From Azospirillum formosense (lineage in GTDB: Bacteria > Pseudomonadota > Alphaproteobacteria > Azospirillales > Azospirillaceae), in assembly GCF_040500525.1 (NCBI RefSeq), contig NZ_CP159403.1, positions 201,001 through 265,000 on the forward strand: 64,000 bases of DNA, given 5' to 3'. Of the stretch, positions 1 to 64,000 are shown in pieces. The notes beneath the pieces are model-generated. The model saw only the letters and a list, made by a program, of their open reading frames with translations. It was not told the DNA's origin and searched no databases. Within the stretch, counting starts at the first letter, position 1, and each line of letters begins with the position of its first letter. A program made the translations under genes and the position numbers.

Positions 1-1
1 C

Positions 2-529
2 TACAACCCCTGGGTCTCGCTGTCCTGGCTGGTCACCGGCAGGACGGTCGGCGGGCTGTCGCTCTACCCGATGGCCAACCGGCTGGACCGCGAAACGGCG
101 CTGCGCCTGTGGACGGAGGCCAACACCTGGTTCTCCAACGAGCAGGGCAAGAAGGGCCGGATCGAGGCCGGGCAACTCGCCGACGCGGCGCTGCTCAGCG
201 ACGACTACATGGCGGTGCCGGAGGACCGCATCCCCCACATCCGCTCGGTCCTGACCCTGCTGGGCGGCGCCGTGGTGCATGGCGAGGGCGATTACGGCAC
301 GCTCGCCCCGCCGCTGCCCAAGCCGATGCCCGACTGGTCGCCGGTCGCCACGGTCGGCGGCTATTACCGCGATCCCAAGACGGTGCAGCGGCAGGCGGCG
401 GAGTGCGGTTGCCATTCCGGCTGCGCCGTGCACGGCCACGACCACGCGGCGGCGCTGGGCGCCGACGTGCCCTCGTCCGACGCGCGCAGCTTCTGGGGCG
501 TGTTCGGCTGCGGCTGCTGGGCGGTCTGA
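2..529 (+). CDS. YtcJ-like amidohydrolase, C-terminal fragment
   Basis: The frame is open from the window edge to the TGA at 527-529, so only about 175 C-terminal residues are present. The pattern G-x-L-A-D-A-A-L-L-S-D-D-Y followed by V-P-E-D-R-I is typical of the C-terminal beta-sandwich of YtcJ-type amidohydrolases, metal-dependent hydrolases of C-N bonds. The metal-binding half lies outside the window. The tail is odd: Cys/His-rich (CGCHSGC, HGHDH) and ending CGCWAV, which the core family does not need. A DoxX gene follows after 14 bp in the same direction, so this is probably the upstream gene of a four-gene operon. Substrate unknown. The family call is fairly secure, the role is not. Confidence 0.75.
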   Translation, partial: YNPWVSLSWLVTGRTVGGLSLYPMANRLDRETALRLWTEANTWFSNEQGKKGRIEAGQLADAALLSDDYMAVPEDRIPHIRSVLTLLGGAVVHGEGDYGTLAPPLPKPMPDWSPVATVGGYYRDPKTVQRQAAECGCHSGCAVHGHDHAAALGADVPSSDARSFWGVFGCGCWAV

Positions 530-543
530 GGAGGAGCGCAACG

Positions 544-996
544 ATGGCCGACACCTTCTCCACGCGCAAGGACGCCGTTGCGCCGGTCGCCGCCCTGCTC
601 GACTGGCCGGGGACCGCCTGGCTCGCCCGCCTCGCGCTGGCGGCGCCCTTCGTCGTCAGCGGGCTGGTCAAGCTGACGGACTTCAACGGCGCCGTGGCCG
701 AGGCGGCGGGGCTGGGGCTGGGCCTGCCGGTCCTCGTCGCGGTGGCGGTGATCGTCACCCAGCTCGGCGGGTCGGCGCTGTTCCTGACGCGGCGCTGGTG
801 CTGGCTCGGCGCCGGGATCCTCGCCGGCTTCACGGTGGTCGCCACGCTGCTCGCCCACGCCTTCTGGACCTATGAGGGGCCGGACCGCGCCCGCCAGACC
901 GCCACCTTCCTGGAGCATCTGGCCATCGTCGGCGGCTTCGCCGCGGCGGCGGTGCTCACCCATCGCAACACCCACCGCCGGGGAGGGGCCCCATGA
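544..996 (+). CDS. DoxX family membrane protein
   Basis: A protein of 150 residues with four predicted hydrophobic segments. The first carries the DoxX-like pattern RLALAAPFVVSGLVKLTDF, and an FWTYEG.. RQTATFLEHLAIVGGF stretch near the C-terminus matches the family's last two helices. DoxX proteins are small inner-membrane proteins, often linked to oxidative or thiol stress; the exact role here is unknown. The start is preceded by GAGGAG about 7 bases upstream. The end overlaps the next gene by 4 bp (ATGA type), indicating translational coupling with the MFS transporter. Confidence 0.85.
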   Translation: MADTFSTRKDAVAPVAALLDWPGTAWLARLALAAPFVVSGLVKLTDFNGAVAEAAGLGLGLPVLVAVAVIVTQLGGSALFLTRRWCWLGAGILAGFTVVATLLAHAFWTYEGPDRARQTATFLEHLAIVGGFAAAAVLTHRNTHRRGGAP

Positions 997-2615
997 CCGC
1001 CGAGGCCGTCCCGAACCCCGGGAAAAAGCCCGCCGGGGCCTTCGCGCCGCTGAGCAACCGGCTGTTCGCCGTGCTGTGGGTGGCGGCGGTGCTGGGCAAC
1101 GTCGGCACCTTCATGCGCGACGTGGCGAGCGCGTGGCTGGTCCTCGACCTGTCGGGATCGCCGTCCACCGTCGCGCTGATCCAGGCGGCGGGCTCGCTGC
1201 CCATCTTCCTGCTGGCGATCCCGGCGGGCGTGCTGTCGGACATCATGGACCGGCGGCGGATGCTGATCGTCATCCAGTGCCTGCTCGCCTGCGTCAGCGC
1301 CGCGCTGATGATCCAGGCGGCGCTGGGCGTCGCCAGCGTCGCCTCCATCGCCGGTCTGACCTTCCTCGGCGGGGTCGGGGCGGCGCTGATGGCGCCGGTC
1401 TGGCAGTCCATCGTGCCGGAGCTGGTGCCGCGCGGCGAGCTGAAGGGTGCGGTGGCGCTGAACAGCCTGGGCATCAACATCGCCCGCGCCATCGGCCCGG
1501 CGGCGGGCGGCGCGATCCTCGCCGCCGCCGGGGCCGCCGCCACCTACGCGGTGGACGTCTCCTCCTACATCATCGTCATCGCCGCCCTGCTGTGGTGGCG
1601 GCGCACCCCCGACACCCGCGACGAGCTGTCGGAGCAGTTCGGCGGCGCGCTGCGCGCCGGGCTGCGCTACGCCCGCGCCAGCAAGGAGCTGCACCGCGTC
1701 TTCCTGCGCGCCGGCCTGTTCTTCGCCTGCGCCAGCGCCCTGTGGGCCCTGCTGCCCATCGTCGCCGGACCGATGCTGGGCGGCGGGCCGGGCTTCTACG
1801 GCCTGCTGCTCGGCGCCGTGGGGGCGGGGGCCATCGGCGGAGCGACCGTCCTGCCGCGCCTGCGCGAACGTCTGGGGGCGGACGGCCTGATGCTGGCGGC
1901 GGCGCTGGTCACCGCCGTCGTCATGGGCATCCTGGCCCTGGCGCCGCCGCGCTGGCTGGCCCTGCCGGTCCTGCTGGGCGCCGGTGCGGCCTGGATCGCC
2001 GTGCTGACGACGCTGAGCGCCACGACTCAGGCCATCCTGCCCAACTGGGTCCGCGGGCGCGGGCTTGCGCTCTATCTGACGGTGTTCAACGGCGCCCTGA
2101 CGGCGGGCAGCCTCGGCTGGGGCGCGCTGGCCGACGCCATCGGCGTGCCCGCCACCTTGTGGGTCAGCGCCGCCGGGCTGCTCGCCGTCGCGGTGCTGTC
2201 CCGCGCGGTGCCGCTGCCGGAGGGCGAGGCCGACCTTACCCCCTCCAACCACTGGCCGGAGCCGCTGACCGCCGAGCCGGTGCGCAACGACCGCGGCCCG
2301 GTGCTCATCACCATCGAGTACCGGGTGGCCGCCGCCGACCAGCACGCCTTCCACGCGGCACTCCGCCGCCTGTCGGAGGCGCGGCGGCGGGACGGCGCCT
2401 ACGCCTGGGGCGTCAGCCAGGATTCCGGCGATCCGGAACGGGTGCTGGAGTGGTTCTTCGTCGAATCCTGGGCGGAGCACCAGCGCCAGCACCGCCGCGT
2501 GTCCAACGCCGACGCGGACGTGCAGAAGGAGGCGCTGGCCTTCCACCACGGCGACGGTCCGCCGCGGGTGTCGCATTTCCTGGCGCTGGAGCAAGGCGCG
2601 GGAAAGGCGTCGTGA
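993..2615 (+). CDS. MFS transporter with C-terminal monooxygenase-like (ABM) domain
   Basis: A protein of 540 residues. Residues about 15-410 form a twelve-helix major facilitator fold, with the cytoplasmic-loop motif LSDIMDRRRM between helices 2 and 3. This resembles the MFS_3 / EntS-like exporters. Residues about 430-540 form a soluble domain (VLITIEYRVAAADQ.. EWFFVESWAEHQRQHRR) that looks like the ABM dimeric alpha-beta barrel fold, an arrangement known in this MFS subfamily. It sits between DoxX and an outer-membrane porin with overlaps at both ends. This suggests export of a small molecule across both membranes or uptake of one; direction and substrate are not visible in the sequence. 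Confidence 0.85.
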   Translation: MTAEAVPNPGKKPAGAFAPLSNRLFAVLWVAAVLGNVGTFMRDVASAWLVLDLSGSPSTVALIQAAGSLPIFLLAIPAGVLSDIMDRRRMLIVIQCLLACVSAALMIQAALGVASVASIAGLTFLGGVGAALMAPVWQSIVPELVPRGELKGAVALNSLGINIARAIGPAAGGAILAAAGAAATYAVDVSSYIIVIAALLWWRRTPDTRDELSEQFGGALRAGLRYARASKELHRVFLRAGLFFACASALWALLPIVAGPMLGGGPGFYGLLLGAVGAGAIGGATVLPRLRERLGADGLMLAAALVTAVVMGILALAPPRWLALPVLLGAGAAWIAVLTTLSATTQAILPNWVRGRGLALYLTVFNGALTAGSLGWGALADAIGVPATLWVSAAGLLAVAVLSRAVPLPEGEADLTPSNHWPEPLTAEPVRNDRGPVLITIEYRVAAADQHAFHAALRRLSEARRRDGAYAWGVSQDSGDPERVLEWFFVESWAEHQRQHRRVSNADADVQKEALAFHHGDGPPRVSHFLALEQGAGKAS

Positions 2616-4015
2616 GGCGGTGGCGCGGGGCGCTGGTCGCGGCTCTGTTGCTCCAGTCCGCCCCGGCCCCTGCGGAGACTCCTGAGGGAACGCCGACCCC
2701 TCCGCTGACCAACACCCGCTACGACGAGGACTACCGCTACCTCCTCGACCCTGCGGCGGGGAGCGGCGCCTTCTGGGAGCGGTTCAAGGCGATCCCGCTC
2801 ACCCCCGGCGGCACCCTGTCCCTGTCCACCGGGCTGGAGGCGCGGCTGCGCGGCGAGGCGGTGCGCAACAGCGGCTGGGGGCAGGACGAGCCGAGGAACG
2901 ACGCCTACGGCCTATGGCGCCTGCTGCCCTATGCCGATCTGCGCGCCGGCCCGGCCCTCCGCGTCTTCGGGCAGCTGATCATGGCCGGTTCGGCGGGCAA
3001 GCTTGGGCCGGAGGGGGCGCCGGACGTCGACCGCGCCGACCTGCTGCAGGGTTTCGCCGACCTGTCGGTGCCGCTGGGGGACGCGCAGGGCACGCTGCGG
3101 GCGGGACGCCAGATGCTCGCCTACGGGTCGGAACGGCTGATCAGCCTGCGCTACGGCGCCAACGTGCCGCGCGCCTTCGACGCGGTGACCGGCATCGTGA
3201 AGGCCGGCCCCTGGCGGGTGGACGGCTTCCTCGGCCGTCCGGTTCGCGCGGCGCCCGACCTGTTCGACGACCGGCGCGACGGTGGACGGTCCGCCTGGGG
3301 GCTGTACGCCACGCGCGGCGCCGCTGCGGGCTGGGGCACGGGGCTCGACGCCTACTACATCGGCTACGGCAACCGGGCGGCGTCCTTCGAGGGCGGGCAG
3401 GGGCGGGAGGAGCGGCACACGCTGGGCACCCGCCTGTTCGGAAAGGCCGACGGCTGGGACTGGAACTGGGAGGCGATGCTCCAGACCGGGCGCATTGACG
3501 GGGAAACCATCGCCGCCTGGTCGGTCGCCAGCGACACCGGCCACCGCTGGGACGGTGTTCCGCTGCGCCCGCGGCTCGGGCTGAAGGCGAACATCGCCAG
3601 CGGCGACCGCGATCCCGGCGACGGCCGGCTGGGCACCTTCAACCCCCTCTTCCCCCGCGCCAAGTATTTCGGGGAGCTGACCCCGGTGGGGCCGTTGAAC
3701 CTGATGAACCTGCATCCTTCCGTGGATGTGGCGCTGTCGGACGAATTCAGCCTGTCCGCCTCGGCCATCGCCTATTGGCGGATGAGCCTGGAGGACGGCG
3801 TCTACGACCTGTCCGGGAACCTGCTCCGCTCCGGCGCCGGGTCGCGGTCGCGCCACATCGGCACGCAGGGGGAGCTTGTGCTGTCCTACGCCGCCGGGCG
3901 CACGGTCGAGGGGCTGCTGTCCTATTCGCTGTTCCGGCCCGGCTCCTTCCTTCAGAACACCGGCCCCGCAAAGACGATCCACTTCGTCGGGATGGAGGCG
4001 GTGTTCAAATTCTGA
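2612..4015 (+). CDS. Alginate-export-family outer membrane porin
   Basis: The GTG start at 2612 overlaps the previous TGA by 4 bp. The first ~20 residues are a basic stretch, a hydrophobic core and an A-P-A-E cleavage-like site. The mature part begins TRYDEDYRYLLDP, followed by repeated amphipathic strands (LSTGLEARLRGEAV, LRAGRQMLAYGSERLISLR) and ends in phenylalanine (EAVFKF), as in outer-membrane beta-barrels. The strand motifs and length (467 residues) match the alginate_exp family (AlgE-like), many members of which transport small solutes rather than alginate. No alginate biosynthesis genes are nearby, so I read it as the outer-membrane partner of the upstream MFS protein. Confidence 0.8.
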   Translation: MRRWRGALVAALLLQSAPAPAETPEGTPTPPLTNTRYDEDYRYLLDPAAGSGAFWERFKAIPLTPGGTLSLSTGLEARLRGEAVRNSGWGQDEPRNDAYGLWRLLPYADLRAGPALRVFGQLIMAGSAGKLGPEGAPDVDRADLLQGFADLSVPLGDAQGTLRAGRQMLAYGSERLISLRYGANVPRAFDAVTGIVKAGPWRVDGFLGRPVRAAPDLFDDRRDGGRSAWGLYATRGAAAGWGTGLDAYYIGYGNRAASFEGGQGREERHTLGTRLFGKADGWDWNWEAMLQTGRIDGETIAAWSVASDTGHRWDGVPLRPRLGLKANIASGDRDPGDGRLGTFNPLFPRAKYFGELTPVGPLNLMNLHPSVDVALSDEFSLSASAIAYWRMSLEDGVYDLSGNLLRSGAGSRSRHIGTQGELVLSYAAGRTVEGLLSYSLFRPGSFLQNTGPAKTIHFVGMEAVFKF

Positions 4016-4053
4016 TGGGGCATCGGTATGTTTCTGATGGGGCATCGGTATGT
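4010..4053. repeat. Perfect 22-bp tandem duplication over a stop codon
   Basis: Two identical 22-bp units (4010-4031 and 4032-4053) lie head to tail. The first contains the TGA stop of the porin gene, so the last coding bases and the stop are duplicated downstream. It looks like a recent slippage duplication and has no obvious effect on the protein. Confidence 0.9.
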
Positions 4054-4130
4054 TTCGGTACGGTACCTGTGCCGGTCCCCTCCTTTGACGGCATGGTTGC
4101 GAACGTCATGATGCAGAGGGGCGCAGCAGC

Positions 4131-4541
4131 ATGTTCCGCAGCATCGGTCCGGTCTTCCTCCTCTTCGCAGCCCTTGCTTCGCCGGTTGGATTGCGGGCGC
4201 CGGCCACGGCCGCCGAGATGCCGGATCGGACGGCGCAGGGGGCCGACGTGTTCGACCTCTTCGACGAGAATCACGACGGGCGGATTTCGAACGCGGAATT
4301 TCAGAACAACAAGATTCTGGTCTTCTATGTCTGGGACCGGAACCGGGATCTCGTGCTGACGCCCGACGAGACGCCGCTGCGGCCCGAGGTCTTCGCCCGC
4401 GCCGCCGGGCCGGATGGGCGGATCGACAGTTTGGAGTTCATCACGGTCATCGACGAGGCGTTCCTCATCGCCGACACCAACCGCGATTCCACGCTCGACC
4501 GGCAGGAGTTCCTTGCCTTCCGGCAACGCATCCGTCCTTGA
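4131..4541 (+). CDS. Exported EF-hand calcium-binding protein
   Basis: A protein of 136 residues with an N-terminal signal peptide of about 28 residues ending near PATAAE. Four EF-hand-like loops follow: D45-E-N-H-D-G-R-I-S (ending at E56), D69-R-N-R-D-L-V-L-T (ending at E80), a degenerate A-G-P-D-G-R-I-D near 92-102, and D115-T-N-R-D-S-T-L-D (ending at E126). Loops 1, 2 and 4 keep acidic ligands at positions 1, 5 and 12. Such calmodulin-like proteins bind calcium in the periplasm; partner unknown. Monocistronic on the visible evidence, 115 bp after the porin gene. Confidence 0.8.
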   Translation: MFRSIGPVFLLFAALASPVGLRAPATAAEMPDRTAQGADVFDLFDENHDGRISNAEFQNNKILVFYVWDRNRDLVLTPDETPLRPEVFARAAGPDGRIDSLEFITVIDEAFLIADTNRDSTLDRQEFLAFRQRIRP

Positions 4542-4711
4542 GCCACGCCGCGGCCGGCAGGGCTCCGCCGTCCGTGGCGAGGGTTGCGGTGGGATACGGT
4601 AACTTACGTCCGCCTCCGTGTTGGGCGTGTTGGGAACGACGGGCACCCGTGCAACGTTGCCGTCCGAGCGCCCCAACAACCAATCGACCCAAACACTGGC
4701 GGAGACGATCC

Positions 4712-5317
4712 ATGAAGCGCCGAGTCCGTGCCATCCTTGCGGTGTTCCTGACCGGTGCGGTCCTGTCCGGCTGCGCGCCGGCGTCCGAAACCGCGCCACC
4801 CTCCGTCGCCCTGGCCCCGGCGAGCGTCGAGCCGACGCCACGGCTGTCCATGGTCGAGAACGTCCGCTCCACCGCCAAGGTCCGCGGCGTCGACAAGGCG
4901 GCCCGCACGGTGATCCTGCAATTCCAGGACGGGCGGGAGGAGGCGGTGACCGCCGGAACCGCCGTGCGGAACTTCGACCGCATCAAGGTCGGCGACACCG
5001 TGAGGATCGAATACGCCCGCCTGACCAACATCGTCACCCAGCCGCCGGGCGGCGGTCCGGACGCCGTTCAGCGGAGCAGCACGGACCGCGCCGCGGTCGG
5101 CGAGATGCCGCGCGCCTCGGCGATCACCACCACCCAGGTGACGGAGGTGGTCGAGGCCATCGACCTCAACCGGCGGACGGTCACGCTGCGCGGGCCGCAG
5201 GGACGCACGCGCACGGTTCCTGTCCCGCCGGACGTGCAGGGTCTGGAAACCGTGAAGCCCGGCGACGAGGTGGTGATCAGCCGGACGGAGGCCGCCACGG
5301 TCACCGTGATGCGATGA
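4712..5317 (+). CDS. Putative lipoprotein with two repeated beta domains
   Basis: A protein of 201 residues. A lipobox L-S-G-C places the lipidated cysteine at residue 21. The rest is an internal duplication. One ~45-residue unit (RGVDKAARTVILQF.. IKVGDTVRIEYARL) is repeated later as AIDLNRRTVTLRG.. VKPGDEVVISRTEA, both with a V-x-x-G-D-x-V pattern. A low-complexity linker separates the two halves. This looks like two small beta-barrel domains on a membrane anchor. No specific function recognised. The start at 4712 is chosen because it begins the signal peptide directly. Confidence 0.75.
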   Translation: MKRRVRAILAVFLTGAVLSGCAPASETAPPSVALAPASVEPTPRLSMVENVRSTAKVRGVDKAARTVILQFQDGREEAVTAGTAVRNFDRIKVGDTVRIEYARLTNIVTQPPGGGPDAVQRSSTDRAAVGEMPRASAITTTQVTEVVEAIDLNRRTVTLRGPQGRTRTVPVPPDVQGLETVKPGDEVVISRTEAATVTVMR

Positions 5318-5352
5318 GGGGAGAAGAGGAGAAAGCCACCAAGGAGGGAAGG

Positions 5353-5429
<77 letters not shown>

Positions 5430-5433
5430 AATA

Positions 5434-5509
5434 TGGCTCCGGATGCTGGACTCGAACCAGCGACACGCGGATTAACAGTCCGCTGCTCTACCGACTGAGC
5501 TAATCCGGA
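5434..5509 (-). tRNA. tRNA-Asn (GTT)
   Basis: On the minus strand a cloverleaf with acceptor TCCGGAT/ATCCGGA, anticodon stem GCGGA/TCCGC with loop CTGTTAA (anticodon GTT), T-arm GGTTCGAGTCC and encoded CCA. First tRNA of an Asn-Asp pair. Confidence 0.97.
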
Positions 5510-5730
5510 ACGGAGGCCGGCTTATAAGCCCCTTTCCGGGGGCTGGCAAGGGGAAAACGACCCGGCGGAGGGATTTTCTGTCCGGCGTCGGCGGCGGCGA
5601 TGCAGGGCCGTGACAATGGGGCCGAAATGTGGCGAAGGCGCTCGCGCACCGGTTGACAGGGGGCGCCGCTTTCGCTTCCTTCCGGCCCCGGTTCCCGTCC
5701 CAAACCCCTGCCGCTGGTCCCCCTTTCCCC

Positions 5731-6309
5731 ATGTCCAAGGTCGTTCCTTTCGCCCAGGCGCGCGAAGCCCTCCTTGCCCGCCTGACCGAGCAGCTTCCCC
5801 CCTCCACCGAGTGGGCTGGGCGCCTGATGCTGATGCCGGACGGCCACCGGGTGGAGCCGATGCCCGCGGCGGAGGCGGTGGAGGTGCTGCGCGCCTTCCG
5901 CGCCGGGTTGGGCGAGGCCATCGGTGCCGCCCCCTGTTCGGTCGGCGGCATGTGGGTGTCGCGGGAGGACTGCCTGGACTGGGACGGGCTGCTGGCCCCG
6001 CTGGCGGTGGCCGCCGGCTATGTGGTGGCCGGTGCGACCGGCGGCGCCGGCCTGGCGGTGGAGCTGTTCCGCTGCAAGGGCGCGCTGGCCGGCTGGGGTG
6101 TGCGCGGCCTGCGCGGGGAACCGGCGGTGGCCCGCGCCGCCGGCTACGCCGTTGTGATGGTCAGCCGCCGCCCCGACGACCAGGAGATCGTGCTGGACCG
6201 CGTGATGGACACCTTCGGTTTCGTGATGCGCAGCCAGGGCGAGCCGGTGGTGGAGACCGGCGACCTGAACGCCCGGCTGGCCCGCCGGGCCTGCCCGCTG
6301 CGGCGGTAG
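5731..6309 (+). CDS. Hypothetical protein
   Basis: A protein of 192 residues beginning MSKVVPFAQAREALLARL, with no signal peptide or clear membrane segment. A Gly/Ala-rich central part (AAGYVVAGATGGAGLAVELF) lies before a C-terminal half containing VMVSRRPDDQEIVLDRVMDTFGF. I do not recognise the family. The start at 5731 is preferred over an upstream in-frame ATG because the preceding stretch overlaps tRNA promoter sequence and is poor protein. A short minus-strand gene converges on its 3' end. Confidence 0.65.
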   Translation: MSKVVPFAQAREALLARLTEQLPPSTEWAGRLMLMPDGHRVEPMPAAEAVEVLRAFRAGLGEAIGAAPCSVGGMWVSREDCLDWDGLLAPLAVAAGYVVAGATGGAGLAVELFRCKGALAGWGVRGLRGEPAVARAAGYAVVMVSRRPDDQEIVLDRVMDTFGFVMRSQGEPVVETGDLNARLARRACPLRR

Positions 6310-6317
6310 CCGGGGGG

Positions 6318-6524
6318 TCAGCGGTTCGGCGCGTTGGCCTGGACGATGCGGGTGACGGTCTGCAGACGCTGCACGTCGCGCACCTCCAGAACAATGCCCA
6401 GGTTCAGCGCGGCGAGCGTGTCGGCCAGGGACCGCATGCTGTCCCGCACCCGCTCAAGCGCGTCGGGGCCGTAATCCGATTCGCTGCCGAGTGAACTAAC
6501 GAAGGCACTGATTTCCAACTGCAT
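6318..6524 (-). CDS. Small hypothetical protein
   Basis: A reading frame of 68 codons for an acidic, mostly helical protein (MQLEISAFVSSLGS.. ALERVRDSMRSLADTLAALN). It fills an otherwise empty 330-bp interval between a converging gene and the MBL hydrolase. Composition is protein-like, but I see no strong ribosome-binding site and no recognised family. Existence is plausible, not proven. Confidence 0.45.
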   Translation of the reverse strand: MQLEISAFVSSLGSESDYGPDALERVRDSMRSLADTLAALNLGIVLEVRDVQRLQTVTRIVQANAPNR

Positions 6525-6638
6525 TTACGCCCGGCTCCGCCTGTGTGGTGGGTGCTGTCCCTGAAGGCGTTACTCCGATCCGCGCGGCTTCGTCCATCGC
6601 GCTTGCGCCATAGGCCGCTGGGCAAATTCTCCTATGCG

Positions 6639-7637
6639 CTAGGCCGGGGGCCGGCGGAACCGCAGGGGTTCGCCGAAGCCGGGGACGGCGAAATGGCCGG
6701 GATCGACCGCCTGTTCGGCCAGGGCGTGGTGCAGCGCGCGGATGGGGGCGTCGATGCCTTCCGCGGTCAGCTGGAAGGTGCCGAAATGCATGGCGACGCT
6801 GTGTCGCGCCCCCAGGTCGCGGTGCGCCCGAACGGCGTCGGCCGGGTTCATGTGCTGGGCGGCCATGAACCAGCGCGGCTCGTAGGCGCCGATCGGCAGC
6901 AGGGCGACGTCGATGGCGCCGAACCGCCGCCCGATCTCCTTGAAATGCGGGCAATAGCCGCTGTCGCCCGCGAAATAGACGGCGGCCTCCGGCGTCTCGA
7001 CCACGAAACCGCCCCACAGGGTCTTGCGCCGGTCGAAGGGCGTGCGGGCGGACCAGTGCTGCGCCGGGACGAAGGTGATTCGGGTGCCGTGCGGGCCGGG
7101 CAGGCTGTCCCACCAGTCCAACTCGTGCACCGCGTCGAAGCCGGCACGGCGCATCATCGGGCCGTTGCCGAGCCCCGTCATCACCTGCGGAACGCCGCGC
7201 CGCCGCGCCAGCTGGCGGAGCGTCGGGGCGTCGAGATGGTCGTAGTGGTTGTGGCTGAGCAGAACCGCGTCGATGGCCGGCAGATCCTCCATGCGCACCG
7301 CGGGCGGGCGCACCCGCCTCGGCCCCAGCCGCCCGAAGGGACCGGCGTGGTCGGAATAGACGGGGTCGGTCAGGAAGGCCGCCCCGCCGATCTGGATCAG
7401 AAAGGTCGCCTGCCCGATGAAGGTGACCGCGACCTCGCCGCGCGCCGGAGTGACGGGACGGAAAGGGCGGGGCGGTTCCGGGGCCGGCGGTGTCCAGCGG
7501 GGGCCGCGCGCCTTGTAGAGCCGCCACAGCTCGCGCGGGCCCTTGTCGGTGTCGGCGTGGGGGTTGAAGAAACGGCGCCCGTCCCAGTGGTCGGACGGAA
7601 CGGCGGGAAAGCGGGGCTGGCTGTCGTCGCGCGGCAT
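6639..7637 (-). CDS. MBL-fold metallo-hydrolase (NAPE-PLD/UlaG-like)
   Basis: A protein of 332 residues. The zinc motif H-N-H-Y-D-H-L-D is at residues 129-136. Further metallo-beta-lactamase-fold ligands follow in PAQHWSART, the YFAGDSGY strand and the MHFGTFQL histidine near the C-terminus. The N-terminal HWDGRRFFNPH segment and overall order match bacterial relatives of N-acyl-phosphatidylethanolamine phospholipase D and UlaG-type lactonases. It is probably a cytoplasmic or peripheral hydrolase of phosphodiesters or lactones. Neighbours give no pathway, so the substrate is open. Confidence 0.85.
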   Translation of the reverse strand: MPRDDSQPRFPAVPSDHWDGRRFFNPHADTDKGPRELWRLYKARGPRWTPPAPEPPRPFRPVTPARGEVAVTFIGQATFLIQIGGAAFLTDPVYSDHAGPFGRLGPRRVRPPAVRMEDLPAIDAVLLSHNHYDHLDAPTLRQLARRRGVPQVMTGLGNGPMMRRAGFDAVHELDWWDSLPGPHGTRITFVPAQHWSARTPFDRRKTLWGGFVVETPEAAVYFAGDSGYCPHFKEIGRRFGAIDVALLPIGAYEPRWFMAAQHMNPADAVRAHRDLGARHSVAMHFGTFQLTAEGIDAPIRALHHALAEQAVDPGHFAVPGFGEPLRFRRPPA

Positions 7638-7883
7638 GACACCAGAAGTGGGGTGGTGCGGCGGCCTTGGCTAGGCCGCGGCCTGCCGCGATGCGGCAAG
7701 AATTTCAAGTCCGAGAGGCGGACAGTTCGCAAAGCGGAATGTAAGCAAGTTAAAGCATTGAAAGCGTTGCGTTTTTTGGGGTCTGCCCTGCAATAAGCGC
7801 GCGTGTGGTATTAGGTATACCAGGGCATAGTGGTCTCAACGAACAACGCCCCCGATAACGCCTCCCAACGATTGGAGACCACC

Positions 7884-8021
7884 ATGAACAGCTCGACCTA
7901 CGCCCACATCGGCAGCGACCGCGCCCCGTCCTCCGCCCTTCGGGCCGTCCGCGAGTTCCTCGCCGCCTGGCTGCGCGCGACCCCGGCCTACATCGTGTAC
8001 CGCGCCATCAACGAGCGTTGA
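7884..8021 (+). CDS. Small basic protein, 45 residues
   Basis: A short frame starting MNSSTYAHIGSDRAPSSA and ending AYIVYRAINER, with one amphipathic helix (ALRAVREFLAAWLRA). A GGAG lies 6-7 bases before the ATG at 7884, which is why I prefer it to an in-frame GTG at 7830. The ~240-bp upstream region is unusually AT-rich for this window, as expected of a promoter. Function unknown; size and basic helix resemble DUF1127-type small regulators, but the family's motif is not evident. Confidence 0.55.
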   Translation: MNSSTYAHIGSDRAPSSALRAVREFLAAWLRATPAYIVYRAINER

Positions 8022-8108
8022 TTGCGAGCCTCCGGTCGGAGCGCCGAATGTTGAACGGGGGCGGCCCAGGGGTCGCCCCCGTGCTGTATGAACCCGGTGC
8101 TTCCCGGT

Positions 8109-8750
8109 TCAGGACTCCGGCGTGAAATTCCGGTTCCAGACCGGCACCAGATTCGGCAGGGCCAGCGCCCGCCCCGCCACACCCGACAGCTTCGGGCAGT
8201 GTTCCGCGAACCAGGCGCGGCGGGGCCGCCAATGCACCATCGCCCCGATGTAGATGTCGAGCGCGCTGAAGCGCTCCCCCAGCGCCCATGGACCGTCGCC
8301 CAGCTGCGACTCCAGCCAGAGCCACAGCGTCTTGCGCTGCTCCACCATCGCCGCGCCGAGGGCCTCCGGGGACTCCGCCACCCAGCGCTCCGGGTAATCG
8401 CCGTAGGTGAAGGTCGGGTAGACGTTCGCCACCAGCCAGACCAGCAGCCGCAAGAAGGCGGCGCGCTCCGCTGCGTCCGGCGGCGGGGCCAGTCCGGCGT
8501 CCGGATGCCGTTCGGCCAGCAGCAGTGCGATGGCCGCGCTTTCCGTCATCACCGTCCCGTCCGGTAGGACCAGCGTCGGAATCTGCCCCAGCGGATTCAG
8601 CGCCAGCAAGCGCTGCCGCGCCTCGCCCGGCGCGTCGAAGCCCGCGACGTCCTCGAAGACGAAGGGCGCGCCGCACTGGACCAGCATCGCTTCCGCCAGG
8701 ACGGACCCCCAGCCGGGCGCCCCGTACAGCCTGTAGCCCGCTCCGCTCAT
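8109..8750 (-). CDS. Glutathione S-transferase family protein
   Basis: A protein of 213 residues. The N-terminal thioredoxin-like domain (about 1-82) has the SNAIL-type sequence N-P-L-G-Q-I-P-T-L then T-E-S-A-A-I. The helical C-terminal domain contains the N-capping ERFSALDIYIG motif typical of GSTs. It likely conjugates or reduces with glutathione in the cytosol. It starts 29 bp after the LysR gene on the same strand, so regulator and transferase may share a transcript. The pair stands back to back with the tartrate dehydratase gene. Confidence 0.85.
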   Translation of the reverse strand: MSGAGYRLYGAPGWGSVLAEAMLVQCGAPFVFEDVAGFDAPGEARQRLLALNPLGQIPTLVLPDGTVMTESAAIALLLAERHPDAGLAPPPDAAERAAFLRLLVWLVANVYPTFTYGDYPERWVAESPEALGAAMVEQRKTLWLWLESQLGDGPWALGERFSALDIYIGAMVHWRPRRAWFAEHCPKLSGVAGRALALPNLVPVWNRNFTPES

Positions 8751-8779
8751 TCCCCATCCCTCCCATCCTGAGATGGCTG

Positions 8780-9694
8780 TTACGGCGCCTCTTCCGCCAC
8801 CGCGGCCGCGGCCAGAGCCCAGAAGGCCTCCGCCGCCGGGCTCTGGCGCGCGCGCGGGCGATAGAGGCGCACCTCCACCGGGATTTCCCAGCCCGCCCCG
8901 CCGGCCCGCACCAGCCGTCCCGCCGCCAGGTCTTCGCCGATCAGGCTGTCCGGCAGCCACGCCACGCCGCGCCCGTCGCGGGCCAGCGTGCGCAGCACCG
9001 CGGCGAGGTGCGAGGTGAAGACGGTGTCGAGCGCCAGCGGGGCCGGGAAGCCGCCGCGCGCCGCCGTGACGATGCGCCCCATGCCGGATTCCGGGCTGTA
9101 GGCGAGATGGGGCAGGGCGGCCCCGTTCCCGGTCAGGGCGTGCCGCGGCGCGCCCGCCCCGTCCGGAGCGCAGACCGGCACCAGACGGTCGCTTCCCACC
9201 GCGGCCGAGCGGAAGGCCGCGCCCTCCAGCCGGGAGGGGGCCGCCGCATGGGCGTGGCACAGCAGGAACTGCGCCTGCCCCTGCGTCATCACCTGCTCGC
9301 AGGCCTGCATGCTGTCGGACAGCAGATGGATGGCGCCCAGCCGCGCCTGCCCCTCCAGCCGGCCGAGCCAGGTCGGGAAGAAGGTCAGCGACAGCGCGTG
9401 GGTCGCCGCGAAGCGCAGCGCCGTGGCCGCCGCCCCGCCGGCCAGCCGTGCCTCCTCCCGCCCCTGCAGCAGCCGGCGCACCGTCTCGTCGGCGAAGGGG
9501 CGGAAGCGGCGCCCGGCCTCGGTCAGCCCGACCGGTTGGGTGCCGCGGTCGAACAGCGGCGTGCCGGTCCAGTCCTCCAGCGCGCGGATGCGGCGGCTGA
9601 AGGCCGGCTGCGTCAGGTTGCGCCGCTGCGCCGCGCGGGAGAAGTTGCCGCACTCCGCCAGGGCGAGGAAATCCTCAAGCCAGTTCAGTTCCAT
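8780..9694 (-). CDS. LysR-family transcriptional regulator
   Basis: A protein of 304 residues with the LysR N-terminal winged helix (LEDFLALAECGNFSRAAQ then RRIRALEDWTGTPLFDR), followed by a periplasmic-binding-like effector domain from about residue 90. It is divergent from the D-tartrate dehydratase gene with a 141-bp intergenic space, the classic arrangement for LysR control of the divergent gene. By inference it responds to tartrate or a product; the sequence does not show the effector. Confidence 0.9.
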   Translation of the reverse strand: MELNWLEDFLALAECGNFSRAAQRRNLTQPAFSRRIRALEDWTGTPLFDRGTQPVGLTEAGRRFRPFADETVRRLLQGREEARLAGGAAATALRFAATHALSLTFFPTWLGRLEGQARLGAIHLLSDSMQACEQVMTQGQAQFLLCHAHAAAPSRLEGAAFRSAAVGSDRLVPVCAPDGAGAPRHALTGNGAALPHLAYSPESGMGRIVTAARGGFPAPLALDTVFTSHLAAVLRTLARDGRGVAWLPDSLIGEDLAAGRLVRAGGAGWEIPVEVRLYRPRARQSPAAEAFWALAAAAVAEEAP

Positions 9695-9835
9695 CGCCGC
9701 TCCGCCAACCCCCGCTCCATCGGCCCATCATGCCGGACGCGCATCGTGCGATTTGAAACTGGCATTGGCCCGGCGGTCCCGTCCATCCCTATCCTGCGGC
9801 CCGGGGCATCGGAAAAGCCAAGGGGAAGCAGCGCC

Positions 9836-11011
9836 ATGCGCATCGTGGAGATCCGGGAAAAGACCGTCGGCATCAAGTCCGACATCGCCAACGCCTACAT
9901 CGATTTCAGCCAGATGACCTGCTCCACCGTGGCGGTCATCACCGACGTGGTGCGCGACGGCAAGCCGGTGATCGGCTACGGCTTCAACTCGAACGGCCGC
10001 TACGGCGCCGGCGGCCTGATGCGGGAGCGCTTCATCCCCCGCCTGACCTCGGCCGCTCCCGACAGCCTGATCGACGAGGCGAGCGGCAACCTGGACCCGT
10101 TCAAGATCTGGGCGCGGCTGATGACCAACGAGAAGCCGGGCGGCCACGGCGAACGCTCGGTCGCGGTGGGCACCATCGACATGGCGGTGTGGGACGCCGT
10201 TGCGAAGATCGCCGGCAAGCCGCTCTACCGCCTGCTCGCCGACCGCTACCGCGGCGGTGTTGCCGACGAGTCGGTCTGGGTCTACGCCGCGGGCGGCTAC
10301 TACTACCCCGGCAAGGGGGTAGAGGCGCTCCAGGACGAGATGCGCAGCTACCGCGACCGCGGCTACAAGGTCGTGAAGATGAAGATCGGCGCCACCTCCC
10401 TGGAGGACGACCTGCGCCGCATCGAGGCGGTGCTGGAGGTGGTCGGCGACGGGCGGAACCTCTGCGTGGACGCCAACGGCCGCTTCGACCTGAAGACCGC
10501 CATCGCCTACGCCGAGGCGCTGAAGCCCTACGACCTTTTCTGGTACGAGGAGGCGGGCGACCCGCTCGACTACGCGCTCCAGGCCGAGCTGGCGAACCAC
10601 TATGACCGCCCCATGGCGACCGGCGAGAACCTGTTCAGCCACCAGGACGCCCGCAACCTGATCCGCCACGGCGGCATGCGCCCGGACCGCGACTGGCTGC
10701 AGTTCGACTGCGCGCTCAGCTACGGCCTCGTCGAGTACATGCGCACGCTGGACATGCTGGCGGAGAACGGCTGGTCGAGCCGCCGCGTCGTGCCGCACGG
10801 CGGCCACCAGATGTCGCTGAACATCGCCGCCGGCCTGCATCTGGGCGGCAACGAGTCCTACCCGGACGTGTTCAAGCCCTTCTGCGGCTTCGCCGACAGC
10901 ATCGCCGTCGAGGACGGGCGCGTCCGCCTGCCGGACCTGCCGGGAATCGGCTTCGAGGACAAGGCGGAGCTGTTCCGCACCATGCGGGAGGCGCTGGAGA
11001 CCGCGGCCTGA
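9836..11011 (+). CDS. tarD: D(-)-tartrate dehydratase
   Basis: A protein of 391 residues of the mandelate racemase branch of the enolase superfamily. Long stretches agree with what I recall of Bradyrhizobium TarD: NAYIDF, GYGFNSNGRYG, NEKPGGHGERSVAVGTIDM, YAAGGYYYPGKG, MATGENLFSHQDARN and PHGGHQMSLNIAAG. Visible active-site elements are KMK at 181-183, the metal carboxylates in VDAN (D212), YEE (E238/E239) and TGEN (E264), and His321/His324 in PHGGH. It dehydrates D-tartrate to oxaloacetate. The start at 9836 follows AAGGGGAAGC. Likely controlled by the divergent LysR gene. No dedicated transporter is adjacent. Confidence 0.9.
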   Translation: MRIVEIREKTVGIKSDIANAYIDFSQMTCSTVAVITDVVRDGKPVIGYGFNSNGRYGAGGLMRERFIPRLTSAAPDSLIDEASGNLDPFKIWARLMTNEKPGGHGERSVAVGTIDMAVWDAVAKIAGKPLYRLLADRYRGGVADESVWVYAAGGYYYPGKGVEALQDEMRSYRDRGYKVVKMKIGATSLEDDLRRIEAVLEVVGDGRNLCVDANGRFDLKTAIAYAEALKPYDLFWYEEAGDPLDYALQAELANHYDRPMATGENLFSHQDARNLIRHGGMRPDRDWLQFDCALSYGLVEYMRTLDMLAENGWSSRRVVPHGGHQMSLNIAAGLHLGGNESYPDVFKPFCGFADSIAVEDGRVRLPDLPGIGFEDKAELFRTMREALETAA

Positions 11012-11109
11012 GCTGGCGTCCGCGCCGCGCCGCTCCCTGTACGGGCGGTATAGGGCGTTGACTCGCGCCGGATCGTCCTCACATGCTGTTGCGGTGTTCA
11101 ACAGTTTTG

Positions 11110-11123
11110 AAAGGAGGTGATCC
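11110..11123 (+). promoter_or_regulatory. Full-length Shine-Dalgarno (14-nt anti-16S match)
   Basis: AAAGGAGGTGATCC is the exact complement of the last 14 bases of bacterial 16S rRNA. It ends one base before the ATG at 11125, with the GGAGG core 7 bases from the start. Natural sites rarely pair beyond 5-8 bases. Confidence 0.85.
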
Positions 11124-11124
11124 A

Positions 11125-11298
11125 ATGTCTCATGGAGCCAAGCCGGTAGCCGTACTGTTCGGTCTCGCCGCCCTCCTGACGGCGGGGGTCGCCAGCGCGG
11201 ATTGCTCCTCCAGCCACAGCGCCAGCGCCGGCACGCAGAAGCCGGCCAGCGACACGGTCGCCACCGGCGACCGGGCTTCGGGCAGCACCCGCGGCTGA
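11125..11298 (+). CDS. Small exported protein, 57 residues
   Basis: MSHGAKPVAVLFGLAALLTA followed by GVASA^DC looks like a signal peptide with cleavage after ASA, leaving about 33 residues rich in Ser, Thr, Gly and Ala with one cysteine near the new N-terminus. It is flanked by an extreme ribosome-binding site and a factor-independent terminator, so it is a self-contained, probably strongly translated transcription unit. I recognise no family. The Cys just after the cleavage point could alternatively be a poor lipobox (A-S-A-D-C does not fit well). Confidence 0.7.
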   Translation: MSHGAKPVAVLFGLAALLTAGVASADCSSSHSASAGTQKPASDTVATGDRASGSTRG

Positions 11299-11331
11299 TA
11301 CCAGCAACGCAACACCGGCAGCACCATGCAG

Positions 11332-11371
11332 AACGGGCCGTTTCCCATCCGGGAAGCGGCCCGTTTCTTTT
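11332..11371 (+). terminator. Rho-independent terminator
   Basis: An AACGGGCCG..TTCCC stem pairs with GGGAA..CGGCCCGTT around a four-base loop, followed by TCTTTT. It lies 34 bp after the small exported protein. Confidence 0.85.
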
Positions 11372-11568
11372 GGCCCCCCATCCAACGAAGCCAACGGGTG
11401 GCGAAGCCATGATCTTCCATCCGGATTGCCTGGATAATCCTGTCATCAAGTTGTGGCTTTCTGATCCACGAAAGAAATTCTCCAAGTCGGTGCCGCGTCC
11501 GGTGCGGTGATGTACTGCGGTTTCCACGGGCGTTCGGCCCCACGAAACCTCAACGACGTGGAGACCTC

Positions 11569-12168
11569 ATGCAGTACCGAAAAAGCTCCGGAATCGACTT
11601 GGGCTCGACCTGCTGCGGCAGCCTTCGGCACGACTCCCGCCGGACCTTTCTGAAGATCGCCGCGCTGGGCGCCGGGGCCGCGCTGATGGCGCCTCTGAGC
11701 GCCGGCGCGGCCCAGCCCGCCGGGGAGGTGGAGGCGCTTCTGCTCTCCTGCATGGATTACCGGCTGATCGACGACATCGGCCGCTACATGGACCGGCGCG
11801 GGCTGACCAACCGCTACGACCATGTGATCCTGGCCGGCGCGTCGCTGGGCGTCCTGACCGACCAGAAGAAGGCATGGGGCGAGGCCTTTTGGGACCATGT
11901 GGCGGTCGCCAAGCAGCTGCACCGGATCAAGCGCGTGATGATCATGGACCACCGCGACTGCGGCGCCTACCGCGTCTTCCTGAAAACGGATCCGGCGGGG
12001 GACCTGGCGGGGGACTTGGCGGCGGACCCGGAGCGGGAGACCGCCGTCCACACCGAACAGCTCCGCGCGCTGGGCGCCGGGATCAAGGCGCGGCACCCCG
12101 ACCTGGAGGTGGAACTGCTGCTGATGGCGCTCGATGGCAGCGTCGAGGCCATCGCCGAATCCGCCTGA
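11569..12168 (+). CDS. Tat-exported beta-carbonic-anhydrase-like protein
   Basis: A protein of 199 residues. An S-R-R-T-F-L-K twin-arginine motif at 23-29 precedes a hydrophobic Ala-rich segment, predicting Tat export of a folded metalloprotein. The mature part carries the complete beta-carbonic anhydrase zinc signature: C61-M-D-Y-R65 (Cys ligand with the Asp-Arg dyad) and H128-R-D-C131. A GAS segment (LAGASLGVL) lies between them. The domain is shorter than classical enzymes and resembles 'carbonic anhydrase-like' proteins of alphaproteobacteria. It probably hydrates CO2 in the periplasm. The 270 bp upstream hold a terminator and no convincing gene. Confidence 0.75.
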   Translation: MQYRKSSGIDLGSTCCGSLRHDSRRTFLKIAALGAGAALMAPLSAGAAQPAGEVEALLLSCMDYRLIDDIGRYMDRRGLTNRYDHVILAGASLGVLTDQKKAWGEAFWDHVAVAKQLHRIKRVMIMDHRDCGAYRVFLKTDPAGDLAGDLAADPERETAVHTEQLRALGAGIKARHPDLEVELLLMALDGSVEAIAESA

Positions 12169-12422
12169 GGACGGGCGGGAAACGCCGTGGCGCCGGGGCA
12201 TCGGGCACCCGTTCCTCCGGCGCCTCTATAATTCGTATGCGAAATAGTCGGTTGAGCGCGGACCCTCCTTTTGGTAAACGCAAGGTAAGGATGTGGCCGG
12301 CGAGGTAGCGGGACACCGCTGCCGCGGATACGACGGCGTGCATCGGACCCGGGGTGCCGTTCGTCCCTTGGGAAGTGCTGGGTTGTGCCGTTCCCTTCCG
12401 CCGAGCTGTTCCCGGGCCACCG

Positions 12423-15341
12423 ATGAGCATTCTCACACGCCTTGTCCTGCTCGTTCTTCTCGCCAGCCTGCCGGCCATCGGCATCCTGGCCCACAACAGC
12501 CTGACCGCCATCGAGGCGGGGGAGCGGCAGGCCGAGGCGGAGGCCCGCCGCCTCCTGACGCTGATCCAGGACGAGCAGCAGCGGGTCGTGGAGGGCATGC
12601 GCGGCGTGCTGGTGACGGTGGCCGAGCTGGCGCCGCGGCTCGCCGTCGATCCGCAGCAATGCTCCTCCACCCTGAACCGCCTGCGCGGCCGGCTGCCGCG
12701 GGTGAAGGGCATCGCCCTGACCGATCTCGACGGTTCGGTCCGCTGCGCCAGCGATTCGAAGTTGAACGGCCTGATGGTGGCGGCGCTGCCGCACATCCGC
12801 ATGGCGCTGTACGGGCAGGGCTTCGTCGTCGGCGACTACGCGGTGCGGCGGCTGGACGGGCGGCCCGTGCTGCCCTTCGCGGCGCCCTACACCGACGGGG
12901 CGGGCCGCATGGCGGGGGTGGTGTCCATCGCGCTCGACGCCGGATGGCTGCGCGATTATCTGGCGGAGAAGCCGCTGCCGCCGAACGCCATGCTGGTGCT
13001 GGCCGACCGCAACGGCACGTTGCTGGGCCGCTTCCCCGCAACGGACGAGCAGCGGGTGGGCAAGCCGCTTCCCGAACCGCTGATGGCCCTGCTGCGCGCG
13101 CCGTCCGACGGCGTGGCGGAGGTCGCCGGGCTGGACGGCGAGCCGCGGATCCTGGCCTACGCGCCGGTGGACCAGAAGGTGCGCGAGCTGTTCCTGGCGG
13201 TCGGTCTGGACCGGACGGAGGCGCTGCGCCCCGTCACCGCCGCGGCGGAGCGCAGCGCCTTCCTGCTGGCGCTGGCCGCGGCGCTGTCCCTGGCCGCCGC
13301 CTGGATCGGCGCGCGGCTGTTCGTGCTGCGCCCGGTGGCCCGGCTGAAGCGGGTGGTCGAGCGGTGGAGCGCCGGGGACCGGGACGCGCGGATCGGACGG
13401 CCGGGCGACACATCGGAGATCGGTGCCCTGGGCCTCGCCTTCGACTCCATGGCGCAGGAACTCCAGGCGCGGGAACGGGCCCGCGACGCCGCCCACGCCG
13501 CCGAACACCGCATGGCCGCGATCCTCGCCGCCTCCACCGACGCGGTGGTCGAGCTGGACCACGAGGGCCGCGTGACGCTCGCCAACGACAAGGCGGCGCG
13601 CCTGTTCGGCGACGGCGGGGACCTCGTGGGCCATGTCTTCGTGGCTCTGCTGCCGCCCGGAGTGGCCGAGACCTTCGCCGCGCGCCTGCGCGACGCGCTG
13701 GACCGCGGGGAGCCGGAGGAATTCGAGATCCGGCTGGTCGGTGAGGGGAATCGGGGCGGTGGCGACTGGTACGCCCTGCGCCTGTTCGCCACCGGCGACC
13801 GGCTGGCCGTCTACGCCCAGGACGTGACGCGCCGCAAGGAGGACGAACGGGCCATCCGTCGGGCGGTGGAGCGCCACCGCTCCCTGCTGGAGACCGCCGC
13901 CGACGCGATTCTTCTGGTGGACGCCAACGGCACGGTGCACACCTACAACCGCGGCGCGGAGCGCGTCTTCGGCCATTCCCCGGCCGACGCGGTCGGGACG
14001 GACGTGCGCCGCCTGATCCCCGGCGGCCTGATCACGGAGCCCCTCAGCGCGGACCGGCTGGCCGACGGCGTCGCCCGCGAGGTCGAGGGCCGCCGCCGCG
14101 ACGGGCTGGCGGTGCCGCTGGAGCTGTCGCTCTCGGCCTGGAGCGACGGCGGCGACCGCTTCTTCACCGCCATCCTGCGCGACATCACCGAGCGCAAGCG
14201 CACCGAATCGGCGCTGCGCCGCGCCAAGGATCAGGCGGAGCGGGCCAACCGCGCGAAGTCGCGCTTCCTCGCCGCGGCCAGCCACGACCTGCGCCAGCCG
14301 GTGCAGTCGCTGTTCTTCCTCACCTCGGCGCTGGGCGAGCAGACGCAGGGCACCCCGGGCCACGGCACGCTGAAGACCATGCAGCAGGCGTTGGAGGCGC
14401 TGAAGCGCCTGCTCGACGGCCTGCTGGACATCTCCAAGCTCGACGCCGGGGTGGTCGAGCCGGTGACGACCACCGTGGCGATCCAGCCCCTCTTCGAACG
14501 CCTTGCCGCCGAATACGCGCCGGAGGCGGCGCGGCGCGGCCTGACCCTGCGCGTCGTGCCGACCACGCTGCACGCGCGCAGCGACCCCATGCTGCTGGAG
14601 CGGATCATCCGCAACCTGCTCGACAACGCGCTGCGCTACACCGGGCGGGGCGGGGTGCTGCTGGGCGTGCGGCGGTCGCGCCGCCGCTTCCACATCGCCG
14701 TGTGCGACAGCGGCGCCGGCATTCCGCCGGACCGCCAGGAGGACATCTTTGAGGAATTCACCCAGCTCGGCAACCCGGAGCGCGATCGCGAGAAGGGGCT
14801 TGGTCTTGGCCTCGCCATCGTGCGGCGGCTGTGCGCCCTGCTCGGCCATTCCGTGGCCCTGCGGTCGCGGCCGGGCAGCGGATCGACCTTCCTGGTCACC
14901 GTCCCCGCCGCCGAACCGCTGCGCCCGGCGGTGACGACGGTTCCGGCGGTCGGGCGGACGGAGGGCGGCGGGTGCCGGCTCGTCCTGATCATCGACGACG
15001 AGGTGATCATCCTGATGGGGCTGCGCGCCATGTTGGAGGGCTGGGGCTATGAGGTCATCGCCGCCACCGCCGGGGACGAGGCGATCCGCCTGCTCGACGA
15101 GGCCGGGCGGCGGCCGGACGTGATCCTGGCCGACTACCGGCTGCGCAACGGCAAGACCGGGCCGGAGGCCCTGCGCGCCATCCACGCCCATTGCCGGGCG
15201 TCGATCCCCAGCATCATCCTGACCGGCGACACCGCCCCCGAACGCATCGTCGAGGCCCAGCGCAGCGGCTTCGCCATCCTGCACAAGCCGGTGTCGTCCC
15301 ATCACCTGAAGCAGGTGGTGGCCGAAGCCGGGGGCCGCTGA
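12423..15341 (+). CDS. Hybrid sensor histidine kinase / response regulator
   Basis: A protein of 972 residues. Order: TM helix (3-22), extracytoplasmic Cache-like sensor (~23-275), second TM helix (~278-298), HAMP (~300-350), two PAS domains (~360-480 and ~487-600; each ends in a linker like DVTRRKEDERAI or DITERKRTESAL), HisKA with phospho-accepting H621 in AASHDLRQPVQS, HATPase (NLLDNALRY, DSGAGIP, GLGLGLAIVRRL), and a C-terminal receiver with D904 in LADYRL. A-S-H-D-L-R-Q-P places it with hybrid kinases that often control lifestyle switches. An upstream in-frame ATG at 12354 is less likely because the TM helix starts right at 12423. No partner regulator is adjacent. Confidence 0.92.
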   Translation: MSILTRLVLLVLLASLPAIGILAHNSLTAIEAGERQAEAEARRLLTLIQDEQQRVVEGMRGVLVTVAELAPRLAVDPQQCSSTLNRLRGRLPRVKGIALTDLDGSVRCASDSKLNGLMVAALPHIRMALYGQGFVVGDYAVRRLDGRPVLPFAAPYTDGAGRMAGVVSIALDAGWLRDYLAEKPLPPNAMLVLADRNGTLLGRFPATDEQRVGKPLPEPLMALLRAPSDGVAEVAGLDGEPRILAYAPVDQKVRELFLAVGLDRTEALRPVTAAAERSAFLLALAAALSLAAAWIGARLFVLRPVARLKRVVERWSAGDRDARIGRPGDTSEIGALGLAFDSMAQELQARERARDAAHAAEHRMAAILAASTDAVVELDHEGRVTLANDKAARLFGDGGDLVGHVFVALLPPGVAETFAARLRDALDRGEPEEFEIRLVGEGNRGGGDWYALRLFATGDRLAVYAQDVTRRKEDERAIRRAVERHRSLLETAADAILLVDANGTVHTYNRGAERVFGHSPADAVGTDVRRLIPGGLITEPLSADRLADGVAREVEGRRRDGLAVPLELSLSAWSDGGDRFFTAILRDITERKRTESALRRAKDQAERANRAKSRFLAAASHDLRQPVQSLFFLTSALGEQTQGTPGHGTLKTMQQALEALKRLLDGLLDISKLDAGVVEPVTTTVAIQPLFERLAAEYAPEAARRGLTLRVVPTTLHARSDPMLLERIIRNLLDNALRYTGRGGVLLGVRRSRRRFHIAVCDSGAGIPPDRQEDIFEEFTQLGNPERDREKGLGLGLAIVRRLCALLGHSVALRSRPGSGSTFLVTVPAAEPLRPAVTTVPAVGRTEGGGCRLVLIIDDEVIILMGLRAMLEGWGYEVIAATAGDEAIRLLDEAGRRPDVILADYRLRNGKTGPEALRAIHAHCRASIPSIILTGDTAPERIVEAQRSGFAILHKPVSSHHLKQVVAEAGGR

Positions 15342-15364
15342 GGGCGCCCCGGCTCCGGTTCCGC

Positions 15365-16639
15365 TCACCGGACCCGCAGGAGCGCGTGGCGCTTGCGCCC
15401 GGCGGACAGGCGGACCTGCCCGTCGCCGTCGAGGTCTCCCAGGGTCAGAAGCGCCGCCTCGTCGGTGACGGGGGAGCCGTTCACCCGCGCCCCGCCGTCG
15501 CGGATCAGCCGCCTTGCGGCCCCCTTGGACTCGGCGAGCCCGGCGGCGGCCAGCAGGTCGGCCAGCCGGACGCCGGCGGCGAGGTCGGCGCGGGCGGCCT
15601 CCACCGTCGGCAGGCCGTCGCCGGCTGCGGCCTCCTCGAAGACCCGGCGGGCGGTCTCCCCGGCCTCGGCCGCCGCCGCCGCGCCGTGGCAGAGGGATGT
15701 GGCCTCATGGGCGAGGATCTTCTTGGCCTCGTTGATCTCCGATCCCCGGAGCGCCTCCAGCCGGGCGATCTCGTCCAGCGGCAGCTCGGTGAACAGGCGC
15801 AGGAAGCGGCCGACGTCCGCGTCCTCCGTGTTGCGCCAGAACTGCCAGAAATCGTGCGGGCTGCGCCGGTCGGCGTTCAGCCACACCGCCCCCGCCGCCG
15901 TCTTGCCCATCTTGGCGCCCGACGCGGTGGTCAGCAGCGGCGTGGTCAGGCCGAACAGCTCCGTTCCGTCGACGCGGCGGGCCAGCTCGATCCCGTTGAT
16001 GATGTTGCCCCATTGGTCCGACCCGCCCATCTGCAGCCGGCAGCCGTGGCGGCGCGACAGCTCCAGGAAGTCGAAGGCCTGGAGGATCATGTAGTTGAAT
16101 TCCAGGAAGGTCAGCGGCTGCTCGCGGTCGAGCCGCAGCTTGACGGAATCGAAGCTCAGCATCCGGTTGACGGTGAAGTGGCGCCCGATGTCGCGCAGCA
16201 TCGGGATGTAGCGCAGCTCGTCCAGCCAGTCGGCGTTGTCGACCATCACCGCGCCGTTCGGCTGTTCGCTGCCGAAGGACAGGTACTGGGCGAAGGCCCG
16301 GCCGATGCCGGCCATGTTGGCGGCGATCTGCGCGTCGTCCAGCATCGGGCGGCTGGTGTCGCGGAAGCTGGGGTCGCCGATGCGCGTGGTGCCGCCACCG
16401 ATCAGCACGACGGGCCGGTTGCCGGTCTTCTGGAACCAGCGCAGCACCATGATCGACACGAGGTGCCCGACATGCAGGCTGTCCGCCGTGGCGTCGAAGC
16501 CGATGTAGGCGCCGACCGGCCCCCGGCGCAGCAGGGCGTCGAGGCCCGACAGGTCGCTGCCCTGGTGCAGGAAGCCGCGCTCGTCGAGCACGCGCAGGAA
16601 GTCGGACTGGAAGGGGCTGGAAGCGGCGGGTGTCGCCAT
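15365..16639 (-). CDS. tyrS: Tyrosyl-tRNA synthetase
   Basis: A protein of 424 residues, the usual TyrS length. Class I signatures: HIGH-type H-V-G-H at 56-59 and KMSKS-type K-M-G-K-T at 243-247. The tyrosine-binding elements [13 protein letters not shown] and GGSDQWGNI are also present. A C-terminal S4-like RNA-binding domain ([18 protein letters not shown]) completes it. It charges tRNA-Tyr in the cytosol. Convergent with the hybrid kinase gene with 23 bp between stops. A short inverted repeat lies in its 5' leader. Confidence 0.97.
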
Positions 16640-16973
16640 GGTGCTGATCTCCGGAAGGGAAGGGCCGCGTCCCGGAGATCATCTGTCGAAGCACATGCCG
16701 CCGGTCCGCGGCGGCATGGTTCCTATGGTCAAGACCGAACGCGCCGCCCTATGGGAGCAGCGGATAATAGCGGCCGAAGTGGTGCGTGCGCGTCGTCATG
16801 GCCGGAAAGCTAGGCGCGCCGGGCCGAGGCGTCAAGGACGGAAGACGCGTCCGGCCCAACCCGTTTGTCCGACGGCCGGGCATGTGGGGTCTGGCGCTCG
16901 CCGCACCCATGCCGCATAAACCCCGTCTTCCCCCTGTCGGGAGGAAGGGTTTTTCGTTTGCGGGGACCCGATC
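16640..16973. other. Gene-free interval between tyrS and ispE
   Basis: A divergent promoter region of 334 bp. Open frames crossing it are shadows of neighbouring genes. It holds a perfect 9-bp inverted repeat in the tyrS leader and, just before ispE, an imperfect GC hairpin followed by five T residues (about 16920-16957) that could act as a leader terminator for ispE. No RNA gene recognised. Confidence 0.5.
16694..16718 (-). promoter_or_regulatory. Hairpin in the tyrS 5' leader
   Basis: CATGCCGCC and GGCGGCATG form a perfect 9-bp stem around a 7-base loop, 55-79 bp before the tyrS start. There is no T-box sequence (no UGGNACC antiterminator element), so it is either a DNA operator or a simple leader hairpin. 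Confidence 0.4.
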
Positions 16974-17990
16974 ATGAGCGCCATCGCCGAAGCCGCGCCG
17001 GCCAAGCTGAACCTCTATCTGCATGTGGTCGGCCGCCGGGACGACGGCTATCACGAGTTGGACAGCCTCGTCGCCTTCGCCGACGTGGCGGACCGGGTGA
17101 CGGTGCAGCCGGGCGTGGCGCGGATCGCTCTGCGCGGGGCCGACCTGCCGCCGGTCGGGCCGCGGCTGGCCATCTCCGGACCCTTCGGCCCGGCGCTGAT
17201 GGGCGAGAGCCCGGCCCAGAACCTCGTCATCCGCGCCGCCCACGCGCTGGCCGCCCGGCTGGGGCGGGAGGCCGACGCGATGATCGCGTTGGAGAAGGCG
17301 CTGCCCGTCGCCTCCGGGATCGGTGGCGGTTCGGCGGACGCCGCCGCGACGCTGCGCGCCCTGGCCCGGCTGTGGGGCGTGGCGGTGGCCGACCCGCGCC
17401 TCTACGAGGTCGCGGCGTCGCTGGGCGCCGACGTGCCGGTCTGCGTCGCCGGGCGGAGCTGCTATTTCAGCGGCGTTGGGGAGGTGCTGGAGGAGGCGCC
17501 GGCCCTGCCGGAGACCTACGCGGTGCTGGTCAACCCCGGCGTGCCGGTGCCGACCCCCGCCGTGTTCAAGGCGCGCCGGGGGGGCTTCTCCGCCCCGGCC
17601 CGCTTCGCCGAGGCGCCGGCCGACGCCGCGGCGCTGGCCGCGCTGCTCAGCGAGCGGCGCAACGACCTGACCGAACCGGCGCTGACCGTCGCTCCGGTGA
17701 TCGCCGCGGTGCTGGCGGCGCTGGACGGCACGGACGGCTGCCTGCTGGCCCGCCTGTCGGGCAGCGGGGCGACCTGCTTCGGCCTCTACGCCGATGCGGA
17801 GCGTGCAGCCGCTGCGGCCCGCTCGATCCAGGCGGCGCAGCCGCGCTGGTGGACGAGGGCCGCCCGGCTGCTGCCAACTCCGGCGGACGCGCCGCCGCTG
17901 CCCACGGGATTGACGGCGCCATCCACCGTCGCCATGGCTCCCCCTCCGCCGGTCCCTTTCCCGGACACCGGCGGCTGGGGAGTCGGTTGA
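16974..17990 (+). CDS. ispE: 4-diphosphocytidyl-2-C-methyl-D-erythritol kinase
   Basis: A protein of 338 residues, somewhat longer than the usual 280-310 because of a Pro/Ala-rich tail. It is a GHMP kinase: N-terminal P-A-K-L-N-L-Y-L with the active-site lysine, the ATP loop G-I-G-G-G-S-A-D-A-A at 115-124, a GADVPVC segment with the catalytic Asp, and SGSGATCFGLY near the C-terminus. It catalyses the ATP-dependent fourth step of the methylerythritol phosphate isoprenoid pathway. The tail PVPFPDTGGWGVG is extra to the family and has no obvious function. Confidence 0.95.
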   Translation: MSAIAEAAPAKLNLYLHVVGRRDDGYHELDSLVAFADVADRVTVQPGVARIALRGADLPPVGPRLAISGPFGPALMGESPAQNLVIRAAHALAARLGREADAMIALEKALPVASGIGGGSADAAATLRALARLWGVAVADPRLYEVAASLGADVPVCVAGRSCYFSGVGEVLEEAPALPETYAVLVNPGVPVPTPAVFKARRGGFSAPARFAEAPADAAALAALLSERRNDLTEPALTVAPVIAAVLAALDGTDGCLLARLSGSGATCFGLYADAERAAAAARSIQAAQPRWWTRAARLLPTPADAPPLPTGLTAPSTVAMAPPPPVPFPDTGGWGVG

Positions 17991-18003
17991 CCTCGGTCGG
18001 GGC

Positions 18004-18552
18004 TTAGCAACCGCCGCCGCGCGTCATCGCGCCGCCCAGCATGGCGCCGCCCAGCGTGCCGGCGGCGGTCGCCGCCAGCTTGCCGTCGCCGCGCCCGAAC
18101 TGCGAGCCGACCAGCCCGCCGACGGCCGCTCCGCCCAGCACGCCGATCAGGTCGCCGTCGAGCGGGCCGCATTCCACCATCGGCGGCGCCGCGCGGACCG
18201 CGCGCGGGCGCTGCTGGACGATCACCGGCGGCGGTTCCTCGATGTAGACGGGGGCCGGGGCGTAATGCACGACCGGCGGCTCCTCGTAGACCACCACCGG
18301 CGGGGGACGGCGGACGATCACCACGCGCCCGTCGCCATAGCCGCCGTCGATGTAGCCGTGATCGTAGTAGCGGGCCCGCTCGCGGTCATGGCGCTCGCGC
18401 TCGTGGTGGCGCTCCTGCTTGGCGCGCCAGCCGTGGGCCGGCGCCCAATCGGGAGGATCGGCGAGGACCGGGGACGCTCCAGCGCCCAAGGCCGCCACAC
18501 CGGCAAGCAGCGCGATGGCGATGGATTTGGGGGTGAAGCGGATGTGCGTCAT
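18004..18552 (-). CDS. Exported glycine-zipper protein
   Basis: A protein of 182 residues. A signal peptide runs to about ASPVLADP. A charged His/Arg/Glu stretch (RHHERERHDRERARYYDHG), then a Pro/Val/Tyr region with repeated E-E-P-P (VVYEEPPVVHY, VYIEEPPPVIV) follow. The C-terminus is a glycine-zipper helix (LIGVLGGAAVGGLVGSQFG.. GTLGGAMLGGAM) like the 17-kDa surface antigen family. Such proteins usually lodge in the outer membrane. I chose 18552 as the start because it opens the signal peptide; longer in-frame starts exist. Convergent with ispE. Confidence 0.75.
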   Translation of the reverse strand: MTHIRFTPKSIAIALLAGVAALGAGASPVLADPPDWAPAHGWRAKQERHHERERHDRERARYYDHGYIDGGYGDGRVVIVRRPPPVVVYEEPPVVHYAPAPVYIEEPPPVIVQQRPRAVRAAPPMVECGPLDGDLIGVLGGAAVGGLVGSQFGRGDGKLAATAAGTLGGAMLGGAMTRGGGC

Positions 18553-18688
18553 GATGGCTCCAGGATACGTCTCATCCGGATGAACATCCGGGGGTCGAGT
18601 CTTCATCCATCCGACCGCTCCAAGGGGCGTGATCTTTTTGGGGTGCGCGAAAGGGGTAGCCCGTCCTTGGCTTGCTCCGCCGTGCCCC

Positions 18689-19564
18689 TCACGCCCACAC
18701 CGGTTCGGGAAGGCTCTCCGTCAGCAGGGCCGTGACCATCTCCACCCCCGCGCTCCGCGCCGCGCTTCCGGTCAGCAGCGCCAATTCGGTTTCCGGCAGC
18801 GCCGGCAGGCCGTCCGCCACGCCGAGGAAGCGGGCGCCGGGCGGCAGGGCGCTGTGGGGGAGCACGCTGACGCCCAGCCCGCCGGACACCGCGGCGCGCA
18901 CCCCGGCGTGGTTGGGGCTGGAATAGGCGACCCGCCAGCGCCGTCCGGCGCGCTCCAGCTCGTGCACCGCGCGGTTGCGGTAGACGCAGCCCTGCGGGAA
19001 CAGCACCAGCGGCAGCGGGTCCTCGCGGTGCAGGTCCTCCGCCGCCGGGCCGACCCAGCAGAGCGGCTCCCGCCACGCGCGCAGCGCGCCGGGGCGGCCG
19101 GGTTCCTGCTTGACCAGGGCGATGTCGAGGTCGCCGCACTCCACGTCGGCGCGCAGCCGCACCGACAGGGCGCAGCGCACGTCCAGCCGCAGCCGCCGGT
19201 TCGCCCGCGCGAAGTCGGCGAGCAGCAGGGGCAGCCGCTCCACCGCGTAATCCTCCGGCACGCCCAGCCGCACCACCTCCGCCGCCGGGCGCCCGGAGAG
19301 GACGGCGTTCGCCTCGTCGTTCAGCGCCAGCAGCCGGCGGGCGTAGCCGAGCAGCCGTTCCCCGTCGTCGGTCAGCACGACGGCGCGGCTGTTGCGGTCA
19401 AGAAGCGGCAGGCCGACCTGCTCCTCCAGCCGGCGGATCTGCTGGCTGACCGTCGATTGCGTCTTGTGCACCCGCTCGCCGGCCCGCGTGAAGCCGCCGG
19501 CGTCCACCACCGAGACGAAGGTGCGCAGCAGGCCCAGATCCATCTCGCGCATCGGATCGACCAT
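18689..19564 (-). CDS. LysR-family transcriptional regulator
   Basis: A protein of 291 residues with the standard N-terminal helix-turn-helix (LLRTFVSVVDAGGFTRAGE.. VSQQIRRLEEQVGLPLLDR) and a LysR substrate-binding domain. It is divergent from an EamA transporter gene across 104 bp that contain a perfect ATGATATCAT palindrome. By family precedent it controls that transporter; the effector is unknown. Confidence 0.9.
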   Translation of the reverse strand: MVDPMREMDLGLLRTFVSVVDAGGFTRAGERVHKTQSTVSQQIRRLEEQVGLPLLDRNSRAVVLTDDGERLLGYARRLLALNDEANAVLSGRPAAEVVRLGVPEDYAVERLPLLLADFARANRRLRLDVRCALSVRLRADVECGDLDIALVKQEPGRPGALRAWREPLCWVGPAAEDLHREDPLPLVLFPQGCVYRNRAVHELERAGRRWRVAYSSPNHAGVRAAVSGGLGVSVLPHSALPPGARFLGVADGLPALPETELALLTGSAARSAGVEMVTALLTESLPEPVWA

Positions 19565-19584
19565 TCACGTTTCGAATGCAATGA

Positions 19585-19594
19585 ATGATATCAT
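19585..19594. promoter_or_regulatory. Candidate LysR operator
   Basis: A 10-bp perfect palindrome (ATGATATCAT) in an AT-rich patch midway between the divergent LysR and EamA starts. Its position, 21 bp before the LysR start, fits an autoregulatory LysR site. Confidence 0.4.
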
Positions 19595-19668
19595 CCAATT
19601 TCCAAATGAAAAGGTCCCGCGCCATCCTCTCTCCGACGCGCACCATTCCGCATGGGAGAGGACCGGCC

Positions 19669-20568
19669 ATGACGCACGCTGCCACGCACCCCTTACCCCT
19701 GACCGACCCGCGGGCGGCGCCGCTCGCCCTGGTCGTGCCCTTCTGCCTCGCGTGGAGTTCGGCCTTCGCCGCCGGAAAGGTCGGGCTGGCCGACTGCCCG
19801 CCGCTGCTGCTGCTGGCCTTCCGCTTCCTGATCGCCGGGGTGCTGCTGGCCGCGGTCGCGGCGTGGCAGGGCGAGTACCGGGGGATGGCCGGACGGACGC
19901 TTGGCCTGCTGGCGCTGCTCGGCCTGCTCAACCACGCGCTCTATCTGGGGCTGAGCTACAGCGGCATGACCCACGTGTCGTCCGGCCTCACGGCACTGAT
20001 CGTCAGCGCCAACCCGGTGCTGACCGCGGCGCTGGCCGCCCTGCTGCTGGGCGAGGCGATGACCCGGCGCAAGGCGGTGGGGCTGGCGCTGGGGGTGGCC
20101 GGGGTGGCGCTGGTGGTGCGCGGACGGCTGGGCAGCGGGACCGACGCGCCGCTGGGCATCGCGCTTGCGGTCGGCGCTCTGGTGGCGCTGTCGGCGGGGA
20201 CCTTGCTGTTCAAGCGGCTGGCGCCGCGGACCGGGCTGCTCGCCGGCACCGGGGTGCAGGTGCTGGCGGCGGGGCTGGCGCTGTTGCCCCTCGGGCTGCT
20301 GCTGGAGGACGCCGGGTCGATCCGGCTGACCGCCGGCTTCGCCGGGTCGCTGGTCTATCAGGCTTTGGTGGTGTCGATCGGCGGCTACCTGCTGTGGTTC
20401 CGCCTGCTGCAGCGGACGAGCGCCACGGAGGCCAGCGCCTATCACTTCCTGATGCCGCCCCTGGGCATGCTGTTCGGCTGGGCGCTGCTGGGCGAGACGG
20501 TGCAGCCCTGGGACCTGCTGGGCATCCTGCCGGTTGCGCTGGGCATCCGGCTGGTGACGCGGGGGTAA
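19669..20568 (+). CDS. EamA/DMT-family transporter
   Basis: A protein of 299 residues with ten predicted membrane helices arranged as two EamA repeats (first: WSSAFAAGKVGLADCPPLLLLAFRF; second: YHFLMPPLGMLFGWALLGETV). Members export amino acids or other small metabolites across the inner membrane. The substrate is not visible. Probably regulated by the divergent LysR gene. The start at 19669 has GGAGAGGA upstream; an in-frame ATG at 19585 falls inside the operator-like palindrome and is unlikely. Confidence 0.88.
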   Translation: MTHAATHPLPLTDPRAAPLALVVPFCLAWSSAFAAGKVGLADCPPLLLLAFRFLIAGVLLAAVAAWQGEYRGMAGRTLGLLALLGLLNHALYLGLSYSGMTHVSSGLTALIVSANPVLTAALAALLLGEAMTRRKAVGLALGVAGVALVVRGRLGSGTDAPLGIALAVGALVALSAGTLLFKRLAPRTGLLAGTGVQVLAAGLALLPLGLLLEDAGSIRLTAGFAGSLVYQALVVSIGGYLLWFRLLQRTSATEASAYHFLMPPLGMLFGWALLGETVQPWDLLGILPVALGIRLVTRG

Positions 20569-20571
20569 GGA

Positions 20572-20600
20572 GCGTATCCTGGCAAAAGGGATACGCCTTT
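20572..20600 (+). terminator. Probable rho-independent terminator
   Basis: A perfect 8-bp stem GCGTATCC/GGATACGC with a 9-base loop, followed by CTTT, begins 4 bp after the EamA stop. The T-tract is short. Confidence 0.5.
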
Positions 20601-20629
20601 CGCGGGGGATCAGGTTGCGCCCTGCGATT

Positions 20630-20647
20630 GTTACGTTTTCATGACGT
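20630..20647 (-). promoter_or_regulatory. Weak Pho-box-like sequence before the Na/Pi gene
   Basis: On the minus strand, ACGTCAT-GAAA-ACGTAAC has the 7+4+7 spacing of a Pho box and about 9 of 14 consensus bases. Its orientation is opposite to the gene. Listed because the downstream gene is a phosphate transporter; could be chance. Confidence 0.2.
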
Positions 20648-20697
20648 CCCACTCTCCATCGTCCTGTTGTTGAGGCCCACACGCCGGGAGGCCCGCC

Positions 20698-22392
20698 ATC
20701 TCGACCGCCGCCGTCTCGCCCACCCTGGTCCTGATCGACATCCTCGGCGCCGTGGCGCTGCTGCTGTGGGCGCTGCGGCTGGTGCGGACGGGCGTCTTCC
20801 GGTGGGGCGGGGCGGCGGTTCGCCGCTGGGTCGGCTACGGCACGCGCAACCGTCTGGCCGCCTTCCTGGCCGGGGTCGCCGCGACCATCGCGGTGCAGAG
20901 CAGCACGGCCACCGCGCTGATGACCGCCTCCATGGCCGGGCAGGGCTTCATGACCACCCCCATGGCGCTGGCGGTGATGCTGGGCGCCGACGTCGGGACC
21001 AGCCTCGTCGCCCGGTTGCTCGCCATCGATCTGCATTGGCTGTCGCCCAGCCTGCTGCTGCTCGGCGGGGCGCTGCACGCGCTGGGCGGCGAGCATCGCG
21101 GGCGGCGGGCGCTGGCCCGCATCCTGGTCGGCATCGGGCTGATGCTGCTCGCCCTGAAGCTGCTCGGCGCGGCCACCCTGCCGGTCCGGGAGTCGGCGCT
21201 GGTCCAGGCGATGCTGGAGGCGTTGGGCGGCGAGCCGCTGTTCGCGCTGATCGTCGCCGCGGCGCTGACCGCGGCGGTGCATTCCAGCCTCGCCACGGTG
21301 ATGCTGGCGGGGTCGCTGGCCGGAGCGGGGGTGATCGGGACCGAGACGGCGGTGGCGCTGGTCCTGGGCGCCAATCTGGGCGGCGCCGTGCCGGCGGTGC
21401 TGGCCACGGCGGCCGACGGCGCGCCGGCGCGGCGGGTGCCGCTGGGCAACCTGCTGGTGCGGGTGACCGGGTCGCTTCTGGCCCTGCCGCTGGTGCCCAT
21501 GGCGTCGTCGTTCCTGGCCGGCATGGCCCCGCTGACGGCGGTGGTCAGCGCGCACGTCGCCTTCAACGCCGCGCTGGCGCTGCTCTTCCTGCCGCTGGTG
21601 ACTCCGCTCGCCCGGCTGACCGAAGGGCTGCTGCCCCAGCCGGAGGACGCGGGCGAGGACGCGGCGACGCCCCGGCATCTCGACGAGTCGGCGCTGGAGA
21701 CGCCCTCCGTCGCCATCGCCGGCGCGGTGCGCGAGACGCTGCGGCTGGGCGATCTGGTGGAGGATATGCTGTGCCGCAGCCTGACCGCTCTGCGCCAGAA
21801 CGACGAGCGCCCGATCGCCGAGGTCAGCCGCGCCGACGACCGGGTGGACCGGCTGCACACCGCCATCAAGCTCTACCTCGCCAAGCTCGGGCGCCGTCAC
21901 CTGGATGTGGAGGAGACCCGGCGGGTCGACGACCTGATGGCCTTCGCCATCAACCTGGAGCACATCGGCGACATCATCGACAAGAGCCTGATGGAACTCG
22001 CCGCCAAGCGCATCCGCCACCACCTGCATTTCGCGCCGGAGGATTTCCGCGAGGTCGAGGAGCTGCACCGCCGCACGGTGGAGAACCTGCGCACGGCGCT
22101 GGGCATCCTGATCGGGGAGGACCGGCGGCTGGCCCGCCAGCTCGTCGCCGGCAAGGACGCGGTGCGGGCGCTGGAGCGCACCGCCACCGCCCGCCATCTC
22201 GACCGCGTGCGCCGCGGCGATGCCGCGAGCATCGAGACCAGCGCCCTGGTGCTGGACATCCTGCGCGACCTGAAGCGCATCAACGCCCATGTCGCCGCGG
22301 TCGCCCTGCCGATCCTCGATCAAGTGGGGGAACTCAGCGAGAGCCGCCTGAAGGTGGTCGGGCTGCCCCGGCTGGAAAGCCGCGACGTGTAG
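20698..22392 (+). CDS. Na/Pi cotransporter family protein (apparent AUC start)
   Basis: About 564 residues. Membrane domain ~1-310 with two Na/Pi repeats, each with the Q-S-S-T-A-T or H-S-S-L-A-T signature (AVQSSTATALMTASM, AVHSSLATVMLAG). The C-terminal cytoplasmic PhoU-like helical domain spans ~340-560. It imports phosphate with sodium. In-frame ATG/GTG/TTG codons are absent until GTG 20752, which would cut into the first helix. A GGGAGG lies 6 bases before an in-frame ATC at 20698, giving (M)STAAVSPTLVLIDILGAVALLLW, a complete first helix. I therefore call 20698 with an AUC start, or a mutated or misread ATG. The conservative start is 20752. Confidence 0.85.
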   Translation: MSTAAVSPTLVLIDILGAVALLLWALRLVRTGVFRWGGAAVRRWVGYGTRNRLAAFLAGVAATIAVQSSTATALMTASMAGQGFMTTPMALAVMLGADVGTSLVARLLAIDLHWLSPSLLLLGGALHALGGEHRGRRALARILVGIGLMLLALKLLGAATLPVRESALVQAMLEALGGEPLFALIVAAALTAAVHSSLATVMLAGSLAGAGVIGTETAVALVLGANLGGAVPAVLATAADGAPARRVPLGNLLVRVTGSLLALPLVPMASSFLAGMAPLTAVVSAHVAFNAALALLFLPLVTPLARLTEGLLPQPEDAGEDAATPRHLDESALETPSVAIAGAVRETLRLGDLVEDMLCRSLTALRQNDERPIAEVSRADDRVDRLHTAIKLYLAKLGRRHLDVEETRRVDDLMAFAINLEHIGDIIDKSLMELAAKRIRHHLHFAPEDFREVEELHRRTVENLRTALGILIGEDRRLARQLVAGKDAVRALERTATARHLDRVRRGDAASIETSALVLDILRDLKRINAHVAAVALPILDQVGELSESRLKVVGLPRLESRDV

Positions 22393-22410
22393 GGGCGGAA
22401 GGCCGCGGGG

Positions 22411-23343
22411 TTACTGCGGCATCTCCCCGGTCAGGGTGGCGCTCAACCCCTGCAGCAGGCCGAAGCGGCACCCCTCGCCGAAGGTGGCGCGCAGCCGCGC
22501 CGGGTCGCCGATCGACACGCGGATGTCGCCGGCCCGCGCCGGCTGGTGCTGGCGGCGCACCCGGCTGGCGCACAGCTCCTGCAGCACCTCCAGCAGCATC
22601 AGCAGCGAGGTCGGGCGGCCGGTGCACAGGTTGAAGACCTCCGCCCCCTGGGGGTGGCGCTCCATCGCCTTGACGAGGACATTCACCACGTCGCCGACGA
22701 ACACGAAGTCGCGGACCTGTTCGCCGTCGCCGAAGATCGTCACGTCCTCGCCCTGCGCCACCCGGCGGGCGAAGATCGAGATCACCCCGGAATAGGGCGA
22801 GGAGGGGTCCTGCCGCGGCCCGTAGATGTTGAAGAAGCGGAAGCCCGTCGTCGGCACCCCGTGGATGGCCCAGGCGACGTTGGCGTGCAGCTCGCAGCCC
22901 AGCTTGTCCACGCCGTAGGCGGACAGCGGGCGGGTTGCGGCGTCCTCGCGCAGCGGGGTGGCCGTGTTGTCGCCGTAGACCGCGGCGGAGGAGGCGTAGA
23001 CCACCGGCACCGGGTTGCCGTTGCGGGCGCTGCGCGCCGCCTCGAAGACGGTGACGGTGCCCGACAGGTTGGTGCGGTGGGTCTCCGCCCACAACTCGCG
23101 CGAGCGCTGGACCGACGCGACGGCGGCCAGATGGAACACGCCGTCCACCCCCTGGATCGCCTGATGGACGGCGTCCGGATCGGCGACGTCGCCGACCACC
23201 AGCTTCGCCAGCAGCGGCTTGTTCTCCAGGCGGCCGGTGCTCATGTCGTCCAGGATGGTGACCCGGTGCCCGTCGCCGATCAGCCGGTCAGCCAGATGCG
23301 ATCCGATGAAGCCGCAGCCGCCGGTCACGAGAAAATGGGCCAT
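22411..23343 (-). CDS. NAD-dependent epimerase/dehydratase (UDP-glucose 4-epimerase type)
   Basis: A protein of 310 residues, an extended short-chain dehydrogenase. N-terminal Rossmann motif T-G-G-C-G-F-I-G-S-H at 7-16, AAVASVQRS after strand 4, the catalytic SSAAVYG serine, and Y-G-V-D-K (Tyr and Lys of the YxxxK pair), followed by FFNIYGPRQ. This is the pattern of sugar-nucleotide 4-epimerases. It acts on an NDP-sugar in the cytosol, feeding surface polysaccharide. Convergent with the Na/Pi gene; no glycosyltransferase neighbours here. Confidence 0.88.
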   Translation of the reverse strand: MAHFLVTGGCGFIGSHLADRLIGDGHRVTILDDMSTGRLENKPLLAKLVVGDVADPDAVHQAIQGVDGVFHLAAVASVQRSRELWAETHRTNLSGTVTVFEAARSARNGNPVPVVYASSAAVYGDNTATPLREDAATRPLSAYGVDKLGCELHANVAWAIHGVPTTGFRFFNIYGPRQDPSSPYSGVISIFARRVAQGEDVTIFGDGEQVRDFVFVGDVVNVLVKAMERHPQGAEVFNLCTGRPTSLLMLLEVLQELCASRVRRQHQPARAGDIRVSIGDPARLRATFGEGCRFGLLQGLSATLTGEMPQ

Positions 23344-23713
23344 CCGCCGTCCTTTCCACCATCGCTAAGCATGGCTTCATAGTGGCGAGGGGGGGCTGGA
23401 CCGACCAGACCATCTTAGGGGTAGGGGATGGCGCATGGGGTGCGCCGGTTCTGGCCGTTCGGGGTGCGGCACCCCGAATCGGCGGCGTATCGGGGGCGTT
23501 TTCCGACACCCTCGCGGCGGGCAGGCGGGACCGAGGGTTCAACAGCCTTATCCACCGTCTTATGCACTTTTTTGTGGATAACTTCGGTCAAGAGGGCCGG
23601 TGGCCGTCATGATGCCTCCCGGACACATTGTGTGCCGGAAGACACAGCGGGATAATGCAGGCCCGCCGTCCTTTTGGCCCGCCGCTCGATGGCTTGCCGT
23701 TGGTCGGCGGCCG
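23344..23713. other. Gene-free 370-bp interval
   Basis: Lies between the divergently ending epimerase start and the 3' end of the receiver gene. Two short plus-strand frames cross it but have unconvincing composition. The only clear content is a cluster of DnaA-box-like sequences with a T6 run. Confidence 0.5.
23548..23581. promoter_or_regulatory. Cluster of DnaA-box-like 9-mers
   Basis: Within 34 bp: TTATCCACC (23548-23556, one mismatch), TTATGCACT (23560-23568, two mismatches), and TGTGGATAA (23573-23581), the exact reverse complement of the consensus DnaA box TTATCCACA. A T6 run separates the last two. In DNA this rich in GC, three such sequences together are unlikely by chance. Either an origin-like or DnaA-regulated site. 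Confidence 0.55.
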
Positions 23714-24109
23714 TCAGCCGGGCTCGGAGTGCGGTGCCGCGGACAGCAGGCGGGCCACCGCCTTGCGCAGTTCCTCATTGAGGAAGGGCTTGTAGAGCAC
23801 CGCGTCCGCCGCGAACATCTCGGCCATCTTCAGGGCGTAGCCGGCGGGAAGGTTCGGCGCCCCGCCCGACATGGCGAGCACCTGCGCGCCGGGGTTGCGG
23901 GTGCGCGCGGCCTTGATGACCTCCACCCCGTCGGCCTCCGGCATCAGCACGTCGGTGACGATCAGGTCGAAGAGCGCGCCGCCGTCGAGCAGGGCGATGG
24001 CGACGCGGCCGTTTTCCGCCTCCACGACCTCATGGCCCGCCTGTTCGATCACTTCGGTGACCGCCAGCCGCACGGCGGCCGAATCCTCAACGACCAGCAC
24101 CTTCGCCAT
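23714..24109 (-). CDS. Single-domain response regulator (receiver)
   Basis: A protein of 131 residues consisting of one CheY-like receiver: acidic pair E8-D9, phospho-accepting D53 in IVTDVLMP, and K107 in LYKPF. No output domain. The start overlaps the 3' end of the upstream kinase gene by 23 bp, so it is translated with it and is almost certainly phosphorylated by it. Likely a phosphorelay intermediate or a regulator acting by protein-protein contact. Confidence 0.88.
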   Translation of the reverse strand: MAKVLVVEDSAAVRLAVTEVIEQAGHEVVEAENGRVAIALLDGGALFDLIVTDVLMPEADGVEVIKAARTRNPGAQVLAMSGGAPNLPAGYALKMAEMFAADAVLYKPFLNEELRKAVARLLSAAPHSEPG

Positions 24110-26129
24110 GAACCAGCATCCCATGTGTCGTTTGGCCCGGTCCGCCGGGCGGGGCGGTGGGCAGGTCGATGATGAAGGACGTTCCGCGTCCGAGGGTGCT
24201 CTCGACCCAGACGTCGCCGCCCCCGTTCCGCACGATACCATATACCACCGAAAGCCCAAGCCCCGTCCCTTTCCCGACCGGTTTGGTGGTGAAGAAGGGG
24301 TCGAACACACGCTGGCGTGTCCCCTCGTCCATCCCCGTGCCGGTGTCGGTCACGGTCAGCCGCACATACCGGCCTTCGCCGAGTTGGCGGAGGGGCGTGT
24401 CCCGTTCCTTGATGGTCAGGGAACGGGCGTCGATGGTCAGGGTGCCGCCCTGCGGCATGGCATCGCGGGCGTTCTGAATCAGGTTGAGGAGGACCTGGGT
24501 CAGTTCGGTCGCGGTGATCGTCACCGCGTCCAGGCCGGGCTCAAGACGCGTGCGCGTCCCGATGGAGGGCGGCATCGACGGGGCGGCAAGCTCCAGGGCC
24601 GAATGAACGGCGTCCTCGAGGTTGCCCGGCGGCGAGTCCGCCACCTCGACGCGGGCGAACTGGAGGACGTCGCGCATGATCGTGCGGGCTTTCACCCCGC
24701 TGTCGTGGACGGCGTTCAGGTAGGCCTGGAGCTTGCGATCCTCGCCGGCGCGGGCGCGGGCCAGATCGGACAGGCTGATGACCGGCTGCAGCAGGTTGTT
24801 GATCTCGTGGGCGAGGCCGCCGACGAGGCTGCCGAGCGCCGCCATGGTCTGCTTCTGCCGCGCCGCTTCCGCCGACTGGCGCCGCGCGCTGATGTCGCTG
24901 GTCGTGCCGCGGTAGCCGAGAAAGGTGCCGTTGCCGTCATAGCGCGGCGTGCCGCTGACCATCACCCAGCGCGCCGCCCCTCCCGGCGAGGCGAGCGGGA
25001 AGGAGAGGCGGCGGAAGGGCTCCCGCCGGTGCAGCGCCTCGATCAGGATGGGGAAATCCTCCTCCGGACGGTTGCGGTCCAGGAGATCGGCGTGGGTGAA
25101 ACCGAGAAGCTCCGCCCCGCCCCGCCCGGTGGACTCCTGGGCGCGCGGCGACAGGGCGGTGAAGCGCCCGCGCTCGTCGGTTTCCCAGAACCAGTCGTTG
25201 GAGCATTCCAGAAGCGCCCGCCAGCGCGCCTCGCTCTCGCGCAGTTCGGCGGTGCGGGTGGCGATCAGCGCCTCCAGGCCGCTCAGATGGTCGCGCAGGG
25301 CCTCCTCGCTGCGGCGCATCCGGTAGAAGGCGAGGTCGTAGGGATTGCGCAGCGCGGTGACGATGATCGCCCGGTAAAGGAGGTAGAAGGACAGGATCTT
25401 GATGAAATGCCCCAGCGCGTTCACCACCCCGTGCGGACGGTCGTAGAGCGTGAAGATCAGCTCCTGCGGGGCCAGCAGCGCGATGCCGGCGAAGGTCAGG
25501 CCGAACACCCGGGGCTCGAACTGCCGTCGCCGGCCGCACAGCAGCAGGCAGGCGACGACCGCCGCGGCGCTGAACGCGTATTCGGCTCCGATCTTGAAGG
25601 GCGTCAGGCCGACGCCGGGAACGAAGGCGTCCGGCATGATGCCGAAGGTGAAGATCGACAGCAGGCTGCAGGCGACGACGGTGGCCTGGATCAGCAGCAC
25701 GTCGCCGGCGCGCAGCCGCGTTTCGGTCAACAGCGGGGCGGCCAGGAAAACCGCGGCCTGGAGGGCGCGGGCGGCGATCCAGAGCTGGGTGGACTGGTTG
25801 GCGCCGGCCTCGCCGATGACGTTCATGCCGGGAAAGGCGATGGCGTGGAGCAGGTCCAGCAACGCGATGCCCGGCATGGACAGGCCGACGAAGGCAAGGA
25901 ACGGCGACTGGTTCGTATCGCGCGTGTTCCAGGCGATCGTGAAGATCGTCATGGAGATGGCCACGGCGAACAGCTCGGCGCAGAGATGGAACAGCAGGTA
26001 GTTGTGACGGACCAGCGCCGCCAGAACCGCGGTGAGGATCAGCAGGGCGGCCAGGCCGGACAGGAAGGAACGGTCCCCGAGCCATCGGGCAAGCATCGGT
26101 CGGATGGCGGACGGCTGGGTCCCGCTCAT
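24087..26129 (-). CDS. MASE3-PAS sensor histidine kinase
   Basis: A protein of 680 residues. Residues ~20-265 are a multi-helix membrane sensor of the MASE3 type (LFHLCAELFAVAISMTIFTIAWNTR). A short coiled linker leads to a PAS domain (~300-415, ending YRGTTSDISARRQS), a HisKA domain with H441 in GGLAHEINNLLQP, and a HATPase (NLIQNARDAM, DTGTGMDEG, FFTTKPVGKGTGLGLSVVYGIV). H-E-I-N-N and the long ATP lid are typical of NtrB-like kinases. The receiver gene overlapping its 3' end is the likely partner. Ligand unknown. Confidence 0.9.
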   Translation of the reverse strand: MSGTQPSAIRPMLARWLGDRSFLSGLAALLILTAVLAALVRHNYLLFHLCAELFAVAISMTIFTIAWNTRDTNQSPFLAFVGLSMPGIALLDLLHAIAFPGMNVIGEAGANQSTQLWIAARALQAAVFLAAPLLTETRLRAGDVLLIQATVVACSLLSIFTFGIMPDAFVPGVGLTPFKIGAEYAFSAAAVVACLLLCGRRRQFEPRVFGLTFAGIALLAPQELIFTLYDRPHGVVNALGHFIKILSFYLLYRAIIVTALRNPYDLAFYRMRRSEEALRDHLSGLEALIATRTAELRESEARWRALLECSNDWFWETDERGRFTALSPRAQESTGRGGAELLGFTHADLLDRNRPEEDFPILIEALHRREPFRRLSFPLASPGGAARWVMVSGTPRYDGNGTFLGYRGTTSDISARRQSAEAARQKQTMAALGSLVGGLAHEINNLLQPVISLSDLARARAGEDRKLQAYLNAVHDSGVKARTIMRDVLQFARVEVADSPPGNLEDAVHSALELAAPSMPPSIGTRTRLEPGLDAVTITATELTQVLLNLIQNARDAMPQGGTLTIDARSLTIKERDTPLRQLGEGRYVRLTVTDTGTGMDEGTRQRVFDPFFTTKPVGKGTGLGLSVVYGIVRNGGGDVWVESTLGRGTSFIIDLPTAPPGGPGQTTHGMLVHGEGAGR

Positions 26130-26344
26130 AACGGTCGGCTCCGCGGTGGACGGGAGGGGCGGCCCACGGATGGCCCGGTCGGACGACCGCGCACGCCGCT
26201 GGACCGATCAACACACCAAATCCCGTCGCGGCGCAAGCCGGACGTTGAGCACCGTCACCGGTCGCGACATTTCCTCACAGGAGAGCGGTGGCCGCCGTCC
26301 TGTTCTCGGGACATGCGCCGTTCAGCGGGAACACCGCCTGACAA

Positions 26345-26731
26345 TCAGCCTTCCTTGGCGGGCTGGGCCGGAGGCAGGTCGAAGGGCGTGCTGACGAAGG
26401 GGTCGCCGCGGCCATGGCCGGCCCGGTCGTGACCTTTCTCGGTCGCCGCCTTGCGGTAGTAGCCGACGATGAACACGCGGACCGCGTTGGCCAGCGACAC
26501 GGCGTTGCCGCGCGACCGGCGGGACTGCGAATCCAGGCGGTCCTTGAGATCGCTGCACAGCTCGTCCACGGTCAGGTCTTCCCGGTGGCAGATGTCGTCC
26601 AGCGCTTCCCAGTAGGACGGCTCCAGCCGAAGCTGCGTCGGGTTGCCGAACAGCTTGACGGTGCGTGCCACCAGAGGGATGGCGTTCAGCGGCGATGGCG
26701 CGTTGGACGCCTGTGAATCCTGACCCGACAT
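26345..26731 (-). CDS. Ribbon-helix-helix domain protein (downstream paralogue)
   Basis: A protein of 128 residues. The centre (VKLFGNPTQLRLEPSYWEAL then ICHREDLTVDELCSDL.. SLANAVRVFIVGYYRKAA) fits the ~70-residue RHH_4 fold: a beta strand for operator contact and two helices. The C-terminal ~35 residues are Pro/Gly-rich and probably disordered. It is closely similar to the frameshifted RHH gene at 30287-30594, so paralogues flank the YcaO-TfuA-Crp genes. Likely DNA-binding. A longer start at 26779 is possible. Last gene of the minus-strand cluster, 105 bp after the Crp gene. Confidence 0.75.
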   Translation of the reverse strand: MSGQDSQASNAPSPLNAIPLVARTVKLFGNPTQLRLEPSYWEALDDICHREDLTVDELCSDLKDRLDSQSRRSRGNAVSLANAVRVFIVGYYRKAATEKGHDRAGHGRGDPFVSTPFDLPPAQPAKEG

Positions 26732-26836
26732 AGCCCTGTATTCCTTGACTGTCAGCCGTGTTTCATGTCGTTCAGCCAATATAGCGTGATTGAAAAAATT
26801 TGCGACGATAAAACTCGGCGGATGTGCGCGGTGGCC

Positions 26837-27547
26837 TTATGGCACGTCGCCCGACTCTCCTGCCATGTCCTTAAGCATGTATAGATTGGTGATGATGATA
26901 AAACCTTTGTTATAGGTAATCGCTCCGGCGCTGCGCAATGCACGCAGGCTTTTGTTCACCATCTCGCGTGTGACACCCAGCATCGACGCCAGCGCCTCCT
27001 GGGACACCGGCTGGTTGATGCGCAGCCCGGCGGGCGTCTTCTGCCCATAGGTGTCCGCCAGCAACAGGATGCGCCGGGCCAGCCGGCGCGGCACGTCGTG
27101 GAAAACCGCATCCTCGATGTTTTCCGACACCCAGCGCAACCGTTCGCACAGCACACCCATCATGCGGATGCACAGGGAAGGATGCCGTTCCAGGAAGGCG
27201 ATGAATTCCGGGCGGTCGATGCGGAACAGCTCCGCCGGGCGCAGCGCGGTGGCTCCGGCGGTGCGGTCCTTGCCGTCGATCAACGCGATTTCCCCCAGCA
27301 CGTCGCCGGGGTTCAGGATGTTGAGCAGCATCGTCTTGCCGTCCTCCGACGAGGTCGAGACGGCGATCTGCCCCTTCATGATGGCGTACAGGCAATCGCC
27401 GGGATCGCCCTTGCTGAACACGGTCTGGTTTTCGTGGAACCGCGAGACCCGGCCGAGCGCGACCAGCTCCTGCATCCGGTCGTCGTCGAGGATGCCAAAC
27501 ATTCGGTTGCGCCGCAGGATGCCGGCGACGTCCTTCAGTAAGGCCAT
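26837..27547 (-). CDS. Crp/Fnr-family transcriptional regulator
   Basis: A protein of 236 residues. The N-terminal cyclic-nucleotide-binding fold (~15-130) contains F-S-K-G-D-P-G-D-C and LGEIALIDGKDRTAGATAL. The C-terminal Crp-type winged helix has V-S-Q-E-A-L-A-S-M-L-G-V-T-R-E-M-V-N-K as recognition unit. The N-terminal Fnr cysteine cluster is absent, so it is not an iron-sulfur oxygen sensor. R-T-A-G-A-T corresponds to the phosphate-binding cassette, but the full Crp cAMP pattern (R-S-A-T) is not kept. It lies 56 bp after tfuA; a perfect Crp-type palindrome is found at the head of this cluster, making self-regulation likely. Confidence 0.9.
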   Translation of the reverse strand: MALLKDVAGILRRNRMFGILDDDRMQELVALGRVSRFHENQTVFSKGDPGDCLYAIMKGQIAVSTSSEDGKTMLLNILNPGDVLGEIALIDGKDRTAGATALRPAELFRIDRPEFIAFLERHPSLCIRMMGVLCERLRWVSENIEDAVFHDVPRRLARRILLLADTYGQKTPAGLRINQPVSQEALASMLGVTREMVNKSLRALRSAGAITYNKGFIIITNLYMLKDMAGESGDVP

Positions 27548-27603
27548 GGCGTTCGCGGTCCCGGTTGAGTGCCGTCGGACCGTTGATGGCACCCGGCGGA
27601 CGA

Positions 27604-28371
27604 TCAGTCCAGCGGATTCCCCATCCGGTCGTGCGCGCCGTCGCGCAGGGCGCGGTCCCACAGCGCGGTGTGCTCGAAATGGAAGCGCGCCTCGGGCGCC
27701 CGCCCGCCGTCCGACGCCCAGCGGCGCATGGTTCGGAGCAGGTCGAGCGCGTCCTCGCGCTTCTGGTCGCACCGCCCGTTGGGCAGCCAGTGGCGCAGGT
27801 CGGCGAGTTCCTCCTCCGGCAGGCCCTCGGCGGCGGCGAGGCGGAACACCCGGCCATAGCCGCGTTCGCGGTAGGGCAGGGCCTTGGCGATGGCCTCCAG
27901 CCGCCGCGCCGTGGCGGTGGGAACGATGCCCTCCTGCGCCGCGTCCGCCAGCGTGCGGCGGATGTTGACCATCGCTTCGGACAGGCTGGGATAGCCGAGT
28001 TCCGCCGGGCCGTGGATCACCGCCACCTCGTCGTCGTCCTCCAGCCGCCCGTCCCGGAAGGCTTCGAAGACGGCGCCGACACCGATCATCCCGAAGGGGT
28101 GCAGTTCCGCGGCGCGCAGGGCGCCCATGCTCGACGCTCCGAACACCGCCACGCCCTGCTGGATGGCGTGCAGGATCTCCTTGTGCCAGACGGACGGGAT
28201 GTTCTCGAAGTAGCCGTCGACGATGCCGATGGCCCGCGGCTTGCGCGCGCACAGCCGGATGATGTCGCCCTGGGCGACCGGCGGCAGATAGGTGGCGTCG
28301 AGGCGCCGGGCGGCCTCGGCGCGGGGCAGGGTGGGGCCGAGGAAGACGTAAAGGCCGTCCGACGTCTGCAT
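27604..28371 (-). CDS. TfuA-like protein
   Basis: A protein of 255 residues of the TfuA-like family (originally from the trifolitoxin cluster). Visible family features: LYVFLGPTLPRAEA at the start, DGYFENIPSVWHKEIL, FGASSMGALRAAEL and the acidic DDDEVAVIHGPAELGY. TfuA proteins partner YcaO enzymes, most clearly in backbone thioamidation (methyl-CoM reductase glycine in methanogens), where TfuA is thought to help deliver sulfur. It follows the YcaO gene after 49 bp. The start at 28371 has GGAG 7 bases upstream; the in-frame ATG at 28395 lacks one. Confidence 0.88.
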   Translation of the reverse strand: MQTSDGLYVFLGPTLPRAEAARRLDATYLPPVAQGDIIRLCARKPRAIGIVDGYFENIPSVWHKEILHAIQQGVAVFGASSMGALRAAELHPFGMIGVGAVFEAFRDGRLEDDDEVAVIHGPAELGYPSLSEAMVNIRRTLADAAQEGIVPTATARRLEAIAKALPYRERGYGRVFRLAAAEGLPEEELADLRHWLPNGRCDQKREDALDLLRTMRRWASDGGRAPEARFHFEHTALWDRALRDGAHDRMGNPLD

Positions 28372-28420
28372 GGGGGTCTCCGCCTTCGCTCTCATTGCAC
28401 TTTGTATTGTCCGGCCGGCT

Positions 28421-29683
28421 TCAGACGCCGGCCACGGCGCGCGCCCTTGCGCCCATCGCGTAGTCCGGCGAGGAGTCCAGCCCCTCCAGGCCGGGAATGA
28501 CCAGACGGACCACGGCGATGCCGAACTCCGGCTTGGTCAGGTCCACCGCCACCGCCTCCTCGATGCCGGCGGCGCGCAGCCGGTCGAGCTGGCAGGCCAG
28601 ATCCTCCTCGACGGTGGGGCCGGCGAGGCTGGGGATCGCGGCGAAGTCGCGGCACCCGACGCCCTCGGTGATCAGCGCCGTCCAGCGCGCGTGCTGCGCC
28701 GGGTCGAGGTGGCGTTCGTATTCGGAGCGGGGCATGTCGTCGCGGGCCCCGGCGATGAAGGTCAGCCGGCTCTGCGCCGCCTCGGTCAGGGCGCGGGACA
28801 GCGCGATCTCCGGCGCGGCGTGGCAGCCCATGCCCATGGCGGGGCGGACGCTGTGCTGCGGCGCGTCCTCCCGCGTCGCGATGCGGCAGAGGATGGCCGG
28901 CAGGCCGATGTCGCTGGTGATGTCCCACAGGCCGACCGCGACCCCCGCGTCGTCGAAGCGGTCGAGCAGCGAGCGGCAGACCGGATCGGCGACGCTGGCC
29001 GGATCGATCCGGGTGGCGGCCTGGGCCTCCGGAGAGGCGAGGCGCCACAGGGTGGCGGCGTCGCGCTCGACCAGTTCGGTCATGGCGTGCGCGGTCGCCT
29101 CGGCGAGGCTGTTGCCCGAGGCCAGCCCGTTCGACCCGGCGAGGAAGCAGCCGGACCCCGGCGGCATCGGCAGCGTGAAGTTCAGATGGACCGTCTCGAA
29201 GGGCACCCACGTCCGCCCGCCGCCCAGCAGATCGTCGCCCTCGATCCACAGCATCGGGGTGTGGGGGGTGAAGGCGCTGGTCGACAGCCGCGGCAGGCGG
29301 GCCACGTCAACCACCCGGTGGGTCCAGCGCAACTCGTCGTAGCTGGCGTATTTCAGGGGCAGGGTGATGCGTTCGGCGTGGTAGCTCTCGATCGACTCCA
29401 TGACGCCCGACGCCTTGGCGGCGGCCAGAGTCACGCCCTTGCCCTGGGCGACGGAGACGGAGCGCGCGTTCGGCCGGGTCACCATGACGACCGGGATGCC
29501 GACGCGGTCCAGCCCCGTGACGTTCGCCACCCGCGTGATGCCCATGACGGGAAGGAAGGGGGCGGCGCGGGCCAGAGTCTGCTCCGGCGTGGCGATCCGG
29601 TGGGTTCCGGTGGTGTGGACCTTCAGCGGCTGGTCGGACATGGCCGGGTCCCGGGCGATGCCGCGGACGAAATCGAGGGGCAT
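28421..29683 (-). CDS. YcaO-domain protein (TfuA-associated)
   Basis: A protein of 420 residues. The YcaO ATP-binding signatures are present: S-G-V-M-E96-S-I-E99-S-Y-H-A-E-R, and N185-G-L-A-S-G-N-S-L-A-E195-A-T-A-H-A-M-T-E-L-V-E-R-D. YcaO enzymes use ATP to activate peptide backbone amides, giving azolines, amidines or thioamides. The C-terminus lacks the P-x-P-x-P tail of azoline-forming members, and no cyclodehydratase partner (E1-like) or dehydrogenase is present. With TfuA adjacent, thioamidation is the best guess. Upstream lies a 64-residue peptide gene. Alternative start at 29641. Confidence 0.9.
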   Translation of the reverse strand: MPLDFVRGIARDPAMSDQPLKVHTTGTHRIATPEQTLARAAPFLPVMGITRVANVTGLDRVGIPVVMVTRPNARSVSVAQGKGVTLAAAKASGVMESIESYHAERITLPLKYASYDELRWTHRVVDVARLPRLSTSAFTPHTPMLWIEGDDLLGGGRTWVPFETVHLNFTLPMPPGSGCFLAGSNGLASGNSLAEATAHAMTELVERDAATLWRLASPEAQAATRIDPASVADPVCRSLLDRFDDAGVAVGLWDITSDIGLPAILCRIATREDAPQHSVRPAMGMGCHAAPEIALSRALTEAAQSRLTFIAGARDDMPRSEYERHLDPAQHARWTALITEGVGCRDFAAIPSLAGPTVEEDLACQLDRLRAAGIEEAVAVDLTKPEFGIAVVRLVIPGLEGLDSSPDYAMGARARAVAGV

Positions 29684-29822
29684 GGGGGTGGATCTCCGCC
29701 AGGGTGCGCCGCCACGGGATGCCCGTGGTGAAGCGGAAGGAACGCCGGCGAAGCAGGAGGGCCGGGCGGGGACCGTGGCAGGCCGGTCAGGATAACCACC
29801 GGCCGCCACGGCCCGAAGAACA

Positions 29823-29839
29823 GGCCCGACGGACGGGCC
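29823..29839 (-). terminator. Hairpin between peptide gene and YcaO gene
   Basis: GGCCCG and CGGGCC form a 6-bp stem with a 5-base loop, read on the minus strand just after the peptide stop and followed by TGTTCTTCGG. It is a weak terminator or processing hairpin, of the kind that allows a peptide gene to be expressed above its modification genes. Confidence 0.4.
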
Positions 29840-29858
29840 CAGGCGGTTTGCCCGCCGG

Positions 29859-30053
29859 TCAGAGGCCCGGGGTGATCGCGTGGCGGGCGGCCTCGTGGTC
29901 GTCGCTGTTGAAGGCGCGGCGGTCGCCGATGCGGGCGGTGGCGGTCAGCGCGGCGGCCGGCTCGGCAACCTCGGTCACGCCCTGGGCGGTCACGGCGAAG
30001 AGACGGCCGTCGGCACCACGGATGAGGGCGGTCTGGTCGATGATGGCGGTCAT
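29859..30053 (-). CDS. 64-residue peptide upstream of YcaO (possible substrate)
   Basis: MTAIIDQTALIRGADGRLFA.. ending DDHEAARHAITPGL. AGGAG precedes the ATG with good spacing. No signal peptide, no Cys, few aromatic residues. It is the first gene of the minus-strand cluster, 175 bp before the YcaO start with a hairpin between. Position, size and expression layout fit a ribosomally made precursor peptide, whose modified residue could be any backbone amide (two Gly in the first half, one near the C-terminus). It may equally be a small regulatory or housekeeping protein. Its reality as a gene is likely; its role as YcaO substrate is inference. Confidence 0.6.
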   Translation of the reverse strand: MTAIIDQTALIRGADGRLFAVTAQGVTEVAEPAAALTATARIGDRRAFNSDDHEAARHAITPGL

Positions 30054-30130
30054 GGGAACAGCTCCTGGGCGTGGGGTTTCGAGGAACCGCGGAATACTGC
30101 GGTATGTCGAAACCTTGGCCGCGATGACCC

Positions 30131-30162
30131 GTCCGGACTGTGAAGAACTTCACATGCCGGAC
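30131..30162. promoter_or_regulatory. Crp/Fnr-type operator within a 32-bp dyad
   Basis: TGTGA-AGAACT-TCACA at 30139-30154 is a perfect Crp-type palindrome (7-bp arms, 2-bp centre). It is framed by GTCCGG (30131-30136) and CCGGAC (30157-30162), so 13 of 15 positions in each arm are complementary. It lies 86 bp before the peptide start and 132 bp before the divergent RHH start. The cluster's own Crp/Fnr protein is the obvious candidate ligand. Confidence 0.7.
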
Positions 30163-30213
30163 GCCCCTTGCCTGGGTAAAAATCGCCTACACGCGCACAC
30201 ACGCATGTTCAGT

Positions 30214-30246
30214 CCCGGAAAAATTCCGGCGACCCGGGAAAAATTC
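30214..30246. promoter_or_regulatory. Direct repeats before the RHH gene
   Basis: CCCGGAAAAATTC (30214-30226) and CCGGGAAAAATTC (30234-30246) are near-identical 13-mers 20 bp apart, two helical turns. The first also forms a palindrome CCGGAA-AAA-TTCCGG. They end 40 bp before the RHH start, a good place for an autoregulatory RHH operator. Confidence 0.5.
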
Positions 30247-30286
30247 GCCAGGCCGAGAAGCGGCCAGCCGAGACAGGAGCGTACCG

Positions 30287-30594
30287 ATGAAGTTGGACCG
30301 CCGCATTCCCCGCAGCCTCGACGAGATGGCCGACCTCAGCTCGCTCGCGGCGCCGCCCGCCGTGGTGACGCGCTCGCTGACGATCGGGGGCGCCGCGCCA
30401 GCCTGCGGCTGGAGGCGACGATCTGGGACGGGCTGAAGGACATCGCCAAGTCCCAGGGCAAGTCGCTTGAGGCGCTGTGCGCCGACATCCACGACAGCCG
30501 GACGGAGGGCATTCCCTTCGCCACCAGCGTCCGGGTCTATGTGCTGAACCATTTCCGCAGCACCGCCGCAGGCACCACCACGCTCGTGGCCTGA
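30287..30594 (+). pseudogene. Ribbon-helix-helix protein, frameshifted
   Basis: The ATG at 30287 (with AGGAG upstream) opens MKLDRRIPRSLDEMADLSSL.. TRSLTIGG. After a G5 run near 30390 the homologous continuation (RRASLRLEATIWDGLKDIAK.. PFATSVRVYVLNHFRSTAA) is in the +1 frame and ends at 30594. Restoring one G gives a ~102-residue RHH_4 protein matching the paralogue at 26345-26731 (LRLE..W..L; then ..VRV..). The break may be a real mutation, phase variation in a G-run, or a sequencing error. It starts the plus-strand side of the YcaO-TfuA promoter region. Confidence 0.7.
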
Positions 30595-30647
30595 CGCTCC
30601 GCCGGGGCGTTACCGGATCGGGTCAAGCTGCCTCACGTCAAGCTGCC

Positions 30648-33600
30648 TCACGTCACCGGGCTGGACGCCGCGAGGCAGCGGCGGAAGGCCCGGCAGCGGT
30701 CGGCGAGCGGCAACATGGACAGCTGGCGGCTCATCGTCTCGGCAGCCGCCAGATGCTCCATGGCCTCGCGATGCTGGCCGACGGCGGTGAAGGCCTGGGC
30801 CAGGGCGAAGTGCGACCAGCCCTGCTCGGACAGCTGGCCGGCGTCCGTCGCGATGCCCAGCGCCTGGGCGGCGCAGCCGATCGCGGTCTCGTGCTGCGCC
30901 GTTTCCAGGGCGAGATCGGACATCCAGTTCAGAATGCGCGGCCTGGGCAGCGAGTGATTCAGGATGTGCGCCTGCTCCAGGCTGGCGTTGAGCAGCCGCG
31001 CGCCCTCCGCGGCACCGCCGGTGCGGGCGATGGCGTAGCCCAGCGCGCCCAGCGTGATCGGCTGGAAGATGTGCAGGCGCGTCGCCTCGGTGATTGTGAT
31101 GGCGTCCTTCAACAGCGGCAGCGCTTCGGCGAAGCGCTCGCCGATGATGTGGACCAGCGCCAGATGGACCTTCACCGACGACACGGAGAAGGCGTGCCCG
31201 ACCTCCTCCGCGATGTCGAGCGCGTGGAGCATCACCCGGACGGCCTCGTCGTCGCGCCCCAGCTCGGCGAGGCAGCGGCCCTGGTAGGCGGCGGTGATCG
31301 CGACCGCCACCGCGGTCAGGCCGAACCGCGCGCGGGGAGCGTGAGCCAACGCCAAACTGCGCGCCTGCTCCAGCTTCTCCTGGGCCTCCGGGAAATAACC
31401 CTTGTCCACCAGCATGCCACCCAGACGCATCAGCCCCTGGATGCGCAGCTCCATCGTCCCCCGGTTGCCCAGATGCTCGAGCGCGCTGCGGCTGAGCGCG
31501 ATGGCCCCGTCGAGCACGCCGTAGACCCATTGGAAGGACGCCTTGAGCGAGGTCGCGCGGGCGTAGCGGATGCGGTCGCCGATGCCCAGCGCCATGTCCC
31601 GCGCCTCCTCCAGCGGGTCGCCGGCCAGCTGGCGCCCCTGCGGCAGCAGGACGAGGGGAATGTTGATCCACAGGTCGATCCGCCGCTGGGTGTTGCGACG
31701 GGTGTCCGGCAGATGGTCCAGCGCCTTCAGCGCCTGCTCGTAGAAGCGTCCGGCGTCGAAATGCTTGCAGCGCATTTCCGCGCGGCGCCCGGCCCGGCGG
31801 CCGTAGGCGCAGGCGAGCGGCCAATCCTCGGCGTAGAAGGCGTGATGGGCGATCAGCTCCGCCCGGTTCGGCAGGTTGCGGTCGGATCGCCGCCGCAAGG
31901 CGTGCAGGACCCGCCCGTGCAGCGGCTGGCGTTCCCGCTTGGTCAGGGTGGCGTAGGCGACCTCCTGGACCAGCGCGTGACGGAAGGTCAGTTCCAGGTT
32001 CGGCAGCAGGCGGGAGCGCGCGAAGAAGCCGCTCTGCTCCAGCCGGGCGAGGGCCGCCGGGAGGTCGGCGGCGGGAATGGGGGACACCGCGCGCAGCAGG
32101 CCCAGATCGACCGAGGTGCCGATCACCGCGGCGTGCATCAGGACCCGCCGCGGGTCGGGTTCGAGAGCGTCGATCCGCGAGGCCAGCAAGCCGTGCACCG
32201 TGGCCGGCAGGACCATCCGGGCGTCGGTCTTGCCCAGCCGGTAGCGTCCCGGACTGCCGACGATGACCCCGGTGGTCTCCAGCGTGCGCAGCGATTCCTC
32301 CAGATAGAGCGGCACGCCCTGGCTCTGCGTCGCCACGCGCGCCTTCAGGTCGGCCAGCGACGGGCTGTGGCCGAGCCAATGGTCGAGGAACTCGTCGGCC
32401 TGCAGCGGCTCCAGCGGTTCGAGCGTGATGGCGCGGACGGAGTCCGGCGCGGACCAGCCGCCGGGCGCGTCGGGCCGCGAAGTGACCAGGACGAAGACCC
32501 GGGCGTCCTCCGTCCCTTCGGCCAGGGCATCCAGCAACCGGTTGGTCAGCCCGCGCGTCCAGTGCGCGTCCTCGACGAGGATCAGCAGCGGGCGCTCCAT
32601 GGACAGCTCGCGGATCGCCGCGACCAGCCCCTCGACGCTGAAATCGGCTTTCTGGGCGGGATCGAGCCCCTGCCACAGCGGATGGACGGAGGGCTGGCCG
32701 AGCAGCTCCCGCATCGCCTCGCCGGCCAACTCGCCGCCGTTGCGCGCGGCGGCGGCGGTCAGGCGCGCCACCGCCGAGCCCTCCTTCAGCATGCCTTCCG
32801 CCGGGCCGTCCGCCGCTCCGCAGACCGAGAGGGCAAGGCAGCGGGCCGCCGCCTCCAGGTCGTCGGGGTCGCCCAGGCGGCGAATCGGGAACTGCGGCCA
32901 GATGGTTGTGGTGAAGGCCGCCGCCTCCGGGCTGCGCATCAGCTCTCCGGTCAGCCGGGATTTGCCGATGCCGGCCTCCCCGATCAGGATCGCGCAGGCG
33001 CCGCGGCCCTGTTCGGCCTGTCGCAGCGCGCCGGTCAGCACCGCCAGCTCCGGCTGGCGCCCGACGAACAGGGTGCCTTCGGCGGACAGCAGGTCCATCG
33101 CCGTGCGCCGCATCGCCCGCGCCGCCTCCAGCGCGAAGGCGGTCACCGGCTCCGCCGCGGCGGAGAGGCGCAGCGTGCCCGCCGGGCGGACGGTCAGGCC
33201 CGTGGGCACGAGATCCAGCGTCTCGCGGCTCAGCAGCACGCTGTTGGGGTGCGCCCGCTGCTGCAGCTTGGCCGCGACATGCACGGTCTCGCCCACCGTG
33301 CGGTAGTCGGTCCACACGCCCGTCTCGATGATCTGGGCCACCACCTCGCCCGAGCTGATGCCGATCCGCATCTTGAACTCGTCCGAATCGATGGCCGAGC
33401 GGGCGATGTCCTGCGCGGCGAGGCAGGCGCGCAACGCGTGGTCCTCCAGCGCCGAGGGGGCGCCGAACACCGCCATGATGCCGTCGCCCAGCACCTGGGC
33501 CACCGTGCCGCCGTAGCGCTCCACCGCGTCGGTCAGGACCTGCAGGATGGTGAGAAGGGTCTGGTCGGCCTCTTCCGGGTCGCGGCCCGACACCATGCTC

Positions 33601-33794
33601 GAGGATTCGACGATGTCGGCGAACAGGACGGTGACGACCTTGCGTTCCGCGCTGTTGCGCCGGGCCGCCCCGCCATCCGGCGCTTCGGCCGGGCGGGCGG
33701 CGCCGGCTGCGGGCATGGGGCCGCAGGACGCCTCCCGAGGCGCCGCCATGGGCATCGGTTGCGGTCCGCCCAAGTCCATGTCCGTTCCGGCCAT
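30648..33794 (-). CDS. Adenylate/guanylate cyclase domain - AAA ATPase - TPR regulator
   Basis: About 1048 residues. Class III cyclase domain near the N-terminus (VVTVLFADIVESS; metal Asp in FADI and in VLGDGIMAVFG; later RIGISSGEVVAQ). A STAND/AAA-type ATPase follows with Walker A G-E-A-G-I-G-K-S and Walker B LLILVEDAH. The C-terminal ~450 residues are tetratricopeptide-like helices (LARLEQSGFFARSR.. HALVQEVAYATLTKRE). This architecture is common in Rhizobiales and Azospirillum; whether it makes cyclic nucleotide is not settled by sequence. The start at 33794 has a G-rich site upstream; in-frame ATGs exist up to 33860. Confidence 0.85.
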   Translation of the reverse strand: MAGTDMDLGGPQPMPMAAPREASCGPMPAAGAARPAEAPDGGAARRNSAERKVVTVLFADIVESSSMVSGRDPEEADQTLLTILQVLTDAVERYGGTVAQVLGDGIMAVFGAPSALEDHALRACLAAQDIARSAIDSDEFKMRIGISSGEVVAQIIETGVWTDYRTVGETVHVAAKLQQRAHPNSVLLSRETLDLVPTGLTVRPAGTLRLSAAAEPVTAFALEAARAMRRTAMDLLSAEGTLFVGRQPELAVLTGALRQAEQGRGACAILIGEAGIGKSRLTGELMRSPEAAAFTTTIWPQFPIRRLGDPDDLEAAARCLALSVCGAADGPAEGMLKEGSAVARLTAAAARNGGELAGEAMRELLGQPSVHPLWQGLDPAQKADFSVEGLVAAIRELSMERPLLILVEDAHWTRGLTNRLLDALAEGTEDARVFVLVTSRPDAPGGWSAPDSVRAITLEPLEPLQADEFLDHWLGHSPSLADLKARVATQSQGVPLYLEESLRTLETTGVIVGSPGRYRLGKTDARMVLPATVHGLLASRIDALEPDPRRVLMHAAVIGTSVDLGLLRAVSPIPAADLPAALARLEQSGFFARSRLLPNLELTFRHALVQEVAYATLTKRERQPLHGRVLHALRRRSDRNLPNRAELIAHHAFYAEDWPLACAYGRRAGRRAEMRCKHFDAGRFYEQALKALDHLPDTRRNTQRRIDLWINIPLVLLPQGRQLAGDPLEEARDMALGIGDRIRYARATSLKASFQWVYGVLDGAIALSRSALEHLGNRGTMELRIQGLMRLGGMLVDKGYFPEAQEKLEQARSLALAHAPRARFGLTAVAVAITAAYQGRCLAELGRDDEAVRVMLHALDIAEEVGHAFSVSSVKVHLALVHIIGERFAEALPLLKDAITITEATRLHIFQPITLGALGYAIARTGGAAEGARLLNASLEQAHILNHSLPRPRILNWMSDLALETAQHETAIGCAAQALGIATDAGQLSEQGWSHFALAQAFTAVGQHREAMEHLAAAETMSRQLSMLPLADRCRAFRRCLAASSPVT

Positions 33795-34067
33795 CGAAGC
33801 CCCCCTGCGGAGCGTCATCGGCATGTTAGAGGAAAGAAATTCAAATGCGCAGACATTCAAAACAACGGATTGGCATTTTTGTTCTGAACGAGGCAGCGTA
33901 ACATATGTTGGTATGCTTTCTTATGCAATCCGCAAGCGGCGGCCCGTCCCACCCTGCATTCCGGCCGTGTCGAGGCGTTTCCACCGCAAGGAATGGTGTC
34001 GCGTGAAAAAATAGGCTTGCCTTGGTCGCCTCCGGGGCGTATACGGGCGCTCCTCCGCTGGAGCGGC

Positions 34068-34142
34068 GCGGGCGTAGCTCAGGGGTAGAGCACAACCTTG
34101 CCAAGGTTGGGGTCGAGGGTTCGAATCCCTTCGCCCGCTCCA
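34068..34142 (+). tRNA. tRNA-Gly (GCC)
   Basis: Acceptor GCGGGCG/CGCCCGC, D-arm, anticodon stem CAACC/GGTTG with loop TTGCCAA (anticodon GCC), T-arm GGTTCGAATCC, discriminator T and encoded CCA. A strong terminator follows. Confidence 0.97.
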
Positions 34143-34162
34143 GATCACAGCGCGACGGTACG

Positions 34163-34192
34163 AAAAAGGGCGGCCTTGCGGGCCGCCCTTTT
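34163..34192. terminator. Bidirectional rho-independent terminator
   Basis: An AAAAAGGGCGGCC stem pairs with GGCCGCCCTTTT around a short loop, with T/A runs on both sides. It serves tRNA-Gly on the plus strand and can serve the converging pit gene. Confidence 0.9.
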
Positions 34193-34196
34193 CGCG

Positions 34197-34226
34197 TTTC
34201 CAGAGTTGGTCTTTCCAGAGTCGGTC
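34197..34226. repeat. 15-bp tandem repeat
   Basis: Two copies of TTTCCAGAGT(T/C)GGTC lie head to tail, differing at one base, between the tRNA terminator and the pit 3' end. Confidence 0.8.
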
Positions 34227-34241
34227 GCGAGGCAGGCCGGT

Positions 34242-34261
34242 GGCGGGCCCTTCGGCCCGCC
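34242..34261. terminator. GC hairpin with UUCG-type loop
   Basis: GGCGGGCC-CTTC-GGCCCGCC is a perfect 8-bp stem with a four-base loop, 24 bp after the pit stop on the minus strand. No T-run follows, so it is more likely a 3'-stabilising hairpin than a terminator. Confidence 0.4.
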
Positions 34262-34284
34262 GTGCCGGGTCCGGCCCGCCGGTG

Positions 34285-35291
34285 TCACCACAGGGCCAGC
34301 GACAGCTCGTAGAAGATCGCGCCGACGATGGCGGTCGCCGGCAGGGTGATGACCCAGGCCATGACGATGCCCTGCGCCAGCCCCCAGCGCACGGCGCTGG
34401 TGCGGCGGGCGGCGCCGACGCCGATGATGGCGCCCGTGATGGTGTGGGTGGTGCTGACCGGCACGCCGAGCCACGTCGCGACGAACAGGGTGATGGCCCC
34501 GCCGGTCTCCGCGCAGGAGCCCTGGACCGGCTTCAGGTCGGTCAGCTTGGAGCCCATCGTCTTGACGATGCGCCAGCCGCCGAACAGCGTCCCCAGCCCC
34601 ATCGCGGCCTGGCAGGTGATGACCACCCAGAAGGGCACGTGGAAGGTCTCCCCCAACAGGCCCTGCGAATAGAGCAGGACGGCGATGATGCCCATGGTCT
34701 TCTGCGCGTCGTTGCCGCCGTGCCCCAGGCTGTAGAGCGCGGCGGAGCCGATCTGGATGTGGCGGAACAGCCGGTCGACCGCGAAGGGCGTGGTGCGCCG
34801 GAACATCCAGGACACCGCCACGATCATCACGCTGGCCAGCAGGAAGCCGACCACCGGCGAGACCACGATGGCCGCGGCGGTCTTGGCCAGACCGGACACC
34901 ACCACGGCGTCCAGCCCGGCCTTCGCCACGCCGGCCCCGACGAGGCCGCCGATCAGCGCGTGGGAGGAGCTGGAGGGAATGCCCAGCCACCAGGTGAAGA
35001 CGTTCCAGACGATGGCGCCCATCAGCGCGCCGAAGATGACGTGCGGGTCGACCACCCCGCCCCGACGATGCCGGTGCCGATGGTGGTCGCCACATGCAGC
35101 CCGAAGAACAGGAAGGCGATGAAGTTGAAGAAGGCGGCCATCGCGACGGCGGTCCGCGGCGTCAGGACGCGGGTGGAGACGACCGTCGCGATGGAGTTGG
35201 CCGCGTCGTGCAGCCCGTTGAGGAAATCGAAGAGGAGGGCGACGCCGATCAGCCCGATGAGGATGGGCAGGGCGAGGGAAGCGGCTTCCAT
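34285..35291 (-). pseudogene. Inorganic phosphate transporter (Pit), frameshifted
   Basis: The N-terminal part begins at 35291 (MEAASLALPILIGLIG.. FLNGLHDAANSIATVV.. TTIGTGIVGAG). The rest continues in another frame from 35055 (VVDPHVIFGALMGAIVWN.. GIPSSSSHALIGG.. SLGHGGNDAQKTMGII.. GVPVSTTHTITGAI). Both Pit signature repeats (G-x-H-D-A-A-N and G-G-N-D-A-Q-K) are present, so the gene is intact apart from one missing base in a GGGGCGGGG run near 35055-35060. If the shift is real, the transporter is dead; if a sequencing error, it is a ~335-residue low-affinity phosphate symporter. Downstream of DUF47 with a 4-bp gap. Confidence 0.85.
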
Positions 35292-35295
35292 GGGA

Positions 35296-35949
35296 TCAGA
35301 CCTGTTCGACGATGATGCCGTCGATGGTGTCGGCCACGTCCTCGCAGGCATCGAGCACGCGTTCCAGCAGCTCGATGATCTCGCGTTGAAGGGCGTGGCG
35401 ATGGGTGATGGGGGCGTCGAGCCCGCCGCTCTCGTCGCGCAGCCGGTGCTTGGCCTCGCGCAGGAGCCGGTCGCCTTCGCTCTCGATCCGCGAGACCTCG
35501 GCGGTCATCGCGTGGAGTTGCTCGACGTGCTTGGGGATGTCGCGGAGCAGGGGGATGCCCGCGCTCAGCCGGGCGGTGCAGCGCACGATGGCGTCGGCCT
35601 GGGCGTGCATTTCCGGCGTGTAGTCGGTGAAGCCCGCCTCCACGAGGTGACGCGCGGTCTCCTCGATGAGGTTGAGAACGTCGTCCATCCGCTTGCCGAG
35701 TTCCTGGATGTCCGAACGGTCGAAGGGCACGATGAAGGTGCGGTGGACGGCGAGCTGGATCTCCTTCTCGATGGCGTCGGCCTCGCTCTCGACCCGGCGG
35801 ATGGTCTGGAACCGCTCCTCCAGGTCCTGGCCGCTGGCCATCATCGCCCGCAGCGCTTCGGCGCCCGTGGCGACGGTCCGGGCATGGTCGGCGAACAGGT
35901 CGAAAAACCGTTCTTCGCGCGGCATCAGGGCCCGGAACAAATTCAGCAT
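35296..35949 (-). CDS. DUF47 / PhoU-like Pit accessory protein
   Basis: A protein of 217 residues, all helical, of the DUF47 family (TIGR00153-like): MLNLFRALMPREERFFDLF, then IRRVESEADAIEKEI and VSRIESEGDRLLREA, two E-S-E-x-D metal-binding-type repeats as in PhoU. It almost always precedes a Pit transporter and is thought to modulate it at the membrane. Here it is 4 bp upstream of the frameshifted pit gene, so they form one operon. Confidence 0.9.
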   Translation of the reverse strand: MLNLFRALMPREERFFDLFADHARTVATGAEALRAMMASGQDLEERFQTIRRVESEADAIEKEIQLAVHRTFIVPFDRSDIQELGKRMDDVLNLIEETARHLVEAGFTDYTPEMHAQADAIVRCTARLSAGIPLLRDIPKHVEQLHAMTAEVSRIESEGDRLLREAKHRLRDESGGLDAPITHRHALQREIIELLERVLDACEDVADTIDGIIVEQV

Positions 35950-36051
35950 GCGTGGTTCTCCAACTTACGCCGGCCTGCAGTGCTGGGGACCCGCACGGAC
36001 GCGCGCGAGCCTCAGCGTCGCGGCTGGTGTAACATCCCCGGCGCCCGTGGG

Positions 36052-36069
36052 GAGTCACAAAAGTGTCAT
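36052..36069 (+). promoter_or_regulatory. Candidate Pho box before DUF47-pit
   Basis: GAGTCAC-AAAA-GTGTCAT shows the 7+4+7 layout of the PhoB site and about 10 of 14 consensus positions (second half 6 of 7). It lies 103-120 bp upstream of the DUF47 start. The orientation is opposite to the operon, and the sequence is also partly palindromic, so another regulator is possible. Confidence 0.35.
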
Positions 36070-36179
36070 GCCGGGCCGCCTTGCGGCGAGATTTCACGGG
36101 GGTGCCCGGCGGAAAGACCGGTGATTTGCCGCGGCGGGCCGCTTATCCTGCTGCCGACGGTTTGGCAACGGGGTGGCGC

Positions 36180-37241
36180 GTGGCAGGGGAAACACGGATC
36201 GGTCTGGAAACACGGAACGGCTTGGAAACACAGATCGGCCTGACGGCGGCCATCGTATCGGTGGGCGTGTCCGCGAACGGCGCCGAGCCGCGCGTGGTGA
36301 CCGTGCGCAGCGGCTTCGAGATCCCCGAATCGCACCGCCGCGGCGACGAGCCGCCGCCCCACCGCGACGCGCTGCCGGGCGCGCCCTTCGATCCCGAGCG
36401 CTTCCGCACGCTTCAGGACGGCCTGCGCGCGGTGGCGGAGGACGCGGCCGGGCTGACCCTGCGCTATGTGGAGCAGCTCTACAGCTTCGGTGACCGCTAC
36501 CGCGATCCGCACGAGCTGTTCGGCGGCCCGCGCTCGCTGGTGGTCGGCTACCTCGCGCTGCTGCGCGAGGCGCCGCTGCGCATCGACGGGGCGGAGTGGC
36601 GCGGCCTCTACGAGTTCTTTCCCTGGGAGGATTGGCGCGATTCGCCGCCGGCGCTGCTCGATTCGGTGATCCGCCCGGCCCTGGCCCGCTGGGTCGCCGC
36701 GGCGCCGGACGAGCCCGCCCGCGCCCGCCGGGGCGAGCGCGCCCGCATGGCCTTCGCCTTGGACGGTGGGGAGTGGGATTCCGAACGGGTGCTGGAGCGC
36801 TACGAGCTGCTCTACGAGGCCGGGCTGGTGGTGGAGGCGTTCCGCGACCACGACCTCGCCCGTCGGGCGGGGGTGGAGGAGCGCACGGTGCGGCTGGAGA
36901 TGCCGCGCGCGCTGGGCCGTCCGATGGCGCGCGACGGGCGCCGCGTCCTGGCGACGGCGCTGGAGCGGTTGCGCGGCAAGCTGAAATACCGACCCATCGT
37001 GTTCGAACTGCTGCCCCCGACCTTCACCCTGCACCAGCTTCAGCAGGTGGTCGAGGCGCTGTCCGGCGAACGGCTGCACAAGCAGAATTTCCGGCGCCTG
37101 ATGATCTCCGGCGGGCTGGTGGAGCCGACCGGCCGGTATGAGAGCCAGACTGGCGGGCGCCCCGCCGAACTCTACCGCTTCCGCCGCAGCGCCATCCTGG
37201 AGCGCACCAGCACGGGGGCCATCGCCGCCCCGGAGGATTGA
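36180..37241 (+). CDS. nadQ: NadQ-type NAD biosynthesis regulator (Nudix-like + winged helix)
   Basis: A protein of 353 residues. The N-terminal half is a Nudix-like domain without an intact catalytic Nudix box (LTAAIVSVGVSANG.. LRYVEQLYSFGDRYRDP). The C-terminal half is a winged-helix (YRPIVFELLPPTFTLHQLQQVVEAL.. NFRRLMISGGLVEPTG). This is the layout of NrtR and of the alphaproteobacterial NAD repressor NadQ (COG4111), which binds NAD-pathway promoters. The GTG start at 36180 is preceded by no strong SD. Just after it lie three hexapeptide repeats. No nad genes are adjacent, so regulation is in trans. Confidence 0.7.
   Translation: MAGETRIGLETRNGLETQIGLTAAIVSVGVSANGAEPRVVTVRSGFEIPESHRRGDEPPPHRDALPGAPFDPERFRTLQDGLRAVAEDAAGLTLRYVEQLYSFGDRYRDPHELFGGPRSLVVGYLALLREAPLRIDGAEWRGLYEFFPWEDWRDSPPALLDSVIRPALARWVAAAPDEPARARRGERARMAFALDGGEWDSERVLERYELLYEAGLVVEAFRDHDLARRAGVEERTVRLEMPRALGRPMARDGRRVLATALERLRGKLKYRPIVFELLPPTFTLHQLQQVVEALSGERLHKQNFRRLMISGGLVEPTGRYESQTGGRPAELYRFRRSAILERTSTGAIAAPED
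36188..36241 (+). repeat. Three in-frame 18-bp repeats in the nadQ N-terminus
   Basis: Units 36188-36205, 36206-36223 and 36224-36241 differ at a few bases and encode ETRIGL-ETRNGL-ETQIGL. Unit length is a multiple of three, so copy number can change without breaking the gene. Confidence 0.85.
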
Positions 37242-37298
37242 CCATCCCGCCATTGGGGGTATCCTGCCGTCGAAGCCAAAGAAGGGGAGCGAAAGCGC

Positions 37299-37796
37299 AT
37301 GACCGATTTCGACAGCACCTGCGACCTCTACGACCGGTTCGAGAAGACCGCCCGCGTCGCCGACCCCGTCTTCCGCGACTTCGGCGGGCGTTGCAAATTC
37401 AGCGGCGCCGCGGTGACCGTGAAGTGCTTCGAGGACAACTCCCGCGTCAAGGAGACGCTGGGCACGCCGGGGCGGGGCAAGGTGCTGGTGGTGGACGGCG
37501 GCGGCAGCCTGCGCGCCGCCCTGATGGGCGACCTGATCGCCAAGGACGCGGTGAAGAACGGCTGGGAAGGCGTGGTCATCCACGGCTGCGTCCGCGACGC
37601 CGCGGTGCTCGCCACGCTGGACCTGGGCATCAAGGCGCTGGCGGCGATTCCGCGCAAGACCGTCCGCAACGGCGAAGGGCAGACGGGCCTGCCGGTGACT
37701 CTGGCCGGCATCCGCATCAACCCCGGCGATCGGGTCTTCGCCGACGAGGACGGCGTGCTGGTGCTGGCTCCCGAGGAGTTCGGCGCGGCCGGCTGA
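37299..37796 (+). CDS. rraA: RraA-family protein (RNase E inhibitor / HMG aldolase fold)
   Basis: A protein of 165 residues, the typical RraA length. Family motifs: T-x-D-x-x-D-x-Y, FRDFGGRCKFSGAAVTVKCFEDN, GKVLVVDGGGSLRAALMGD, GWEGVVIHGCVRD and ADEDGVLVL. RraA binds RNase E and slows mRNA decay; the same fold includes hydroxymethylglutarate/oxaloacetate aldolases, with Arg-Asp in G-C-V-R-D at the active site. Either activity is possible. It begins 57 bp after nadQ on the same strand. Confidence 0.85.
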   Translation: MTDFDSTCDLYDRFEKTARVADPVFRDFGGRCKFSGAAVTVKCFEDNSRVKETLGTPGRGKVLVVDGGGSLRAALMGDLIAKDAVKNGWEGVVIHGCVRDAAVLATLDLGIKALAAIPRKTVRNGEGQTGLPVTLAGIRINPGDRVFADEDGVLVLAPEEFGAAG

Positions 37797-37861
37797 GCCC
37801 GGCGTTGGACGGCCTTCCCCGGTCCCGGCGGACGGCGGGGGGGATCAACGGAACGGCCCCG

Positions 37862-38152
37862 TCAGGCAGCAACCTTTTCCCACCCCATCTTCTGGTACCG
37901 GTATTCCAGGATCGTCGGCGCCGCGCAGGCGTAGCCGACCCAGACGCCCAGGGTCATCAGGGCGCCGACCGGCCACAGCGGGATGGAGATCAGGATCAGC
38001 GCCGCGTGAATCGCGGCGTGCAGCCACTCGGCCTTTTTCGCGAAATAGACCGGGCCGAGCAGAAAGGCCCAGAGGATCTCGCGGTTGGTCACCGCCTCCC
38101 GCTGGCCATTCATGGGATTCTCGAACACCATCCCGGACGGAGCCGCCGCCAT
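37862..38152 (-). CDS. Small membrane protein
   Basis: A protein of 96 residues with two or three hydrophobic helices (EILWAFLLGPVYFAKKA, WLHAAIHAALILISIPLWPVG, LMTLGVWVGYACAAP) and a soluble tail YRYQKMGWEKV. The pattern resembles DUF2628-type small membrane proteins, but the match is loose. Sits alone between rraA and the MFS gene. Confidence 0.7.
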   Translation of the reverse strand: MAAAPSGMVFENPMNGQREAVTNREILWAFLLGPVYFAKKAEWLHAAIHAALILISIPLWPVGALMTLGVWVGYACAAPTILEYRYQKMGWEKVAA

Positions 38153-38294
38153 CCCTGCCTCCCTTTGGTTGTTGTCATTCTATTTGGGGAGGCAGTCTGA
38201 ACGACGGCGGCCCGGCCTGTCGAGGCCGAAACGACCTTTTCCGGATGGTGGAGTAAAGGCCCGTCCGGCGGAGCCCCGTCGGCGCGCGGGTGGT

Positions 38295-39500
38295 TCAGGG
38301 CCCCTTGTGCGGGGAAACGTTGGGCAGCAGCGCGGCGGCCAGGCCGAGCAGGGGCACGGCCGAGCAGGCCTGGAAGACGAAGCCGATGCCCTTCCAGTCG
38401 GCCAGGACGCCGAGCCCGGCGGCGGCCATGCCACCGATCCCGAAGGCCAGCCCGAAGAACAGGCCGGAGACCATGCCGACGCGCCCCGGCATCAGCTCCT
38501 GCGCGTAGACGATGATGGCGGGGAAGGCCGAGGCCAGGGCCAGCCCGATCACCGCGCTGAGCGCGATCGTCGCCGTCAGCCCGACGTGGGGCAGCAGCAG
38601 CGTGAAGGGCAGGATGCCGAGGATGGACACCCAGATGACCGTCTTGCGCCCGATCCGGTCGCCGACCGGCCCGCCGATGATCGTCCCCGTCGCCACCGCC
38701 GCCAGGAAGACGAACAGGCAGAGCTGCGCCGCGTCCGGCTCCAGGGCGAAGCGCTCCATCAGGAAGAAGGTGTAATAGCTGGTGAGGCTGGCCAGATAGA
38801 CGTACTTGGACAGGATCAGCACCATCAGCACGGCCAGCGCCCGGTTCACCTGCCCGCGGGACAGGCTGGGGTGACGGACCGCGGCGCCGCGGCGGGCCGG
38901 GCGGGCGTGGTCGCTGCGCGCGTACCAGCGCCCGATGCCGGTCAACAGCGCCATGCCGCCCAGGGCGGCCAGGGCGAACCAGGACAGGCTCTCCTGCCCG
39001 CGCGGCAGGATGATGTAGGCGGCCAGCAGCGGCCCCAGCGCCGAGCCGGCGTTGCCGCCCACCTGGAACAGCGACTGCGCCAGCCCGTGCGCCCCGCCGG
39101 AGGCCAGACGGGCGATCCGCGACGCCTCGGGGTGGAAGACGGAGGAGCCGAAGCCCAGCAGGGTCGCCCCGACCAGCAGCGCCGCGTAATTCGGCGCGAA
39201 GGCCAGCGTGACCAGCCCGACCAGCGACGCGCCCATGCCGATGGTCAGGGAATAGGGCGCCGGCCGCCGGTCGGTGGCGAGCCCGATGATCGGCTGAAGC
39301 AGCGAGGCGGTGATCTGGTAGGTCAGCGTGAGCAGGCCGATCTGGGCGAAGCTGAGGTCGAATCCGCCCTTCAGGATCGGGTAGATCGCGGGCAGCAGGG
39401 ACTGGATCAGGTCGTTCAGCAGATGGCACACGCTGATCGTCCCCAGGACGGGCAGGGCCGTCCCCCCGGCCTTGGGCCGGGACAAGGTGGTGTCGGTCAC
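38295..39500 (-). CDS. MFS exporter, fosmidomycin-resistance type
   Basis: A protein of 401 residues with twelve helices. The opening I-S-V-C-H-L-L-N-D-L-I-Q-S-L-L-P-A-I-Y-P and FASAFPAIIVYAQELMPG stretches closely follow Fsr proteins. MFS motifs include GLATDRRPAPYSL and GPVGDRIGRKTVIW. Fsr exports fosmidomycin, an inhibitor of the same MEP pathway that IspE belongs to; natural substrates are not well known. Divergent from an AraC-type regulator gene with a 14-bp direct repeat between them. Confidence 0.88.
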   Translation of the reverse strand: MTDTTLSRPKAGGTALPVLGTISVCHLLNDLIQSLLPAIYPILKGGFDLSFAQIGLLTLTYQITASLLQPIIGLATDRRPAPYSLTIGMGASLVGLVTLAFAPNYAALLVGATLLGFGSSVFHPEASRIARLASGGAHGLAQSLFQVGGNAGSALGPLLAAYIILPRGQESLSWFALAALGGMALLTGIGRWYARSDHARPARRGAAVRHPSLSRGQVNRALAVLMVLILSKYVYLASLTSYYTFFLMERFALEPDAAQLCLFVFLAAVATGTIIGGPVGDRIGRKTVIWVSILGILPFTLLLPHVGLTATIALSAVIGLALASAFPAIIVYAQELMPGRVGMVSGLFFGLAFGIGGMAAAGLGVLADWKGIGFVFQACSAVPLLGLAAALLPNVSPHKGP

Positions 39501-39514
39501 GAAAGGAAGCCTTT

Positions 39515-39545
39515 TTTGGCGCTTGGCCGGGTTTGGCGCTTGGCC
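39515..39545. promoter_or_regulatory. 14-bp direct repeat between fsr-like and araC-like genes
   Basis: TTTGGCGCTTGGCC occurs at 39515-39528 and again, identical, at 39532-39545 (period 17 bp). AraC-type proteins bind tandem half-sites, so this is a good operator candidate; it lies 15 bp upstream of the exporter start. Confidence 0.5.
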
Positions 39546-39644
39546 TGCGGGCGGGCTGCGCGTTGCTTGGTGTATGGCATCAGACTATGGTGAGCCGTGG
39601 CGGCCTGCCACCGCGGTCAGGCCGATTTCTTACGAGACTGGGCC

Positions 39645-40445
39645 ATGGTCCGGAACCTGCGCATCGACACGGTCGAGGACTCGCCCAGCCCGCTGATCGC
39701 CCTGGGGCAGGACCATGCGGACGGCACCTTGCTGGCCGCCCACACGCACCGGCGCGGGCAATTGCTGTCCGGGGCGACGGGGACGCTGCTGCTGTCCACC
39801 GCCCAGGGGCGCTGGGTGATGCCGCCCCATTGCGGGCTGTGGATTCCGCCGGGCGTCCCGCACGAGGTCCGCATGATCGGGATGGTCATGACGCGGAGCC
39901 TTTATCTGGCCCCCGCGTTGGCCGACACCATGCCGGGCCGCTGCGAGGTGGTGGCGCTGTCTCCCTTCTTCCGTAGCCTGATCGGGCGGGCGATCGACGT
40001 GCCGGTGGACTACGACCCGGAGAGCCACGACGGCGCGGTGATGGCGTTGCTTCTGCACGAGATGCGGCGGCTTCCGGTGGAACCGCTGTCGCTGCCCTTT
40101 CCCGCCCACGCCGCCCTGGCGGAGCGCTGCCGGCGGTTCCTGCAGGAGCCGACGATCCAGGCGACGATCGAGGCGTGGAGCGACGGGCTGGGCATGAGCC
40201 GCCGCAACTTCACCCGGCTGTTCCGGCGCGAGACGGGGCTGAGCTTCGTGGAGTGGCGCCAGCAGGCCTGTCTGGTGTCCGCCCTGCCGCGGCTGGTCGC
40301 CGGGGTGCCGGTGACGACGGTGGCGCTGGACCTCGGCTACGACAACCCGGCGGCCTTCACGACGATGTTCAAGCGGACGCTGGGGGCGTCACCGCGCGCG
40401 TATCTGGCGCAGGCTGGTGCTCATGGCGCGGATCGTTCGGCCTGA
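39645..40445 (+). CDS. AraC-family regulator with cupin sensor
   Basis: A protein of 266 residues. The N-terminal cupin-like ligand domain has H-T-H-R-R-G-Q-L then WIPPGVPHEVRM. The C-terminal double helix-turn-helix has TIEAWSDGLGMSRRNFTRLFRRETG and TTVALDLGYDNPAAFTTMFKRTLG. It matches regulators that control adjacent efflux genes. Divergent from the Fsr-type exporter, which it probably controls. The start at 39645 opens the domain; upstream in-frame ATGs overlap operator sequence. Confidence 0.85.
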   Translation: MVRNLRIDTVEDSPSPLIALGQDHADGTLLAAHTHRRGQLLSGATGTLLLSTAQGRWVMPPHCGLWIPPGVPHEVRMIGMVMTRSLYLAPALADTMPGRCEVVALSPFFRSLIGRAIDVPVDYDPESHDGAVMALLLHEMRRLPVEPLSLPFPAHAALAERCRRFLQEPTIQATIEAWSDGLGMSRRNFTRLFRRETGLSFVEWRQQACLVSALPRLVAGVPVTTVALDLGYDNPAAFTTMFKRTLGASPRAYLAQAGAHGADRSA

Positions 40446-40488
40446 GGCTCTCTGTGTTTCTGCGGTTCAAATGCCGATGTCAAAGATG

Positions 40489-40522
40489 AAAAGCCCCGCC
40501 GGAGCGATCCGGTGGGGCTTTT
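40489..40522. terminator. Bidirectional rho-independent terminator
   Basis: An AAAAGCCCCGCCGGA / TCCGGTGGGGCTTTT stem with a GCGA loop and one G-T wobble. A and T runs flank both arms. It separates the AraC gene from convergent acnB. Confidence 0.88.
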
Positions 40523-40561
40523 CATTAGCGCAAAAATTCTCGTGCTTGGCCCCCCTCCCGG

Positions 40562-40586
40562 CCTCCCCCCGCTGGGCGGGGGGAGG
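40562..40586. repeat. GC-rich palindromic intergenic repeat
   Basis: CCTCCCCCCGC-TGG-GCGGGGGGAGG, a perfect 11-bp inverted repeat 12 bp after the acnB stop. A related sequence is at 48363-48423. Confidence 0.65.
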
Positions 40587-40597
40587 GGAAGAGTGGA

Positions 40598-43183
40598 TCA
40601 GGCGGCGACCGTGTCGGCCACGTCCTGGAACTCCTTGATCTGGTCGAAGTTCATGTAGCGGTAGATGTCGCCGGCCTTCTGGTTGATGACGCTCACCTGC
40701 TCCAGATACTCGGCCGGGGTCGGCAGCTTGCCCAGCAGGGCGGCGACGGCCGACAGCTCGGCGGAGCCGAGATAGACGCGGGTGTCGATGCCCAGGCGGT
40801 TCGGGAAGTTGCGGGTCGAGGTCGAGATGGCCGTCGAGCCCTTGCGGATCTGCGCCTGGTTGCCCATGCACAGCGAACAGCCGGGCATCTCCATGCGCGC
40901 ACCCGACTTGCCGAGAACGCCGTAATAGCCTTCCTCGGTCAGGATCTGGGCGTCCATCTTGGTCGGCGGGGCGATCCACAGGCGGGTCGGGATGTCGGTC
41001 TTCCCGTCCAGGATCTTGCCGGCGGCTCGGAAGTGGCCGATGTTGGTCATGCAGGAGCCGATGAAGACCTCATCGATCTTATCGCCGGCAACCTCCGACA
41101 GCAGCTTCACGTCGTCCGGATCGTTCGGGCAGGCGACGATCGGCTCCTTGATGTCGGCCAGATCGATCTCGATCACCGCGGCGTACTCGGCGTCGGCGTC
41201 CGGCTCCAGCAGCGACGGGTTGGCGATCCAGTCCTCCATCGCCTTGATGCGGCGGCCGAGCGTCCGGGCGTCCTCGTACCCGTTGGCGATCATCCACTTC
41301 ATCAGGGTGATGTTGGAGCGCATGTACTCGATGATCGGCTCCTTGTTGAGCCGGACGGTGCAGGCGGCGGCGGAGCGCTCGGCCGAGGCGTCGGACAGCT
41401 CGAACGCCTGCTCCACCTTCAGCTCGGGCAGACCCTCGATCTCCAGGATGCGGCCGGAGAAGATGTTCTTCTTGCCCTTCTTCTCCACCGTCAGCAGGCC
41501 CTGGCGGATGGCGTAGAGCGGGATCGCGTTGACGAGGTCACGCAGCGTGACGCCCGGCTGCAGCGTGCCTTTGAAGCGGACCAGAACCGACTCCGGCATG
41601 TCCAGCGGCATGACGCCGGTGGCCGCGGCGAAGGCGACGAGGCCCGAGCCGGCGGGGAAGCTGATGCCGATGGGGAAGCGGGTGTGGCTGTCGCCGCCGG
41701 TGCCGACGGTGTCGGGCATCAGCAGGCGGTTCAGCCAGGAATGGATCACGCCGTCGCCCGGACGCAGCGCGACGCCGCCGCGGGTCGAGATGAAGGTCGG
41801 CAGCTCGCGGTGGGTCTTGACGTCCACCAGCTTCGGATAGGCGGCGGTGTGGCAGAAGGACTGCATGACCAGATCGGCGGAGAAGCCGAGGCAGGCCAGA
41901 TCCTTCAGCTCGTCGCGGGTCATCGGGCCGGTGGTGTCCTGCGAGCCGACCGTGGTCATCTTCGGCTCGCAATAGGTGCCCGGACGCACGCCCTGGCCTT
42001 CCGGCAGGCCGACCGCGCGGCCGACCATCTTCTGGGCGAGCGTGAAGCCCTTGCCGCTGTCGACCGGGGAGGACGGCAGGCGGAACAGGGTCGACGGGGC
42101 GAGGCCCAGCGCCTCGCGGGCACGGGCGGTCAGGCCGCGGCCGATGATCAGCGGAATGCGGCCGCCGGCGCGCACCTCGTCGAAGATCACGTCGGACTTG
42201 ACGGTGAACTCGGCGATCACCGCGCCGTTCTTCAGCGCCTTGCCCTCGTAGGGGCGCAGCTCGACCGTGTCGCCCGTCTCCATCTGCGAGACGTCGAGTT
42301 CAATCGGCAGGGCGCCGGCGTCTTCCATCGTGTTGTAGAAGATCGGGGCGATCTTGGAGCCCAGGCAGACGCCGCCGAAGCGCTTGTTCGGGACGTAGGG
42401 GATGTCCTCGCCCGTCCACCACAGCACGGAGTTGGTGGCCGACTTGCGCGAGGAGCCGGTGCCGACCACGTCGCCGACATAGGCGACGAGGTTGCCCTTG
42501 GCCTTCAGATCCTCAAGCTGCTTGATCGGGCCGCGGACGCCCGCTTCCTCCGGCACGATGCCGGGGCGCGGGTTCTTCAGCATGGCCAGGGCGTGCAGCG
42601 GGATGTCCGGGCGCGACCAGGCGTCCGGGGCCGGGGACAGGTCGTCGGTGTTGGTCTCGCCCGACACCTTGAAGATGGTCAGCGTCAGGCTGGCCGGGAC
42701 CTCGGGGCGCGAGGTGAACCACTCGGCGTCGGCCCAGGACTGGATCACCGCCTTGGCGTTGGCGTTGCCCTTGTCGGCCAGTTCCTTGACGTCGTGGAAG
42801 TAGTCGAACATCAGCAGCGTGGTCTTCAGACCCGCGGCGGCGGCCTCGCCGCACTCGGCGTCGCCCAGCAGGTCGATCAGCGGCTTGATGTTGAAGCCGC
42901 CGAGCATCGTGCCCAGCAGTTCGGTCGCCTTGACCTTGGAGATCAGCGGCGAGGTCTCGTTGCCCTTGGCGAGCGAGGCCAGGAAGGCGGCCTTGACCTT
43001 GGCGGCGTCGTCCACGCCCGCCGGGACGCGGTGCGTGATGAGATCGACGAGGAAGGCTTCCTCGCCCTGCGGCGGGGTCAGGAGAAGGTCGACCAGCTCC
43101 TCGGTCTGCTTGGCCGAAAGCGGCAGCGGGGGAATTCCGAGCGCGGCACGCTCAGCGACATGCTGGCGGTAAGCTTCAAGCAC
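40598..43183 (-). CDS. acnB: Aconitate hydratase B
   Basis: A protein of 861 residues, the normal AcnB length. It opens with the AcnB-specific HEAT-like domain ([22 protein letters not shown]). The swivel domain includes [18 protein letters not shown]. The 4Fe-4S cysteines sit in GSCMTNIGH and PGCSLCMGN. It interconverts citrate and isocitrate in the TCA cycle, and apo-AcnB can bind mRNA in other bacteria. Transcribed alone. It is flanked downstream by a terminator and palindromic repeat and upstream by a ~500-bp gene-free region. Confidence 0.98.
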
Positions 43184-43682
43184 GGTGCGGTCCTCTCATC
43201 CAAGGTTGCTCAACAGTCGTCCGATTCCCCGACCCGGGGGCGCGCTCGCGGACCCGGCTTTTTGCCCTTGCGGCGTCTTGCCACGCCACTGGTCCTACCA
43301 TTCCGGAAGGAACTTCCGCGGAACGGAGATGTCTTACGTCGCGGCCTTGGGAGTCGTCAAGTCAACGCTCCGCCTGCGACACGTTTTCAGGCGCCGGCCA
43401 TAGAAGTGGTATTACAACTTGCTCCCGTCGGCCCTGTGGATGGGCGGCGATTTCCTGAATTCCTCATGGTCTTTGCAATGAACGCCCCGGCGGGGTTTCT
43501 GCGCGGGCCACCGCATCACCATGTCTGACCCGCCGCGTCTAACCCGCCGTGAAGAGGTTGGCCGGCGAAGAGGTTGATGGTGAACAATTGGGCATGTAGG
43601 GTGTTCTGGCCGCCATCAACGGCATCGCGCAGGCCTCATGCCCTCCGGCTCCCCACCTTCTGGTTCCATGTCTTCTGGCCCC
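43184..43682. other. Gene-free interval upstream of acnB
   Basis: About 500 bp between the divergent acnB start and the DUF2491 operon. Frames crossing it are shadows of acnB or low quality. It presumably holds both promoters and the acnB leader; I see no clear palindrome or RNA motif. Three closely spaced in-frame ATGs at 43638, 43668 and 43683 leave the downstream gene's start uncertain. Confidence 0.5.
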
Positions 43683-45380
43683 ATGCCCCTTCGGAACCGC
43701 ATCGCCGCCCGGCTCCTCTGCGTTCTTCTGGCGCTGGCGCCGCTCCACCCGCTGCCCGCCGCCGCACCCGCGGCGGTGCCCGCCGGGCTGGCCGCGGCCA
43801 CCGCCGCGCTGCTTTGGCCGCAGGCGGCGGAGGCGCGGGCCGGCGGGGGCCGAAGCTCAAGCGGGGGATACAGCCGCCCGTCGGTGCGCACCCCGTCCTT
43901 CTCCACCCGCTCCGCGCCCTCGCGCGCGCCGTCCACCGGCAGCGGCGGCTACAGCCGTCCCCAGGGCGGACCGTCCGTCGGCTTTCCCGGCGGGGCGCCG
44001 TCCGGCGGCGGCGATGTGGGGGTGTCCCGGCGTTCGAGCGGCGAGGCGCTGGACCGCTACCGCGCCCAACAGCAACAGCAGCAACAGCGGGAGCGTACCC
44101 CGCCGGTCGCCGCCCCGCCGCCCCGTTCCGGGTCCGGGTCCGGGTCCGCTTCCGGGTCCGGTTGGGGTGGCGGCTGGGGCTCAAGCTCCGGCTCGGGCTG
44201 GGGGCAGCGGCGCACCGGCGGCTATGGGCCGGGCGGCTGGTACGGCGGCTGGCGCCCGCCGGGCTGGGCCTATGGCGGCCGTCCCAGCTTCGGGCTGTGG
44301 AACGGGCTGTTTTTGTGGTTCCTGCTCGATAACCTGTCGCGCCCCGGCTACGCCGACTGGTTCCACAACCACCAGGGCGACCCCGGCTACGCGGAATGGC
44401 GCGCGGAGGCGGAGCGGCGCGCGCAGGACGACCCCGACCTGCGCCGGCGCCTGGACGATCTCGACACCCGCCTGCGCGCGCAGGAGGACCGGCCGCGCGA
44501 CCCCGGCTACCTGCCCCCCGACATCCCGCGCGACGTCGCGCAGGCCGCGCCGGAGACGCCGGCCGCCCCGGGGGAGTCCTCCGGGGGCGGCGGGGGTGGT
44601 TGGGGCACCCTGATCCTTTTGATTGTCCTCGTCGGGGGGATGGTGGTGGCCGTGACCGTCCTGCGCCGCCGCTCGTCGGGTTCCCGATCCGGAGGTTCCG
44701 CCATGACCCGTTCGCCCTGGAGCACCGCCGCCAACACCGCCGCCGGCATCATCAAGGCCAAGGCCACCGGCGCGTCCTACGAACCGTTGCTGTTCCGCGT
44801 CGGCATGACGCTGACGCCCGATCCCACGCCCTTCCTGCTGGGCGGCGGCGCGATCAAGGCCACGGCGCCGGAGGGCGCCGGCACGATGGTCAGCGTCGCG
44901 GCCGTCGGCACGCTGACGGGCGGCGGCGTGACGCTGCACCGGCTCCATCTTCCGGGCGGGAACGGCTTCTACCAGCTTCACCTGGGGGCCGGGGGGGCGC
45001 CGGACGAATGCCGCTGGTTCTCCGTGCTGGACGAGGTGCACCCCACCGACAACGACGAGTGGGGCTTCTGGCTGGACCCCGGCGACGGGATGATCGGCTA
45101 TCCGCAGTTCCAGACCAAGGACGGCAAGCTGTACGGGCGGCAGTGGTCGCCCGGCGCATCCCGCATCGCCCCCGTCACCTTCGACGAGACGCTGACCGAC
45201 CACCGCGGCAGCCGCACCCGCCGCGTGACCGCCATGCTCTACGCGGCCCCCACCGGCGCCGCCGACCCCGCGCCCCGCACCGAGTATGTGCTGGTCGCCG
45301 CGGTGGAGGACGGCGGCGAGGCGTGGGTGGAGGTTCGCGCCGGCATCGACGTCAACCCCGCCTCGCTCGCCCTCTCCTGA
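43683..45380 (+). CDS. Membrane-anchored DUF2491 protein (YjfK-like fusion)
   Basis: About 565 residues. An N-terminal signal sequence (RIAARLLCVLLALAP) leads into a long exported low-complexity region rich in Gly, Ser, Pro, Arg and Gln, including a run of seven Gln and a Gly-Ser-Trp stretch. Then W-N-G-L-F-L-W-F-L-L-D-N, a charged segment, and a TM helix (~309-328, TLILLIVLVGGMVVAVTVL). The C-terminal ~200 residues are a DUF2491 domain (EPLLFRVGMTLTPDPTPFLLG.. DEWGFWLDPGDGMIGYPQFQ). E. coli YjfK is only this last domain and cytosolic, so fusion to an envelope segment is unusual. First gene of an operon with DUF350 and PspA. Confidence 0.8.
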   Translation: MPLRNRIAARLLCVLLALAPLHPLPAAAPAAVPAGLAAATAALLWPQAAEARAGGGRSSSGGYSRPSVRTPSFSTRSAPSRAPSTGSGGYSRPQGGPSVGFPGGAPSGGGDVGVSRRSSGEALDRYRAQQQQQQQRERTPPVAAPPPRSGSGSGSASGSGWGGGWGSSSGSGWGQRRTGGYGPGGWYGGWRPPGWAYGGRPSFGLWNGLFLWFLLDNLSRPGYADWFHNHQGDPGYAEWRAEAERRAQDDPDLRRRLDDLDTRLRAQEDRPRDPGYLPPDIPRDVAQAAPETPAAPGESSGGGGGGWGTLILLIVLVGGMVVAVTVLRRRSSGSRSGGSAMTRSPWSTAANTAAGIIKAKATGASYEPLLFRVGMTLTPDPTPFLLGGGAIKATAPEGAGTMVSVAAVGTLTGGGVTLHRLHLPGGNGFYQLHLGAGGAPDECRWFSVLDEVHPTDNDEWGFWLDPGDGMIGYPQFQTKDGKLYGRQWSPGASRIAPVTFDETLTDHRGSRTRRVTAMLYAAPTGAADPAPRTEYVLVAAVEDGGEAWVEVRAGIDVNPASLALS

Positions 45381-45419
45381 GTTCCCTGCCCAATCCCGTC
45401 AGCCCCTATGGAAGGCACC

Positions 45420-45845
45420 ATGGACACCAGCGTCGCGCAAATCCTGCAGGGCCTCGAATCCGGCCTGCCGCTGCTGCTTCTGCATTTCGGAGCGACCCTG
45501 GCCCTGTTCCTGATCGGGGTGGCCGTCTACGTCGCGGTCACGCCGCTGCACGAGCGCGAACTGCTGGCGAGCGGCAACCAGGCCGCCGGCGTGGTGCTGG
45601 GCGGCACGATGGTGGCGCTGGCGATCCCGCTGGCGGCGACGCTGGCGACCAGCCTCGTCCTGGTGGATATCCTGATCTGGGGAGCCGTTGCGCTGGTCCT
45701 GCAATTGATTACCTTCCTGATCGCCATCTGGCTGTTCCGCGACCTGCGCAGGATGATCGAATCCGGCAACGTCGCGGCGGGCACGGCGCTGGCCGGTCTC
45801 CAGATCGCCGTCGCGCTGCTGAACGCCGGAGCCATGGCGGGCTGA
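45420..45845 (+). CDS. DUF350 membrane protein (YjfL-like)
   Basis: A protein of 141 residues with four helices and the DUF350 pattern L-H-E-R-E-L-L-A-S-G-N-Q-A-A-G-V-V-L-G-G and TFLIAIWLFRDL. DUF350 proteins are small inner-membrane proteins of unknown activity, often next to PspA and ATP-grasp genes. The start at 45420 follows GGAAGG; an in-frame ATG 12 bp earlier overlaps that site. Third-base use and spacing (39 bp) fit co-translation with the upstream DUF2491 gene. Confidence 0.85.
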   Translation: MDTSVAQILQGLESGLPLLLLHFGATLALFLIGVAVYVAVTPLHERELLASGNQAAGVVLGGTMVALAIPLAATLATSLVLVDILIWGAVALVLQLITFLIAIWLFRDLRRMIESGNVAAGTALAGLQIAVALLNAGAMAG

Positions 45846-45890
45846 AGCCCCACCCAAACGGACCCGCCGAAACAGAGAGGAACCGCAACC

Positions 45891-46661
45891 ATGATCTCGT
45901 TCATCCGCAACCTCGTCGGGGTGAAGACCGATCAGGCCGTCCAGTCCGCGGTGGAAGCCCTGGTCCGCTGGGACCCGAAGGCCGCGACGGAGGCCGAACT
46001 GCGCACGATGGAAGAGCATCTGGACAGCCTCGGGCTCCAGGTCGCGCAGGCGCGCGCCGCCTATGAGAAGGAGCAGAAGGAGGCCGAGGCCATCCTCCAG
46101 CTGTCCCGCCAGCGCATGGCCGCCGCCGAGCATCTGCAGCGGCAGATGGAGTCGGAGGCCGACGCCGGCCGCAAGGCCCAGCTCGAAAAGAGCCTGGAGA
46201 CGCTGGTGGGGATGCTGGAGCAGATGGCTCTGGACATCGACCGGGAGGAGCAGGACGCCGCGGACGCCCGCGATTTCCTGGCCATGCTGGAAAAGACCTA
46301 CGCCGAGGCCGGCGGCAAGCTGAAGGCCGCCCGCAGCGCGTTGGAGCGGGCCGAACGGGACATGGGCCGCGCCGCCCAGCAGCGTGACATGGCCGAGCAG
46401 CGGGCGGAGGCGGCCCGGCAGGCGGCGGGGCTGAGCGGCGCCACCTCCAGCCTTGGCACGGCGCTGAAGGCGATGCAGGACGCGGCGGCCCGCGACCTTG
46501 CCCAGGCGGAGGCGTCCAGCGCCAAGGCCCGCCTGCTGAAGCCGTCCAAGCCGGAGGAGGACGATCCCAACATCAAGGCGGCGCTGGATGCCGCCACGGG
46601 GGCGAAGCCGGCGCCCAGCACCCTGACCGATCGTCTGGCCTCCCTGAAAAGCCGGCACTGA
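45891..46661 (+). CDS. PspA/IM30 family protein (YjfJ-like)
   Basis: A protein of 256 residues, almost wholly alpha-helical coiled coil (MISFIRNLVGVKTDQA, then long Ala/Glu/Arg heptads through ARSALERAERDMGRAAQQRD). The amphipathic N-terminal helix and coiled coil are the PspA/IM30 (ESCRT-III-like) layout, which assembles on the inner membrane and protects it under envelope stress. Here the third gene of a DUF2491-DUF350-PspA operon, as in E. coli yjfJKL. No PspBC or PspF is present, so regulation differs from the classical phage-shock system. Confidence 0.88.
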   Translation: MISFIRNLVGVKTDQAVQSAVEALVRWDPKAATEAELRTMEEHLDSLGLQVAQARAAYEKEQKEAEAILQLSRQRMAAAEHLQRQMESEADAGRKAQLEKSLETLVGMLEQMALDIDREEQDAADARDFLAMLEKTYAEAGGKLKAARSALERAERDMGRAAQQRDMAEQRAEAARQAAGLSGATSSLGTALKAMQDAAARDLAQAEASSAKARLLKPSKPEEDDPNIKAALDAATGAKPAPSTLTDRLASLKSRH

Positions 46662-46675
46662 GCGGCGGGATGGAT

Positions 46676-46708
46676 AGGCTCATCCTATCGTTGAGATAGG
46701 ATGAGCCT
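46676..46708. promoter_or_regulatory. Strong AT-rich palindrome after the pspA gene
   Basis: Perfect 14-bp arms AGGCTCATCCTATC and GATAGGATGAGCCT with a five-base loop, 14 bp after the pspA-like stop. No T-run follows. It stands out as AT-rich in GC-rich DNA. Either a terminator-like 3' hairpin or the operator of the following small gene. Confidence 0.6.
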
Positions 46709-46773
46709 TATCGATCCTATGAAATTTCTCCGCCATGATGCGAGCAGTGAAGATCTGCTCGCTGGAGGAAGCC

Positions 46774-46941
46774 ATGCGCCGGTCTATGGCGGAGCTGTTG
46801 AACGAACTGGAACGGCACGGCGTGCGGCTGCTGCCGGGCGGACGCCTGCTGGTGCCGGGCGACGTTCCGGCGCCGCTGCTGATGCGCGCCCATCGCAACC
46901 GCCGCGCCCTCAGCGCCGCCCTGACGCCGCCGCGCGGTTGA
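46774..46941 (+). CDS. Small protein resembling the TubC N-terminal docking domain
   Basis: 55 residues: MRRSMAELLNELERHGVRLL followed by PGGRLLVPGDVPAPLLMRAHRNR. The pattern L-x-E-L-x-R-x-G-V-x-L, G-x-R-L-x-V, P-A-P-L-x-x-x-A matches the short docking domain at the start of some nonribosomal peptide and polyketide enzymes (TubC_N). GGAGG lies 5 bases before the ATG at 46774; an earlier in-frame ATG (46735) lacks one. Stand-alone copies of this domain exist in many genomes with unknown role. No biosynthetic enzymes are nearby. Confidence 0.6.
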   Translation: MRRSMAELLNELERHGVRLLPGGRLLVPGDVPAPLLMRAHRNRRALSAALTPPRG

Positions 46942-47067
46942 CGGCGCGCCCGCAACCCCGACTTTGACCCCAAACCGTGGGGCGTTGTTCCTGCGTGGAC
47001 GGCGCCCCACGTCAATGCAACGCCCCCGATGTTCCGGGCGATCCCGTGCCCTACCAGGAGACCCTGT

Positions 47068-48327
47068 GTGACGATCCAACTGACCACCCTCGCCAACGGA
47101 TTCCGCGTGCTGACGGACCATCTGCCGCATCTCGGCACGGTGACCAGCGGCGTCTGGGTCGGCGTCGGGGCGCGCAACGAACGGCCCGCGGTGAACGGCA
47201 TCGCCCATTTCCTGGAACACATGATCTTCAAGGGAACGGAAAGCCGTGACGCGCTGGGCATCGCGCTGGAGATCGAGAACCGCGGCGGCGAGTTCAACGC
47301 CTACACCGACTACGACGTCACCGCCTATTACACGCAGATGGCGGCCAAGCACGTCGACGTCTCCTGCGAGATCATCGGCGACATCGTCCTCAACTCCGTC
47401 TTCCCGGAGGAGGAGGTGGAGAAGGAGCGCGGCGTGGTCATCCAGGAGATCGGCCGCTACGCCGACGAGCCGGAGGACGTGGTCTACGAGGCGCTGCGCC
47501 GCACCGCCTTCGACGGGCAGGCGCTGGGCCGCCCGATCCTCGGCCCGAAGGAGAACGTCGCGGGCTTCGGGCGGGAGCATCTGTTCGACTATGTGTCCCA
47601 TTACGACCCGCGCCGCATGGTCTATGTGGTGTCCGGCAACGTCGATCACGGCACCGTGGTGCGCCGGGCGGAGGCGCTGTTCGGCCATCTGACCGCCAAG
47701 GACGACCCGTTCCACGAGACGGTCGTCAACAAGGGCGGGGCGGCGCTGCTGAAGCGCGACGCCGAGCAGGTGCATTTCATGGCGGCCTTCCCCGGCGTCG
47801 GCACCGAGGATTCGGCGAGCTACGCGTTGCGCCATCTCGCCAACATCCTGGGCGGTGGCATGACCTCGCGCCTGTTCCAGGAGATCCGCGAGAAGCGCGG
47901 GCTGGTCTATTCGGTCTACGCGGCGCCCATCCAATACTCGGACGGCGGCGCGCTGAGCTTCTACGCCGGGACCGGGCCGGAGGAGGTGGCGGAGCTGGTG
48001 CCGGTCTTCTTCGAGGAGCTTCGCAAGGCCCGCGACGGCGTGACCGCGGTGGAACTGGAGCGGTCGAAGGAGCAGATGCGCTTCTCGGTGGGCAAGTCGC
48101 TGGAGTCGACCATGCGCCGCGCCGACCGCTTCGCCCGCACCCTGCTGCGCACCGGCGAGGTGCGGACCATCGAGCAGATCTTCGAGCGCATCGACGCCGT
48201 GACGCCGGAGAATGTGGCGGCGGCGGCCAACCGCGTCTTCGCCGGCCCGATGGCGGTGTCCGCGGTCGGCAAGCTGGACCATCTGCCCTCCTACGAGGAC
48301 ATGCAGGGGATGCTGAAGGCGGCGTGA
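47068..48327 (+). CDS. M16-family zinc peptidase (processing-peptidase-like)
   Basis: A protein of 419 residues. The inverted zinc motif H-F-L-E-H is at 47-51, followed by the third ligand in the EEEVEKERGVVIQEI segment and the R/Y pair in the C-terminal domain (GGGMTSRLFQEIREKRGLVYSVYA). The size and GTxxR motif are those of alphaproteobacterial single-subunit relatives of mitochondrial processing peptidase. It degrades or trims peptides in the cytosol. The GTG start at 47068 has AGGAG seven bases before it. Confidence 0.92.
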   Translation: MTIQLTTLANGFRVLTDHLPHLGTVTSGVWVGVGARNERPAVNGIAHFLEHMIFKGTESRDALGIALEIENRGGEFNAYTDYDVTAYYTQMAAKHVDVSCEIIGDIVLNSVFPEEEVEKERGVVIQEIGRYADEPEDVVYEALRRTAFDGQALGRPILGPKENVAGFGREHLFDYVSHYDPRRMVYVVSGNVDHGTVVRRAEALFGHLTAKDDPFHETVVNKGGAALLKRDAEQVHFMAAFPGVGTEDSASYALRHLANILGGGMTSRLFQEIREKRGLVYSVYAAPIQYSDGGALSFYAGTGPEEVAELVPVFFEELRKARDGVTAVELERSKEQMRFSVGKSLESTMRRADRFARTLLRTGEVRTIEQIFERIDAVTPENVAAAANRVFAGPMAVSAVGKLDHLPSYEDMQGMLKAA

Positions 48328-48362
48328 GGGTGTTCTGCAGCGACGTGTTGCCCCCTCCCTAA

Positions 48363-48423
48363 CCCTCCCCCGCTTCGTAGGGGAGGGGACTTGGTTCTCC
48401 CTCTCCTGCGAAGCGGGGGAGGG
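48363..48423. repeat. Large GC-rich palindromic intergenic repeat
   Basis: CCCTCCCCCGCTTCG (48363-48377) is inverted as CGAAGCGGGGGAGGG (48409-48423), with a second weaker inverted repeat inside the loop. It belongs to the same C-rich family as 40562-40586 and is probably a dispersed repeat of this genome. It lies between converging genes. Confidence 0.75.
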
Positions 48424-48447
48424 CCGGGGTGGGGGCAAGAGGTTGCT

Positions 48448-49470
48448 CTACCAGACCACCGCCGGCAGCGCCGCGACCTTCAGCGGCCCCAGGAACAGCC
48501 CGCGGTTCTGCACGGTGACCGGGGCGGTCAGCACCGGCTCGCCGTTCGGCCCGGTGGGGCGGGCCAGCAGGCCCAGCATGGTGCGGGCCATCGCCAGCTC
48601 CTTGGGCCGGAACATCCCCTGGAGCGCGTCCAGCACCGCCTGGTACCCGCGCACCTCCGCGGTCAGCGCAGCCTGCGGCTGCAAGGCGGCATCCAGCGCC
48701 AGCGTGCCGTTCATCGCCAGCTTCAGCGGTCCCCAATCCACATTCAGCCCGTCGAGCTGGAGCGTGCCGCCGTCGCGGCTCCAGGCCGACAGGCTGACCG
48801 GCTCCGGCTTCGGCGGCTGGCCGAGGATGCGCGCGGTCAGCAGGAGCCGTTGAACCTCGCGGCCAAGCGAGTCCGGCGCGCCGTCGGGCAGGGTGGCGCC
48901 GCGCGCTTCCAGCGTGACCGACAGGCCGGTGTCGCTGTGGCTGGCCGGCGGCTCGGCCGGTTGGCTGGCGGTCAGGTCCAGCGCGGCGATGGGAACGGGC
49001 AGGGCGTCGGGCTGCGCCACGAGGTTGGTGAAGGCCAGCCGCGCCTCCACCGGCTGGCCGGTCAGGGTAAGGGCGACATGGCCCCGGCCGCCGTCGCGGG
49101 CGACGAGCGTGAAGGGGGGTTGGTTCGCCTGCACCACCGTCACCCGCTGCTCGCCGGGCAGCGACAGGGCGATGCGCGTGTGGTTCCACGGCGGCGCTTC
49201 CGCCACCAGCCGGGCGCCCCGCCATTCCACGTCGCGGGTGGCGAGGTGCGGCGCCTCCAGCGCGGCGCGGATGGTGAAGGGATAGCCGCCGACGCTCAGC
49301 CCGCCATGGGCCACCACGGCGCCCGCCGCCCGCTGCTCCTCCATCCAGGCGAGCACGCCGCGCTCCACCGCCGCGGCGGCCTGCCACCACCACACCGAAT
49401 AGGCGCCGGACAGCAGGGCCAGGGTGAGAACGGCGAAGCCCAAGATCTTCCGAACGCGCATCTGTGGCAT
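48448..49470 (-). CDS. DUF2125 domain protein
   Basis: A protein of 340 residues. A single N-terminal TM anchor (ILGFAVLTLALLSGAYSVWWW) precedes a periplasmic domain of alternating beta strands (GGLSVGGYPFTIRAALEAPHL, the G-G-Y-P-F family signature; TQHRIALSLPGE-like strands), as in alphaproteobacterial DUF2125 proteins. Function unknown; likely envelope-associated. Divergent from a ChaC-like gene with 99 bp between starts. Confidence 0.85.
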   Translation of the reverse strand: MPQMRVRKILGFAVLTLALLSGAYSVWWWQAAAAVERGVLAWMEEQRAAGAVVAHGGLSVGGYPFTIRAALEAPHLATRDVEWRGARLVAEAPPWNHTRIALSLPGEQRVTVVQANQPPFTLVARDGGRGHVALTLTGQPVEARLAFTNLVAQPDALPVPIAALDLTASQPAEPPASHSDTGLSVTLEARGATLPDGAPDSLGREVQRLLLTARILGQPPKPEPVSLSAWSRDGGTLQLDGLNVDWGPLKLAMNGTLALDAALQPQAALTAEVRGYQAVLDALQGMFRPKELAMARTMLGLLARPTGPNGEPVLTAPVTVQNRGLFLGPLKVAALPAVVW

Positions 49471-49569
49471 TTCCGTTTTGTGGCACCCACCTTATAGCGG
49501 GCGGTCCGGGGCCGTGCTAGCATTCACCGTGTCGCCACCAGTCGGCGCACGCTGCATTACTTAAGGGTC

Positions 49570-50208
49570 ATGCTGCTCTATACGCAATCGCCTGTTGCCG
49601 AGCTTCCGGTCACCGAACCGGTGCAGCGTCCGGCATCCTCCGCCTCTTCCTGGTCCGCCGACATCGCCGTGACGCCTGGCGCCGACCTTTGGGTCTTCGC
49701 CTACGGCTCGCTGATGTGGAACCCGGAATTCCCCTTCCTGGAGCGCCACCCGGCGGTGCTGGGCGGCTATCACCGCCGCTTCTGCGTGTCCTCCCACCGC
49801 TACCGCGGCACGCCGGAGCGGCCGGGGCTGGTGCTCGGGCTGGACCGCGGCGGCTCCTGCCGGGGCATCGTCTTCCGCGTGGCGGCGGAGCGGGTGCCGG
49901 AGACCCTCGATTACCTGTGGGACCGCGAGATGCTGAACCGCGTCTACCGGCCCAAGCTGCTGCCGGTGCGCCCGCGCGACGGCGGGGCGCCGGTCTCCGC
50001 CTGCACCTTCGTGGTGGACCGCCGCCACCGGCAATATTGCGGCTGCATGGACGAGACCGCGATGGCCGAGCGCATCGCCTGCTGCCGTGGCGAGCGCGGT
50101 CCGAACCTGGATTATCTCGCCAACACGGTCGCTCATCTGGAGGCCATCGGCATCCACGACCGCGGGCTGTGCAGCCTGCTGACCGCGGTGCGCGCGCGGG
50201 TGGGGTGA
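49570..50208 (+). CDS. Gamma-glutamylcyclotransferase (ChaC-type)
   Basis: A protein of 212 residues. V-F-A-Y-G-S-L-M-W-N-P is the gamma-glutamyl cyclotransferase P-loop-like signature, and the catalytic Glu lies in W-D-R-E-M. The domain pattern (GLVLGLDRGGSCRGIVFRV.. YLANTVAHLEAIGI) matches ChaC proteins, which cleave glutathione to 5-oxoproline and Cys-Gly. The first ~35 residues are an extra Ser/Pro-rich extension. Cytosolic. Confidence 0.9.
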   Translation: MLLYTQSPVAELPVTEPVQRPASSASSWSADIAVTPGADLWVFAYGSLMWNPEFPFLERHPAVLGGYHRRFCVSSHRYRGTPERPGLVLGLDRGGSCRGIVFRVAAERVPETLDYLWDREMLNRVYRPKLLPVRPRDGGAPVSACTFVVDRRHRQYCGCMDETAMAERIACCRGERGPNLDYLANTVAHLEAIGIHDRGLCSLLTAVRARVG

Positions 50209-50257
50209 CCGGGGCCAGCGCTGGCGCGGCGCAGCCCAAGGCATATATTGCTGAGCG

Positions 50258-52207
50258 ATGCGCACCCTCCTCCTCGCCCTTCTGGGCGTCCTTGCCGCCG
50301 CGCCCGGTTGGGCCGCCGGCCTGCACCATGACCTGACCGTCACGCTCGACCCCGCCGCACGGCGGCTGGAGGTCGAGGACCGGCTGCGCCTGCCCGCCGG
50401 GGCGCACCGGCTGCTGCTGGCGCCCGGGCTGGCGGTCGGCGAGGCCCGGCTGGACGGCAAGCCGGTCGCGGTGCGCGGCAACGCCCTGCCGGTGACCGTT
50501 CCGGCAGGCGGCGGCGAGCTTCGCCTGCGCTACGCCGGAACCCTGCCGCCCCTGACGCCGGAGTCGCGCGGCGGCGGCGGTGGGGCGGAGGGCGCCTATC
50601 TGCCCGCCGGCACGGGCTGGATTCCGACCCCCGAGGGTGACGCTGGGACGGAACCGCCGTCCTGGCGCCTGTCGGTCCGGGTGCCGGCGCCCTTCGTCGC
50701 GGTGGCGACGGGGCGGCTGGTGGAGGAGACGCGCGACGGCTCCGGCTACGCCGCGACCTTCACGGAGGAGCGCAGCGTCGAGGAGCCGTCGCTCTTCGCC
50801 GGGGCGTGGCAGGTGACGGAGCGGATGCACGGGGATTTGCGCCTGCGCACCTACTTCCATCCGGAGCAGGCCGCGCTGGCGGACGAGTATCTGGACCTCA
50901 GCGCCCGGACCATCGACGCCCAGGCGGCGCGGATCGGCGCCTACCCCTTCGCCGGCTTCGCCATCCTGTCGGCGCCGCTGCCGGTCGGGCTGGGTTTTCC
51001 GGGGCTGACCTACATCGGGCGTCAGGTGATGCCGCTGCCCTTCATCCGCGCCCAGTCGCTGCCCCACGAGATCCTGCACAACTGGTGGGGCAACGGGGTG
51101 CGCGCGGGCGAGGGCGGCACATGGCCCGGCAACTGGTCGGAGGGGCTGACCACCTTCATGGCCGACTACGCGGCGGCGGAGGCGCGCGGGGAGGACGCGG
51201 CGCGGGCGATGCGGCTGGACTGGCTGCGCGACTACGCCGCCCTGCCGGCGGAGCGCGATTCCGCCCTGACCGACTTCCGCGCCAAGGTCCACGACGCCGC
51301 CCAGATCGTCGGGTACGGCAAGGCGGCGATGCTGTTCCACATGCTGCGCGCCGAGATCGGGGCGGACGCCTTCGATGCGGGAATCCGCCGCTTCTGGGAG
51401 GAAAAGCGCTTCCAGGATGCGGGGTGGGACGACCTGCGCCGGGCCTTCGCGGCGGCGTCGGGACGGGAGCTTGGCCCTTTCTTCGCGCAATGGCTGACCC
51501 GCGTGGGGGCGCCGACGCTGGAGCTGGTGGAAGCGAAAGGTGATGGCGGCGGCGTGACGCTGACCCTGCGCCAGGGCGAGCCGGCCTATGGCCTGACCGT
51601 GCCCGTGGAGGTGCGGACCGCGGCGGGGACGGAACGCCACGACGTCCGCCTCGATGGGCGCGAAACGACGGCGACGATCCGGACCGCGCCGCCGCCGCGG
51701 GCGCTCGCGGTCGATCCCGGCTTCGGCCTGTTCCGCCGTCTGGCGGCGGGGGAGGCGCCGCCGATCCTGCGCGACGTGACCTTGGACCATGCCGCCGCCA
51801 CGGTCATCGCCGCCGACGGTCCGGCCGCCGAGGCCGCCCGCGCGCTGGCCGAGCGTCTGGCCGATGGCAAACCGCGCATCGCCACGGCCGACCGCGCCGA
51901 TCCCGCCGCACCGCTCGCCGTGATCGGGACGGCGGGGGAGGTCGAGCGGCTGCTGGCCCGGCTCGGCCTGCCGCCGGTTCCGGACGGCCTGAAGGGGCGC
52001 GGCACCGCGCGGGTGTGGACCGCGCGAACCGCGCAAGGCCGCCCGCTGCTGGCGGTGGCGGCGGACGACGCGACGGCGCTTCAGGCGCTGCTGCGTCCGC
52101 TGCCCCATTACGGGCGGCAGAGCTGGCTGGTCTTCGAGGGCCCCCGTGCCGTCGACCGCGGCGTCTGGTCCGCCGGGGACAGCCCCCTGCGTGTGTCTTT
52201 CGAGTAG
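50258..52207 (+). CDS. Exported M1-family metallopeptidase
   Basis: A protein of 649 residues. Signal peptide MRTLLLALLGVLAAAPGWAA. The gluzincin motif H-E-I-L-H is near residues 270-274, followed by N-W-W-G-N and the third ligand Glu in W-S-E-G-L-T-T-F-M-A-D-Y. The spacing to that Glu is two residues longer than in classical aminopeptidase N, as in the HEILHNWWGN subgroup of exported M1 peptidases. The C-terminal ~200 residues are beta-rich (LTLRQGEPAYGLTVPVEV) and may be a substrate or protein-binding domain. Likely periplasmic or outer-face peptidase. Confidence 0.88.
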   Translation: MRTLLLALLGVLAAAPGWAAGLHHDLTVTLDPAARRLEVEDRLRLPAGAHRLLLAPGLAVGEARLDGKPVAVRGNALPVTVPAGGGELRLRYAGTLPPLTPESRGGGGGAEGAYLPAGTGWIPTPEGDAGTEPPSWRLSVRVPAPFVAVATGRLVEETRDGSGYAATFTEERSVEEPSLFAGAWQVTERMHGDLRLRTYFHPEQAALADEYLDLSARTIDAQAARIGAYPFAGFAILSAPLPVGLGFPGLTYIGRQVMPLPFIRAQSLPHEILHNWWGNGVRAGEGGTWPGNWSEGLTTFMADYAAAEARGEDAARAMRLDWLRDYAALPAERDSALTDFRAKVHDAAQIVGYGKAAMLFHMLRAEIGADAFDAGIRRFWEEKRFQDAGWDDLRRAFAAASGRELGPFFAQWLTRVGAPTLELVEAKGDGGGVTLTLRQGEPAYGLTVPVEVRTAAGTERHDVRLDGRETTATIRTAPPPRALAVDPGFGLFRRLAAGEAPPILRDVTLDHAAATVIAADGPAAEAARALAERLADGKPRIATADRADPAAPLAVIGTAGEVERLLARLGLPPVPDGLKGRGTARVWTARTAQGRPLLAVAADDATALQALLRPLPHYGRQSWLVFEGPRAVDRGVWSAGDSPLRVSFE

Positions 52208-52303
52208 TTCCGCCCGCCCGTCCTCTGTCCATGGAGCATACCCCGCCTTTGCCTGTTGTAGGGAAAACGGCGCGCGATGCGCGCGTTCTGCGGGAGAATG
52301 CAC

Positions 52304-52945
52304 ATGTCTCGGATGACGACGAGTTTGCTCGGAACCCTGGCCGGCCTCGGCGTGGCGGCGGCGCTGGCCCTGCCCGCGGCGGCGGCCCCCGGCGACATCC
52401 ACACGGTGACCGGCGAGAAGGTCAACCTGCGCGCGGCCCCGTCCGACAACGCCTCGGTCCGCTCCACGGTCACTCGCGGCGACGAGGTGATCGAGCTGAA
52501 GCAGGAGGGCAACTGGATCGGCGTGCGCTCGATGCGCACCGGCGAGGAGGGCTGGGTCTTCGGCGACCTCGTGAAGCGGCAGACGCCCAGCACGCTCGGC
52601 GGCGCGTCGTCCGCGGCGTCGGACGCCGGGTTCGGACGGATCTCCTCGGGCTTCGACGGGCTGCTGGCCGGCATCAACAACCAGCTCGGCTACCGCTTCG
52701 CGGAGAAGGTGGAGCAATCGGGCAACGGCGCGCTGCGCGTCATCCCCACCCAGGAATGGCTCTACAACACCAGCCGCGAGGCCAAGATCTACGCGGCGCT
52801 GGCGCTCTACGAGATGTGGAAGAACCACAACAACGGGCGTCCGGTGAGCGTGGCTCTGGGCTCCCCCGGCTCCTCCGCCATCGCCATCGAGGATTCGGGG
52901 CGGGGGCCGGAGCTGTCGCTGCCGATGATGGGCGCTTCCAAGTAA
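52304..52945 (+). CDS. Exported SH3-domain protein
   Basis: A protein of 213 residues. Signal peptide ending near LPAAAAPGD; then a bacterial SH3 domain (VNLRAAPSDNASVRSTVTRGDEVIEL and IGVRSMRTGEEGWVFGDLV). The C-terminal half has no recognised domain. SH3_3 proteins usually bind peptidoglycan peptides. The start at 52304 has GGGAG seven bases upstream. Confidence 0.82.
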   Translation: MSRMTTSLLGTLAGLGVAAALALPAAAAPGDIHTVTGEKVNLRAAPSDNASVRSTVTRGDEVIELKQEGNWIGVRSMRTGEEGWVFGDLVKRQTPSTLGGASSAASDAGFGRISSGFDGLLAGINNQLGYRFAEKVEQSGNGALRVIPTQEWLYNTSREAKIYAALALYEMWKNHNNGRPVSVALGSPGSSAIAIEDSGRGPELSLPMMGASK

Positions 52946-53082
52946 GGGCGCCGGCGCACGGGCGCTCCGCGGCGGGGACGGCACGGGGCCGCCCCGCCGC
53001 GCCCCATTCTTGATCCGCATCAACGCCAGCCCTCCCCGCCGCTGTCCAAATGCCGCCACGGCAGGCCGAAGGGGCGGGGGCG

Positions 53083-54222
53083 ATGAAGTATGTCGATGAA
53101 TTCCGGGACGCGGAACTGGCCCGCGGCATCGCCGCCGCCATCGCGCGCGAGGCGGCGACCGGGCGGACCTTTCACCTGATGGAGTTCTGCGGCGGCCACA
53201 CCCACGCGGTGTCCCGCTACGGCATCCCCGACCTGCTGCCGGACAATGTGCGGATGATCCATGGGCCGGGCTGTCCGGTCTGCGTCCTGCCGGTGGGGCG
53301 GATCGACGACGCCATCGCCATCGCGCGCCAGCCCGGCGTGATCCTGTGCACCTACGGCGACGTGCTGCGCGTTCCGGGGTCGGGGCGGGTCAGCCTGCTG
53401 AAGGCCAAGGCCGAGGGGGCGGACGTGCGGATGGTGCTGTCCACCATGGACGCCCTGCGGATCGCCGAGGAGAACCCGGACCGCGAGGTCGTCTTCCTCG
53501 CCATCGGCTTCGAGACGACCACGCCGCCGACCGCGGTGGCCGTCCACGCCGCCCGGGCCAGGGGGCTGCGGAATTTCAGCGTCTTCTGCAACCACGTCCT
53601 GACCCCGGCGGCCATCCGGGGCATCATGGACAGCCCGGAGGTGCGGGAGATGGGCACGCTGCCGCTCGACGGCGTCGTCGGGCCGGCCCACGTCTCGGTG
53701 GTCATCGGCAGCCGCCCTTATGAGTTCGTCGCGGAGTCCTACGGCAAGCCGGTGGTGATCGCCGGGTTCGAGCCGCTGGACGTGCTCCAGGCCATCCTGA
53801 TGCTGATCCGGCAGGTCAACGAAGGGCGGGCGGCGGTGGAGAACCAGTTCACCCGCGCGGTCACTCCGGACGGCAACCGCAAGGCCCAACGGCTCGTCGC
53901 GGAGACCTTCGACGTGCGGTCCAGCTTCGAATGGCGGGGCCTCGGTGCGCTTCTCGACAGCGGCTTGCGGCTGAAGGAGGGTTTTGCCGCCTTCGACGCG
54001 GAGCGGCGCTTCGCCGTGCCGGGCCGCGCGGTGCCCGACCACAAGGGCTGCGAGTGCGGCGATATCCTGCGCGGGGTGAAGAAGCCCAGCGATTGCCGGC
54101 TGTTCGGCACCGTCTGCACGCCGGAGAACCCAATGGGCTCCTGCATGGTGTCGGCGGAGGGGGGCTGCGCCGCCCATTACACGTATGGGCGCTTCCGCGA
54201 CCACCGGTTGGCGGTGCCATAA
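53083..54222 (+). CDS. hypD: Hydrogenase maturation protein HypD (isolated)
   Basis: A protein of 379 residues. HypD signatures: CGGH at 36-39, G-P-G-C-P-V-C at 62-67, then C-E-C-G-D-I-L-R-G and a C-terminal 4Fe-4S-type cluster in FGTVCTPENPMGSCMVSAEGGC. HypD with HypC assembles the Fe(CN)2CO unit of NiFe-hydrogenases. Here no hypC, hypE, hypA/B/F or hydrogenase structural gene is adjacent on either side, which is unusual. Either the rest of the set lies elsewhere, or this copy has another role. The 137 bp before the start have no gene. Confidence 0.95.
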   Translation: MKYVDEFRDAELARGIAAAIAREAATGRTFHLMEFCGGHTHAVSRYGIPDLLPDNVRMIHGPGCPVCVLPVGRIDDAIAIARQPGVILCTYGDVLRVPGSGRVSLLKAKAEGADVRMVLSTMDALRIAEENPDREVVFLAIGFETTTPPTAVAVHAARARGLRNFSVFCNHVLTPAAIRGIMDSPEVREMGTLPLDGVVGPAHVSVVIGSRPYEFVAESYGKPVVIAGFEPLDVLQAILMLIRQVNEGRAAVENQFTRAVTPDGNRKAQRLVAETFDVRSSFEWRGLGALLDSGLRLKEGFAAFDAERRFAVPGRAVPDHKGCECGDILRGVKKPSDCRLFGTVCTPENPMGSCMVSAEGGCAAHYTYGRFRDHRLAVP

Positions 54223-54339
54223 TCAACGGTTTCAACCGCAAACCATTTGTCACGATATATTTCGTCGGGGAAGCTATTCGCCCATTGCACGGCTAACCTT
54301 TTGCGGGGGCTCGAAAGGCGCTGATAAGTTCGTTCCTGA

Positions 54340-55455
<1,116 letters not shown>

Positions 55456-55464
55456 GGGGGGACC

Positions 55465-55490
55465 GGTGCGGCGCGTCGCGGCGCCGCACC
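55465..55490 (+). terminator. Hairpin after the TRAP binding-protein gene
   Basis: A perfect 10-bp GC stem (GGTGCGGCGC/GCGCCGCACC) with a 6-base loop, 10 bp after the stop. No T-run, so a 3'-end hairpin or weak terminator. Confidence 0.5.
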
Positions 55491-55500
55491 GTCTCGGCCG

Positions 55501-55713
55501 CTACCGAGCGGCCAGCTTCTGCGACAGGCGTTGCAAATCCTGCGACGCGCGGTCCGCGATGCGCTGGGCGGCGACCAGCGTGTCCGTCAGATTGCCGACG
55601 TCCGGGGCGATCTCGCCCGCGGCGTCGGACATCTCGTCCAGGGCCTTCACCGCGGTGTCGATCAGGCGGATGACCAGCCCCGCGGGGCCGTCGGCGTTGT
55701 CGTACCCTGCCAT
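55501..55713 (-). CDS. Small helical protein, 70 residues
   Basis: MAGYDNADGPAGLVIRLIDT then a helical stretch (VKALDEMSDAAGEIAPDVGN, TLVAAQRIADRASQDLQRLSQKL). Possibly a coiled-coil. No signal peptide or recognised family. It fills the space between the TRAP protein and the ABC-F gene; protein-like composition supports it. Confidence 0.6.
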   Translation of the reverse strand: MAGYDNADGPAGLVIRLIDTAVKALDEMSDAAGEIAPDVGNLTDTLVAAQRIADRASQDLQRLSQKLAAR

Positions 55714-55834
55714 TCCAAAATCTCCATGGTTGCGCAGACCAGCCCGAACGACACGGGAACGAGTGTCCATGGAGGGGGTGGAACGCGCAAGCCGCTTGTT
55801 GCGGCGCACGCGTTCCCGCCGGGACGCGCCGGCG

Positions 55835-57454
55835 TCAGTGGATGCCCGGCGCCTCGTGCCCGGTGCTCGCCACATACTCGGTGTAGCCGCCGCCATACTG
55901 GTGGATGCCTTCCGGAGTCAGCTCCAGCACCCGGTTCGACAGGGCGGCCAGGAAATGGCGGTCGTGCGAGACGAACAGCATGGTGCCCTCGTAGGCGCCC
56001 AGCGCCGCGATCAGCATCTGCTTGGTGTCGAGGTCGAGGTGGTTGGTCGGCTCGTCCAGCACCAGGAAGTTGGGCGGGTTGAACAGCATGATCGCCATGA
56101 CCAGCCGGGCCTTCTCGCCGCCGGACAGGACGCGGCACTTCTTCTCCACATCGTCGCCGGAGAAGCCGAAGCAGCCGGCCAGAGCGCGCAGCGCTCCCTG
56201 GCTCGCCTGCGGGAAGGAGGTCTCCAGCGAGTCGAAGATGGTCTTGTCGCCGTCCAGCAAATCCATGGCGTGCTGGGAGAAATAGCCCATGCGCACGCTG
56301 CCGCCGACCGTGACGGTGCCGCTGTCCGGCTCGGTCGCGCCGGCCACCAGCTTCAGCAGCGTCGATTTGCCGGCGCCGTTGACGCCCATGACGCACCAGC
56401 GCTCCTTGCGGCGGATCGTCAGGTCCAGCCCCTCGTAGATGGTCCGGCTGCCGTAGCCCTTGTGCACGTTCTTCAGCACCGCGACGTCGTCGCCCGAGCG
56501 CGGGGCCGGCGGGAAGTCGAAGGTCACGATCTGGCGGCGCTTGGGCGGCTCGAAGCGTTCGATCTTGTCGAGCTTCTTCACCCGGCTCTGGACCTGGCTG
56601 GCGTGTGAGGCGCGGGCCTTGAAGCGCTCGATGAACTTCAGCTCCTTGGCCAGCATGGCCTGCTGGCGCTCGAACTGCGCCTCCTGCTGCTTCTCGCGCA
56701 GCGCCCGCTGGCGCTCGTAGAAGCCGTAGTCGCCGGAGTAGCTGGTCAGCGACCCGCTGTCGATCTCGATGATCTTGTTGACGATGCGGTTCATGAACTC
56801 GCGGTCGTGCGAGGTCATCAGCAGGGCGCCCTCGAAGCCCTTCAGGAAGCCTTCCAGCCAGATCAGGCTTTCGATGTCCAGGTGGTTGCTCGGCTCGTCG
56901 AGCAGCATGACCTCGGGCCGCATCAGCAGGATGCGGGCCAGCGCCACGCGCATCTTCCAGCCGCCGGACAGCTTGCCGACGTCCATGTCCATCATTTCCT
57001 GGCTGAAGCTGAGACCGGCGAGCACCTCGCGCGCCTTGCCCTCCAGCTCGTAGCCGCCCAGCTCGTCGAAGCGGGCCTGGACCTCGCCGTAGCGCTCGAT
57101 GATGGCGTCCATCTCGTCGGCGCGGTCGGGGTCGGCCATGGCGGCCTCCAGCTCGGCCAGCTCCGCGGCGACGGTGCTGACCGGGCCGGCGCCGTCCATC
57201 ACCTCGGCGACGGCGGAGCGGCCGGACATCTCGCCGACGTCCTGGTTGAAGTAGCCGATGGTCACCTGCTTCTCGATCGCCACCTGACCCGTGTCCGGCA
57301 AATCCTCGCCGGTGATCATGCGGAACAGCGTCGTCTTGCCCGCCCCGTTGGGACCGACGAGCCCGATCTTTTCACCACGGTTCAATGCCGCCGATGCTTC
57401 GAGAAAGAGGATTCGGTGACCATTCTGCTTGCTGACGTTGTCGAAGCGGATCAT
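55835..57454 (-). CDS. ABC-F family ATPase
   Basis: A protein of 539 residues with two ABC domains and no membrane helices. Domain 1: Walker A G-P-N-G-A-G-K-T, signature L-S-G-G-W, Walker B LLDEPSNHLD. Domain 2: G-V-N-G-A-G-K-S-T, L-S-G-G-E-K-A-R, LVLDEPTNHLD. The linker (YERQRALREKQQEAQFERQQ) is the P-site tRNA-interaction motif region. ABC-F proteins bind ribosomes and relieve stalling or antibiotic inhibition; the YbiT/Uup type fits best, but I cannot place it further. Confidence 0.92.
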   Translation of the reverse strand: MIRFDNVSKQNGHRILFLEASAALNRGEKIGLVGPNGAGKTTLFRMITGEDLPDTGQVAIEKQVTIGYFNQDVGEMSGRSAVAEVMDGAGPVSTVAAELAELEAAMADPDRADEMDAIIERYGEVQARFDELGGYELEGKAREVLAGLSFSQEMMDMDVGKLSGGWKMRVALARILLMRPEVMLLDEPSNHLDIESLIWLEGFLKGFEGALLMTSHDREFMNRIVNKIIEIDSGSLTSYSGDYGFYERQRALREKQQEAQFERQQAMLAKELKFIERFKARASHASQVQSRVKKLDKIERFEPPKRRQIVTFDFPPAPRSGDDVAVLKNVHKGYGSRTIYEGLDLTIRRKERWCVMGVNGAGKSTLLKLVAGATEPDSGTVTVGGSVRMGYFSQHAMDLLDGDKTIFDSLETSFPQASQGALRALAGCFGFSGDDVEKKCRVLSGGEKARLVMAIMLFNPPNFLVLDEPTNHLDLDTKQMLIAALGAYEGTMLFVSHDRHFLAALSNRVLELTPEGIHQYGGGYTEYVASTGHEAPGIH

Positions 57455-57594
57455 GTGCGGCTGCGTTCCTGCGGCGTTGTTCCCATGGCGTGGCGGGGGC
57501 TCTTATGCCACAGGATGTGCGGTGCAATGGAGTCCAGATCGGCGCCATGCGAAAATCCCCGTCCGGAAACCGATCGATGGGAAGGGCCACCGTC

Positions 57595-58323
57595 ATGACG
57601 CCGCTGCCGCTTCCGGTGACGCAGACCCCAGCCGGGCGTTCCCACCCTGTCTGGGACTACTGGCGTCCGGCCGGCGGCGGCATCGTCGAGCTGGGGACGG
57701 TGCGCGGGCTCGACGTGGCCCTGCCGGTGCATTTCCACCGCGAGGATCAGCTGACCTTCGTCCTGGCGGGGCGGCGGCGCTTCGTCATCGCGGGGGAACC
57801 GTGCGAAGCCGGTCCCGGCGAGGGGCTGCACATCCCGGCGGGCCTTCCCCATCGCTCGCTGGGCGGGGCGGACGGGGTCGTCTGCGTCAACCTCTACACG
57901 CCGCCCGGCCTGCACGCCGCGGCGGACGTGATCGCCGGGCTGGCCCGGCACTGGCGGCGGACGGGCGGACTGGGCTGGACCGACCTGACGCGGATCGCCG
58001 GGGACCATTGCCGGTCCTTGGGCACCGGGCCGGGGGCCGCACCCACGTCCACGGGGGGCGAGGCGTGGGACAGCGTCGGCGCGGCCGCCCGCCGCGCCGG
58101 GATGAGCCGCGAAGGCTATTCCCGCCGATTCCGCAAGCACCACGGCGTTCCACCGCACGCCTTCGCGCTTCAGGAGCGGCTGAACGAGGCGCGGTTGCTG
58201 CTCCGCGCCGGAGAGTCCATCGCGGCGGTCGCGGCGGACACCGGCTTCACCGACCAGAGCCATCTCGGCCGCTGCTTCCGCCGCGCCTTCGGCGTGACGC
58301 CGGGCCGCTACCGGGCCGGGTAG
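57595..58323 (+). CDS. AraC-family regulator with cupin domain
   Basis: About 242 residues. N-terminal cupin (LPVHFHREDQLTFVLAGRRRFVI, HIPAGLPHRS). C-terminal AraC helix-turn-helix pair (SVGAAARRAGMSREGYSRRF; AAVAADTGFTDQSHLGRCFRRAFG). It is divergent from the ABC-F gene and 123 bp upstream of a DUF606 transporter gene on the same strand, which it may control. In-frame ATGs at 57547 and 57577 are alternative starts. Confidence 0.85.
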   Translation: MTPLPLPVTQTPAGRSHPVWDYWRPAGGGIVELGTVRGLDVALPVHFHREDQLTFVLAGRRRFVIAGEPCEAGPGEGLHIPAGLPHRSLGGADGVVCVNLYTPPGLHAAADVIAGLARHWRRTGGLGWTDLTRIAGDHCRSLGTGPGAAPTSTGGEAWDSVGAAARRAGMSREGYSRRFRKHHGVPPHAFALQERLNEARLLLRAGESIAAVAADTGFTDQSHLGRCFRRAFGVTPGRYRAG

Positions 58324-58446
58324 GTCACATCTGTACCAGACCGCCGCCGCTCCGCCTGCTACCCATCCGCCCGAGAGCGCCGCACGGACAAGGGTCCGGC
58401 GGCGCATCCACAGGTAATCGCCCACAGGCAATCTTGGGAGCATGGC

Positions 58447-58899
58447 ATGTCCATCGCAGTGTCCGCCGTCTCGTACCTCCTGGTCATCGGCGCCGGGGTC
58501 AGCGTCGCGTTGCAGCAGGTCCTCAACGCCAACCTCAGGGCCGACCTCGGCTCGCCCTGGTGGGCGGGCTTCGTCAGCTACGTCGTCGGCATGCTGGCGA
58601 TGCTGGCGGTGGCACTCCTCGCGCCCGGCCCCCGCCTCGCCGAAGCGGTGGGCGGGGTGGGGTCGTGGGTCACCTGGACCGGCGGGCTGTTCGGCGCGCT
58701 GTTCATCGGGACGGCCATCCTGATGGTGCCCCGCCTGGGGGCGGCGACGGTGCTGGCTTTGATCGTGGTCGGCCAGATGCTCGGCTCGCTCGCCTTCGAC
58801 CATGTCGGCCTGCTCGGCCTGCCGCAGCAGCCGATCAGCCCGACCCGGCTGGCCGGTGCCGCCTCCCTGGTCCTTGGTGTCGTCCTGATCCGGCTGTAA
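58447..58899 (+). CDS. DMT superfamily transporter (DUF606/YdcZ type)
   Basis: A protein of 150 residues with five helices: IGAGVSVALQQVLNANLRAD, SYVVGMLAMLAVALLAPG, TWTGGLFGALFIGTAILMVPRLG, VLALIVVGQMLGSLAFDHVG, RLAGAASLVLGVVLIRL. This is the half-size DUF606 pattern, thought to work as a dimer. The start follows GGAGCATGGC. It follows the AraC regulator after 123 bp and converges on the oxidoreductase gene (6 bp apart). Confidence 0.88.
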   Translation: MSIAVSAVSYLLVIGAGVSVALQQVLNANLRADLGSPWWAGFVSYVVGMLAMLAVALLAPGPRLAEAVGGVGSWVTWTGGLFGALFIGTAILMVPRLGAATVLALIVVGQMLGSLAFDHVGLLGLPQQPISPTRLAGAASLVLGVVLIRL

Positions 58900-58905
58900 G
58901 CGCTC

Positions 58906-59688
58906 TCAGGCGGTGCGGTGCAGGGCGAAGCCCGACGCGCCGGGGGCTTCCAGATCGGGGCGGAGTTCAAGGCTGGGGATCGCATAGTCGCCGCCGTTCT
59001 GACGGCGGAAGGGGATCGGCGCCGTCGTCTCCAGCGTGCGCATCCGCTCCCGCAATTGCTCCGCCGCCCGCGCGAAGCCAGTCTCATCGAAGCGGTCCAC
59101 CCGGTAGGCGACGAAGGGCGGCAGAACGTCGTAGCCGGGGTAATGCAGGATGCCGTGGTTGATCGGGAACAGCAGGTCGTCGATCGGGCCGTTGATGCCG
59201 CGCGGCGCGTAATGCTCGGCCCAGCCGCCCGTCGTCACAACCAGCATGGCGCGCTTCCCGGCGAAGCGGCCCTCGCCGTAGCGGTCGCCCCAGCGGCGGT
59301 CGCTGTGCTCGCCGACGCCATAGGCGAGACCGTAGGCGTAGACGCGGTCGACCCAGCCCTTGAGGATCGCCGGCATGGTGAACCACCAGAGCGGGAACTG
59401 CAGGATCAGCGCGTCGGCCCACAGCAGCTTCTCATGCTCGGCCTTCACGTCGTCGGTCAGCGCGTCGGCGGCGAAGGCGGCGCCGGAGGCGGCGGCCACC
59501 TTCAGGCGCTCCCCCTCGCCGAGCGTGGGGAAGTCGGCGCGATCCACAGCCGCCTTCCAGTTCATGGCGTAGAGGTCGGACACCCGCACCGCGTGCCCCT
59601 GCGCCTCCAGTTCCGCGACGGCGGCATCGCGCAGGGCGGCGTTGAGGGAGCGGGGGTCGGGATGGGCGAAGACGATCAACACGTTCAT
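58906..59688 (-). CDS. NAD(P)H:quinone-oxidoreductase-type flavoprotein
   Basis: A protein of 260 residues with the flavodoxin-like fold of NQO1/MdaB: V-L-I-V-F-A-H-P-D-P-R-S-L at the start, L-I-L-Q-F-P-L-W-W-F-T-M-P-A-I-L-K-G-W-V-D-R-V at the FMN/FAD site, and V-V-T-T-G-G-W. It probably reduces quinones or drug-like substrates with NAD(P)H in the cytosol. Divergent from a LysR gene, which likely controls it. Confidence 0.88.
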   Translation of the reverse strand: MNVLIVFAHPDPRSLNAALRDAAVAELEAQGHAVRVSDLYAMNWKAAVDRADFPTLGEGERLKVAAASGAAFAADALTDDVKAEHEKLLWADALILQFPLWWFTMPAILKGWVDRVYAYGLAYGVGEHSDRRWGDRYGEGRFAGKRAMLVVTTGGWAEHYAPRGINGPIDDLLFPINHGILHYPGYDVLPPFVAYRVDRFDETGFARAAEQLRERMRTLETTAPIPFRRQNGGDYAIPSLELRPDLEAPGASGFALHRTA

Positions 59689-59784
59689 CACAGGCACCTG
59701 TTCGCTCGAAGCATGTGCGCTCCAAGCTATGCGGACGGCAATTGATCCGGTAGACAAGGTGAATGGATAGAACTCTGCCGTAAA

Positions 59785-60714
59785 ATGGATCAATCGAACG
59801 TCACGCTGGACCGCATGCGGACCTTCGTCCGCGTCGCCGAACGGGGAAGCCTGTCGGCGGTGGCGCGCGAGATGGCCATCGGCCAGTCCAGCGTCACCCG
59901 GCACATCCGCGAGCTGGAGGAGGCGTTGGGCGTCGCCCTGTTCAGCCGGACCACGCGGCGCGTCACGCTGACCACGGAGGGCGAGCGCTACTACGCCAAC
60001 GCCGTCCAGATTTTGCGCCTCGTCGAACAGGCGGGCGACGAGGCGCGCGACACCGGCCGCGCCTCGGCCGGAACGGTGCGCGTGTCCTGCACGGCGGCGC
60101 TCGGTGTCCGGCACATCAGCCGGCTGATCTTCGCCTTCCAGGACCGCCATCCGGACATTGCCGTCGATCTCCGCCTGACCGACGAGCGCGTCGACCTCGT
60201 GCGCGACGGGGTGGACATCGCCATCCGCCTCGGACCGCTCACCGACAGCTCCCTGAAGCGGCGGGCGCTCGGGCTGAGCCGGCGTGTGCTCGTCGGGTCG
60301 CCGGCCTGTCTTGAGCGGCACGGCCGGCCGACGACGCCGGCCGACCTCGCTGGGTTCGACGGAGTCCGCATGTCGAACATCGCGGGGAGCGACCGGCTGA
60401 CTCTGGAAGGGCCGAACGGCGCGTTTCACGCCGTGTCCCTGGGGGGACGGCTGCGGGTCGATCACGGGCTCGCCGCGCGGGAGGCCTACCTCGCCGGCCG
60501 CGGCATCGGCCCGGCCCATGTCTGGCTGGTGGACGACCTGCTCGCCGACGGTCGCCTGGAGGTTCTCCTGCCGGACCACGCGCCGCCCGCCGTGCCGCTC
60601 AACCTGCTGATCGTCCCGGAACGGGCCGGCATCGCGCGGGTCCGGCTGCTGGTGGAGTTCCTGGCGGAGGCGGTCGCGACCATCCCCGGGATCGAGCGGT
60701 CGCCCCGGGGATAG
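59785..60714 (+). CDS. LysR-family transcriptional regulator
   Basis: A protein of 309 residues: LysR helix-turn-helix (MRTFVRVAERGSLSAVAREM.. SSVTRHIRELEEALGVALF) and C-terminal ligand domain (GTVRVSCTAALGVRHISRL). The sequence type resembles the regulators that face quinone reductase genes (LysR of the DsdC/YhaJ-like subset). Divergent from the oxidoreductase with 96 bp between starts and convergent with benE. Confidence 0.88.
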   Translation: MDQSNVTLDRMRTFVRVAERGSLSAVAREMAIGQSSVTRHIRELEEALGVALFSRTTRRVTLTTEGERYYANAVQILRLVEQAGDEARDTGRASAGTVRVSCTAALGVRHISRLIFAFQDRHPDIAVDLRLTDERVDLVRDGVDIAIRLGPLTDSSLKRRALGLSRRVLVGSPACLERHGRPTTPADLAGFDGVRMSNIAGSDRLTLEGPNGAFHAVSLGGRLRVDHGLAAREAYLAGRGIGPAHVWLVDDLLADGRLEVLLPDHAPPAVPLNLLIVPERAGIARVRLLVEFLAEAVATIPGIERSPRG

Positions 60715-60739
60715 CCGATCAGAGGGCCTTGACGGTCGG

Positions 60740-61972
60740 TTACGTGGCCGCCCCTTCGCTCACCGCCACGTCGCGGCGCGCGCGCCGGGGCAGGCGCAGG
60801 CGTCCGTTGAGGACGAGGTGGGCGAGGAGGCCGATCAGCAGGCCCCAGAACGCTCCGCCGATGCCGAGCAGCTTGATGTTCGCGGCGGACGCCAGGAAGG
60901 TGATCAGCGCCGCCTCGCGGGACGCCGGGTTGGCCATCGCCCCGGCCAGGCTGCCGCCGATGGTCCCAAGCAGCGCCAGACCGGCGAGCGCGGTGATGAA
61001 GGTCGCGGGAAAGGCCATGAAGACGGCGGCCAGCGTCACCCCGAACACCCCGACGAGCACGTAGAAGACGCCCGCCGCGATCCCGGCGATCCACCGCTTG
61101 GACGGGTCCTCATGCGCCTCCTTGCCGGTCGCGATGGCGGCGGTGATGGCGGCGATGTTGAAGGCGTGGGAGCCGAACGGGGCCATGAGCAGCGAGCCGA
61201 GGCCGGTCACCGTCACGATGGGGTTGGCGCTGGTCGTGAAGCCGTCGTTCCGCAGGACCAGCATTCCCGGCATGTACTGGCCGGACAGCGTGATCAGGAA
61301 CAGCGGCAGCGCGACCGACAGCAGGGCGTTCAGCGAGAAGGCCGGCGCGGTGAAGACCGGGGCGGCGAACTCCAGCGACAGCCCCGACAGGTCGACGCGG
61401 CCCTGCGTCAGCAGGAAGGCGAGCCCGAGGATCAGGATGCCGACCACGGCGTAGCGGGCGGAGAACCGCTTCAGCGCGACGTAGGCGACGATCAGCAGGC
61501 CGACCAGCAGCGGATCGACGCTGGCGCCGCCGAACGCCCCGATGCCGAAGGGGAGCAGGATGCCGGCGAGAAGGCCGGAGGCGATGCCGGGCGGGATCAG
61601 CCGGATGACCTTCTCGAAGCAGCCCGACAGGCCAAGCGCGACGAAGGCTGCCGCCGAGATCATGTAGGCGCCGACCGCCTCGGCGTGGGGCGTCGTCGCC
61701 AGCGCGGTGACGAGGAACGCCGCGGCCGGGGTGGACCAGGCGGTGATGATCGGCTCGCGATGGCGCCAGCTGAGGAACAGCCCGGTCAACCCGACGCCGA
61801 TGGAGACCGACCAGACCCAGGAGGCGGTGAGGTCGGGGCCGAGGCCCGCGACCTTCGCCGCCTGGAAGACCAGGATGAAGGTGCCGCCGTAGTTGACGAT
61901 GACGGAAATCAGCCCCGCCACGACGGGGTGGGTGAGATCGTTGAGGCGGATGGGGTTCGGCTTGGGTGGCAT
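60740..61972 (-). CDS. BenE-family benzoate:H+ symporter
   Basis: A protein of 410 residues with about twelve helices. BenE signatures: ITAWSTPAAAFLV near helix 3, PPGIASGLLAGILLPFGIGA, and the conserved GSHAFNIAAITAAIATG. Members import benzoate or related aromatic acids by proton symport. No benzoate-degradation genes are present in the window. Divergent from a MocR regulator gene (113 bp), the probable controller. A longer start at 62029 is possible but adds a basic, non-membrane tail. Confidence 0.88.
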   Translation of the reverse strand: MPPKPNPIRLNDLTHPVVAGLISVIVNYGGTFILVFQAAKVAGLGPDLTASWVWSVSIGVGLTGLFLSWRHREPIITAWSTPAAAFLVTALATTPHAEAVGAYMISAAAFVALGLSGCFEKVIRLIPPGIASGLLAGILLPFGIGAFGGASVDPLLVGLLIVAYVALKRFSARYAVVGILILGLAFLLTQGRVDLSGLSLEFAAPVFTAPAFSLNALLSVALPLFLITLSGQYMPGMLVLRNDGFTTSANPIVTVTGLGSLLMAPFGSHAFNIAAITAAIATGKEAHEDPSKRWIAGIAAGVFYVLVGVFGVTLAAVFMAFPATFITALAGLALLGTIGGSLAGAMANPASREAALITFLASAANIKLLGIGGAFWGLLIGLLAHLVLNGRLRLPRRARRDVAVSEGAAT

Positions 61973-62085
61973 GGCTGCGCGGGACCTCCGGACGGTTCGA
62001 GCCGCAAGGGCGATGGGCGGCCTTGACAACTACCCGGCCAATGGCCTGATGTACCCATCCGCTTTTCCGAAGAAGGCCAGACCAT

Positions 62086-63573
62086 TTGTTCCGGCATTCC
62101 CAGCTCGAGTCCGTGAAGGCGTGGATCGCCAACCCCGCCCACGCCGCGATGCCGCTCCACGCGCGGATTCAGCGGGCCGTCCGGCAACTGATCGTCGACG
62201 GCGCGCTCGGGCCGGGCAAGCCGCTGCCCGCCTCGCGCGCGCTCGCCGCCTCGCTGGGGGTGTCGCGCGACACGATCGAGGCGGCATACACCCAGCTTCA
62301 CGCCGAAGGTTTTATCGACCGGCGCGTCGGCAGCGGCAGCTTCGTCGCGGAGATCACCGAGTTCGCCCCCGGCCGCCGGTCCCGGCGCGACACGCTCGCG
62401 AGCGATCAGGCACCGGCGCTCAGCCGGCGCGGGGCCGCGGTGTTCGACGGTGGCGGCGTGCGCGAGATGCCGGCGCCGCGCCCCTTCGCCCATGGCGTTC
62501 CGGAAACCCGGACCTTTCCGCTCGCGCTCTGGGAGCGTCTGGAGCGGCAGGTGCGCAAGGAGGTCGGCGCGCAAAGCCTGTTCCACGGCGACCCGCAGGG
62601 GACGGAGCCGCTTCGCCGCGCCATTGCCGATTATGTGAACCTCGAACGCGGCGCGCGCGCCACCGCCGACCGCGTCCTGGTGCTGACCAGTTCGCAACAG
62701 GCGATGGCGCTCTGCGCGAGCATGCTGCTCGACCCCGGCGACGGGATTTTCCTGGAGGACCCGGCCTATTACGGCGCGCGCAAGGCGTTCGAGGCGGCGG
62801 GGCTGGACTGCGTTCCGATCCGCGTCGACCGGCAGGGCATCGTCGTCGATCAGATCCTGGCCGCGCCGCAGCGGGCGAAGGCGGTGTTCCTGACGCCGTC
62901 CCACCAGTTCCCGACCGGCGCGACGCTGACGCTGGACCGCCGCCTCGCCCTGATCGAGTGGGCGGCGCGGCATCAGGCCTGGATCATCGAGGACGACTAT
63001 GACAGCGAGTTCCGCTACGCGGGCAAGCCGACGGCCTGCGTCCAGGGGCTCGATCCGCATGGCCGCACCATCTACATCGGCACTTTCACCAAATCGCTCT
63101 TTCCCGGGCTGCGGATCGGCTACGCCGTGCTGCCGCCCCAGCTCGTGAAGCCGATGACGGTGGCGCGCACCCTGCTGGACGGCCATACGGCGCCGATGGC
63201 CCAGCTCACGCTGGCCCGCTTCATGGAGGGCGGGCATTTCGGGGCGCACGTCCGAACCATGCGCGGCGTCTATGCCGAGCGGCTCGACGTACTGGCGGGT
63301 CTCGTCGCCAAGCACCTGTCGGACTTCGTCGAGCCGCAGGTGCCCATCGGCGGGCTGCAGATGCCCTGCCTGCTGACCGGCGGCCTTGCCGAGCGCACCG
63401 CCGTCGACGCGGCGCGGCGGGCCGGAATTGAACTGCTCGGCCTGTCGGCGCTGCACGCCGCCGGTGACGGTAGGGCCGGATTCCTGATGGGCTTCGCGGC
63501 TTACACGCCCTTTGAGATCGAGACGGCGGTCAGAAAGCTGGAGAAGGCGTTCCGCGCGGCGACGAAGCGGTAA
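62086..63573 (+). CDS. MocR-family regulator (GntR + aminotransferase domain)
   Basis: About 495 residues. An N-terminal GntR winged-helix (ARIQRAVRQLIVDGALGPGKPLPASRALAASLGVSRDTI is its core, with A-R-I-Q-R-A and S-R-D-T-I), then a fold-type I aminotransferase with PLP-lysine K336 in F-T-K-S-L-F-P-G-L-R-I-G-Y. MocR proteins use PLP-bound ligands to sense metabolites. Divergent from benE; a TTGACA (-35-like) lies at 62023-62028 with a poor -10, so promoter strength probably depends on the regulator. The TTG start at 62086 is preceded by AAGAAGG. Confidence 0.88.
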   Translation: MFRHSQLESVKAWIANPAHAAMPLHARIQRAVRQLIVDGALGPGKPLPASRALAASLGVSRDTIEAAYTQLHAEGFIDRRVGSGSFVAEITEFAPGRRSRRDTLASDQAPALSRRGAAVFDGGGVREMPAPRPFAHGVPETRTFPLALWERLERQVRKEVGAQSLFHGDPQGTEPLRRAIADYVNLERGARATADRVLVLTSSQQAMALCASMLLDPGDGIFLEDPAYYGARKAFEAAGLDCVPIRVDRQGIVVDQILAAPQRAKAVFLTPSHQFPTGATLTLDRRLALIEWAARHQAWIIEDDYDSEFRYAGKPTACVQGLDPHGRTIYIGTFTKSLFPGLRIGYAVLPPQLVKPMTVARTLLDGHTAPMAQLTLARFMEGGHFGAHVRTMRGVYAERLDVLAGLVAKHLSDFVEPQVPIGGLQMPCLLTGGLAERTAVDAARRAGIELLGLSALHAAGDGRAGFLMGFAAYTPFEIETAVRKLEKAFRAATKR

Positions 63574-63709
63574 AGTCGGCGGGCCTCCGGAACAAGGAGA
63601 ATTGGTCTGGACCGTTGCTGGAAAATGGCTGGGCGCAGCGAGCCATTCGTCTGGTATCCGAGAGCCGACCAATCCACGACGTTCCCGGTGCGGGAGCGGG
63701 AGGCGACCC

Positions 63710-64000
63710 ATGCACAAATCGGCGCTGGCGATCCGGCATGTCCATTTTGAAGACCTTGGCATCTTCGGCGCGGTGCTGTCGGATGCCGGCTACGCGGTCC
63801 GCTATCATGATCTCGACGCGGCGCCGTTCGCGACGCTCGATCCGCTGGAGCCGGATTTGCTGATCGTCCTCGGCGGTCCCGTCGGGGTCTACGACAGCGA
63901 CGCCTATCCGTATCTCGCCGAGGAATCCGCGCTCCTGGCGGCAAGGCTGGCCGCGCGGCGCCCGACGCTCGGCATCTGCCTCGGGGCGCAGCAGATCGCC
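63710..64000 (+). CDS. Class I glutamine amidotransferase, N-terminal part
   Basis: The first 97 residues are present; the gene runs off the end of the window. It reads as a GATase1 (GMP-synthase-like) domain: LLIVLGGPVGVYD (oxyanion strand G-G-P) and the nucleophile C90 in G-I-C-L-G-A-Q-Q-I. The catalytic His and Glu would lie beyond 64000. GGGAGG lies 6 bases before the ATG. Such stand-alone domains often act as glutaminase or amidase-like enzymes. The 136 bp before it contain no gene. Confidence 0.85.
   Translation, partial: MHKSALAIRHVHFEDLGIFGAVLSDAGYAVRYHDLDAAPFATLDPLEPDLLIVLGGPVGVYDSDAYPYLAEESALLAARLAARRPTLGICLGAQQIA

Follow-up and report, generated by a model that had tools for sequence, protein, structure and literature searches.

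Rhodospirillum centenum provides the closest described system. In the part of the published account that was available, its CgrA is a Crp homologue using cGMP, and footprint, ChIP-seq and RNA-seq data cover the counterpart of the Azospirillum site described below (PMC4681086). The footprint protected a TGTGA-N6-TCACA palindrome (TGTGAAGCAGTTCACA) upstream of RC1_3785-gcyB-gcyC-cgrA; both the binding of CgrA to this site and activation on its two sides were shown, with RC1_3784 and RC1_3785 activated 12- and 18-fold and to a larger extent elsewhere in the same paper, and the operon thus activated contains the CgrA gene itself (PMC4681086). In the same source 295 ChIP sites are given for CgrA, gcyB and gcyC are described as hypothetical, putative or non-catalytic cyclase subunits, and its main text yielded no match for gcyA. 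According to a transcriptome study, in the portion of the source at hand, A. brasilense has in its genome a CgrA homologue as well as genes for making cGMP, whose role in cysts had yet to be established (PMC6159551). Among the literature matches listed, PMC4681086 was the only one dealing with gcyB and gcyC of R. centenum, and none joined the control of cysts by cGMP and CgrA with YcaO-TfuA modification.

One genome of the family (G076, locus L249) was taken as R. centenum because it holds the TGTGAAGCAGTTCACA site, the R. centenum gene order and a further 16-mer of the table in PMC4681086, found in a single occurrence. The product of gcyB in this locus is a YcaO protein (Pfam E 1.9e-89), that of gcyC a TfuA protein (Pfam E 5.2e-47) and that of the divergent ORF an RHH_4 protein (Pfam E 2.7e-21). 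The reading of gcyB and gcyC as YcaO and TfuA, of the first gene as RiPP-like and of the divergent gene as RHH_4 looks new.

The order of the CgrA locus, divergent RHH-site-small ORF-gcyB-gcyC-crp, was also found in the window, i.e., the whole stretch of Azospirillum DNA that was analyzed (64,000 nucleotides), around a dyad without assigned strand at 30131-30162 that sits between two divergent transcription units. To its left, on the minus strand, lie the genes of a precursor-like peptide of 64 aa (29859-30053), YcaO (28421-29683; PF02624, E 3.5e-84; counterpart of gcyB), TfuA (27604-28395; PF07812, E 1.5e-48; counterpart of gcyC), a Crp/Fnr-family regulator (26837-27547; PF00027 and PF13545) with 57% identity to the R. 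centenum protein, and, as the last of the run, the RHH_4 protein RhhA (26345-26779, start codon uncertain; PF13467, E 8.2e-13). The crp gene is thus the fourth of the peptide-ycaO-tfuA-crp run, in agreement with the earlier note, which had placed it four genes downstream; the 86 bp given there to the peptide gene are the bases from the start of the core to the start codon at 30053 on the minus strand, the edge of the dyad being 78 bases from that codon. On the right side, the plus-strand gene rhhB (30287-30594; PF13467 over 30397-30594, E 6.4e-13) also encodes an RHH_4 protein, and beyond it a cyclase gene follows on the minus strand. rhhB is split into two frames in the window as compared to a single 102-aa frame in 12 out of 12 close relatives (L034-L045), the cause being either a genuine lesion or an error in sequencing. 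Repeats like CCGGAAAAATTC lie on the rhhB side of the dyad, ahead of that gene (about 30214-30250); they are seen in the A. brasilense-like group and are possibly an operator of an RHH protein. We consider it very probable that this dyad serves as operator for the Crp-family protein encoded in the cluster itself, which is the counterpart in Azospirillum of the cGMP receptor CgrA.

The dyad reads GTCCGGACTGTGAAGAACTTCACATGCCGGAC, with 13 of 16 positions paired, and has an exact TGTGA-N6-TCACA core of the CRP operator type at 30139-30154 (TGTGAAGAACTTCACA). This core was the sole TGTGAA-N4-TTCACA in the 6.1 Mb genome. TGTGAANNNNTTCACA occurred once in the window, where 0.00 occurrences were expected from 100 dinucleotide shuffles of the window, and once genome-wide. 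The TGTGA-N6-TCACA pattern was present at four places in the genome vs. none for the reversed control pattern; when one mismatch was allowed, the figures rose to 31 and 5 places, respectively. The perfect core announced in the earlier note is where it had been placed and, judging from the shuffles and the control pattern, is not due to chance, and the suggested search for other copies in the genome revealed a site that is not scattered. The logo of 56 distinct contexts gave 1.4 to 2.0 bits for the half-sites, about 1.5 bits for the inner A and T (site positions 6 and 11) and less than 0.8 bits for every base outside the 16-mer; the half-site values arise partly by construction, as rows were picked by that pattern, which applies less to positions 6 and 11 and to the place of the site. 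The logo did not include truncated clusters (L072, L100) or crp-less loci (L091-L099, L101), and its base counts were restricted to rows with at most one mismatch.

The extended arms that the earlier note had added to the core did not hold up. Conservation of the outer arms GTCCGG/CCGGAC was confined to the A. brasilense-like group and, in part, its nearest neighbours, and three other 32-mers of the window paired equally well or better, at 40490 (14 pairs) and at 11333 and 8053 (13 pairs each). The 16-bp core is the significant part of the dyad; there is nothing unusual in its length of 32 bp by itself, and the arms were discarded as a signal for being unconserved past close relatives and not rare in the window. 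In one Azospirillum relative (L076, about 1801-1840 as oriented), both outermost site bases are lost (AGTGAAGTTCTTCACT) and the site lies within a 40-bp palindrome of 19 pairs around a 2-nt centre. Pairing of this kind, together with the 13 of 16 pairs over 32 bp in the window, is what an RNA or DNA hairpin acting as terminator or attenuator, instead of a protein site, would present. Across relatives it is the sequence of the core that is conserved and not the pairing of the arms, which vary by lineage; moreover, the terminator scan of 26200-30700 was negative at the dyad, so that a terminator there was rejected, and, by the -10 elements described below, both predicted starts fall downstream of the dyad. 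We find a hairpin barely credible for these reasons.

Linkage of the site to the crp gene of the cluster was followed in three sets of loci, which overlap (the named loci L168-L188 partly repeat genomes of L034-L090) and are not to be summed. Within the family, 62 of 82 genomes carried TfuA, and the divergent spacer contained an exact TGTGA-N6-TCACA in 47 of the 57 evaluable crp-cluster loci (56 relatives plus the window); eight of the others presented one mismatch and one presented two, at the same place, and L075 lacked the site, its one-mismatch match falling in the ycaO region and not being counted. The exact site was absent from all ten family YcaO-TfuA loci without a crp match (L091-L099, L101). 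The stricter TGTGAA-N4-TTCACA appeared anywhere in the genome in 54 of the 59 family genomes that carry the cluster vs. 2 of the 23 that lack it, and in seven of the 54 (G017, G018, G031, G033, G034, G037, and G068) the strict copy was located outside the cluster spacer. Class-wide, where 24 of 385 genomes had TfuA, the exact site was present in the three loci with crp after tfuA and in none of the 14 others (17 loci read, leaving out G342, G418, the second G118 locus and the three weakest matches). In the named set (the best 80 of 545 loci), 19 of the 21 loci with crp directly after tfuA displayed the exact upstream site and the other two were off by one base; for TfuA loci of other kinds the figure was 2 of 59, corresponding to L196, with a divergent crp in the locus, and L245, with the site far downstream. 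Seven of these 59 had a Crp-family match elsewhere in the locus (L192, L196, L202, L206, L218, L230, and L233), and only L196 had the exact site; with six of seven lacking it, not every Crp near YcaO-TfuA goes with the motif. The check suggested in the earlier note, whether the site travels with the cluster in relatives, thus had a positive outcome in the family, class and named-locus counts, specifically for its crp gene. In a TfuA tree of 83 rows, 22 of the 24 crp-bearing rows fell in one clade (support 87/93), L254 and L256 being on long unplaced branches. The linkage counts are consequently not independent events, and the association of crp and site reflects, in essence, a single ancient linkage that has persisted, not many independent gains. 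Several Azospirillum genomes (L094-L098) also possess a second YcaO-TfuA pair, 43-51% identical to that of the window, without Crp or site.

The recognition helix of the Crp in the window, TREMVNK, is of the Crp type (RE-x-VNK). All 59 cluster Crp proteins that were aligned have a (S/T)RE-x-(V/I)NK helix; of three proteins at a greater distance, two (L150 and L157) retain the motif and L151 has Arg for Lys. The closest solved structures were those of the 3d0s group of Crp/Fnr regulators, also with RE-x-VNK, which we take to include the CRP of M. tuberculosis and GlxR. M. tuberculosis CRP and GlxR read TGTGA-N6-TCACA. The genome contained 20 HTH_Crp_2 matches (14 over the cut-off and 11 with E below 1e-10), and among these 20 loci the cluster Crp was the best match to CgrA, with 57% vs. 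43% identity for the next. This second Crp (L124), whose helix SRESINK is similar, could share the site and, together with the three further exact TGTGA-N6-TCACA places in the genome, leads to the alternative that the site serves such a paralogue in a general Crp regulon and that the cluster crp acts elsewhere. We judge it improbable, since the site follows the cluster crp and was not found in crp-less loci of the family (0 of 10) or the class (0 of 14) and was rare in the other named loci (2 of 59), and since it is the linked Crp itself that was footprinted in R. centenum, as far as the available text of PMC4681086 goes.

Further copies of the site were associated with genes of the RHH_4 family. 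From 29 off-cluster strict copies listed, 20 were fetched (L102-L121), and an RHH_4 gene was adjacent to 17 of them, with L118-L120 as exceptions. In the genome of the window, a second exact site (TGTGAAGTTCATCACA; L032 2014-2029, G000 C2:1258513-1258528) precedes another RHH_4 gene by less than 100 bp, and no RHH_4 match was obtained at the other two exact genome sites (L031, L033). In six Azospirillum loci (L103, L106, L109, L110, L113, and L117), the second strict site is placed between an RHH_4 gene and a small conserved ORF of the M-T-R-x-(D/E)-A-L-R-A-I type, for which no Pfam family was found. Because RHH_4 genes stand beside further sites, the cluster Crp seems, from gene neighbourhoods, to serve both the peptide operon and RHH_4 genes; the number of exact sites is small here in comparison with the 295 ChIP sites of CgrA, and the regulon may thus differ. 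The recurrence of RHH_4 genes beside the site, in the cluster as well as at those second copies, would also suit an operator by which an RHH_4 protein (RhhA or RhhB) controls its own gene. That reading is very improbable: L150, L151, and L157 hold site and crp and no match to the RHH proteins of the window was found in them, the half-sites fit the recognition helix of Crp, and the counterpart site was footprinted by CgrA in what was accessible of PMC4681086.

The flank statistics are counted from the core edges, L075 (no site) being left out and rows more than 80% alike being thinned from 79 to 47 (peptide side) and 44 (rhhB side) representatives. The promoter geometry was fixed on both sides. 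A predicted -10 element of the peptide operon promoter, AAGGTT, lies at 30111-30116 on the minus strand and that of the divergent rhhB promoter, TAAAAA, at 30177-30182 on the plus strand, both of them at 23-28 nt when counted from the edge of the core. Of the 47 peptide-side representatives, 39 have A at offset 24 and 40 have T at offset 28; TA starting at offset 22 or 23 is seen in 38 of the 44 rhhB-side representatives, against a mean of 1.5 per offset. The elements are imperfect, as no more than 16 of 47 representatives have TA starting at 23 on the peptide side and T occupies offset 28 in 19 of 44 on the rhhB side; in the R. centenum locus (L079), the rhhB-side element is TATGAT at 23-28. 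If these motifs, which stand about 23-28 nt away on either side, are read as -10 elements, the centre of the palindrome falls near -42 of both predicted starts. Class II CRP sites are centred near -41.5. One dimer near -42 of two divergent promoters would therefore have, from the spacing of the predicted elements, the geometry of class II CRP activation. The scan of 26200-30700 detected no consensus sigma-70 promoter with -35 and -10 boxes, and an ordinary promoter of this type was rejected; the result fits activator-dependent promoters, although in a GC-rich genome this is weak evidence.

The peptide encoded by the first gene of the run contains a leader motif, RGADGRLF, and a putative core, DDHEAARHAITPG. 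An ORF with the RG[AP]DGxL[YF] leader was found downstream of the site in 72 of 80 rows (overlapping sets). No ORF following this leader rule was found in L039, L046, L047, L075, L080, L151, and L177, L151 having a repeat ORF, and L157 presents a variant leader ORF on the other strand. Azospirillum peptides have a single core of the form D-x-E-A-(G/A)-R---TPG, and repeated cores occur in L168 (the locus of L150), L169, L174, and L151. Repeated cores are the usual look of multi-core RiPP precursors. Judging from its translation, the first gene has the appearance of a RiPP precursor gene, and two features of thioamidated RiPP clusters, adjacent YcaO and TfuA and a precursor with conserved leader and core, are found in the locus. 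The nearest NCBIfam models of YcaO and TfuA were those of McrA thioamidation, and the two proteins scored under the cut-offs of the McrA-glycine thioamidation pair (242.2 vs. 365 bits for TIGR03266 and 219.1 vs. 235.2 bits for NF033432). In Azospirillum, YcaO and TfuA would probably modify the peptide.

The cyclase gene beyond rhhB (30648-33794, minus strand) encodes a protein of 1048 aa combining a class III nucleotide cyclase (PF00211, E 3.1e-18) with AAA_16 (PF13191) and TPR (PF13424) parts. A cyclase of this type lies just upstream of the cluster in 19 of the 21 named crp loci, the exceptions being L171, cut by the contig end, and L177, without cyclase. In whole-genome counts, a cyclase was located within 7 kb of tfuA in four of five crp genomes vs. 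0.15 expected, and in 5 of the 13 YcaO-TfuA loci read that lack crp after tfuA (G118 C13, G342, and G418 left out) vs. 0.49 expected (P 7e-5); the 7 kb limit was set post hoc, and cyclase positions are those among the matches listed, with misses as upper bounds. In the catalytic motif, all eight aligned cyclases have Gln for Lys, and His or Tyr for Asn. Class III cyclases usually carry Lys and Asn at these positions, so that cyclase activity is not assured. Genes for cyclase-AAA-TPR proteins adjoin YcaO-TfuA also outside the group with crp after tfuA, in Gammaproteobacteria, Burkholderiales, Microvirga and Chloroflexi records (L198, L202, L245, L192, and L206), and L192, L202, and L206 have in addition a Crp-family match in the locus. 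In the Chloroflexi loci (L192, L206), the cyclase and the Crp-family gene lie near YcaO-TfuA in other arrangements and without the exact site.

Under the preferred reading, in which the dyad is the operator of the cluster's Crp, a liganded Crp dimer is predicted to bind TGTGAAGAACTTCACA and, centred near -42 of each start, would act as class II activator of both divergent promoters, which it could do because both -10 elements stand at about 23-28 nt from the palindrome. The leftward target would be the operon of precursor peptide, YcaO, TfuA, Crp and RHH_4, and the rightward one the RHH_4 gene rhhB; as crp is inside the operon, the loop would be positive. The cluster Crp has a cyclic-nucleotide domain and the cyclase gene is adjacent; the ligand is probably a cyclic nucleotide, perhaps cGMP by analogy with R. 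centenum, and its likely source is the cyclase-AAA-TPR protein encoded next door. The regulatory loop proposed in the earlier note is thus supported by the linkage of site and crp, the Crp-type helix and, in R. centenum, the footprint of the same operator in the same gene order, and it is largely known already in that relative. That note had not mentioned the divergent RHH_4 gene as a target, the cyclase next to the cluster or a connection with cGMP and cysts.

A further and more tentative idea, which we regard as possible and rather unlikely, is that the peptide matured by YcaO and TfuA is itself the signal sensed by the neighbouring cyclase-AAA-TPR protein. TPR peptide receptors of Firmicutes follow a comparable logic. 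If it were true, TPR-type receptor, cyclic nucleotide, Crp and precursor operon would form a peptide autoinduction circuit in Gram-negative bacteria, and the tie of gcyB and gcyC to cGMP production in cyst development would be explained though they encode no cyclase; the cyclases near 5 of 13 crp-less YcaO-TfuA loci suggest that peptide and cyclase may be the older pair. If the operator reading is right, a single symmetric operator governs a modified-peptide pathway that forms part of a second-messenger loop in bacterial development. This would join the control of cyst formation by cGMP and CgrA with YcaO-TfuA peptide modification, and the role of gcyB, gcyC and the small ORF RC1_3785 would become a testable question.

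Compared with the CgrA operator of R. centenum, the locus shares the 16-bp operator type, the divergent arrangement and the gene order, with Crp proteins 57% identical, whereas the central bases of the site and the precursor sequence differ; moreover, Azospirillum has an extra RHH_4 gene after crp, for which no match was found after crp in L249. With the class II promoters of E. coli CRP it has in common the TGTGA-N6-TCACA pattern, a helix with RE plus a basic residue and a predicted site near -42, as deduced from the position of the -10-like element; in contrast, one symmetric site appears here to serve two divergent promoters, and exact genome sites are few. The window cyclase matched the TIGR03903 TOMM kinase/cyclase fusion over residues 33-910 (E 6.5e-82), but with 276 bits it stayed below the curated cut-off of 705.75, and the match begins at profile position 268, leaving the earlier part unmatched; a cyclase linked to YcaO-type systems is, given this match, not a new idea. 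Thioamidated RiPP clusters, as described in the consulted part of PMC8120280, likewise contain adjacent ycaO and tfuA and a short precursor-like gene, but the present locus differs from them in its own Crp regulator, its RHH_4 genes and its cyclase neighbour, as well as in the RG[AP]DGxL[YF] leader and the single or repeated D-AGR-TPG-like cores, the thioamide being only putative here. The operator is therefore of a known type, with a counterpart already footprinted, and what looks new is that, next to an almost constantly present cyclase gene, the genes under its control form a YcaO-TfuA peptide pathway within a cGMP-Crp circuit.
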